Shown: in pieces, positions 1 through 33,174 of the stretch
Layout: each line of letters starts with the position of its first letter
Position numbering within the stretch: the first letter of the stretch is position 1
Assembly (NCBI GenBank): GCA_022767125.1
Contig: JALEPZ010000067.1
Coordinates: 1-33,174, forward strand
Origin: Phocaeicola plebeius
GTDB lineage: Bacteria > Bacteroidota > Bacteroidia > Bacteroidales > Bacteroidaceae
Length of the DNA: 33,174 nt
Direction of reading: 5' to 3'
The notes under the pieces: generated by a model
Databases searched by the model: none
What the model was told of the DNA's origin: nothing
The model's input: only the letters and a program-made list of their open reading frames with translations
Program-made: the position numbers and the translations under genes

Positions 1-1
1 T

Positions 2-75
2 TCTTCGTTAGCTCAGTCGGTTAGAGCATCTGACTGTTAATCAGAGGGTCCTTGGTTCAAGTCCAAGTCGAAGAG
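2..75 (+). tRNA. tRNA-Asn (GUU), copy 1
   Basis: Cloverleaf visible: acceptor 5' strand at 2-8, D arm with GCTCAG, anticodon loop CTGTTAA carrying GTT, and T stem 51-55 pairing with 63-67. The discriminator is G75 and CCA is not encoded. The last acceptor pair (T8 with T68) is a mismatch; copies 2 and 3 pair normally there. First of three near-identical tandem copies. Confidence 0.93.
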
Positions 76-97
76 CTCATTTCAACAATCATTGCAT

Positions 98-171
98 TCT
101 TCAGTAGCTCAGTCGGTTAGAGCATCTGACTGTTAATCAGAGGGTCGTTGGTTCAAGTCCAACCTGAAGAG
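98..171 (+). tRNA. tRNA-Asn (GUU), copy 2
   Basis: Same D arm and anticodon arm as the flanking copies, with anticodon GTT. Acceptor TCTTCAG pairs fully with CTGAAGA, and T stem GTTGG pairs with CCAAC. The acceptor and T stems differ from the other copies by compensatory changes, so it is a functional paralogue and not an assembly echo. Confidence 0.95.
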
Positions 172-177
172 CCAAAT

Positions 178-251
178 TCTTCGTTAGCTCAGTCGGTTAG
201 AGCATCTGACTGTTAATCAGAGGGTCCTTGGTTCAAGTCCAAGACGAAGAG
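178..251 (+). tRNA. tRNA-Asn (GUU), copy 3
   Basis: Acceptor TCTTCGT pairs perfectly with ACGAAGA; the T stem is CTTGG with CCAAG and the anticodon is GTT. It lies six bases after copy 2 and directly before a strong terminator, so it is the last gene of the tRNA transcript. Confidence 0.95.
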
Positions 252-253
252 CA

Positions 254-287
254 AAAAGTCCGTTTCTTCTTGAAACGGACTTTTTTT
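254..287 (+). terminator. Bidirectional intrinsic terminator after the tRNA-Asn array
   Basis: Stem AGTCCGTTTC / GAAACGGACT with a short loop, followed by a run of T on the plus strand and preceded by a run of A, so it also works on the minus strand. It can end both the tRNA transcript and the convergent lipoprotein gene whose stop is at 370. Confidence 0.88.
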
Positions 288-369
288 GTCTGCAGCTGAG
301 TGCTTGTCTGCTTCCCCAAGCTGTCCAGGGACATTCTTTCTGCTTCCTCTTTTTACCCTGTCATTCTCC

Positions 370-1638
370 CTACTCGTTCCTTTCTGTCCACTGGTCGGCC
401 AGAAATTCAGCGGTGGTATATTTCCATCCGTGTGGGCCGTATTTACCCAATGCCCGACGGGCAATCATCTTGTCGGGGTTCTCCTGGGCAGTGTTCACCG
501 GATCACCGTAAGGCGTAGGTATCATGGACGAGATGGAGTATTCCCAACTCTTGTCGGGCAGGATATTGCGGTACATGGTGACGATACAGTCGCCGATGGC
601 GTTGCCTTCTACCGACTTCCGCTCCCTGTCCCAGACCACCAACTGCCAGTGGCCACCTTTTGCCTTTTCGGCCTCTACCTTATGGCGCACAGCCTCCAGG
701 TCCTGGTTCTGCTGCATGCAGACCACGAACGTGCACGCTTCCCCATCGGGTACGGCAGCCTGCTCGTCATAGACCGAATAGTAGGAATGCGTGTCGCGGG
801 CAGAGCCGAAGCAGATGGACCAGTAGCGGGCATGCGCCGTCTTGTATTCCTCAACGGTCTTGGGGATCGTGACAGGAACGAAACTGAACACCAGCACCTG
901 ATCGTCCTTCAAGATGGTGCGGGCAAAAAGATAGTCGGTCGAGTTGTTCGGATAGTACGCCCCTCGGGAAGCGAGGAAGAACGGCATCTCGTCCCGTTCG
1001 TCCGACCACAGATGGCTGTACGACACGTCGAACGAAGTGACATTCGAGTTCATGCGGATCGGGGCTGCCACCTCCTCCATCGTGTTCCGATCCATCGCCT
1101 CAATGGACGGCAGCTCCACACCGCCGTATTCATCTACACCGAGGTACTCACGAACGACAATGGTGGCCCGCCTCACTCCCTCCTTAACCCTGCACACGTT
1201 CGGTGAGCCCAGCCGGCGCACCTGGCTGTCATCCATAGCAGACGGAACAATGTACACCGTAAAGCTGCCCTGGTCCGGCGAAGTGACGACAAAGGGGTTG
1301 ATACTGCCATCGTCGGGGACTATCTCATTGTCGGCAAAGCCTCCGATGGCTTCCCCTTTCTCATCATCGTACAGGCTGAAACTGAAGAAACGGGCTTTCG
1401 GGAAGGCTCCCTTGATGCGGAGGACCAGATCGGAATGCTGCTCAGTGCTCCACGTATATTCCCAATAGTTGACGTACAGGTCGGGATAGGCAAAAATGGT
1501 ACCGTCGCTCCCTACCAGAGTCTTTCCCCACTGCTCTTTCGGGGAAGGATTGACGATCTCGATACGGTCATCATTGTCCGAGCATCCGGTCACGACCAGC
1601 AAAAGGGTCATCGCAAAATAAAGAAGATGTTTCATCAT
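370..1638 (-). CDS. Secreted lipoprotein of unknown function, 422 aa
   Basis: The N-terminus is a lipoprotein signal peptide: two Met, hydrophobic core LLYFAMTLLLVV, lipobox VTGC with Cys19 as the predicted lipidated residue, then Ser-Asp-rich residues, so it should be anchored in an outer or inner membrane leaflet. A central stretch (about residues 75-110, KARFFSFSLYDDEKG and then EIVPDDGSINPF) resembles the C-terminal type of DUF1254/DUF1214 proteins, but this is a weak memory-based resemblance. No catalytic motif is recognised. It starts 67 bp after the stop of the upstream lipoprotein gene on the same strand, so the two are probably co-transcribed under the AraC-type regulator further upstream. 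A start three bases later (second Met, 1635) is equally possible. Confidence 0.75.
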   Translation of the reverse strand: MMKHLLYFAMTLLLVVTGCSDNDDRIEIVNPSPKEQWGKTLVGSDGTIFAYPDLYVNYWEYTWSTEQHSDLVLRIKGAFPKARFFSFSLYDDEKGEAIGGFADNEIVPDDGSINPFVVTSPDQGSFTVYIVPSAMDDSQVRRLGSPNVCRVKEGVRRATIVVREYLGVDEYGGVELPSIEAMDRNTMEEVAAPIRMNSNVTSFDVSYSHLWSDERDEMPFFLASRGAYYPNNSTDYLFARTILKDDQVLVFSFVPVTIPKTVEEYKTAHARYWSICFGSARDTHSYYSVYDEQAAVPDGEACTFVVCMQQNQDLEAVRHKVEAEKAKGGHWQLVVWDRERKSVEGNAIGDCIVTMYRNILPDKSWEYSISSMIPTPYGDPVNTAQENPDKMIARRALGKYGPHGWKYTTAEFLADQWTERNE

Positions 1639-1705
1639 GGTATAAAGTGGTTCATTAACGAGTGATACAATATGGGTGAATACTTTCCAGACCGTCTGTC
1701 TGTAT

Positions 1706-3343
1706 TTACTGGAGGTGTACCCGGTAAGGGCCGCTCACCGAGTTGAACAGCAAGTCCCCGTTCTCTAAGTACTGAATGATGGCATAGGTGCCGTTGCCGC
1801 GGCTGGTGTCACCGAAGATGACCCGATGGCGGACAACTCCCGTGTTCCAGTCCAGCCCCGTCACTTCCCATCCATCGGTGGTACTGTAGCCGTTGACAAA
1901 GACCATCTCCGAGGCCGTGCTGACCGCAGGAATCATGCTGGGCGAACTGATGTCCCCTCTGACCCACACCGTCTCCCAACAGTTGGAAGCGGTGTTCCAC
2001 CGCAGGCGTTCCACCCCGCGCGGTGTCTCAATCAGCGGACCGATAGCCAGCACATCCACCACCTTGTCGCCCGTCGTCGGCGCACCGGTCAGGACATTGT
2101 TGACCACAAATGCCCCGTAGCCCGCACATACGACCGACTGTTCCGACTGCACCCACTCCGTTTCTTTCGGCAAGCCGCAGGTCACCTCATACACGTCGGC
2201 CACCCGCGGATTGCCCGGCACCACCTCCCGTGCATCCGCCGGAATGCCGTCGCGCCAGAAAGCCACGATCTTCATCCGCCGTGCACCGTCCGTAATGACC
2301 ACCAACCGGTCTTCGTCGTCGCCGAAGCCCATGAGGGTAGGCGTAGATCCGGTACCCGTACCCATCTTGATGGAAGGAGCATTGGGGCCGCCATCATAGC
2401 TGGCACTCCATGCCCCGTCCGCCTCGTCGGTGCTGAGCCGCCTGTTTTTCCACACGATCTTTTGCATCCGCCCATCGCCGTTCTCCAGTTGGCCGTTGCT
2501 GGCCACGTAGATGCCATTCTGCTCATCAACAGCCACCGAGTTCGTCAGCACCTGCCCGTCCGGCAAGGGACAATTGTCGATGACTCCGGTCAGCTCGCGA
2601 TCGACAATTACGATTCCCCGGTTGTAGCCCACTACCAGGTAGCCGTCGTAGGTCATGACCACCCCTACCAGCGTCTTTGCGCCCACCACACTGCCACTGA
2701 TGTCGAGTTGCCGGTCGAGCACGATGCCCTTCTCGGGCTGCGAGGCATCGGCCAGCCGGTAGCGGGCGATGCAGGTTCCGATATTGGTATAGGCATAGTT
2801 GTCCTTGTCGCACAGCACGTAGTTACCGCTGGCGATGGCGAACATCGGGTTCTGGCCCAGGAAAGGAACGATGGCATTGTAGAGTTCCTGTGTCGAGGCA
2901 TACTTCGCCGAGAGCTGGCGCAGCTGCTCTTCGGTCTTCAACGTGCCCGAAGGCAGTCCCGCTTCACCCAGTTTCGTGAAAGCCCCGTCCGCCGTCCGGT
3001 AGTACGACACACGGTCGCTGCTCATGCCCCACATATAGCCGTCTGCCGCTGCCGACAGCGTCATCAGGTTCACCGGACCGCTCCATCCCCCTTCGCACGC
3101 ATCCGGGTCGGCGTAAAAAATCCCGTCCGCCACCTTATATGGAAAGGCGTCTGTCTGTGCGGAGTTGAAATGAGTAATACTGTAATGCTCTTGCGCCAGG
3201 AAAGGATTCCGCCGCGGAACGTTCACCTGACCGAGCGGCTGCTGTGCGCCGCTGTCGCCGCCCGACTCATGGTCCGAGCAAGCCATGAATGGTACACATA
3301 CCAGTGCCCAAACAAAGTGGTTGAATAGTTTCATCTTGTCCAT
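1706..3343 (-). CDS. Secreted lipoprotein, probable beta-propeller-like, 545 aa
   Basis: The open frame extends up to 3544, but the plausible start is the Met at 3343 (or 3334). This begins a signal peptide MKLFNHFVWALVCVPFMAC with lipobox FMAC, followed by an acidic, Gly/Ser-rich linker. The extra 67 upstream codons have no signal-peptide logic and overlap the end of the preceding gene. The mature part has recurring short strands with GYxV, GIVIVD and NGIYVASNG patterns, typical of secreted beta-propeller or NHL-like proteins; this fold call is inference. No catalytic residues are recognised. It sits between a 7-TM AraC regulator and a second lipoprotein, which suggests a surface or periplasmic function under that regulator. 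Expression and substrate cannot be predicted. Confidence 0.72.
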   Translation of the reverse strand: MDKMKLFNHFVWALVCVPFMACSDHESGGDSGAQQPLGQVNVPRRNPFLAQEHYSITHFNSAQTDAFPYKVADGIFYADPDACEGGWSGPVNLMTLSAAADGYMWGMSSDRVSYYRTADGAFTKLGEAGLPSGTLKTEEQLRQLSAKYASTQELYNAIVPFLGQNPMFAIASGNYVLCDKDNYAYTNIGTCIARYRLADASQPEKGIVLDRQLDISGSVVGAKTLVGVVMTYDGYLVVGYNRGIVIVDRELTGVIDNCPLPDGQVLTNSVAVDEQNGIYVASNGQLENGDGRMQKIVWKNRRLSTDEADGAWSASYDGGPNAPSIKMGTGTGSTPTLMGFGDDEDRLVVITDGARRMKIVAFWRDGIPADAREVVPGNPRVADVYEVTCGLPKETEWVQSEQSVVCAGYGAFVVNNVLTGAPTTGDKVVDVLAIGPLIETPRGVERLRWNTASNCWETVWVRGDISSPSMIPAVSTASEMVFVNGYSTTDGWEVTGLDWNTGVVRHRVIFGDTSRGNGTYAIIQYLENGDLLFNSVSGPYRVHLQ

Positions 3344-3450
3344 AGTCACACATTCAAAAGGTTTCTGCAAAGAAAACAGATTGCTGCAGAAACGGCGTGA
3401 CAACAAGACAAGAGTTAGCGACAAAAAGGCAAGAAAGCAGGACAATCCGA

Positions 3451-3458
3451 CAAAATTA
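3451..3458 (-). promoter_or_regulatory. Possible -7 box for the two lipoprotein genes
   Basis: The minus strand reads TAATTTTG, matching the Bacteroidetes -7 consensus TAnnTTTG, about 110 bp before the start at 3343. No good -33 TTTG lies about 20 bp upstream, so it is weak. Confidence 0.3.
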
Positions 3459-3524
3459 TACAAAACAGACAATTTCGTCTCACATTCCGGCACAGAACAG
3501 CTGTCCATGCCGGGACGTCCGTCT

Positions 3525-4649
3525 TCAGGACTTGCCTTCAGCATACTGCTTACGGACGCGGCTGAATGTCCTCACCGTCCCGAAACCGCTGTTCACCGCC
3601 ACCTCCAACTGGCTGGCCTCGGGATGCTCCTCGCGATAGCGCATGGCGTGCTCGATGCGCAGTGCATTGACGAAATCATAAAACGAAGTGAACCGCTCGC
3701 GGAAGACAATGGACAGGTAGGTGCGGTTCGTACCTAACCGTCGCGCCAGGTCCTGCTTGTTGAAACTGGGATCCAAGTAGAGCCGTTCGCCCACCACGGC
3801 ATTGCGGATCTTCTCCTCCAGCTGTTCCATCAGCGTGTCCGACAGTTCGCGCGGCCGCTCCACCGTGTCGCTGCCATACACCTCCAGCACTTCCTCCCCC
3901 TCTTCCTGCGACTGATCGACCGTCTTCTCCATCGACTCCTCGATGGAGCGGCACTCCATGCGGTGCGAGGGCAAGATGTACAGCAGCAGCCAGACACCCG
4001 CGCCCGACAGGACGATGTTGAATACGGCATATACCTCCCGGCTATCTGTCAGGAACACACCCATGGCCAGCAGCCAGAAAAACAGCGGAACGAAGGCGAT
4101 GCTCCGGGCAAAATGGACCGGGAAGTCCTCCTCGTTGGAGAACTCACCGTGCTGGTAGTCGGAAACACGGCGGGCCAGCCAACGGGTGACGCACATCAGA
4201 TGGACTGTGACGAAGAAAGAAGAAAGCACCATAAGGCCGATGACCCAACTGCGCCACGGCTCCAGCCTGTCTCCTCCCCAGCAGGCAAAGACAAACAGCA
4301 CCAGCAGTGCCAGCCCGGGCAGACAGCCTACCAGCAGGAAATTCATCCACCTGTATTTCACCTTGCAGGAGAAATAGCTCCTGAAGGACACAGCACCAAA
4401 CGAGGGGATGTAAACGATGAAGAAACACCGGACGAACAGCCACGTGTCCGGACTTTCCGGGTGTATCAGGTAAGGGAACAGCAACAATATGGCGAGGAAA
4501 TAGCCCGCCACATACTTGCGCGATGGATAGAAATAATCCGCCTTCCTGCTATAGGGATGACACAGATGACACCAGCGGACGATGCCACAGATGGCAGCCG
4601 TCACCATCAGGATCAGACAGGCAGAATAGTAAAACAATGAAGTCTCCAT
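3525..4649 (-). CDS. Seven-TM membrane AraC-family transcriptional regulator, 374 aa
   Basis: Seven hydrophobic segments fill about residues 1-245, beginning FYYSACLILMVTAAICGIV and ending VYAVFNIVLSGAGVWLLLYIL. An acidic linker (about 255-285) follows, then a C-terminal AraC HTH domain (about 295-374, with LARRLGTNRTYLSIVFRERF and a second helix-turn-helix SQLEVAVNSGFGTVRTFSRV). The layout is a membrane-embedded sensor with a cytoplasmic DNA-binding output. The frame is open to 4760, but I chose Met 4649. A -7-like box lies at 4674-4681, just upstream of it and downstream of the longer start, and the extra N-terminal residues lack a clear role. It is divergent from the fimbria-type operon at 5220 and upstream of two lipoprotein genes, so either could be its target. 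The ligand is unknown. Confidence 0.85.
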   Translation of the reverse strand: METSLFYYSACLILMVTAAICGIVRWCHLCHPYSRKADYFYPSRKYVAGYFLAILLLFPYLIHPESPDTWLFVRCFFIVYIPSFGAVSFRSYFSCKVKYRWMNFLLVGCLPGLALLVLFVFACWGGDRLEPWRSWVIGLMVLSSFFVTVHLMCVTRWLARRVSDYQHGEFSNEEDFPVHFARSIAFVPLFFWLLAMGVFLTDSREVYAVFNIVLSGAGVWLLLYILPSHRMECRSIEESMEKTVDQSQEEGEEVLEVYGSDTVERPRELSDTLMEQLEEKIRNAVVGERLYLDPSFNKQDLARRLGTNRTYLSIVFRERFTSFYDFVNALRIEHAMRYREEHPEASQLEVAVNSGFGTVRTFSRVRKQYAEGKS

Positions 4650-4673
4650 AAGCTCACAAATGGTTTTCGCCAG

Positions 4674-4681
4674 CAAACTTA
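4674..4681 (-). promoter_or_regulatory. Probable -7 box of the AraC-type regulator
   Basis: The minus strand reads TAAGTTTG, a full match to TAnnTTTG, 24 bp before the ATG at 4649. A TTTG (complement at 4706-4709) lies 24 bp upstream, slightly further than the usual 19-21, so confidence is moderate. Confidence 0.45.
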
Positions 4682-5195
4682 CAAAAAAAAATCCGGTGGC
4701 GGATGCAAACCGCTCAAAACTTGGAGATGAAAAGGTTACATCCATTGAATTCAAAAGCAATGCAGAAAGGAACTTTATCTGACAAAAAGCAGCGGAGAAA
4801 CAGGCAGTCTATCTCTGTCTTGTTACAAATCATTTACACTTTATGATACCGACTTCCCAGATAGGAGAGAATTAGTTGGTTAAAGACAAAGTTTGAAGTT
4901 GATGCTTACGGTGTATGCTATAACTGTATCTCTGAATGTGGAGGGAGAGACTGTAGTGCTCTCGCTCACACATTCGGGTTACCCCTTATACATACTCACG
5001 TGGGTATTACTCAGACACAACTATACATCATGGGAGAAGAGCAGTTTAGATATAAATCATGGATTCCATGTCCCATTTCATCAATTTTATGCTGAATGAT
5101 ACATAATCATAAACCGTAAAATCCCAAATTATACATTTTTTCACGAGTATTTTAACAAGTAGAAAATTGTGCTCACTGAGCTTAAAACATTTGAC
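4682..5195. other. AT-rich intergenic region between the regulator and the fimbrial operon
   Basis: About 500 bases with no convincing gene. Short open frames of 68-73 codons exist on both strands but lack start signals and family resemblance. A 6+6 bp palindrome (CATGGA T TCCATG, 5058-5070) and a small GAGAG...CTCTC hairpin near 4946-4966 are visible. I found no long inverted repeats of the kind that bracket invertible promoters. The region probably holds the divergent control elements of the two flanking transcription units. Confidence 0.5.
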
Positions 5196-5203
5196 TACAT
5201 TTG
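5196..5203 (+). promoter_or_regulatory. Likely -7 box of the fimbria-type operon
   Basis: TACATTTG matches TAnnTTTG, 17 bases before the ATG at 5220. No clear -33 element is found at the usual distance, which fits a promoter needing an activator. The transcript leader would be only about ten bases. Confidence 0.5.
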
Positions 5204-5219
5204 CTTCAAAAAAAGAGAC

Positions 5220-5792
5220 ATGGTAACAAATAGAGTTTGGATGAGCCTCATGGCCATCCTCGTCCAAACATTCCTTCTTTTAGAAGCGCAAGCGCAGGAA
5301 GCAGCCATCAAGACGAACGCCTTGTATCTGCTGACAGGGACAATGAACATCGGCGGCGAACTGGCCACCGGAGAACAAACCTCCCTTTCGCTGCAAGTGC
5401 AATACCATCCGTGGGAATGGGGCAACAACAAAAAAATGAAACACATTTGGGTACAACCGGAATACCGCTACTGGTGGAAAGGGGTGTTCACGGGTAGCTT
5501 CATGGGCATCCACCTGAACTGGGCGAACTATAACATCGCGAAAATGCCTCCCATCACTACCCTCAAGAACCATCGTTACCAGGGCAATGCCATCGGCTGC
5601 GGCCTGACCTATGGCTACCAATGGCTGTTGGGCACCTACTGGAACCTCGAGACCAGCGTATCAGCCGGCTACCTGCATCTGCACTACAAACGATACGGAC
5701 CGGAAAAGAACGACCCGATGGAGAAGGAATCGTATTCGAACTACATAGGTCCGTACCAAGTAGGCGTAACGCTGACCTATTTCCTGCGATAG
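5220..5792 (+). CDS. DUF3575 family outer-membrane-associated protein, 190 aa (copy A)
   Basis: I place the start at Met 5220, not at the upstream Met 5169. From there a signal peptide (MVTNRVWMSLMAILVQTFLLLEAQAQ, cleavage after AQAQ) leads straight into AAIKTNALYLLTGTMNIGGELA, the characteristic DUF3575 opening. The body has alternating aromatic beta-strand-like segments (WVQPEYRYWWKGVFTGSF, GLTYGYQWLLGTYWNLE) and ends in Arg after YFL, compatible with a small beta-barrel or periplasmic partner. It is clearly paralogous to the protein at 6870-7442, with identical length (190 aa) and shared motifs (HYKRY, WNIE/WNLE...SAGY, YVGP/YIGP). It is the first gene of the fimbria-type operon. DUF3575 proteins commonly accompany Mfa-type fimbrial genes in Bacteroidales; the biochemical role is unknown. 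Confidence 0.83.
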   Translation: MVTNRVWMSLMAILVQTFLLLEAQAQEAAIKTNALYLLTGTMNIGGELATGEQTSLSLQVQYHPWEWGNNKKMKHIWVQPEYRYWWKGVFTGSFMGIHLNWANYNIAKMPPITTLKNHRYQGNAIGCGLTYGYQWLLGTYWNLETSVSAGYLHLHYKRYGPEKNDPMEKESYSNYIGPYQVGVTLTYFLR

Positions 5793-5835
5793 AAGATACT
5801 GTCAATAACCTATATATAAATAAGTAGAAACTCAC

Positions 5836-6864
5836 ATGAAACGAACCCCTGCCTTGCTGGGATGGCTTCTCTGTACGGGAGCACTCAGCGCACAGACCTA
5901 CCAGCTGAAGGTCTTGTCCACCGAATGGACTTGCCAACAGGACTCGACCGTGCTGAAGATGGAACTTTCACTGTCGACCGATGACCTTAAGTCGTTCGAC
6001 CACATTCATATCACCCCTATCCTGACCAGCGGGAACCAACGCATTCCCCTGTCTACCCTCGTACTGAACAGCAAACAGGCGCAGAAGAAGGCGGTCCGCG
6101 AACATCTGCTGGCCCGCCAGAAAGGGAATGCCCCTGCCGCACATAGCTTTCTCTGGGCCAGTCCGCAGCAGACCTTCAGCTATCGGGGAGCCACCGCAGG
6201 CATCTTCCGGCAGACGGGGACAAAGCTGGAAATACAGAAAGAAGTATTCCAACGCAACGGAAACCGCACGCAGAACGAGCTGCTGACCGTCGGGATATCT
6301 CCGGCAGGTCCTACGGCAGCCCTTCCGGTCGCCCCCGTCGGACCTGCCGTAGAGCAAGAGCCGGCCGGGACACAGGCCCGACCGGCTACGGTCAGCTACA
6401 AAGGCAGCTACCTGTCGCCCGAAAGCGACGTGACCGACGAGCGCAACCAGAAAGAGCTGAACTTCAGTCTGGACGAAGCGAAGGTCATCGCCGAAATTAC
6501 CCCGCAGATGCTGTCCCTGCGCGAACTGTATGCAGTGGCCCTGAGCTATAAAAGCCAGCCCGACAAGTTCTACCACATCATCCAGACCAGCGTGCAGATT
6601 TACCCAGCCCATCCGGTGGCCAATCTGAACGCAGCCGCTGCCGCATTGGAACAGGGCAACGTAGAGGCTGCCGGCCGCTACCTGCAAGTGGCCTCTCACG
6701 AGACACTGGCCTATAAAAGCTGCCGAGGTATCTATGAGCTGTTGTGCAACAACCTTTATGAAGGCATCCGCCTGCTGAAAGCCGCCAAGGCAGAAGGGTC
6801 GGAAGAGGCCGCCATCAACCTGAAACTGTTCTTCGACTCCAACAAAACCACTGAAATTCCGTAA
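5836..6864 (+). CDS. DUF3868-type protein with C-terminal TPR-like region, 342 aa
   Basis: The signal peptide ends near ALSAQ (residue 20). The N-terminal part (about 20-150: STEWTCQQDSTVLKMELSLSTDDLKSF, then RIPLSTLVLNSKQAQKKAVREHLL) resembles the DUF3868 domain found in fimbrial loci. After a Pro/Ala-rich linker (about 155-190), the C-terminal part (about 220-335) has helical TPR-like repeats. There the segment PAHPVANLNAAAAALEQGNVEAA is the pattern usually seen behind an OmpA-like domain in this family, but no OmpA-like domain is visible between them. It lies 43 bp after DUF3575 copy A and 5 bp before copy B, so it is in the same operon. It is probably periplasmic or outer-membrane associated and assists fimbria assembly (inference). 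Confidence 0.78.
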   Translation: MKRTPALLGWLLCTGALSAQTYQLKVLSTEWTCQQDSTVLKMELSLSTDDLKSFDHIHITPILTSGNQRIPLSTLVLNSKQAQKKAVREHLLARQKGNAPAAHSFLWASPQQTFSYRGATAGIFRQTGTKLEIQKEVFQRNGNRTQNELLTVGISPAGPTAALPVAPVGPAVEQEPAGTQARPATVSYKGSYLSPESDVTDERNQKELNFSLDEAKVIAEITPQMLSLRELYAVALSYKSQPDKFYHIIQTSVQIYPAHPVANLNAAAAALEQGNVEAAGRYLQVASHETLAYKSCRGIYELLCNNLYEGIRLLKAAKAEGSEEAAINLKLFFDSNKTTEIP

Positions 6865-6869
6865 TAGCC

Positions 6870-7442
6870 ATGAGAAAAGCCTGCTTCTATTGTCTATGGA
6901 CAGCCCTTTCGGCCGCCGCCAGCCTGCCGGCACAGACCATCGCCGTGAAAACAAATACCCTTTCCGCCGTCATGGGGTCGCTGAATGCAGGCTTCGAACT
7001 GGCAGCCGGCCGACGCACCACATGGGAAGGCTATGGCAGCATCCGCCCGTGGACACGCGGCGAGATGAGCGTGGAGAAATACTGGCTGGCACAGACTGAA
7101 GTGCGCCACTGGCTGTGCCAGAAGTTCAACGGCGGTTTTGTGGGCGGCTTCCTCAACGGCGCCCAGTTCAACATGGGAGGGAAGAAACTGCCTTTCGGAC
7201 TGTTCCCCGACCTGCAGCAGCACCGCTACGAAGGATATCTGCTGGGCGGTGGAGTGACAGGGGGCTACCAGTTTCTGCTGGATACGCACTGGAATATAGA
7301 ATGTTCCATCAGTGCGGGATATGAATTTATCCACTACAAACGTTACCGTTGTCCCCGGGAATGTGCCAGACTGGACAAAACGGACAACTACCACTATGTG
7401 GGACCGACCAAGGCCTCCATCAGCCTTATCTATCTGTTCTAA
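6870..7442 (+). CDS. DUF3575 family outer-membrane-associated protein, 190 aa (copy B)
   Basis: The signal peptide runs MRKACFYCLWTALSAAASLPAQ and is followed by TIAVKTNTLSAVMGSLNAGFELAAG, matching the family opening seen in copy A. Strand-like segments alternate through the body, and the motif WNIECSISAGYEFIHYKRY near residue 145 is shared with copy A. Two Cys near residues 160-165 (CPRECARL) are absent from copy A. It ends in hydrophobic IYLF, as outer-membrane beta-barrels often do. The start is 5 bp after the upstream stop, indicating translational coupling. Copy A and copy B are diverged duplicates, each paired with one DUF3868-type gene. Confidence 0.85.
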   Translation: MRKACFYCLWTALSAAASLPAQTIAVKTNTLSAVMGSLNAGFELAAGRRTTWEGYGSIRPWTRGEMSVEKYWLAQTEVRHWLCQKFNGGFVGGFLNGAQFNMGGKKLPFGLFPDLQQHRYEGYLLGGGVTGGYQFLLDTHWNIECSISAGYEFIHYKRYRCPRECARLDKTDNYHYVGPTKASISLIYLF

Positions 7443-7464
7443 CAACTTTAATGCATTGATCATC

Positions 7465-8511
7465 ATGAAAGGTCTATTCATACTCAGCCTCATCGCCACG
7501 CTTGGCATGGTCCGTCCCCTCCAGGCGCAAGACAGGGATTCGTCCATCTGCATCACCGATTCGCAGTTCTACATTTCCGGCGGACAGCTCATCGTGTCGA
7601 TGCAGCTGGAGGTGAACCGCATGCTGCGTCCCAACGAATCCGTCGGTCTGACGCCCCGGCTGGCAGACAGCCTGGACAACTATGTCCAGCTGCCGTCTAT
7701 CTACATCAACAGCCGGAAGCAGCATATCGTGTTCCAACGCGAACAGGCAAGGGAAGAGAAAGACTATGTGGAACTGCGCCGGCGCAACGGGCAAACGCAA
7801 AAGGTGCAGTACCTGAGAGCAGTCCATTTCAGCGAATGGATGCGATACGCACAATTGCAGGTAGACGAAACCAGCTGTGGCTGCGGCATCCCCTTCCGCA
7901 CCGATTCGCTACTGCTGGGTTACGTGGAAGTCCCCTCCCGGCCGGTGGCGGTGGAACAGCTGCTGCAACCCCCACACACCGGAGCCGACCTTCCGAAAAA
8001 CGTCATCGAGAAGAGCGGCAGTGCCTATCTGGACTTTCCGCTCAATGAAACCACTATCTATCCGACCTTCAGCCGCAATGCGGAAGAGCTGGAGAGAATC
8101 CATCGCAGCATCGAGGAGGTGACAAGACAGCCGCAAGTCATTCTGTCTGCCATCGAACTTCACGGCTATGCCTCACCCGAAGGACCTTACAAGAACAACG
8201 AACGCCTGTCGAGAGAACGCACCGAAAGCCTGAAGCGGTACCTGACGGAACGCTACGGACTGGCAGACAGTCTCATCACGACCCGCTTCACTCCCGAAGA
8301 CTGGGAGGGGCTGAAACGGCTGGTGTCTGTCAGCGACATCAGCCACAAGCCAGAGTTGCTGGAACTGGCGGACGATGCACTGGCTCCTGACCAAAAGGAA
8401 AAGAAAATGCGAAAGAAACATCCGAAAGAGTTTCAAGTGCTGCTGGAACATGTACTGCCTGCCTTGCGCCGCACCGACTACGTGATCCGCTACACGATTC
8501 TCCCGGAATGA
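7465..8511 (+). CDS. DUF3868-type protein with C-terminal OmpA-like domain, 348 aa
   Basis: The open frame begins earlier, but Met 7465 is followed by a signal peptide (MKGLFILSLIATLGMVRPLQAQ), so that start is preferred; upstream codons overlap DUF3575 copy B. Residues about 22-150 resemble the DUF3868 N-terminal domain (ISGGQLIVSMQLEVNRML, LPSIYINSRKQHIVFQRE). Residues about 190-310 form an OmpA-like domain, with LDFPLNETTIYPTFSRNAEEL, then IELHGYASPEGPYKNNERLSRERTESLKRYL. This is the fold that binds peptidoglycan in other family members. The protein stops soon after, without the TPR tail carried by the paralogue at 5836. Its position before the fimbrillin and anchor genes suggests a role in fixing or assembling the fimbria at the envelope. 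Confidence 0.83.
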   Translation: MKGLFILSLIATLGMVRPLQAQDRDSSICITDSQFYISGGQLIVSMQLEVNRMLRPNESVGLTPRLADSLDNYVQLPSIYINSRKQHIVFQREQAREEKDYVELRRRNGQTQKVQYLRAVHFSEWMRYAQLQVDETSCGCGIPFRTDSLLLGYVEVPSRPVAVEQLLQPPHTGADLPKNVIEKSGSAYLDFPLNETTIYPTFSRNAEELERIHRSIEEVTRQPQVILSAIELHGYASPEGPYKNNERLSRERTESLKRYLTERYGLADSLITTRFTPEDWEGLKRLVSVSDISHKPELLELADDALAPDQKEKKMRKKHPKEFQVLLEHVLPALRRTDYVIRYTILPE

Positions 8512-8553
8512 CCCAGAAAACATGATTTATTAACTCTATAAAAAACAAAACGT

Positions 8554-10038
8554 ATGAAAAAAAGTAATTTCTACTGGTTACTGGCCGCTTGCCTGGCCAT
8601 GAGCAGCTGTATCAACGATGCAGACGTAGACTACAACAACCAAGGTACAAACAATGGTTCACCGGAGCAGGTGACGGGCAACGGCAATGTCCGCTTCCTC
8701 TTCACGCTGAACACCACCACCGCCAGCGGTCGTGATGCCGAGGATTCCGGCAATCACGAAATCGGGTACCCAGAAGAATACCAGCTGAACAACGTACAGC
8801 TGTATTTCTTCAACCCCACTTCCGGTATGTTCGTGGAACGGGTGGATGTCAGCAACATCACATCGGCTGGAATAGTAGGCGACATCGCCACGTATTCGGG
8901 CGAAGCCACCATCAAAAAGGGAACGTACAACATCTATGCCCTTGCCAACACGCAACAGGTGATCAATGCCGCTGCGGAAGCAGACTTCCTCGCCAATGTG
9001 GAAAACGTGTCGGGCATCGTCAACGGTGTCAGCAACGGAATTGTCATGACCAACCGGGGGGCTGACCTTCAGTCCGTCGTGCTGACGCCGAGCACCGACG
9101 GCAGTGCCCAGACCATCACGGTTTCCTTAGAGCGGGTACTGGCTAAAATCGAGCTGAGTAACACGCAAGGTTCTTATGAACTGAAAGACAAGAACAACGT
9201 CACGTATGCCACCATCAACCTGAACAACTTCAAGATTGTGAACCTGAGCAAGCGGTACTACACGTTCCGCCACGTGGATGTCATTCCTGACGGCAACGAA
9301 ACACCTGCCACCGAACCTTCCTACTCACTGCCGGGCAACTTCAGTGCCATCGCCGCCACCGACGGCTACCTGATTGACCCGAACTTCTACCAGAAGACGG
9401 TAGCAGGCGCACCTGCATTCAACAACCAGAACGGCATGTATGACCAGGCGTTTGTCAACCACGAGAGCGTACAATGGGGAACCGTTGCAGCCGTCGGCCA
9501 GACCACCAGCCTCTACTGCTACGAGAACGCCATGTTCCGTCCCGCACAATACACGTGCTACGCAACCGGTATCATGTTCAGAGGCGCCATGAGTCCTGCT
9601 CAGATTTTGAACGAATCGGGGACGGTCATAACCTCGTATCCGAACAAGATTTACTATTTCAACTATAAGTTCTACACTTCCACCCTGGCTGTGCAGAAAA
9701 TCGGTAAAGGTAAAATCCCTGCAGCAGGTGACAATGCCACCGACGAGGAACTGAAAGCCTACCAGATTTATCGGTTCACGAACAATAGCGGGAGCTACAG
9801 CACTTACTACAACTACTGGATCAAACACCTCGACAACAACAACCCGACCTATCTGGGCGTGATGGAGTACAGCATTGTCCGCAACAACATCTACCGCATC
9901 TCGGTCACCAATGTCAAGGGTTTGGGCCCGGGTACACCCGATACAGACATCAAGCCGATAGAAGACGACGTACTCCTGAATGTCGCCTTCGAAATCAAGC
10001 CATGGATTGTCCGCAATCAAAATGCCGAACTGGAATAA
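8554..10038 (+). CDS. Mfa1-type major fimbrial subunit (fimbrillin) lipoprotein, 494 aa
   Basis: The N-terminus MKKSNFYWLLAACLAMSSC is a type II signal peptide with Cys19. The mature part opens with an Asn/Gly-rich stretch and a beta-strand NVRFLFTLNTTTASGR. The Arg near residue 60 is a candidate for the trypsin-like cleavage that exposes the donor groove in Porphyromonas fimbrillins; use of that exact residue is inference. The N-terminal beta-domain contains YNIYALAN, typical of FimA/Mfa1. The C-terminal domain ends with YSIVRNNIYRISVTNVKGLG and then VAFEIKPWIVRNQNAELE, the classic strands of the Mfa1/FimA family. Length is in the usual range. It lies 42 bp after the OmpA-like gene and 42 bp before the anchor gene. 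This is the structural pilin of the operon and may be a surface antigen. Confidence 0.9.
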   Translation: MKKSNFYWLLAACLAMSSCINDADVDYNNQGTNNGSPEQVTGNGNVRFLFTLNTTTASGRDAEDSGNHEIGYPEEYQLNNVQLYFFNPTSGMFVERVDVSNITSAGIVGDIATYSGEATIKKGTYNIYALANTQQVINAAAEADFLANVENVSGIVNGVSNGIVMTNRGADLQSVVLTPSTDGSAQTITVSLERVLAKIELSNTQGSYELKDKNNVTYATINLNNFKIVNLSKRYYTFRHVDVIPDGNETPATEPSYSLPGNFSAIAATDGYLIDPNFYQKTVAGAPAFNNQNGMYDQAFVNHESVQWGTVAAVGQTTSLYCYENAMFRPAQYTCYATGIMFRGAMSPAQILNESGTVITSYPNKIYYFNYKFYTSTLAVQKIGKGKIPAAGDNATDEELKAYQIYRFTNNSGSYSTYYNYWIKHLDNNNPTYLGVMEYSIVRNNIYRISVTNVKGLGPGTPDTDIKPIEDDVLLNVAFEIKPWIVRNQNAELE

Positions 10039-10080
10039 ACGCATTTATAAATTAACGAACTCGATATCTCTCTGCTTAGA

Positions 10081-11022
10081 ATGATGAAACTGTCTACGCT
10101 CTTACTCGTGCTCTGCACTGCCTGTCTGTCCGGCTGCTCATGGATTAATGACAATTACGATCATTGCCCATCGGGCACCTGGATACAGTTGACGTACACC
10201 TACAACATGCTGGATGCCGAAGCGGTCACAACTCAAGTTTTCGATGCTTCTGTCTTTGTGATAGACGACAACGGGCAGTGTGTGGGACAGCAGAACGTAG
10301 ACAGTTTTTCTCTTCAAGCGAACCAATACCGCATCCGTTTGCCGGAATTGCCGGAGGGAACTTACGACATATTGGTATGGTCGGGAGGGAACGACCCCCA
10401 TTTGCGCTGTCAGGAAGACGGGATGGAATTAGTGGAAGAGACACAACGGGAAGCACTGGGCAACCTGTTCTATGGGCGGGCCAGTTCCGTAATGGTGAAC
10501 GAATCCTATCAGATAATCCCTGTTTCCCTGATGAAAGACACGAAACGCATAGCCACCACCCTACAGTTGCTGTCGGGCGAAAAAGAACTGGATACGGCTG
10601 ATTTCCAACTGGAGATAGAAGCCAACAACCGAAAACTGGATGCCTATAACCTCCCATCTGGCCATGTCTGTTACTATCCTTTCCTGCACGAGACGGCGCG
10701 GCTGGACAGCCTCAGTGTCGTACAGTCAGGTTTCCACACCCTCCGCCTGCTGACCGGCGATGGTACACGGATGCGTCTGAAGCATCTCCCTACCGGCTCA
10801 CAAGTATTCGATATTCCTTTGACAGACTACCTGGTGCTGGCCGGCATGACCGATTTCCTCCATATGGGGGAACAGGAATACCTGGACCGGGAAGACCATT
10901 TCCAACTTCTTTTCTTCCTCAATGAGACCCAACTGCCCGAACGCCCCTATGCCTGTACAATGCTACAAATCCGGAGCTGGATCATCCGGCTCAACGAAAC
11001 TGAATTAGGCTCACATCTATAA
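10081..11022 (+). CDS. FimB/Mfa2-type fimbrial anchor lipoprotein, 313 aa
   Basis: The signal peptide and lipobox (LSGC, Cys19) are followed by SWINDNYDHCPSGTWIQLTY, a typical opening for the FimB/Mfa2 family. The N-terminal domain has YDILVWSGGNDP, and the C-terminal domain has the IPLTDYLVLAG motif and ends with a strand around IRSWIIRLNETEL. Such proteins sit in the outer membrane, cap the base of Mfa1-type fimbriae and control their length. Two Met codons open the frame (10081 and 10084). It directly follows the fimbrillin gene and is followed after 10 bp by a frameshifted regulator gene, so the operon runs from subunit to anchor to regulator. Confidence 0.88.
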   Translation: MMKLSTLLLVLCTACLSGCSWINDNYDHCPSGTWIQLTYTYNMLDAEAVTTQVFDASVFVIDDNGQCVGQQNVDSFSLQANQYRIRLPELPEGTYDILVWSGGNDPHLRCQEDGMELVEETQREALGNLFYGRASSVMVNESYQIIPVSLMKDTKRIATTLQLLSGEKELDTADFQLEIEANNRKLDAYNLPSGHVCYYPFLHETARLDSLSVVQSGFHTLRLLTGDGTRMRLKHLPTGSQVFDIPLTDYLVLAGMTDFLHMGEQEYLDREDHFQLLFFLNETQLPERPYACTMLQIRSWIIRLNETELGSHL

Positions 11023-11032
11023 TCTATTACGC

Positions 11033-11576
11033 ATGATAGAAAATTTCTTTACTGACTCCACCCTACTCATTGCTGCAGGCATCTGCCTGACCATCCTCGT
11101 GCTTATGGGAGGCATCAGTTATTCCTGGTACAAAGAGAAGATGAAGGAGGAAACCGCTCTGAAACAGTCGGAAACGGCATTACGGAGAAATGAAAAAGAA
11201 GCCGAATTTTACCGCCGACTTTACGAACGTGTCATTATGGTCATGGAGAAAGAGCAACTGTTTCTCCAGCCGAACCTGAGCCTGACCGAACTGGCTCAGA
11301 AAGCTATGACGAACAGGACGCACCTGTCGAATGCCATCAACACCATTTCACACCGGAATTTCAACGTATGGCTATCAGAGTACCGTGTCAATTATTTCAT
11401 TGAGCTCATCCACCAAAAAAAAAGATGCTCAAATCGACCAGCTTATCCGAGAAGCCGGATTCTCATCGAGAAGTTCTTTCTATCGCCAGTTCAAGAATAT
11501 CAAAGGCTTAACGCCCAAACAATTCATGACGCAACTGACAGATACTTCCTTACAGACAGTCATGGCCGATTCATAG
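11033..11576 (+). pseudogene. Membrane-anchored AraC-family regulator, frameshifted at an A9 run
   Basis: From 11033 the frame encodes a TM segment (about residues 10-30, LLIAAGICLTILVLMGGISY), a charged coiled-coil (about 33-75) and the first half of an AraC HTH domain (NLSLTELAQKAMTNRTHLSNAI, NVWLSEYRVNYFIELI). At 11415-11423 there is a run of nine A. Beyond it this frame reads unrelated residues to 11698. The missing second half of the HTH (IDQLIREAGFSSRSSFYRQF, then GLTPKQFM) lies in the +1 frame and stops at 11576. Losing one A, or a +1 slip, would give an intact protein of about 180 residues. It may be a pseudogene, a phase-variable gene or a sequencing error; the rest of the sequence is undamaged, which favours the last two. 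It is last in the fimbrial operon, 10 bp after the anchor gene. Confidence 0.82.
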
Positions 11577-11646
11577 AACAAGATACCTGGTTGTCGAAAC
11601 CAGCGTTGGCGCATCCAGCGAAGACTGCAAAAAAAGAACCGAAAAC

Positions 11647-11678
11647 ATTGGCAGTACGGGGGGCATCCGCTATCTTTG
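11647..11678 (+). promoter_or_regulatory. Bacteroidetes-type promoter of the DUF5020 gene
   Basis: ATTG at 11647-11650 (the -33 element), a 20 bp spacer, then TATCTTTG at 11671-11678 (the -7 element, full match to TAnnTTTG). The start codon at 11732 leaves a leader of about 45 bases. A hairpin without a T tract (CTGGTT/AACCAG, 11587-11603) lies just upstream. Confidence 0.75.
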
Positions 11679-11731
11679 TAGCAATTTTAAGAGCATGAAA
11701 TGTTTGTTAAACTAACACTGTCAACTACGAA

Positions 11732-12439
11732 ATGAAAAAACTGATTTGTTTATGGATGTTGCTGGGCATGGCACTATGTAGCCAGCTGTCGGCACAGAAC
11801 GTGCAGTTACACTATGATTTCGGACACTCCCAGTACGATGAACTGAAGGAACGTCCCCAACTGACCTCCACGGTGGAAATGTTCAAGCCCGACAAATGGG
11901 GAAGCACTTTCTTTTTCGTGGACATGGACTATGGAAACGGAGAAGTACAGTCGGCTTACTGGGAAATCTCCCGTGAACTGCGATGCTGGAAAGCCCCCAT
12001 ATCGTTGCACGTGGAGTACAACGGCGGCATCAAGTACATCAAGGATGCCTACCTGGCCGGTGTGACGTACTCGTACAATAACAAGGACTACACGAAAGGA
12101 TTCACGTTCAGCCCCATGTACAAGTACCTGCGAAGCAATCCTACGCCCAACAGCTTCCAGCTGACCGGTACGTGGTACCTCCACTTCGGCAACGGCAAGT
12201 TCTCATGTACGGGTTTTGCCGACTTTTGGCGCGAGGAGCATACGGATGCCCAAGGAAACGCCCACGACTTCATCTTCCTGGCCGAGCCACAGTTCTGGGT
12301 GAACCTGAACGCCTTCAAGGGAATTGACGACGACTTCCGCCTCAGCTTCGGTACGGAATGGGAAATTTCGAACAACTTCGCCGTGATGGACGGATGGAAA
12401 TGGATTCCGACACTGGCCGTTAAATGGTCGTTCGACTAA
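11732..12439 (+). CDS. DUF5020 family outer-membrane protein (Tsx-like), 235 aa
   Basis: The signal peptide (MKKLICLWMLLGMALCSQLSAQ) is followed by NVQLHYDFGHSQYDELKERP. The body is built of short amphipathic aromatic strands (STFFFVDMDYGNG, AYWEISRELRCW, ISLHVEYNGGI), and the last strand TLAVKWSFD ends at the stop. This matches the DUF5020 family, related to the nucleoside channel Tsx, a 12-stranded outer-membrane barrel; nucleoside transport here is inference. It has its own promoter, is separated from the fimbrial operon by 155 bp, and converges with murI across 11 bp. Confidence 0.85.
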   Translation: MKKLICLWMLLGMALCSQLSAQNVQLHYDFGHSQYDELKERPQLTSTVEMFKPDKWGSTFFFVDMDYGNGEVQSAYWEISRELRCWKAPISLHVEYNGGIKYIKDAYLAGVTYSYNNKDYTKGFTFSPMYKYLRSNPTPNSFQLTGTWYLHFGNGKFSCTGFADFWREEHTDAQGNAHDFIFLAEPQFWVNLNAFKGIDDDFRLSFGTEWEISNNFAVMDGWKWIPTLAVKWSFD

Positions 12440-12450
12440 CCCTCCTGCCA

Positions 12451-13284
12451 CTAATCGCCCAGAACAATGCTGCTGACCTCTATCTGCTGCTGCAGGAAGA
12501 CGGAGGCAGACTCGCGGAACTTATCTTCGGATTCCGTCGTCAGGAACCGGCAGGTTCCGCCTACCGTACAGCGGATACGGATTTCATCGTGGCGGCACAG
12601 ATAGTCTTTCAGACGGGCCGCCACGTATTCTCCCTGAGCCACTAACCGGATACCTTCCGGTGTGTAACGGCGAATCTTTTCCATGAGCAAGGGATAATGC
12701 GTACAGCCCAATATCAACGTATCAATCAAGGGGTCTTCTTCCAACAAGGCGTCAATGTATTTGCGGACAAAGTAGTCGGCTCCTGCCGAAGCATACTCCT
12801 GGTTCTCTACCAACGGCACCCACATGGGACAGGGCATTCCCGTGACCTCCACATCGGGATAGAGTTTCTTGATTTCCAAGGGATAGGAACGGGAAAGGAT
12901 AGTACCGGCCGTGGCCAGCACGCCTACATGGCGAGAACGGGTAATCTCCCCGATGGCCTCCACCGTAGGACGGATCACCCCCAATACCCGATTGGCAGGT
13001 GCCAGATGGGGTAAGTCTTTCTGCTGGATGCTCCGCAAGGCCTTGGCGGAAGCCGTATTGCAGGCCAGTATCACCAAGGGGCAACCCAACTCGAACAGTT
13101 TTTTCACGGCCTGCAACGTAAACTGGTAGACGACCTCGAACGAACGGGTGCCGTAGGGCGTACGGGCATTGTCGCCCAAATAGATGTAGTTGTATTGAGG
13201 AAGTTGTTCACGAATCTTGTCGAGAATGGTGAGCCCTCCGTATCCGGAGTCGAACACACCGATAGGACCTTGCTGCAAATTCAT
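12451..13284 (-). CDS. murI: Glutamate racemase, 277 aa
   Basis: Interconverts L- and D-glutamate in the cytoplasm, supplying D-Glu for peptidoglycan. Visible family motifs are FDSGYGGL (11-18, substrate-binding Asp12/Ser13), ACNTASA with the first catalytic Cys75, and LGCTHYPLL with the second catalytic Cys194. Length is normal. The frame is open to 13374, but the upstream part overlaps an inverted repeat and lacks homology; Met 13284 begins the standard N-terminus. It is last in the minus-strand envelope cluster after bamA and the two skp-like genes, an arrangement I recognise from Bacteroides. Confidence 0.96.
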   Translation of the reverse strand: MNLQQGPIGVFDSGYGGLTILDKIREQLPQYNYIYLGDNARTPYGTRSFEVVYQFTLQAVKKLFELGCPLVILACNTASAKALRSIQQKDLPHLAPANRVLGVIRPTVEAIGEITRSRHVGVLATAGTILSRSYPLEIKKLYPDVEVTGMPCPMWVPLVENQEYASAGADYFVRKYIDALLEEDPLIDTLILGCTHYPLLMEKIRRYTPEGIRLVAQGEYVAARLKDYLCRHDEIRIRCTVGGTCRFLTTESEDKFRESASVFLQQQIEVSSIVLGD

Positions 13285-13309
13285 AGGAAACAGGTAAAAA
13301 AATGAAAAA

Positions 13310-13372
13310 GACACAAAGGAACAAAGGGGAAGAGCGCGCACTGGCTTCACCACCACTTTGTGCCTTTGTGTC
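13310..13372. repeat. Imperfect 17 bp inverted repeat between skp-like gene and murI
   Basis: The arm at 13310-13326 (GACACAAAGGAACAAAG) is complementary to 13356-13372 with one mismatch, across a 29-base loop. There is no T tract immediately after either arm. It could be an mRNA hairpin that stabilises or separates the upstream transcript from murI, or a small dispersed intergenic repeat. Confidence 0.7.
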
Positions 13373-13394
13373 AATGTATACGGAAGGAGTAGCG

Positions 13395-13937
13395 TCAGCG
13401 GGCAGCACCTGCCGGACTGGCAGGAACAGCTGTCAGACTGATGCCCAACTTGGTCTTGATGTCATTCGTCACATCCTTCACGGCATTGGCATCGATGTAG
13501 GGGATATCGGTACGGTTCAGGTCGAACACCATCGTATAACCGCCTGCAGTACCGACCGACTTCACGGCATCTTCCAGCTTCTTGTAAATCGGCTCCATCA
13601 TTTCGGCGTAAGCCTGCTGCAGCTGCTGCTGGGCTTCCTGCTGATACTGCATGCCCTTCTCCTGCATTTCCTGCAGTTCCTTCTGTCGGCGTTCCTGAAT
13701 GTTCTGAGGCAGTTTCGACTGCTCCTGCTGGTATTCGGCAAACTTCTTGTTGAATTCGTCCGAAGTACGCTTGATTTCGTCTTCGTACTGTTTGCGGAGC
13801 GTTTCAATATCCGTCTGTGCCTTCGTATATTCCGGCATGACAGGAATGATGTCCATCGACTTGAACTGCCCGAACTTCTGGGCAAACACGCTCATCGGAG
13901 CGATGAGCAAAAGCAAAAAAGCAATTTTTTTCAACAT
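13395..13937 (-). CDS. OmpH/Skp family periplasmic chaperone, 180 aa (second copy)
   Basis: Signal peptide MLKKIAFLLLLIAPMSVFAQ, then a short strand region and a long Gln/Glu/Lys-rich helical coiled-coil (about residues 38-125), the Skp tentacle. A C-terminal strand YTMVFDLNRTDIPYIDA and a Pro/Ala-rich tail follow. Skp proteins bind unfolded outer-membrane proteins in the periplasm and deliver them to the BAM machinery. It follows the first skp-like gene by 53 bp and bamA further upstream, matching the function. Confidence 0.92.
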   Translation of the reverse strand: MLKKIAFLLLLIAPMSVFAQKFGQFKSMDIIPVMPEYTKAQTDIETLRKQYEDEIKRTSDEFNKKFAEYQQEQSKLPQNIQERRQKELQEMQEKGMQYQQEAQQQLQQAYAEMMEPIYKKLEDAVKSVGTAGGYTMVFDLNRTDIPYIDANAVKDVTNDIKTKLGISLTAVPASPAGAAR

Positions 13938-13990
13938 AATCGTAATTATCTATTTTTTGTTTCTAATTTCCAGTTTGCAAAAGTATAAAA

Positions 13991-14506
13991 TTAATTTGAA
14001 TATCCTAACTTCGCCAGCACTTCATTGCTGATATCAATCTTGGGAGAAGCAAAAATCATGCTCTGAGCCGACGACCGATCGATGACAGCATCGTATCCCT
14101 GCTGGAGGGCCAGTTGCTTGATGGCTTCATACACACGGTCCTGGACAGGCTCCAGCAACTCTTTCTGCTTCTTCGCAGCTTCTCCTTCCGGACCGAAATA
14201 TTTTTTCCGGAGTTCGGCAGCTTCCTTTTCCTTGGCCACGATGGCCTCTTCCTTGGCCGTCTTTTGGGCAGGAGTCAACGAGGAGGCAGCTTTCTGGTAG
14301 GCTTCGTAAAGGGCCTTTGCCTCGGCTGCCTTGGCTTCCACCTCGCGTTGCCATTGCTGGCCCAGCTTGTCCAGCTGTTGGCTGGCTTGTGTATACGCCG
14401 GAATCTGCTGAAGGATAAACTCCATATCTACCAAAGCAAAGCGTTGTGCCTGTGCGGTCAGCAGGCAGACAACCGTCAATACGGCTGAGAGAATCATTCG
14501 TTTCAT
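13991..14506 (-). CDS. OmpH/Skp family periplasmic chaperone, 171 aa (first copy)
   Basis: The start at 14506 gives a signal peptide (MKRMILSAVLTVVCLLTAQAQ) followed by RFALVDMEFILQQIPAYTQASQQLDKLGQQW. A coiled-coil rich in Ala/Lys/Glu follows (about 45-120), then the C-terminal strand AIKQLALQQGYDAVIDRSSAQSMIFASPKIDISNEVLAKLGY, typical of OmpH/Skp. The longer frame up to 14602 overlaps bamA and is rejected. It starts 19 bp after the bamA stop, so it is co-transcribed. It is a diverged paralogue of the next gene; Bacteroidetes commonly carry two such copies behind bamA. Confidence 0.93.
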   Translation of the reverse strand: MKRMILSAVLTVVCLLTAQAQRFALVDMEFILQQIPAYTQASQQLDKLGQQWQREVEAKAAEAKALYEAYQKAASSLTPAQKTAKEEAIVAKEKEAAELRKKYFGPEGEAAKKQKELLEPVQDRVYEAIKQLALQQGYDAVIDRSSAQSMIFASPKIDISNEVLAKLGYSN

Positions 14507-14525
14507 ATCATTCACACATTTAAAG

Positions 14526-17174
14526 TTAGAATTCTTGTCCGATAATGAAGTGGAACTGGCTACCGCTGTACTGGGTGGAGCCGTCGATCTTGTCAAATCC
14601 ATAGGCCCAGTCGATACCCATCATACCGATCATCGGCAGGAAGATGCGTACACCCACACCTGCCGAACGCTTCAACTGGAAAGGATTGAACTTGCTGACT
14701 TCCGTCCAGGCGTTACCACCTTCCACAAAGCCCAAGGCATAAATGCTGGTAGAATTCTCCAGCATCAGCGGGTAGCGCAACTCGGCACCAAGGCGCACGT
14801 AAGCATAACCTTCGCTGCCGTAAGGGGTCAGCGACCCATTCTCATAACCACGCAACGCTATGGTCTCGGAAGCGTAGTTGTAACTATAACCTGTCATACC
14901 GTCACCACCCATGTAGAAGGTCTCGAATGGAGAACGCTTGTACTTGTTGTAGTGGCCCAGCAAGCCAAATTCAGCACGAGTCATGATGACCGGTGTCTTC
15001 GGAATGTCGAGCAGGGCAGTATAGGTCTTCGACTTGAATTTCCACTTGTGGTATTCCACCCATCGGTACATGCTGGCGGCATCTTCGTAATTGTCCTTTC
15101 CGTATGTCGAAAAGTCCTTGTTGCTGAACAGCGAATAAGGCGGCGTGATGGACACGGATGCGCTGAATTCCGAACCGTAACGGGGGAAAATGGGATTGTC
15201 GGTGGAGTTACGGGCCAGCGTCAGGTTCAGGCTCAGGTTATTGCAGTTGCCCGAGTTCATATACTGGCCGTTGTTCAGCTTGATGTAGAGGTAGCTCCAG
15301 TCTTTCAGTATAAACCGCTGGTAGGAGAGTTCGGCCGACAGGGTGAAGAAGTCGTCGGGCCAACGCAGACGTTTCCCCCATCCCAGCGAAACGCCGAACA
15401 TCTTCAATGACTTGTCGGGGTCATAATACGACTCGTAGTTATCGTAATAGCCACCATAATAGCTTCCGTAACCGCTCAGCATGCTGTAATAGCTGTTCGA
15501 AACGGCATTGTTCCAGTACTGGCTGCTAATGTCGGTCTGCACCGAATAGAAAGCCGATACCGACAACGAGTTCGGACGCTTGCCGCCGAACCACGGGTCG
15601 AGGAACGACACGCTGTACGACTGGTAGTAGCTACCGTTGGTCTGGCCACTGATGGTTAAGGTCTGCCCGTCTCCCTGGGGCAAGAAACCCCGATAGTTAT
15701 CGTTCTTGCGGAAGAGGTTGGCGATGGAGAAGTTGGTGAACTTCAGGCTCAGCTTACCGATGACACCCGTCTGTCCCCAACCGGCAGAAAATTCCACCTG
15801 GTCGTTCGCCTTGGATTCCAGTCCCCAGTTGATGTCCACCGTACCGTCTTCGGGATTGGGCTTGACATCGGGCTTGATGTTCTCCGGATTGAAGTGACCC
15901 ATCTGCGCAATTTCGCGGTAGGTACGCTCCAAAGCCTCCTTGCTGAACAGGTCGCCTGGGCGGGTACGCATTTCACGGCGGATGACGTTCTCGTACAGTC
16001 GGTCATTGCCATTGATGCGGACATGACTGATGGAAGCCTGCGGCCCTTCCACGATACGCATCTCCAGATCGACCGAATCCTTGTCGATGTTCACTTCCAC
16101 CGGGTCGAGGTTGAAGAACACATATCCGCGGTTGTAGTAATTGTTGCCGATAGCATCATCGTCGGTCGACACTCGTTCGTTCAACAACTTCTGGTTGTAG
16201 ACATCTCCCTTGTTCATGCGGAGCTGCTGGCTCAGCAAATCGGAAGGATAGACGGTATTGCCCACCCAGGTAATGTCGCGCAGGTAGTATTTCTGTCCTT
16301 CGTGGATTTTCATGTAGACATCCACGGTACGGTCGTCGAAAGGAGTCACGCTGTCCACCTCGATGATGGCATCGCGGTAACCCAGCTCGTTATACTTATC
16401 GATAATCTTCTGCTTGTCTTCTTCGTACCGCTCGTTAATGAACTTCTTGGTACGGAAGAAGTTCACCAGTTTTCCCTTTTCATTGGTCTTCTTCATGACG
16501 CGCTTCAGCTTCTTGTCGCTCAGCACGGCATTGCCTTCAATGGTGATGGAGTTGACCTTCACCTTTTCCTTCTTGTCAATGTTCACATCCACATAGACCT
16601 GCTCCTTGTTCTCCGGATCTTCCCGTTCGATGATGTTCACCTCGGCATTCTTGAACCCCTTCTCGTCAAAATGCTTCTTGATGATGATCTTGGCACGGTC
16701 TACCATGTTCGGTGTAATCTGCATCCCCTTCACCATGTTGCCCAGCTTCAGCTGCAGGTCTTCGCGCTCACTTTTCTTCACGCCATGGAAGGCGATGTCG
16801 GTAATACGCGGCCGCTGCGCCAGCTCGATCATCAGATAAATCTTATTGCCTTCAATCTTCTCGGCAGAAATCTTGACGTTCGAGAACAGGCCGTGCCGCC
16901 AGTAGCGCTTCACTGCACTGGTGATATCGTCACCGGGAACCGTAATGGTCTGCCCCACGGCCAGTCCGGAGATACCTATCAGCACATAATCTTCATAGTT
17001 CTTCACGCCTGTGACCTTGATGTCGGCAATCTCGTACTTCTTGGGGGAACCGTTGTACAAGATGACGGGAAGGTCATTGTCGGTTGGAGTAGCGTTCTCT
17101 TGGGCGACAGCAGCCTGCGGAACGGCTCCTGCACCCGCCAGTGCCAATAGAAAAAAGGGAATAGAGTATCGCAT
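14526..17174 (-). CDS. bamA: Outer-membrane protein assembly factor BamA, 882 aa
   Basis: Central component of the outer-membrane beta-barrel insertion machinery. The signal peptide ends near AVAQ (residue 25). The N-terminal half (about 45-480) holds successive POTRA repeats (ITDIAFHGVKKSEREDLQLKLGNMVKGM; VNSITIEGNAVLSDKKLKRVMKKT; RDITWVGNTVYPSDLLSQQLRMNKGD; ISHVRINGNDRLYENVIRREMRTRPGDLF). The C-terminal half is a 16-strand barrel of the surface-antigen type, with GxxxRGYENG-like strands and a terminal FHFIIGQEF ending in Phe. A Tyr/Gly/Ser-rich stretch around residues 545-575 is probably an extended surface loop. It is 3 bp from uppS upstream and 19 bp from the skp-like gene downstream. Confidence 0.96.
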   Translation of the reverse strand: MRYSIPFFLLALAGAGAVPQAAVAQENATPTDNDLPVILYNGSPKKYEIADIKVTGVKNYEDYVLIGISGLAVGQTITVPGDDITSAVKRYWRHGLFSNVKISAEKIEGNKIYLMIELAQRPRITDIAFHGVKKSEREDLQLKLGNMVKGMQITPNMVDRAKIIIKKHFDEKGFKNAEVNIIEREDPENKEQVYVDVNIDKKEKVKVNSITIEGNAVLSDKKLKRVMKKTNEKGKLVNFFRTKKFINERYEEDKQKIIDKYNELGYRDAIIEVDSVTPFDDRTVDVYMKIHEGQKYYLRDITWVGNTVYPSDLLSQQLRMNKGDVYNQKLLNERVSTDDDAIGNNYYNRGYVFFNLDPVEVNIDKDSVDLEMRIVEGPQASISHVRINGNDRLYENVIRREMRTRPGDLFSKEALERTYREIAQMGHFNPENIKPDVKPNPEDGTVDINWGLESKANDQVEFSAGWGQTGVIGKLSLKFTNFSIANLFRKNDNYRGFLPQGDGQTLTISGQTNGSYYQSYSVSFLDPWFGGKRPNSLSVSAFYSVQTDISSQYWNNAVSNSYYSMLSGYGSYYGGYYDNYESYYDPDKSLKMFGVSLGWGKRLRWPDDFFTLSAELSYQRFILKDWSYLYIKLNNGQYMNSGNCNNLSLNLTLARNSTDNPIFPRYGSEFSASVSITPPYSLFSNKDFSTYGKDNYEDAASMYRWVEYHKWKFKSKTYTALLDIPKTPVIMTRAEFGLLGHYNKYKRSPFETFYMGGDGMTGYSYNYASETIALRGYENGSLTPYGSEGYAYVRLGAELRYPLMLENSTSIYALGFVEGGNAWTEVSKFNPFQLKRSAGVGVRIFLPMIGMMGIDWAYGFDKIDGSTQYSGSQFHFIIGQEF

Positions 17175-17177
17175 TGT

Positions 17178-17915
17178 TTACTTCAAAATTTGTTCACTTG
17201 TTTTGCCAAATCGGCGTTCTCTTTGTTGATAATCACAAATAGCCTTGCAGAATTCCTCCTCGCCGAAATCAGGCCAGAAGGTCGTGCAAAAATACAGCTC
17301 GGAATAAGCACACTGCCACAACAGGTAATTGCTCAACCGGATTTCGCCCCCTGTACGAATCAGCAAGTCAGGGTCGGGCATGAAATGGGTCGCCAGACGA
17401 CGTCCGATGACCTCCTCGTCAATGTCCTCGGCACGGAGCTCGCCCCGTTCCACCTCGGTTGCTATCCGACGCAAGGTGTCCGTCAGTTCCCACCGCGAGG
17501 AATAGCTCAAGGCAAGCACCAGACACATGCCCGTGTTGGAAGATGTGCGTTCGATGCACTGCTGCAGACGTTCAAGAACTTTGGCGGGCAGTTTGGCCGT
17601 ATCGCCGATGATGCGGAAAGAGATGTTGTTTTTCATGAACGTTTCCTCTTCCAGCGAGTCCATGAGCAATCCCATCAGTGCGGCCACCTCATCGACTGGC
17701 CGGTTCCAGTTCTCGGTAGAGAACGTGTAAAGGGTCAGGAACTTCACGCCCAGGCGGGCTGCCGTCTCTGCAATGACATGGACACTTTTGGCTCCGGCTT
17801 GATGGCCGAACGAACGTGCCTGTCCCCGCTGTTTGGCCCACCGTCCGTTGCCATCCATAATGACGGCCACGTGTGCGGGAATCCGTGTAAGGTCTATCTG
17901 TTCTTTATAGGTCAT
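17178..17915 (-). CDS. uppS: Isoprenyl transferase (undecaprenyl diphosphate synthase), 245 aa
   Basis: Cis-prenyltransferase making the C55 lipid carrier for peptidoglycan and glycan synthesis from farnesyl and isopentenyl diphosphates. Diagnostic motifs are [17 protein letters not shown] with catalytic Asp21, [14 protein letters not shown] near 70, and [27 protein letters not shown] in the C-terminal third, which is active-site region V. Length is normal. Its stop is 3 bp before the bamA start, so the two are translationally close. The gene order uppS-bamA-skp-skp is typical of Bacteroidetes. Confidence 0.96.
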
Positions 17916-17939
17916 GATGTCGTCCTCCTGCTAAACGGG

Positions 17940-19412
17940 TTACCACTTGGGCTGGAAACCCAACCGGTTGACACGGCCTCGCGTGAGTGTCCCGTCGGTC
18001 CAGACTATCCAGATGAACTGTTCGTTGTCGGTCGTGCAGGAATAACCACCTGCCATTTCCTTATTATAATAATGTGTGAAAGTTTCATTGTCTCCCGGGA
18101 AAGTAGCCCCTGTTTCCACGGGCTCCCAAGTCAGACCATTGTTGACCGAGACGAACAGCTTGGCGAAAGGCGCATACGTATACGTATTGTTCACCGCCTG
18201 GCCGCCGAATGCGTACAACACCTGATCATAATATAATAAGGTGGGATCGACAATGTTGGGGCAGGACAACGAGTCGGTCGGGCTCTCCAAGACACGCCAT
18301 GCGGTGTCGTTGGTCAGACGGGTAGCCACGACAGCGGCCGAATCGGTAGCCACGGCATTCTGGCTCAGCGTAACGATGTTCACGAAATTCGCATTATAGG
18401 AGACGGGAACTACTGCCGACACCACCCGTGTGTCTGTTCCTCCCGGGAATTCTGTCGGTCCTTCGTCGGTCCATTGACCAGTTGCAGTTGCATACACCCA
18501 ACTATGTCCGTCTGTATTCCGGGCATACAGATAGCTACCCGACTTACAGGTAGGTCCGGCCAGCAGCTGGGACAATCCTTCGGGTACGGTTCCACAATCA
18601 GCAAGCTCTACCGTAGCCGTTTCCGGGCGGAAGACATACAGGGAGCTGCCGGCCAGGAAATAGACGGCTTCCTGCAGCTGGACGGCCGTATACGGATCGG
18701 TTCCGGCCGGCAGCGTTACCCGCTGCCAACGGGCCGGTTCTGCCTGGACAGCCACCGTTCCAGCATACTGATACGACAAGGAGAGGTATTCCGCTACAGG
18801 CAGATGATCGGCCGTATAGCCGAAGACGATCAGCTTGTTTCCCACATAGAGTGCTTTCTGGTGCGACAACGGGCCCGACACGAACGAACGTTCAAAGGGC
18901 AGGCTCCACTGCAGCGAATCGGGCTCCTGCTGGTGCACGTTGACCTTCACCCGGTAGGGTGCCCCCAAGGTCCCGTCATATGTCATGACCTTCAGTTCAA
19001 TCGGTCCCAAGGTAAAGTCCAGCGAATCGGTCGTGGTGAGCAACGTGTCCACTCCCACATCCTCCTTGCTGGTCCGCTTGCGGTAGATGACCATCCCCGT
19101 GTCGGACGTGACATTGACCAACACCTTGTCGATATGCGTACCGACAGGCAGCGAATCCTTGTTCTCGATTTCACGGGTCAGCTGGTTAATGGCAAAGGGA
19201 TAGTTCGACAAATCCAGCGAATCCACGAACAACGAGTCATTTCCCAGACTGTCCTTCGCCAAGAAAGTCCGGTATAAGGTACCCACCGAAAAAGCGGTGA
19301 TACTAGATTCTGGACTGTAGACAATTTCCTCTACATCCGACTCCAGACACGATGTCAAAGCACCGGCCAATATCCACAAGCCCGCTATGAATGATAATAA
19401 CTTTATTTTCAT
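17940..19412 (-). CDS. DUF6242-type lipoprotein, 490 aa
   Basis: Signal peptide with lipobox LTSC (Cys22). The N-terminal domain (about 25-160) contains ESSITAFSVGTLYRTF and FAINQLTREIENKDSLPVGTHIDKVLVNV, the type placed in DUF6242. The C-terminal region (about 165-485) has kelch/propeller-like repeats (ALYVGNKLIVFGYTADHLPVAEYLSL; VLYAFGGQAVNNTYTYAPFAKLFVSVNNGLTWEPVE) and ends with EQFIWIVWTDGTLTRGRVNRLGF. It is probably at the periplasmic or outer-membrane surface. It lies 24 bp upstream of uppS on the same strand, at the head of the envelope cluster. Function unknown. Confidence 0.82.
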   Translation of the reverse strand: MKIKLLSFIAGLWILAGALTSCLESDVEEIVYSPESSITAFSVGTLYRTFLAKDSLGNDSLFVDSLDLSNYPFAINQLTREIENKDSLPVGTHIDKVLVNVTSDTGMVIYRKRTSKEDVGVDTLLTTTDSLDFTLGPIELKVMTYDGTLGAPYRVKVNVHQQEPDSLQWSLPFERSFVSGPLSHQKALYVGNKLIVFGYTADHLPVAEYLSLSYQYAGTVAVQAEPARWQRVTLPAGTDPYTAVQLQEAVYFLAGSSLYVFRPETATVELADCGTVPEGLSQLLAGPTCKSGSYLYARNTDGHSWVYATATGQWTDEGPTEFPGGTDTRVVSAVVPVSYNANFVNIVTLSQNAVATDSAAVVATRLTNDTAWRVLESPTDSLSCPNIVDPTLLYYDQVLYAFGGQAVNNTYTYAPFAKLFVSVNNGLTWEPVETGATFPGDNETFTHYYNKEMAGGYSCTTDNEQFIWIVWTDGTLTRGRVNRLGFQPKW

Positions 19413-19440
19413 TTACTCCAAGTCGTTTAATTACAAGTTG

Positions 19441-19448
19441 CAAAAGTA
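19441..19448 (-). promoter_or_regulatory. Likely -7 box for the DUF6242-uppS-bamA cluster
   Basis: The minus strand reads TACTTTTG, matching TAnnTTTG, about 30 bp before the start at 19412. The -33 element is not clear. Confidence 0.5.
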
Positions 19449-19561
19449 GAAAGTTTTTTGGCTACTCCCCACATTTATACTAAGTTTTATATTAAATTAT
19501 GGATAAAATCCGGTTTTTCCTCGACCAAGCGGCCATTTTGCCCGACCAAAACAAGGAGCAT

Positions 19562-19580
19562 TTCCCGTCAGTGACGGGAA
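19562..19580. repeat. Perfect 9+9 bp palindrome at the ribD stop codon
   Basis: TTCCCGTCA G TGACGGGAA. The ribD stop (complement of 19568-19570) lies inside it. It lacks a following T run, so it may act as an mRNA 3'-end hairpin but not as a classic terminator. Confidence 0.6.
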
Positions 19581-20605
19581 TAATGCGATACCACCACACC
19601 TCCCCGGCAGAGGAATTCACGGGGCAGCCCGGCCGGAATCGACGGCGAAGGCACTCCGTCGCCCAAGCACACCGCTGCCTGTTCCACAAAGATCTCGTCC
19701 CAGCAGCCGGCATCCAGAAACGACTGCAGCAACCGGCTGCCTCCTTCTACCAGCAACGACTGCAGCTGCCGGTCGTAGAGGTAGCGGAACACTTGCGGAA
19801 GGATGGACATTGAAAAATCCAGGCGGCAATACTCCACACCGGGACAGGGACGTTCCTCGCGCTCAGTCAGGACCACTGTAGGTACACTGCCGTCGAACAG
19901 ATGCAAGCCGGCAGGCAGCGACAGACGGCGGTCAATGACCATACGCAGCGGGTTCTTCCCATACCAGTGGCGGGTGGTGAGCGAAGGATTGTCGAGCAAA
20001 GCCGTCCGGGTACCTACCAGAATGGCCTGATGTTCGGCCCGCTGCCGGTGGACATACAGCGACGAGACGGGCGTGGACAACACCACAGGACTTCCTCCTT
20101 CACGCCTTTTGTCGAGGAAGCCGTCGGCCGACTCCGCCCATTTCAAGGTAACATAAGGACGATGCTCGGTATGAAACACCACAAAACGACGGATCAAGTC
20201 CCGGCATTCAGCTTCGAGCACACCAACCGTCACAGCTATCCCTGCCTCCTGCAGTTTACGGATGCCCCTGCCGGCGACCTGCGGAAACGGGTCCACACAG
20301 CCGACAACCACCCGGGGAATGCCTTTCTGAACAATCAGGTCGGCACAGGGAGGGGTCTTTCCATAGTGCGAACACGGCTCCAGACTGACATACAGGGTAG
20401 ATTCCTTCAGTAACGACTCGTCCTTGACCGAAGCGATGGCATTCACCTCGGCATGCCCCTCGCCACAATGCACATGATAGCCCTCGCCGATAATTCTTCC
20501 GTGGCAGACAATAACAGCCCCCACCATCGGATTGGGGGCTGCGGTACATTTGGCGTTGCGTGCCAATTCCAAGCAGCGACGCATATATTTTTCATCATTC
20601 GTCAT
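19568..20605 (-). CDS. ribD: Bifunctional riboflavin biosynthesis deaminase/reductase RibD, 345 aa
   Basis: Catalyses the deamination of diaminohydroxyphosphoribosylaminopyrimidine and the subsequent NADPH-dependent reduction in riboflavin synthesis. The N-terminal deaminase domain (about 1-145) shows APNPMVGAVIV, the zinc motif HAEVNAI (His51/Glu53) and PCSHYGKTPPC (Cys78/Cys87). The reductase domain follows (about 150-345), with YVTLKWAESADGFL and a conserved VEGGSRLLQSFLDAG. Met 20605 begins the standard MTNDEKYMRRCLELA opening; upstream codons to 20650 overlap the divergent prmC promoter. No riboswitch is visible in the 34 bp between ribD and prmC. Divergent from prmC. Confidence 0.95.
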   Translation of the reverse strand: MTNDEKYMRRCLELARNAKCTAAPNPMVGAVIVCHGRIIGEGYHVHCGEGHAEVNAIASVKDESLLKESTLYVSLEPCSHYGKTPPCADLIVQKGIPRVVVGCVDPFPQVAGRGIRKLQEAGIAVTVGVLEAECRDLIRRFVVFHTEHRPYVTLKWAESADGFLDKRREGGSPVVLSTPVSSLYVHRQRAEHQAILVGTRTALLDNPSLTTRHWYGKNPLRMVIDRRLSLPAGLHLFDGSVPTVVLTEREERPCPGVEYCRLDFSMSILPQVFRYLYDRQLQSLLVEGGSRLLQSFLDAGCWDEIFVEQAAVCLGDGVPSPSIPAGLPREFLCRGGVVVSHYSRH

Positions 20606-20626
20606 AGCGATGTTATTTAAATTGCT

Positions 20627-20634
20627 TACATTTG
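20627..20634 (+). promoter_or_regulatory. -7 box immediately upstream of prmC
   Basis: TACATTTG matches TAnnTTTG and ends five bases before the ATG at 20640, so transcription would begin at or next to the start codon. No strong -33 element is present. The whole divergent space to ribD is 34 bp. Confidence 0.5.
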
Positions 20635-20639
20635 CACTC

Positions 20640-21482
20640 ATGCATCCCATCTACACGTATATAAAAGACAACCTGAGCGACACGTACACCCCTTCGGAGG
20701 GGGCTGCCCTCGCCAAATGGATTCTCACAGACGTCTTCCACTTCTCTGTGACGGAACTCTATGGCGGCAAAGGTACGAATTTTCCCGAAAACGAGCGGAA
20801 ACGACTGGAAGATATTCTTGGCCGGCTGAGGAACTTCGAGCCGATGCAATACATTCTGGGCGAAGCTCGCTTCGACGGACGGACCTTCCGGGTGACCCCC
20901 GATGTACTGATACCACGTCCGGAAACCGAAGAACTGGTGGACTGGATTGTGCACGACCATCCCAAAAGCCATTTGCGGGTGCTGGACATCGGCACAGGCA
21001 GCGGCTGCATCCCGATTACGCTGGCCCTCCGGCTGGACCGCCCGGAAGTGGCAGCCTGGGACATCTCCGGGCAGGCCCTGGCCGTGGCCCGAGAAAATGC
21101 CGAGACACACGGAGTGAAGATTGCATTTTCTCAGACAGACATCCTCTGTCCGCACGTGCCTTCAATTAATAAGGTAGACATTCTGGTCAGCAATCCGCCC
21201 TATGTCACCGAAAATGAACGGGCAGACATGGCCCCCAACGTACTGGATTGGGAACCGGAGCTGGCCCTTTTTGTCCCCAACAACGATCCGCTCCGCTTCT
21301 ACCGCCGCATTGCCGGCTTGGGAAGGGAACTGTTGGTTCCCGGAGGCAGTCTGTATTTTGAAATCAACCGTTCTTACGGAAAGGAGATGGTACAGTTGCT
21401 GCACGACCTGGGCTACCGGGAAGTGGAGATCCGCCAGGACCTGTCCGGGAACGACCGAATGACCAAAGCCATCCGACCATGA
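20640..21482 (+). CDS. prmC: Peptide chain release factor N5-glutamine methyltransferase, 280 aa
   Basis: Methylates the Gln of the GGQ motif in release factors. A helical N-terminal domain carries NFEPMQYILGEARFDG (about 66-80) and VLIPRPETEELVDWI. The SAM-binding motif is LDIGTGSGCI (115-124), and the catalytic NPPY is at 185-188 (VSNPPYVTE). Length is normal. Start 20640 is chosen over the upstream frame because MHPIYTYIKDNL is the usual opening. It overlaps recX by 4 bp (ATGA), so the two are coupled. Confidence 0.95.
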   Translation: MHPIYTYIKDNLSDTYTPSEGAALAKWILTDVFHFSVTELYGGKGTNFPENERKRLEDILGRLRNFEPMQYILGEARFDGRTFRVTPDVLIPRPETEELVDWIVHDHPKSHLRVLDIGTGSGCIPITLALRLDRPEVAAWDISGQALAVARENAETHGVKIAFSQTDILCPHVPSINKVDILVSNPPYVTENERADMAPNVLDWEPELALFVPNNDPLRFYRRIAGLGRELLVPGGSLYFEINRSYGKEMVQLLHDLGYREVEIRQDLSGNDRMTKAIRP

Positions 21483-21958
21483 AAGAATATACCGAAAAAG
21501 AACTGACACTGAAGGCGGAAGCCTATTGTGCCGCCGCCGAACGCTGTCCGGCCGACGTACAGGCCAAACTGTGCCAATGGGGCAGTGACGAACCGACAGC
21601 CGCTGCCGTCATGGCTCATCTGTTCCAGGAGCGTTACTTGGACGAAAGCCGTTACTGCGTGGCCTTCGTACGCGACAAGTACCGCTTTAACCAATGGGGG
21701 CGTCTCAAGATTGTGCAGGCATTACGGATGAAGCGGCTCCCCGACGAGGCCATCGACACCGGCCTGCAGGAAATCAACGAAGAGGAATACACCGGCCTGC
21801 TCCGGCAGCTGCTCCGGCAAAAGGAGAAGAGCATCCGGACGGCCAATGACTACGAACGCAGGGCCAAGCTGATGCGATATGCAGCCGGCAAGGGATTCAC
21901 TGTGGATGAGATTCAGCAATGCCTCAGACACCTCGATGCCGATGAGTTTATGGAATGA
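21479..21958 (+). CDS. recX: RecX-family regulatory protein, 159 aa
   Basis: Small helical protein that binds RecA filaments and modulates recombination. It shows the three-repeat RecX pattern: KAEAYCAAAERCPADVQAKLCQWG, VMAHLFQERYLDESRYCVAFVRDKYRFNQWGRLKIVQALRMKRLPDEAI, and YERRAKLMRYAAGKGFTVDEIQQCL. Length is typical. It overlaps prmC by 4 bp and the comF-type gene by about 20 bp, in one tightly packed operon. Confidence 0.92.
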   Translation: MKEYTEKELTLKAEAYCAAAERCPADVQAKLCQWGSDEPTAAAVMAHLFQERYLDESRYCVAFVRDKYRFNQWGRLKIVQALRMKRLPDEAIDTGLQEINEEEYTGLLRQLLRQKEKSIRTANDYERRAKLMRYAAGKGFTVDEIQQCLRHLDADEFME

Positions 21959-22661
21959 CATCATAGAACTGTTCTTCCCACGCCTGTGTCCGGTCTGCGG
22001 GAGGAAGCTGTTGCCCGATGAGGCCGGAATCTGCACGGGTTGTCTGTTGCGTCTTCCCTACACCGGCCTCGGCAACACCCCTGGCAATGCCCTGGAACAA
22101 TGCTTCTGGGGCCTCTTCCCCATCGAACGGGCCAGCACCCTCTTTGTCTACGACAAGGACAGTCCGTATGCCCGGCTACTGCATGCCATGAAGTATCACC
22201 ACCAACCGCGCCTCTGCCGGGAGATGGGCCGACTGATGGCACAGACCTGGAAAGAAAGCGGATTCTTCGACGGCATCGACTGCCTGGTGCCGGTCCCCCT
22301 GCATCCTGACCGGCAACGGAAACGCGGTTATAACCAGAGCGAGGAACTGGCACGCGGCCTCTCACAGGTGACCGGCATACCGGTCTGTACCACCGCCGTC
22401 GTCCGTGTCCGCAACAACCTCAGCCAAACCCATAAAAGCGTCTTTGAGCGGTGGAGCAATACCGATGCCCTGTTTCAGGCCGTCCCCATTGCCCCGACAT
22501 GGCTGGCCAACCGCCACATCCTGCTGGTAGACGATGTGACCACCACCGGAGCCACTCTCACTGCCTGTGCCGAAGCCCTTCAAGGCATTCCCGGCCTACG
22601 AATCAGCGTGGCTTCCCTGGCATGGAGCAACTATAATTTTTTCGGGAACCGGTTAAAATAA
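21936..22661 (+). CDS. comF: ComF-family phosphoribosyltransferase, 241 aa
   Basis: N-terminal zinc finger CPVC...CTGC (Cys18, Cys21, Cys33, Cys36 from the first Met), then the type I PRTase domain. It carries DCLVPVPLHPDRQRKRGYNQSEELA and the PRPP loop ILLVDDVTTTGATLTA (about 194-209). In other bacteria ComF/GntX proteins support DNA uptake or use of external DNA; substrate and reaction are unproven. Start 21936 (or 21942) overlaps the recX 3' end; the longer frame from 21879 lies wholly within recX and is unlikely. Confidence 0.9.
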   Translation: MPMSLWNDIIELFFPRLCPVCGRKLLPDEAGICTGCLLRLPYTGLGNTPGNALEQCFWGLFPIERASTLFVYDKDSPYARLLHAMKYHHQPRLCREMGRLMAQTWKESGFFDGIDCLVPVPLHPDRQRKRGYNQSEELARGLSQVTGIPVCTTAVVRVRNNLSQTHKSVFERWSNTDALFQAVPIAPTWLANRHILLVDDVTTTGATLTACAEALQGIPGLRISVASLAWSNYNFFGNRLK

Positions 22662-22696
22662 ATGCGCAGATATTTCCAATTCCCAATACATTTCCA

Positions 22697-22704
22697 TACT
22701 TTTG
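22697..22704 (+). promoter_or_regulatory. Likely -7 box for pyrE
   Basis: TACTTTTG, a match to TAnnTTTG, 26 bases before the ATG at 22731. A weak ATTT lies at the -33 distance. The purine-rich AGAAAAGAAG precedes the ATG. Confidence 0.5.
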
Positions 22705-22730
22705 CAGAAACGTTTACTTAGAAAAGAAGT

Positions 22731-23366
22731 ATGAAAACTTTGGAAAGATTATTTGCAGACAAACTGTTGAAAGTAAAAGCCATTAAGATCCAACCCGCCA
22801 ACCCCTTCACATGGGCTTCGGGCTGGAAATCCCCTATCTATTGCGACAACCGAAAGACCCTGTCTTACCCTGCGCTCCGCAATTTCGTGAAGTTGGAGAT
22901 CTGCCGTGTCATCCTGGAAAAATTCGGCAACGTAGACGCTATTGCCGGTGTGGCAACCGGTGCCATTGCCCAGGGTGCCTTGGTGGCCGAAGAACTGAAC
23001 CTGCCGTTTGTTTACGTACGCTCCAGCCCCAAGGACCATGGATTGGAAAACCTGATTGAAGGTGAGCTCCGTCCGGGCATGAAGGTAGTGGTAGTGGAAG
23101 ACCTGATTTCCACGGGTGGCAGCAGCCTGAAGGCGGTGGAAGCCATTCGTCGCGACGGATGCGAAGTCATCGGTATGGTCGCTTCTTTCACCTATGGTTT
23201 CGACGTGTCTGTAGAAGCCTTCAAGAAAGCCAAGGTGGAACTGGTCACACTGACCAACTACAACGCTGTCCTCGACGCAGCCTTGAAGACCGACTACATT
23301 GCGGAAGAAGACATTCCTGTGCTGCAGGCATGGCGTGAAGATCCTTCCCACTGGACTGGCAAATAA
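22731..23366 (+). CDS. pyrE: Orotate phosphoribosyltransferase, 211 aa
   Basis: Joins orotate and PRPP to give OMP in pyrimidine synthesis. Motifs are NPFTWASGWKSPIYCDNR (24-41), GVATGAIAQGA (73-83), the mobile loop SSPKDHGLENLIEG (98-111) and the PRPP site VVVVEDLISTGGSS (119-132). Full length. Its own probable promoter precedes it and a structured terminator follows, so it can be monocistronic. Confidence 0.97.
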   Translation: MKTLERLFADKLLKVKAIKIQPANPFTWASGWKSPIYCDNRKTLSYPALRNFVKLEICRVILEKFGNVDAIAGVATGAIAQGALVAEELNLPFVYVRSSPKDHGLENLIEGELRPGMKVVVVEDLISTGGSSLKAVEAIRRDGCEVIGMVASFTYGFDVSVEAFKKAKVELVTLTNYNAVLDAALKTDYIAEEDIPVLQAWREDPSHWTGK

Positions 23367-23384
23367 TTCAGCCCGGATAATATA

Positions 23385-23463
23385 CACAGGTTTCCCGCCT
23401 GTTCCCCCGCAGCGCATACCAGCGTCCCAACGTGGAACAGGCGAGATGAACCTGTGCTTTTTT
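23385..23463 (+). terminator. Two-tier hairpin terminator after pyrE
   Basis: Outer stem CACAGGTT (23385-23392) pairs with AACCTGTG (23449-23456). Inner stem GCCTGTTCC (23397-23405) pairs with GGAACAGGC (23434-23442), with a 28-base apical loop. A T run follows at 23458-23463. The double stem is larger than an ordinary terminator. Confidence 0.75.
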
Positions 23464-23494
23464 GATTATTGATTCACACCCTTAAAACCCCATC

Positions 23495-23926
23495 ATGGCA
23501 CAATACGAAAGTAATGTAAAGCACGTTCCCTATAGCCAGGAACAAGTTTATAACAAACTGTCCGACCTGAACCATCTCTCTTCGCTCCGCGACCGCATGG
23601 ACCTGATCAAGGAGAAGCTGGACGGCAAACTGGAGGACATGAGTTTTGACACTGACTCGCTGACCCTGAAAGTGCAGGGCATCAGCCTGACCCTGCGCAT
23701 CATCGAACGCGAAGCACCGAAATGCATCAAGTTCGAGGGCGCCAACTCTCCCATACCGATGAACCTTTGGATACAGATGCTCCCTGTCGGGGCGACAGAG
23801 GCCAAACTGAAAGTAACCATCCGGGCGGAAGTGAACATGTTCATGAAGGCAATGGTGGCCAAGCCATTGCAGGAGGGTGTAGAGAAGCTGGCGGACATGC
23901 TGGCAATGATTCCCTATAATAACTAG
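23495..23926 (+). CDS. SRPBCC-fold ligand-binding protein, 143 aa
   Basis: A START/SRPBCC-like small protein. It opens with a strand (YESNVKHVPYSQEQVYNKLSDLNHLSSLRDRM), has alternating strands with KVQGISLTLRIIEREAPKCIKFEGA, and ends in a long amphipathic helix (MKAMVAKPLQEGVEKLADMLAMIPY) that would cover the cavity. This family binds hydrophobic ligands or acts in polyketide-like chemistry; no ligand can be predicted here. There is no signal peptide, so it is cytoplasmic. It lies 8 bp before argH, suggesting co-transcription with it. Confidence 0.85.
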   Translation: MAQYESNVKHVPYSQEQVYNKLSDLNHLSSLRDRMDLIKEKLDGKLEDMSFDTDSLTLKVQGISLTLRIIEREAPKCIKFEGANSPIPMNLWIQMLPVGATEAKLKVTIRAEVNMFMKAMVAKPLQEGVEKLADMLAMIPYNN

Positions 23927-23934
23927 AATTGATA

Positions 23935-25275
23935 ATGGCTCAGAAACTTTGGGAAAAAAGCGTTCAAGTGAACGCAGAAATCGACCGCTTCACCGTAGGG
24001 CGGGACCGCGAGATGGACCTCTATCTTGCCAAGCACGACGTACTGGGATCGATGGCACACATCACCATGCTGGAGAGCATCGGCTTGCTGTCATCCGATG
24101 AACTGAACGTATTGCTGGAAGAGCTGAAGAACATCTACGCTTCGGCGGAAAAAGGAGAATTTGTCATCGAGGATGGCATCGAAGATGTCCACTCGCAGGT
24201 GGAACTGATGCTGACCCGCCGGCTGGGCGACATCGGCAAGAAAATCCACAGCGGACGTTCGCGCAACGACCAGGTACTGGTGGACCTGAAACTGTACACA
24301 CGCGAACAGATTCGCCTGCTGGCCGAATCCGTAGAGGAGCTTTTCCATGTACTGATTGAACAAAGCGAAAAATACAAGCACGTGCTGATGCCGGGATATA
24401 CCCACCTGCAGGTAGCCATGCCTTCTTCATTCGGACTCTGGTTCGGCGCATATGCCGAGAGTCTGGTGGACGATATGCTCTTCCTGCAGTCGGCCTACCG
24501 GATGTGCAACCGAAACCCGTTAGGTTCGGCAGCCGGCTATGGTTCTTCCTTCCCGCTCGACCGCGCGATGACCACGCGCCTGCTGGGCTTCGACTCGATG
24601 AACTACAACGTGGTGTATGCCCAAATGGGTCGGGGAAAGATGGAACGGAACGTGGCGTTTGCCATGGCTTCCATTGCAGGCACACTGGCGAAGATGGCCT
24701 TTGATGCCTGTATGTTCAGCAGCCAGAACTTCGACTTCGTGAAACTGCCCGACGAGTGTACCACCGGCTCCAGTATCATGCCGCACAAGAAGAATCCCGA
24801 CGTGTTCGAACTGACCCGTGCCAAGTGCAACAAGCTCCAGGCATTGCCTCAGCAGATCATGCTCATCATGAACAACCTGCCTTCAGGCTACTTCCGCGAC
24901 CTGCAGATTATCAAGGAAAGCTTCCTCCCTGCGTTCGGCGAGCTGCAGGACTGCCTGCACATGGCCACCTACATCATGGACAAACTGTACATCAACGAGC
25001 ACATCCTCGATGACGACAAGTATCTGTACATGTTCAGTGTTGAGGAGGTGAACCGTCTGGCCGCATCGGGAATGCCGTTCCGGGATGCCTACAAGAAAGT
25101 GGGACTCGACATCGAGGCAGGCCGCTTCACGCACAACAAGGAAGTCCATCACACCCATGCAGGCAGCATCGGGAACCTGTGCAACGACCACATCGTAGAA
25201 CTGATGCGGGAAGTGATGAAGGGTTTCCATTTCGAACGGGCCGCCGCTGCCGAAAAGGAACTGTTGGGACGATAG
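23935..25275 (+). CDS. argH: Argininosuccinate lyase, 446 aa
   Basis: Last step of arginine synthesis: splits argininosuccinate to arginine and fumarate. Family motifs are DVHSQVELMLTRRLGDIGKKIHSGRSRNDQV in the N-terminal third, PGYTHLQVAMPSSFGLWF near 155, and the fumarase-superfamily signature GSSIMPHKKNPD near 278-289 with the catalytic Ser on its flexible loop. I use the Met at 23935 (MAQKLWEKSVQ), not the one at 23929. Length is close to the usual 450-460. It is 8 bp after the SRPBCC gene. Confidence 0.96.
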   Translation: MAQKLWEKSVQVNAEIDRFTVGRDREMDLYLAKHDVLGSMAHITMLESIGLLSSDELNVLLEELKNIYASAEKGEFVIEDGIEDVHSQVELMLTRRLGDIGKKIHSGRSRNDQVLVDLKLYTREQIRLLAESVEELFHVLIEQSEKYKHVLMPGYTHLQVAMPSSFGLWFGAYAESLVDDMLFLQSAYRMCNRNPLGSAAGYGSSFPLDRAMTTRLLGFDSMNYNVVYAQMGRGKMERNVAFAMASIAGTLAKMAFDACMFSSQNFDFVKLPDECTTGSSIMPHKKNPDVFELTRAKCNKLQALPQQIMLIMNNLPSGYFRDLQIIKESFLPAFGELQDCLHMATYIMDKLYINEHILDDDKYLYMFSVEEVNRLAASGMPFRDAYKKVGLDIEAGRFTHNKEVHHTHAGSIGNLCNDHIVELMREVMKGFHFERAAAAEKELLGR

Positions 25276-25318
25276 CGTCCTCGCTATGGAATTAAAGACG
25301 AAGAAAACGGGGGAAATG

Positions 25319-25350
25319 TTTGGAAAATAAAGTGAAACTCCCTACATTTG
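25319..25350 (+). promoter_or_regulatory. Canonical Bacteroidetes promoter of tRNA-Leu
   Basis: TTTG (25319-25322), an exact 20 bp spacer, then TACATTTG (25343-25350). Both boxes match the consensus, making it the clearest promoter here together with the one at 25738. Transcription would begin near 25357, leaving a leader of about 80 bases before the tRNA. Confidence 0.82.
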
Positions 25351-25367
25351 CACCCGTTAATGGAAAA

Positions 25368-25400
25368 CCGACTCAGTCGGTGTCCAACCTTACAAAGGTT
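25368..25400 (+). other. Small hairpins in the tRNA-Leu leader
   Basis: CCGAC TCA GTCGG (25368-25380) and AACCT TACAA AGGTT (25386-25400) are adjacent potential hairpins in the transcribed leader. They may be processing signals or remnants; the function is unknown. Confidence 0.4.
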
Positions 25401-25438
25401 AGCGGGACGAGTTTGGATTTCATTTCTGCTCCAAGGTT

Positions 25439-25526
25439 GCTCGAATGGTGGAATCGGTAGACACGAGGGACTTAAAATCCCTTGGCCATTGCGGCTGTGC
25501 GGGTTCGAGTCCCGCTTCGAGTACCA
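25439..25526 (+). tRNA. tRNA-Leu (UAA)
   Basis: 88-nt class II tRNA with a long variable arm. Acceptor GCTCGAA pairs with TTCGAGT (one G-T), discriminator A, and CCA is encoded at 25524-25526. Anticodon loop CTTAAAA carries TAA, and the T arm is GCGGG-TTCGAGT-CCCGC. Confidence 0.96.
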
Positions 25527-25527
25527 C

Positions 25528-25568
25528 AAACGCCTCTTAATCTTATGATTCTGAGGCGTTTTATTTTA
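25528..25568 (+). terminator. Intrinsic terminator of tRNA-Leu
   Basis: Stem AAACGCCTC (25528-25536) pairs with GAGGCGTTT (25553-25561), with a small inner AATC/GATT stem and a T-rich tail. It begins two bases after the tRNA. Confidence 0.85.
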
Positions 25569-25726
25569 TCAGGTAGCCAAAGGGTCAAATGAATGACACT
25601 ATTCCCACTCTTTCATCCGTTGGAACTTCATGTTAGCCAATATGCCACCATCACCTTACGATGACAGTTACGGGTTTTGAGGTAGAAAAACAACAACTTA
25701 TAATTCTTGTTAATTCAGGAAAGAGG
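25569..25726. other. Spacer between tRNA-Leu terminator and toxin-antitoxin promoter
   Basis: About 160 AT-rich bases. A minus-strand fragment at 25599-25655 reads GDGGILANMKFQRMKEWE then stop, which looks like a protein C-terminus but is only 18 codons. No second copy of the tRNA-Leu 3' end was found near 26963, so no attachment site is supported. Confidence 0.35.
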
Positions 25727-25748
25727 TTGTAACCGGATTTGGTTACAA
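25727..25748. promoter_or_regulatory. Perfect palindromic operator over the toxin-antitoxin promoter
   Basis: TTGTAACC, six bases, GGTTACAA. The palindrome covers the -33 box TTTG (25738-25741), so a bound dimer would block RNA polymerase. The downstream gene begins with an XRE DNA-binding domain, the usual autoregulator of such modules. Confidence 0.65.
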
Positions 25749-25769
25749 TTAAAACTCTTAATATATTTG
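25738..25769 (+). promoter_or_regulatory. Canonical promoter of the toxin-antitoxin module
   Basis: TTTG at 25738-25741, 20 bp spacer, TATATTTG at 25762-25769. The ATG at 25792 leaves a leader of about 15 bases. Confidence 0.78.
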
Positions 25770-25791
25770 CATCCTACCAACCAACTTCAAT

Positions 25792-26307
25792 ATGTACGAG
25801 CAATATCTTCAACTAAGCAATATTCCTTGTGGTGCTGTACTAAACCGCATCATGTCAAAGGAAGGAATCAGCCAAAGCCAATTGGCAGAACGAAGTGGTA
25901 TTGTACGCCAACGAATCTGCGACTATTTGGCTAACAGAAGACGCATTACTGTTGAGGCATCATTGAACCTGGAAAAGGCACTTCGTATCGAAATCGAAGG
26001 TTTCTTTTATCGTATTCAAGCTAACCATGACATATACATCTGTGTGAAAGAACAAGCCATGCACAACCGTCCGAACCTGGGACATTACCGGAAGGCTGTC
26101 TTTTGGGATACCCATATTGACACGTTAGATTGGGAGAAGAATCGGCAGTGGATCATCCGTCGAGTATTCGAATACGGTGGGGAAAATGAAATTCTCGAAA
26201 CCATCCGTTTCTATACCAAGGATGTTGTCAGGGAAGTTCTTACGGGAATAGCCGATGAACGTAAGAAAGAAAGCCGCAACGAAAATATGAAGAAATACTT
26301 GGATTAA
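25792..26307 (+). CDS. Predicted antitoxin: HigA-like XRE domain fused to DUF6922-like domain, 171 aa
   Basis: Residues about 13-66 form an XRE helix-turn-helix (GAVLNRIMSKEGISQSQLAERSGIVRQRICDYLANRRRITVEASLNLEKAL). The following FFYRIQANHDIYI resembles the FWLNLQANYDL segment of HigA/VapI antitoxins. Residues about 101-150 (VFWDTHIDTLDWEKNRQWIIRRVFEYGGENEI) are of the DUF6922 type, which normally forms a separate small protein beside AbiEii toxins. Here one polypeptide carries both. The tail is charged (ADERKKESRNENMKKY). It is 2 bp upstream of the nucleotidyltransferase gene, as expected for a toxin-antitoxin pair, and its promoter is covered by a palindrome. Base composition is AT-richer than the flanks, suggesting acquisition beside the tRNA-Leu. 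Confidence 0.8.
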   Translation: MYEQYLQLSNIPCGAVLNRIMSKEGISQSQLAERSGIVRQRICDYLANRRRITVEASLNLEKALRIEIEGFFYRIQANHDIYICVKEQAMHNRPNLGHYRKAVFWDTHIDTLDWEKNRQWIIRRVFEYGGENEILETIRFYTKDVVREVLTGIADERKKESRNENMKKYLD

Positions 26308-26309
26308 GG

Positions 26310-26963
26310 ATGATGAGACTACATTACCAGACAGTATCTCCCGTATTAGTGGATTGCCTACATAAACTGATGGCACATCCTGCTTTCAAGGACTTCTATT
26401 TGGTTGGAGGCACATCGCTTGCTTTGCAGCGTGGACATCGTCTTTCCATTGACATTGACCTGTTCACTTGCATCCCTTATGGCCAGATGAAAACGACAGA
26501 GATAGAAGCTGCTTTATTAGAAATGTTCCCTTACACCGATCGAATTGATGAGCTACACAGTTCGCAAATGGTGTATTCATTGTATGTTGGCGAAAGTAAG
26601 GAAGATTGTGTCAAACTGGATTTGTGCTATGACGATGCCTTGATATTCCCGTTGATTGAGGTGGACGGTTTGCGTATTGCTTCTGAAAAGGAGATAGCCG
26701 CTATGAAAATCCAGGCAATCACACAAAGCGAACAACGACGAAAAGACTTTTGGGATATACACGAACTGCTTGAATCCTATACATTGTCCGAAATGATTGA
26801 TTGGGGAATACAACGTTACCCATGGTCGGTTATCCGTGAAAGTGTAAAGGATGGAATAGAACGACTTCCGCTAATTAACGACTTCACTGAAGTCGTCTGT
26901 ATGAAAGGAAAATACTGGGAGTTTATTGTTGAAGACCTGCTTGATGAAGCTAAAATTATTTGA
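26310..26963 (+). CDS. AbiEii/AbiGii-type nucleotidyltransferase toxin, 217 aa
   Basis: DNA-polymerase-beta-fold nucleotidyltransferase. The glycine motif YLVGGTSLALQRGHRLSIDIDLF gives Gly33-Gly34-Thr35-Ser36 and the metal-binding pair Asp48/Asp50; a third acidic residue is likely Asp104 in VKLDL. Lys133 in IAAMKIQAI and Asp146 in RRKDFWDIHELL match the conserved C-terminal family motif. Relatives (AbiEii, MenT) block growth by transferring nucleotides to targets such as tRNA acceptor ends; the target here is unknown. All key residues are present, so it is probably active. The start overlaps nothing and is 2 bp after the antitoxin. Two Met codons open the frame. It ends 2 bp from the convergent SDR gene. 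Confidence 0.87.
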   Translation: MMRLHYQTVSPVLVDCLHKLMAHPAFKDFYLVGGTSLALQRGHRLSIDIDLFTCIPYGQMKTTEIEAALLEMFPYTDRIDELHSSQMVYSLYVGESKEDCVKLDLCYDDALIFPLIEVDGLRIASEKEIAAMKIQAITQSEQRRKDFWDIHELLESYTLSEMIDWGIQRYPWSVIRESVKDGIERLPLINDFTEVVCMKGKYWEFIVEDLLDEAKII

Positions 26964-26965
26964 AA

Positions 26966-27706
26966 TCACCTAATGCGAAGCCGCACCCACAACCAGCGGG
27001 GGATGAGCCGCCAGCCGACAACGAGCAGACGGTAACGCCAGTCGATGACCACCACACGCCGGTTCCGTTCCAGCGCGTCCACCATCTGCCGGGCCACCCG
27101 TGCGGCGGACAACTGCAACGGATAATGCCCGTTGGCGATGAGGTCGGTGGCCACAAAGCCAGGACGGAAATCGGTGAACCGGACGGACAGGCCCTGAAGA
27201 CGGGCCAGCTGCGTAAGACTCTCTATGTAATGGCTCTGGAAACGCTTGGTCGCGGAGTAGGCCGGAGCAGCCCCCAACCCCTTAGTGCCGGCAATGGACG
27301 AGATACAGGCGATATGCCCCCCACCGTGCCGCCTCATCCAGTGGAAAGCGGTGTCCACCATGCGGACAAACCCCGCCGCGTTCGTAGCGACGGTCTGCAG
27401 CTCCTTCCCCACTTCCAGGTCCAGGTTCTGCCACCCGATGCCCGAGCTGTGGAAATAGAGATCCATGCCTCCCGTCGCGGCGGCTAGCTCCTCCAGCAAG
27501 GCAGGGGCCTCCTCACCGGTAACGTCAATGGCACGAGCCGCCACAATGCCTTCCGTGCCGCGGACCAACACGGAAAGGCGCTCCGCACGGCGGCCGGCCA
27601 CACCGACCGTCCATCCTCGCCGCGCCAGTTCCAAGGCCACCTCACGACCGATGCCCGAAGTGGCTCCCATCACAATCGCATATTTCTTTCCCAAGTTCTT
27701 TTCCAT
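26966..27706 (-). CDS. SDR-family NAD(P)-dependent oxidoreductase, 246 aa
   Basis: Classical short-chain dehydrogenase. The cofactor motif ATSGIG lies at 15-20 (from MEKNLGKKYAIVMGATSGIG), with FHSSG near 85-89 replacing the usual NNAG. The catalytic set is Ser137, Tyr150 and Lys154 (YSATK), and Asn109 completes the tetrad. A C-terminal hydrophobic, basic tail (WRYRLLVVGWRLIPRWLWVRLRIR) might contact the membrane. Substrate unknown. Met 27706 is chosen over 27757, whose extension overlaps the divergent transporter's promoter. Divergent from the EamA gene. Confidence 0.9.
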   Translation of the reverse strand: MEKNLGKKYAIVMGATSGIGREVALELARRGWTVGVAGRRAERLSVLVRGTEGIVAARAIDVTGEEAPALLEELAAATGGMDLYFHSSGIGWQNLDLEVGKELQTVATNAAGFVRMVDTAFHWMRRHGGGHIACISSIAGTKGLGAAPAYSATKRFQSHYIESLTQLARLQGLSVRFTDFRPGFVATDLIANGHYPLQLSAARVARQMVDALERNRRVVVIDWRYRLLVVGWRLIPRWLWVRLRIR

Positions 27707-27733
27707 GTTCTTTTCTATCTGAAGATTTGAAGT

Positions 27734-27741
27734 TACCTTTG
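27734..27741 (+). promoter_or_regulatory. -7 box for the first EamA transporter
   Basis: TACCTTTG, a match to TAnnTTTG, 27 bases before the ATG at 27769. No good -33 element is seen. Confidence 0.45.
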
Positions 27742-27768
27742 CGGCCGAATCCAACAACTACAACTGAC

Positions 27769-28710
27769 ATGAGACAGATACCTCGCATCCTCTCCCCATC
27801 AGGGAACGGCTGGTTCCATGTGCTGGCACTGGCCATCGTGGCCGTATGGGGCACCACCTTTATTTCCTCCAAGCAGCTGCTGCTGGCCGGACTCAGTCCG
27901 TCCGACATCATCTTCTACCGGTTCATCATCGCCTACGCCTGCTTAGCGTTCTGCCAACGTCCCTTCCGGCTGTGGGCCGACAACTGGAAAGACGAGGCAA
28001 GATTCCTGCTGTTGGGCCTGTTCGGCGGCACGCTGTACTTCCTGACCGAGAACTCCGCCCTGAAATACACCTACGTGTCGAACGTGTCGCTCATCTGTAG
28101 CACCACTCCCCTGCTGACACTGCTGCTGAAGTACTGGCTGGCGAAGCAGGGATGGCCCGGCCGCCGCCTGTTCCTCGGCTCCATCCTCGCCTTCGGAGGG
28201 GTGGCCATGGTGGTGTTCAACGGCCATTTCGCCTTTCACCTCAGCCTGAAAGGGGACCTGCTATGCTTAGGCTCCGCCTTGTGCTGGACCTTCTACACCC
28301 TGCTCATCGAACGGCTGGGCCGACGCTACTCCGTCGGGCTCATCACCCGGAAGATTTTCTTCTACAGCATCGTCACCCTGGCACCGTTCCTGGTGCAGGA
28401 CTCCCTGCTGGCCGACCCCGTCGTCCTGCTGTCCGCAGGGGTGGCCGGCCGGCTGTTCTTTCTGGGATTCGTGGCTTCCTTCCTCTGCTTCCTGCTCTGG
28501 AATGTCTGTCTGAAACGGCTGGATGCCATAGTCGCCACCAACTATATCTACCTGATGCCGGCCATCTCCATCCTCGTTTCCAACCTGACACTGGGCGAAA
28601 GCATCAACGCGGTCCTCATTGCCGGCACGCTGTTGGTCATTGCAGGCATGTATTGGGCCGGCCGAAACCCTTCGCCTACTGAGCCTTGTTCCCGTCGAGC
28701 CACTCCTTGA
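27769..28710 (+). CDS. EamA/DMT-family transporter, 313 aa
   Basis: Ten predicted TM helices in two EamA repeats. The first begins HVLALAIVAVWGTTFISSKQLLLAGLSPSDIIFYRFIIAYACLA (about 16-60) and the second LCLGSALCWTFYTLLIERLGRRYSVGLITRK (about 160-190). These carry family landmarks WGTTFI and PLLTLLLKYWL. The polar tail (PSPTEPCSRRATP) overlaps the antisense small ORF at 28676-28804. These exporters move metabolites such as amino acids or nucleotides; the substrate cannot be read. Met 27769 is preferred over 27727, which precedes the -7 box. Confidence 0.9.
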   Translation: MRQIPRILSPSGNGWFHVLALAIVAVWGTTFISSKQLLLAGLSPSDIIFYRFIIAYACLAFCQRPFRLWADNWKDEARFLLLGLFGGTLYFLTENSALKYTYVSNVSLICSTTPLLTLLLKYWLAKQGWPGRRLFLGSILAFGGVAMVVFNGHFAFHLSLKGDLLCLGSALCWTFYTLLIERLGRRYSVGLITRKIFFYSIVTLAPFLVQDSLLADPVVLLSAGVAGRLFFLGFVASFLCFLLWNVCLKRLDAIVATNYIYLMPAISILVSNLTLGESINAVLIAGTLLVIAGMYWAGRNPSPTEPCSRRATP

Positions 28711-28804
28711 ACTCGTCGCTCTCCAGTGCCATCAGTCCGCTCTGGTCCATCCTACACCGGAGTTCCTGTTCCAGTAGGCCGGCGATACGCTGCAGTCCTG
28801 TCAT
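28676..28804 (-). CDS. Putative 42-aa small protein at the end of the partner-switching operon
   Basis: The ATG overlaps the stop of the RsbW-like kinase gene by four bases (ATGA), the usual sign of translational coupling. The predicted protein, MTGLQRIAGLLEQELRCRMD to LDGNKAQ, has two short amphipathic helices, no TM segment and no signal peptide. The 3' end runs antisense over the last 35 bases of the EamA gene. No family is recognised. It may be an accessory factor or output partner of the partner-switching module, or a chance frame. Confidence 0.5.
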   Translation of the reverse strand: MTGLQRIAGLLEQELRCRMDQSGLMALESDEFKEWLDGNKAQ

Positions 28805-29232
28805 ACTTCGGGAGTGATGCGTTTCTGCATCACCAGCATGTTATGGTTATTGTAATAACGGTATTCCACACAGTCCATCATCTGACGAATCAGGAAGATG
28901 CCCAGTCCGCCGATGGGACGGCCCTCCACGGACAGCGAGGTGTCCGCATCGGGCACCGCCGTGGGGTCGAACGGGCGGCCGGCGTCCGACAGCGTAAACT
29001 GCAGCACCCCTGCCTGCTCCTTCCACTCCACGTCAATGGACAACGTTCCCTCCACCCCTTCAGGATAGGCATACTGGATGACATTCACTACGGCCTCTTC
29101 CAGCACCAGATTCAGCGATGCCTCTACGGAGGCAGGCAATTTCCACTGGCTGCACACTTGCTCCAGCAGCACCGGGAGCTTCTCAATCTCTTCCAAATGG
29201 TTGGTTAGCACCAACGTTTTCTTATTCTCCAT
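28801..29232 (-). CDS. RsbW/SpoIIAB-like anti-sigma-type serine kinase (HATPase_c), 143 aa
   Basis: GHKL ATPase of partner-switching type. The N box LEEAVVNVIQYAYPEG has Glu46 and Mg-binding Asn50; the G1 box SDAGRPFDP has Asp83; the G2 box GGLGIFLIRQMMD lies around 108-120. Length matches RsbW/SpoIIAB. In known systems this kinase holds a partner (a sigma factor or other effector) and phosphorylates the STAS antagonist on Ser; the partner here is not a SigB-type factor encoded in the window. It lies 18 bp after the phosphatase gene. Confidence 0.9.
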   Translation of the reverse strand: MENKKTLVLTNHLEEIEKLPVLLEQVCSQWKLPASVEASLNLVLEEAVVNVIQYAYPEGVEGTLSIDVEWKEQAGVLQFTLSDAGRPFDPTAVPDADTSLSVEGRPIGGLGIFLIRQMMDCVEYRYYNNHNMLVMQKRITPEV

Positions 29233-29250
29233 AAATTGTCAGGTATTGTT

Positions 29251-31167
29251 TCATTTCTTATTCAGGCGCAGACAAAACAGCGTCAGATCATCGCTCTGCT
29301 CCGCCTCGCCGGCAAAATCGGTCACACACTGGCTCAGGCACTCCACGAGCTCCTTGACGGACACTCCCTGCGCAGCGTCCACACGCGCCATCACCTGTCC
29401 TTCTCCCAACTGCTCGTGACCGACATTCTCCGCCTCGGTCAGTCCGTCGGTGTACATGAACAGGGCGGTGCCGTCCGACAGGTCCTCCGTCTGGTCCTGG
29501 AAGGGGAAACCGTCCAGGATACCGATGGGCAGGTTAGGCTTCACCGACTGGAAGCGGCAGCCACCGGCCTGGGGTATCAGCAACGGCGGATTGTGCCCCG
29601 CGTTGCAATAGACCAGCCGACCAGTCTCCAGGTCGAGCACCCCCATGTACATGGTGATGAACATGTTCTCGTCGTTGCGCTCGGAGATGGCATGGTTCAG
29701 TAGGGTGGCCACCTGCGCGGGCGACTCGCAGTTGTTCGCCATGATGCGGAACAGCGTGCGGGTAATGGCCATCACCAACGAGGCGGGAATGCCTTTCCCG
29801 GACACGTCGCCGATGGCGAAGAACAGTTGCTGCCCCCGAATGAAGAAGTCGTAGAAGTCGCCTCCCACCTCCTTGGCCGGCTGCAGGAAACCGTAAAGCT
29901 CCAGGTCCTCCCGGTCAGGGAAGGGCGAGAAGATTTTCGGAATCAGGCTCATCTGGATGTTGCGCGCGATGTGCAGCTCACTCTCGATGCGCTCCTTCGA
30001 ACGGGTCGTCTCGGTCAGCTCGCTGATGTAGTTCTGGAGCGAGGTCTGCATGAAGGCAAACGCGTCGTGCAGCTGCTTCATCTCGTCCTTGGTATCCACC
30101 TCGGGCAACACAGTCGTGAAGTTCCCCTTGGCGATGTGATAAGCCGCCTGGGTCAAGTCGGCCAGCGGCCTCGTGCCCATCACCACTAAGTAACGGATGC
30201 ACACCAACAGCAGCACCAACCCGCTCAGGAGAATGAGCACAATGGACAGGGCTGTGAACCCCAGCTCGCTCATGATGGTCTCATAGGGACAGACACAGGC
30301 GCCCGTCCAGCCGTAGCGGGGCATCGGAGCGTAGCAGATGAGCACGTCGCATCCCTGCAGCTCAATGCGCATGGTCCCCTGTTCGTCCTTGAGCAGCTCA
30401 TGGCCGATGACGGCCAGCTCTTCACTGCCCAGGTCCGCCGCCCGGTCGAAGATGCTCTTGTGCAGCAACACCCGCTTGTCGGGATGGGTCAGATAATTGC
30501 CAGTACGGCTCAAGATGAACGAGTAGCTGTCGCGGTACGGGCGCAGCTGGTTGACCTCAGCGGTCAGCTCGTCCAACGACACGTCGGCGGTCAGCACGGC
30601 GAAGGCCTTGCCCTCCTCGTCCAGCAGGGGCAGCGAGTAGGTAATCATCAGCACGTTACCGCCTCCCTCATCGAAATACGGTTCCGACCATACCCCCTGC
30701 TTCTTGTAGCGAGGCAGGGTGTACCAGCTCATCTTGTGATAATCGTACGTCTCCGACCCCAAGTGCTGCTCATGGACAGTCCCAGTCGAGTCCAGGCTGA
30801 CATACTCCATGAAATAATGCCCCTTCCTGGGGAAATAACCGGGCTCGAAGGCCACACAGCCACCCATGACGGTGCTGTCCTGGCACACCATGCGCCGCAC
30901 CACCGCCATCATCGAGTCCGGCTCCGCCAGACGGCGCACCACGGCCCCCTCGGTCAGTGCCACCAGGTTCTCCACCCTCGCCAGCTCCCGGTCAATCTTC
31001 TGGAGCATGTTCTCCATGAGCAGGGTAGTGTAGCGCACCGCCTGTTGCTCTTCGCGCTGAGTACTGTAGGTATGGAACACCAGCGCTATGCAACCGAAGA
31101 TGACGATGGTGAGCGTGAGGATATAGAAACTGAGCTTCGAGGCCAACGACAAGAATATCTTCCTCAT
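29251..31167 (-). CDS. Membrane Cache-HAMP-PP2C (SpoIIE/RsbU-type) phosphatase, 638 aa
   Basis: Membrane-bound serine phosphatase. TM1 is at about 13-34 (FYILTLTIVIFGCIALVF). An extracytoplasmic dCache-like sensor follows to about 290, with VEPYFDEGGGNVLMITYSLPLLDEEGKAFAVLTADVSLDEL as its core. TM2 is at about 300-325 (ALSIVLILLSGLVLLLVCIRYLV). Then a HAMP domain (about 330-385), a short coiled-coil (ERIESELHIARNIQMSLIP) and the PP2C domain (about 420-637) with EVGGDFYDFF, GDVSGKGIPASLVMAITRTLF and YTDGLTEAEN metal-binding motifs. It should dephosphorylate the STAS protein encoded 17 bp upstream in response to an external ligand. Large for a SpoIIE-type protein because of the sensor. Confidence 0.93.
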   Translation of the reverse strand: MRKIFLSLASKLSFYILTLTIVIFGCIALVFHTYSTQREEQQAVRYTTLLMENMLQKIDRELARVENLVALTEGAVVRRLAEPDSMMAVVRRMVCQDSTVMGGCVAFEPGYFPRKGHYFMEYVSLDSTGTVHEQHLGSETYDYHKMSWYTLPRYKKQGVWSEPYFDEGGGNVLMITYSLPLLDEEGKAFAVLTADVSLDELTAEVNQLRPYRDSYSFILSRTGNYLTHPDKRVLLHKSIFDRAADLGSEELAVIGHELLKDEQGTMRIELQGCDVLICYAPMPRYGWTGACVCPYETIMSELGFTALSIVLILLSGLVLLLVCIRYLVVMGTRPLADLTQAAYHIAKGNFTTVLPEVDTKDEMKQLHDAFAFMQTSLQNYISELTETTRSKERIESELHIARNIQMSLIPKIFSPFPDREDLELYGFLQPAKEVGGDFYDFFIRGQQLFFAIGDVSGKGIPASLVMAITRTLFRIMANNCESPAQVATLLNHAISERNDENMFITMYMGVLDLETGRLVYCNAGHNPPLLIPQAGGCRFQSVKPNLPIGILDGFPFQDQTEDLSDGTALFMYTDGLTEAENVGHEQLGEGQVMARVDAAQGVSVKELVECLSQCVTDFAGEAEQSDDLTLFCLRLNKK

Positions 31168-31184
31168 AACGGCTCGTTCCCGGT

Positions 31185-31490
31185 TTAGTTACGGATGTCA
31201 AACAGTGCAAAGAATCCGGTGATGGTAAAGATGTTCCGCAGCTCGTCGTTGATGTGGAGGATGACCATCTTCCCACCCTTGGCGTCAACGGCCTTGCGCA
31301 GCGTCAGCAACTGGCGCAGGCCGGAACTGCTGATGTACTCCAGCTCCTTGCAGTCCAGTACGATTTCCTTGTCGGCGTTTTCCACCAACGGCTTCATTTC
31401 CTTCTCAAACACTACGGCGTTCACCGTATCCAGGCGGCCGGCCACGATGCCCGTCCACACATTTCCTTCATTTTGGATTGTCAGTGTCAT
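31185..31490 (-). CDS. STAS-domain anti-sigma factor antagonist, 101 aa
   Basis: Single STAS domain, full family length. The motif CKELEYISSSGLRQLLTLRKAV carries the phosphorylatable Ser, by alignment with SpoIIAA the Ser just before Gly, at residue 56. In known systems the unphosphorylated form binds the kinase and frees its partner. It is the first gene of the operon with phosphatase and kinase downstream, all on the minus strand. Cytoplasmic. Confidence 0.92.
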   Translation of the reverse strand: MTLTIQNEGNVWTGIVAGRLDTVNAVVFEKEMKPLVENADKEIVLDCKELEYISSSGLRQLLTLRKAVDAKGGKMVILHINDELRNIFTITGFFALFDIRN

Positions 31491-31530
31491 ATTAATTCAA
31501 GTTTAAATAGTCAAGTATTCCTACGTTGTC

Positions 31531-31680
31531 TCATAAGGGGAACAACAATGTCACGATAAACACGTTGGCCGCCAGCACGATCAGGTTCATCAGCACGCCG
31601 ATGGGCATGAAATCCGTGAACCGGTAGCCGCCCGCTCCATAGACCAGCATGTAGATGGGCGAGCCGATGGGAGTGGCGAA
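31531..31680 (-). pseudogene. 3' remnant of an SLC13/DASS-type permease
   Basis: The minus strand encodes an open stretch ending ...TPIGSPIYMLVYGAGGYRF, then TDFMPIGVLMNLIVLAANVF and IVTLLFPL followed by TGA. This is the usual C-terminal end of sodium/anion symporters of the SLC13 family (the SPxNxxVYGxGGYRFxDF pattern and last TM helix). Reading upstream, the frame breaks at about 31681 and hits a stop within three codons, with no start codon. Only about 50 residues survive, so the gene was cut by a deletion. Confidence 0.7.
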
Positions 31681-31768
31681 ACATCACCAATCCTTGATTA
31701 ATTTAGAAATTCTGTCTTCTTTTATTCTTATAGGCGCAAAGGAACAAAAATCTTCACACACTTCCAAC

Positions 31769-32662
31769 TTATCGCGTACCTTTTATACAGAAATATTGGT
31801 TGAACACGATGCCCAGCACAATCAATGCCAGTCCGACATAGGTAGTCAGAACCACCGGCTCGCCCAGCACCACCGCGATGAAGAACAAGGAAAGAAAAGG
31901 TGAGAGGTAACACAGCTGGTTGACCAACGCCGGATTGGAGGTGAGCCGCATGGCCATCCCGAAGCAGATAAAGGGGATGCCCATTTCGAATGCCCCCACG
32001 TACATGCCCGAAAGCACCCCGGGCAAGGTATGCAGGTCGGCCCCTACCACCGCCGCACCCACTACCAGATAGGCTGAGCCAAAAAGGAAGGACAGGAACA
32101 AGGCCACGCTACTGTCCACACCCGTCTTCCGCCGGTTGTCGAGCATCCAGTAGGAGGCCCACAGCACGGCGCTCAACGCCGCCAGCAGCAAGCCCTCTGC
32201 CGACACGGACAGTCCTGCCGCGTCGCCCGTCCCCAAGGAAATCAGTGCCACCCCTCCCAGCGAGACCGCCATCCCGATGTACTTCCGCCGGGGAATGGGC
32301 TGTCCGGCGAACACGGCGAGCAGGACCAGCAACACGATGGGCCAGGCATAATTGATGGGCTGGGCCACCTGCGCCGGCAGCAGGTCGTACGCCTTGAACA
32401 GTACCAAGTAATACGCCACCGGATTAAGCAGGCCCAATCCAGCGAAGTACCACCATTGGCGGCGGTCCAGCCGCGCCACCGACGGCCACTGGTGCCTGAC
32501 GGTCACCACCACGGCAAAGATCAGGAGCGAGGTCAAGCTCGCCACTAAGAGCATCTCGAAATGGGAAAGGTAGCGCAAGGCCATCTTGAAGGCCGTCGCT
32601 ACCGTGGACCAACTGAGCACCGCCCCACAGGCGAGTGCCATCGCTTTATTGTCTGCTTTCAT
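31769..32662 (-). CDS. EamA/DMT-family transporter, 297 aa
   Basis: Ten TM helices in two EamA repeats: ALACGAVLSWSTVATAFKMALRYLSHFEMLLVASLTSLLIFAVVVTV at the start, and EGLLLAALSAVLWASYWMLDNRR from about 153. Conserved segments include AQPINYAWPIVLLVLLAVF and the final NPALVNQLCYLSPFLSLFFIAVVLGEPV. Short basic tail (FCIKGTR). It is only distantly related to the EamA protein at 27769. Substrate unknown. The minus-strand -7 box lies at 32692-32699. Confidence 0.9.
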   Translation of the reverse strand: MKADNKAMALACGAVLSWSTVATAFKMALRYLSHFEMLLVASLTSLLIFAVVVTVRHQWPSVARLDRRQWWYFAGLGLLNPVAYYLVLFKAYDLLPAQVAQPINYAWPIVLLVLLAVFAGQPIPRRKYIGMAVSLGGVALISLGTGDAAGLSVSAEGLLLAALSAVLWASYWMLDNRRKTGVDSSVALFLSFLFGSAYLVVGAAVVGADLHTLPGVLSGMYVGAFEMGIPFICFGMAMRLTSNPALVNQLCYLSPFLSLFFIAVVLGEPVVLTTYVGLALIVLGIVFNQYFCIKGTR

Positions 32663-32691
32663 CTGTCGTCATTGTTTTCTAAAAAGGCAGG

Positions 32692-32699
32692 CAAAGGTA
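32692..32699 (-). promoter_or_regulatory. -7 box for the second EamA transporter
   Basis: The minus strand reads TACCTTTG, a match to TAnnTTTG, 29 bases before the ATG at 32662. The -33 element is not clear. Confidence 0.45.
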
Positions 32700-33174
32700 C
32701 GGTGTTTTTTCCATTCCGCCCCGTTTCCTCCGCATTTTTTTTTGCGGCGTCGCTTAGGAGTAGAATGTCTTAAGGCAAACGATAAACGATCGTAATAATT
32801 AACTTATTTTCATAGTCGTGCTATCACGAGAACAAGACACGTTCCACTTTGGGATTTTTTGAGAACGGACGTAGAAAATATGAGAAATATAGGTAATGGA
32901 CAAAAAATACACACCGAAAACCAGTAACTACACAAACGGACTCCTAAATCTCCTTAAATTTGTTACGAACAAGAAACACAGAGGTCTATTTGTAGCTGCT
33001 TATCTAGAAAAAACAGAAGTAACTTCTTTTGCCTCCTATTTTAATAAGTATAAAAAAAACGAATTTAATAACTATAAAAAACAACAAGCCTTATGTATCC
33101 CTCAAATCCGCACCCGATAGGGTTTAGTGGGATTTTGCTTGCAAAGCGACAAAATTCATTTTATTGTACATATT
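32700..33174. other. AT-rich region without a convincing gene
   Basis: About 475 bases, much richer in A/T than the rest. One plus-strand frame of 74 codons (32896-33120; Lys/Asn-rich, MDKKYTPKTSNYTNGLLNLL onward) has no recognised family or promoter, and may be a remnant or chance frame. Inverted or direct repeats were sought by eye; only weak ones are present. It could be the edge of a transferred segment continuing past the window. Confidence 0.4.

Follow-up and report, generated by a model that had tools for sequence, protein, structure and literature searches.

A predicted toxin–antitoxin module in Phocaeicola plebeius pairs an AbiEii-type nucleotidyltransferase with a fused HigA-like HTH–DUF6922 protein

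Nucleotidyltransferase (NTase) toxins such as AbiEii and MenT are widespread, and their antitoxins have been described from few families; those of the MenT-family toxins are already reported to be diverse (PMC11375011). In AbiE systems (e.g. from Streptococcus agalactiae), the antitoxin gene comes first and the DUF1814 NTase gene second, the antitoxin has two parts with a DNA-binding N-terminus, and inverted repeats lie over the promoter. The AbiE antitoxin, AbiEi, is described as a winged-helix COG5340 protein whose C-terminal domain contains both helices and strands (PMC7319586, PMC3985639). Its C-terminal domain is reported to suffice for antitoxicity, with the full length needed for autoregulation (PMC7319586). 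MenAT1 and MenAT3 (TakA–TglT) of Mycobacterium tuberculosis also have a DUF1814 NTase, with Ser or Thr two residues before the first Asp of the DxD motif. Their antitoxins are of other kinds: MenA1 is described as a 68-aa protein with no apparent DNA-binding domain, and MenA3 and MenA4 as COG5340 members (PMC10435456). In Bacteroidota, stand-alone DUF6922 proteins pair with AbiEii-type partners. A full-text search of open-licence PMC articles for DUF6922 found no paper, and no paper on an HTH–DUF6922 protein beside AbiEii was found in the open-licence literature, judged by title and the start of the abstract.

Here we describe a locus with the AbiE gene order and a different antitoxin. It lies in a 33,174-nt stretch of Phocaeicola plebeius DNA (GenBank assembly GCA_022767125.1, contig JALEPZ010000067.1, positions 1 to 33,174 of the forward strand), which we call the window and whose coordinates we use below. 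A tRNA-Leu (TAA) gene called by ARAGORN (25439..25526, + strand) is followed by a 171-aa ORF (25792..26307, + strand), which ORF calling, profile matches and fold mark as a HigA-like helix-turn-helix (HTH) head joined to DUF6922. Next comes the proposed toxin, a 217-aa AbiEii/DUF1814 NTase ORF supported by Pfam and alignment (26310..26963, + strand; a second ATG at 26313 is a possible alternative start). We consider it likely that the two genes form a toxin–antitoxin module of the AbiEii/MenT kind, in which the head represses the operon, DUF6922 neutralises the NTase and the freed NTase is toxic, and which was probably inserted at this site.

We infer that the HigA-like head dimerises and would bind a palindrome over its own promoter, repressing the operon. 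The DUF6922 tail would bind the NTase and switch it off, either by a direct block of the active site or by promoting phosphorylation of Ser46, as in MenT1 and TglT/MenT3. If the antitoxin were lost, the freed NTase would, judging from MenT and AbiEii, modify tRNA or a similar substrate, poison translation and stop growth. By analogy, the module would work like AbiE, with a DNA-binding head and an antitoxin tail, but both antitoxin domains are different from, and apparently unrelated to, those of AbiEi: its head is of the HigA type and its DUF6922 tail is short and all-helical, with no match to the COG5340 AbiEi. The plan is therefore already known and the parts are different, the architecture being a variant on an AbiEi-like division of labour. 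None of the MenA antitoxins above has the HTH–DUF6922 layout, and the module adds to the described antitoxins an architecture with a clear proposed functional split.

The head, DUF6922 and the NTase each score above their Pfam cut-offs. HTH_3 covers residues 23–70 of the antitoxin (25858..26001, + strand), and structure matches give the head a HigA/XRE fold, in which we take the helix at residues 39–46, with Gln40-Arg41, as the recognition helix. The NCBIfam HigA model TIGR02607 gives the head 31.3 bits, below its cut-off of 47.7; the fold agrees with HigA, but the adjoining gene is an AbiEii NTase and not HigB. DUF6922 (PF21956), the proposed toxin-neutralising part, covers residues 100–150 (26089..26241, + strand) at 71.3 bits against a curated cut-off of 27, and the structure model of residues 93–171 has a pLDDT of 96.1. 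A structure search with DUF6922 alone found no clear match to any solved structure, and no AbiEi family gave a Pfam match to the antitoxin at E up to 1. The initial annotation had read this ORF as a HigA-like head fused to a DUF6922-type domain at residues 101–150; both domain calls hold, the first by Pfam and fold match and the second by a profile match at almost exactly those residues.

The fused protein is common. A protein search returned seventy-seven homologue clusters, listed with both DUF6922 and HTH_3 in 63 cases, with DUF6922 only in 8 and with HTH_3 only in 6. When the window protein was aligned with 52 of these 77 homologues (alignment A1), both Pfam families were matched in 53/53 members, DUF6922 at E of 0.001 or better. 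DUF6922 matches were present in 19 of 60 relatives' genomes and in 39 of 392 genomes across the phylum, and the window's own genome has one DUF6922. Loci were taken for 15 of the 17 phylum matches that lacked one (G322 and G133 were left out) and for five weaker matches; stand-alone DUF6922 genes are under-sampled in what follows, because most weak matches fall outside the locus set. A single-sequence scan of genome contigs confirmed one locus, L024.

From these loci (L001–L160, window included) we scored 134 distinct DUF6922 ORFs, using labels from purpose-built HMMs on stop-to-stop ORFs and counting identical ORFs once. Fifty-nine have an HTH head, sixty-seven are stand-alone, and eight have another N-terminal extension. 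The last class is mixed: three members (L031, L035, L159) have a real extra N-terminus, L108, L155 and L156 are probable long-frame artefacts, L145 is probably a damaged fused copy, and L067 has a weak HTH (HTH_3 18 bits). The genome survey for the fusion beside NTases, suggested in the initial annotation, thus found the 59 distinct fused ORFs with an intact NTase next downstream in 42 cases, an interrupted or partial one in 10 (L112 included) and none in 7, among them L004, whose locus has only 609 bases downstream. The stand-alone genes mostly have the same order, with the NTase downstream in 44/67 (three of the partners counted intact, L053, L119 and L120, cover fewer than 180 of the 212 model positions), upstream in 2, in the same ORF in 1, broken in 2, at a contig end in 2 and absent in 16. 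L114 and L051 have the reversed order, with the NTase gene before the DUF6922 gene. Apart from the missing head, most stand-alone proteins differ from the fused form in having about 40 residues after the domain, with a motif recognised by eye (LDxKTLxF...FRCYT...HW) that was not seen in the fused form.

Upstream of the fused genes, the motif TAAMC-N6/7-GKTTA recurs as a palindrome. The window has a perfect inverted repeat, TTGTAACC-GGATTT-GGTTACAA (25727..25748), with the conserved core TAACC-N6-GGTTA at 25730-25745 within it; we predict that this is the operator from the motif's position upstream of fused homologues. It covers the sequence TTTG (25738..25741, + strand), a candidate -33 element read from the sequence, which lies 20 bases before TATATTTG (25762..25769, + strand), a candidate Bacteroidota -7 element from the comparison of upstream regions. 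Both fit the Bacteroides promoter consensus as described, TTTG / TAnnTTTG with its element at -33; the same source reports that Flavobacterium did not show the -33 motif (PMC7366714). The simple reading is that occupancy of the operator would block the promoter.

The motif was searched within 150 bp of the chosen start, with dinucleotide shuffles as controls. In the first set, fused genes had an exact copy in 28/44 cases and a copy with at most one mismatch in 37/44 (shuffles 0.12 and 3.0), whereas the stand-alone genes had 0/56 and 4/56 (shuffles 0.2 and 3.05). The motif was defined after inspection of nearly all 44 first-set loci. Because it came from those loci, we tested it on later fused loci, and this hold-out set is the sole independent test: the fused genes had exact copies in 11/15 and copies within one mismatch in 13/15 (shuffles 0.04 and 1.1), and the stand-alone genes had 0/8 by either measure. 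Over all loci, the counts are 39/59 exact and 50/59 within one mismatch for fused genes, and 0/67 and 4/67 for stand-alone genes. Nine of the 59 fused loci lack an operator within one mismatch, including L008, whose NTase belongs to the window's clade. When the count was widened to perfect inverted repeats of any sequence, with arms of 7 bases, 44/59 fused loci had one (shuffle mean 11.1, maximum 20), as did 17/67 stand-alone loci (shuffle mean 10.3, maximum 18). A conserved operator associated with the fused layout gives strong indirect support to the earlier proposal that one half of the antitoxin would serve for repression.

Two types of operator can be distinguished. The distance between the first base of the operator and that of the -7 element is 32 bp in 9/12 C-type loci (TAACC...) and 14 bp in 16/38 A-type loci (TAAAC...), and at the shorter spacing the operator therefore runs into the -7 box. 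In 12/12 C-type loci the head has Arg41, after Gln40. Residue 41 in the 38 A-type loci, of which L066 is so assigned on a probably spurious site, is Thr in 34, Leu in 2, Ser in 1 and Val in 1, and Arg in none (0/38). L008, where no operator was recognised, has Leu-Arg in its head. These counts are suggestive of a link between operator type and head residue 41. C-type loci with NTases in the tree described below group in one clade, so the match represents one evolutionary switch and not 50 independent cases. The comparison supplies a predicted operator and, in residue 41, a candidate specificity residue.

The NTase matches PF08843 at 59.4 bits (cut-off 22.5). In alignment A2, which contains the window and 37 NTases of the 120 matches listed, G33, G34, D48, D50, K133 and D146 are invariant across the 38 rows, motifs III and IV having been assigned by eye. 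The identification of an AbiEii-type NTase with its catalytic motifs is borne out by these residues and by Pfam. The R44-x-S46-x-D48-x-D50 motif (26439..26459, + strand), identified from the alignment and the tree set, has the same spacing as a TglT peptide given as R76-T-S78-K-D80-F-D82 (PMC7205606), and S46/D48 are spaced like T39/D41 of MenT1, when D41 is equated with the leading Asp of DxD (PMC10435456, PMC11375011). By this comparison of spacing, S46 corresponds in position to the phosphorylated residues T39 of MenT1 and S78 of TglT.

We constructed a maximum-likelihood tree from 105 NTases, comprising 96 that adjoin scored DUF6922 genes and nine others, one of which (L023) adjoins a sub-threshold DUF6922 match (25.1 bits). 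The S46 position holds Ser in 104/105, including the nine others, and the motif was not found in the remaining one. Ser46 is therefore a family trait that does not single out the fused family; its position makes the phosphorylation route testable and is not evidence for it. The conserved serine offers a test of antitoxin-driven phosphorylation outside mycobacteria. The forty-three fused-type partner NTases (L112 fragment included) all belong to a single clade with 44 members, supported at 100/100. The 44th member, L039, has as its partner a 79-aa DUF6922 protein without a head, which is best read as a loss of the head. From this topology the fused layout may have arisen once, with the order of the deeper forks weakly supported. 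The initial annotation had called the antitoxin a hybrid of two antitoxin classes, which overstates its rarity: the fusion occurs often among the loci sampled, and the NTases that accompany it group in one clade.

We assign neutralisation to DUF6922 because this domain is common to the fused and the stand-alone partners of these NTases. An alternative is a type IV-like arrangement, in which the antitoxin would act without touching the toxin, by protecting or repairing the target that the toxin attacks; this mode was first concluded for AbiE on a report that AbiEi and AbiEii do not interact (PMC3985639). We regard this as unlikely, since a related NTase is reported to be contacted by its antitoxin in MenA1–MenT1 (PMC10435456). 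A natural ORF in L157 (G888, 1454-2332; 1/134) also joins DUF6922 and the NTase in one protein, which is a weak point against the type IV-like arrangement because close relatives of this NTase (P0198) are separate proteins. The L157 fusion may reflect a lost stop. With L157 as query, no other DUF6922–NTase fusion was found by precomputed domains among the 120 matches listed of 801.

DUF6922 may have other partners, because 16/67 stand-alone genes have no nearby NTase and a further DUF6922 forms part of a fusion with UPF0175. This last case, in L044 from the same phylum (1462-2031; PF03683, 60.1 bits), has no NTase found within the locus. L031, L035 and L159 carry another type of N-terminus, about 75 residues long (WKRF...FSSLK.FC..Y...NTLNNYL), before DUF6922, with an NTase downstream; the two that were scanned, L031 and L035, had no Pfam match above cut-off in this part. 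A tentative extension, plausible though on balance not what we expect, is that DUF6922 is a general class of Bacteroidota NTase antitoxin that occurs alone or on swappable parts (a HigA-like head gained once, the N-terminus of L031/L035/L159, or UPF0175 in L044) and drives phosphorylation of the conserved serine, with heads that evolved specificity via residue 41. Either way, these comparisons offer a hypothesis on what this domain, classed in Pfam as of unknown function, does.

The two partners are not equally constant. We took the 30 best NTase loci among 393 genomes of the order: 29 adjoin DUF6922 (24 fused and 5 stand-alone), and in the exception, L214, the NTase lacks about 20 N-terminal residues. 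On the other side, 17/59 fused antitoxins have no intact NTase, and some of the broken NTases may be assembly errors. One could read this as a decayed or domesticated module, in which HTH–DUF6922 is now mainly a regulator and the NTase is no longer toxic: no NTase was found for 7/59 fused genes, and six of these seven kept the operator (exact in L004, L010, L024, L027 and L057, with one mismatch in L005; not in L146). For the window we find this improbable, as both ORFs are open, the catalytic residues are invariant among the 38 aligned sequences, and the empty site of a close relative suggests that the module was acquired recently. L024, a Parabacteroides distasonis MAG (SUXM01000006.1, about 5001-5522), has an antitoxin 87% identical to that of the window and the same operator. 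It is an orphan: no NTase was found in the 5 kb that follow it. The window's own genome contains another AbiEii-like NTase, a distant one at 28% identity (G000 contig C22, 24665-25072), with no DUF6922 in the locus examined.

HigBA has an XRE-type antitoxin that makes direct contact with its toxin. HigBA entries appear among our matches, and the HigA-like head could likewise be the neutraliser, with DUF6922 only dimerising or stabilising the protein, but we give this little credence because stand-alone DUF6922 without any head lies directly before the NTase in 44/67 cases, L039 within the fused clade has DUF6922 and no head, and the head goes with the operator.

The proposal of an inserted toxin–antitoxin module is also addressed by comparison with a close relative. 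In G013 (locus L191), matches to window positions 23901-25594 and 26961-28652 are adjacent and overlap by 5 bases, and alignment shows that the tRNA-Leu gene is present at this empty site too. The intervening 1366 bp (25595..26960, with borders good to a few bases) contain the operator, the promoter, and the antitoxin and toxin genes. Because a close relative has the empty site, the 1.37-kb module was probably gained here, as a precise insertion on the 3' side of tRNA-Leu. Loss of the module in G013 is possible, and gain is favoured because of base composition: GC is 0.415 in the module versus 0.557 in the flanks, and third-position GC is 0.45 and 0.41 in the two module genes versus 0.73 in argH. 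We found no duplication of 3–19 bases ending at the exact module borders; a very short border duplication is possible because the matches overlap by 5 bases in L191. The suggestion that the module was acquired, made earlier from its AT-rich composition and tRNA neighbour, is strengthened by the GC values and the empty site. The tRNA part fares less well, as the insertion is not within the tRNA gene but about 70 bp beyond it.

A phage origin was considered and rejected, as a search of phage DNA matched six records solely over the tRNA-Leu stretch. Relatives of the antitoxin were found in none of 50,697 phage records and in no viral contigs. The window also contains a tandem of three tRNA-Asn genes at positions 2-252.

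Homologues of the antitoxin do occur on plasmids, in four records with at most 44% identity and covering at least 84% of the protein. The hosts are Bacteroides fragilis, Phocaeicola vulgatus, P. dorei and Microscilla. In each of the three plasmids inspected (B. fragilis, P. vulgatus and Microscilla), the homologue has an AbiEii gene after it, and the plasmid records already annotate the homologue as a 'helix-turn-helix' regulator beside an AbiEii/AbiGii gene. On the B. fragilis plasmid (NZ_CP054002.1, about 35.8-39.9 kb), the NTase after the fused antitoxin is longer (307 aa), and a second gene annotated as AbiEii/AbiGii lies two genes upstream of the antitoxin, with a toprim gene between them.
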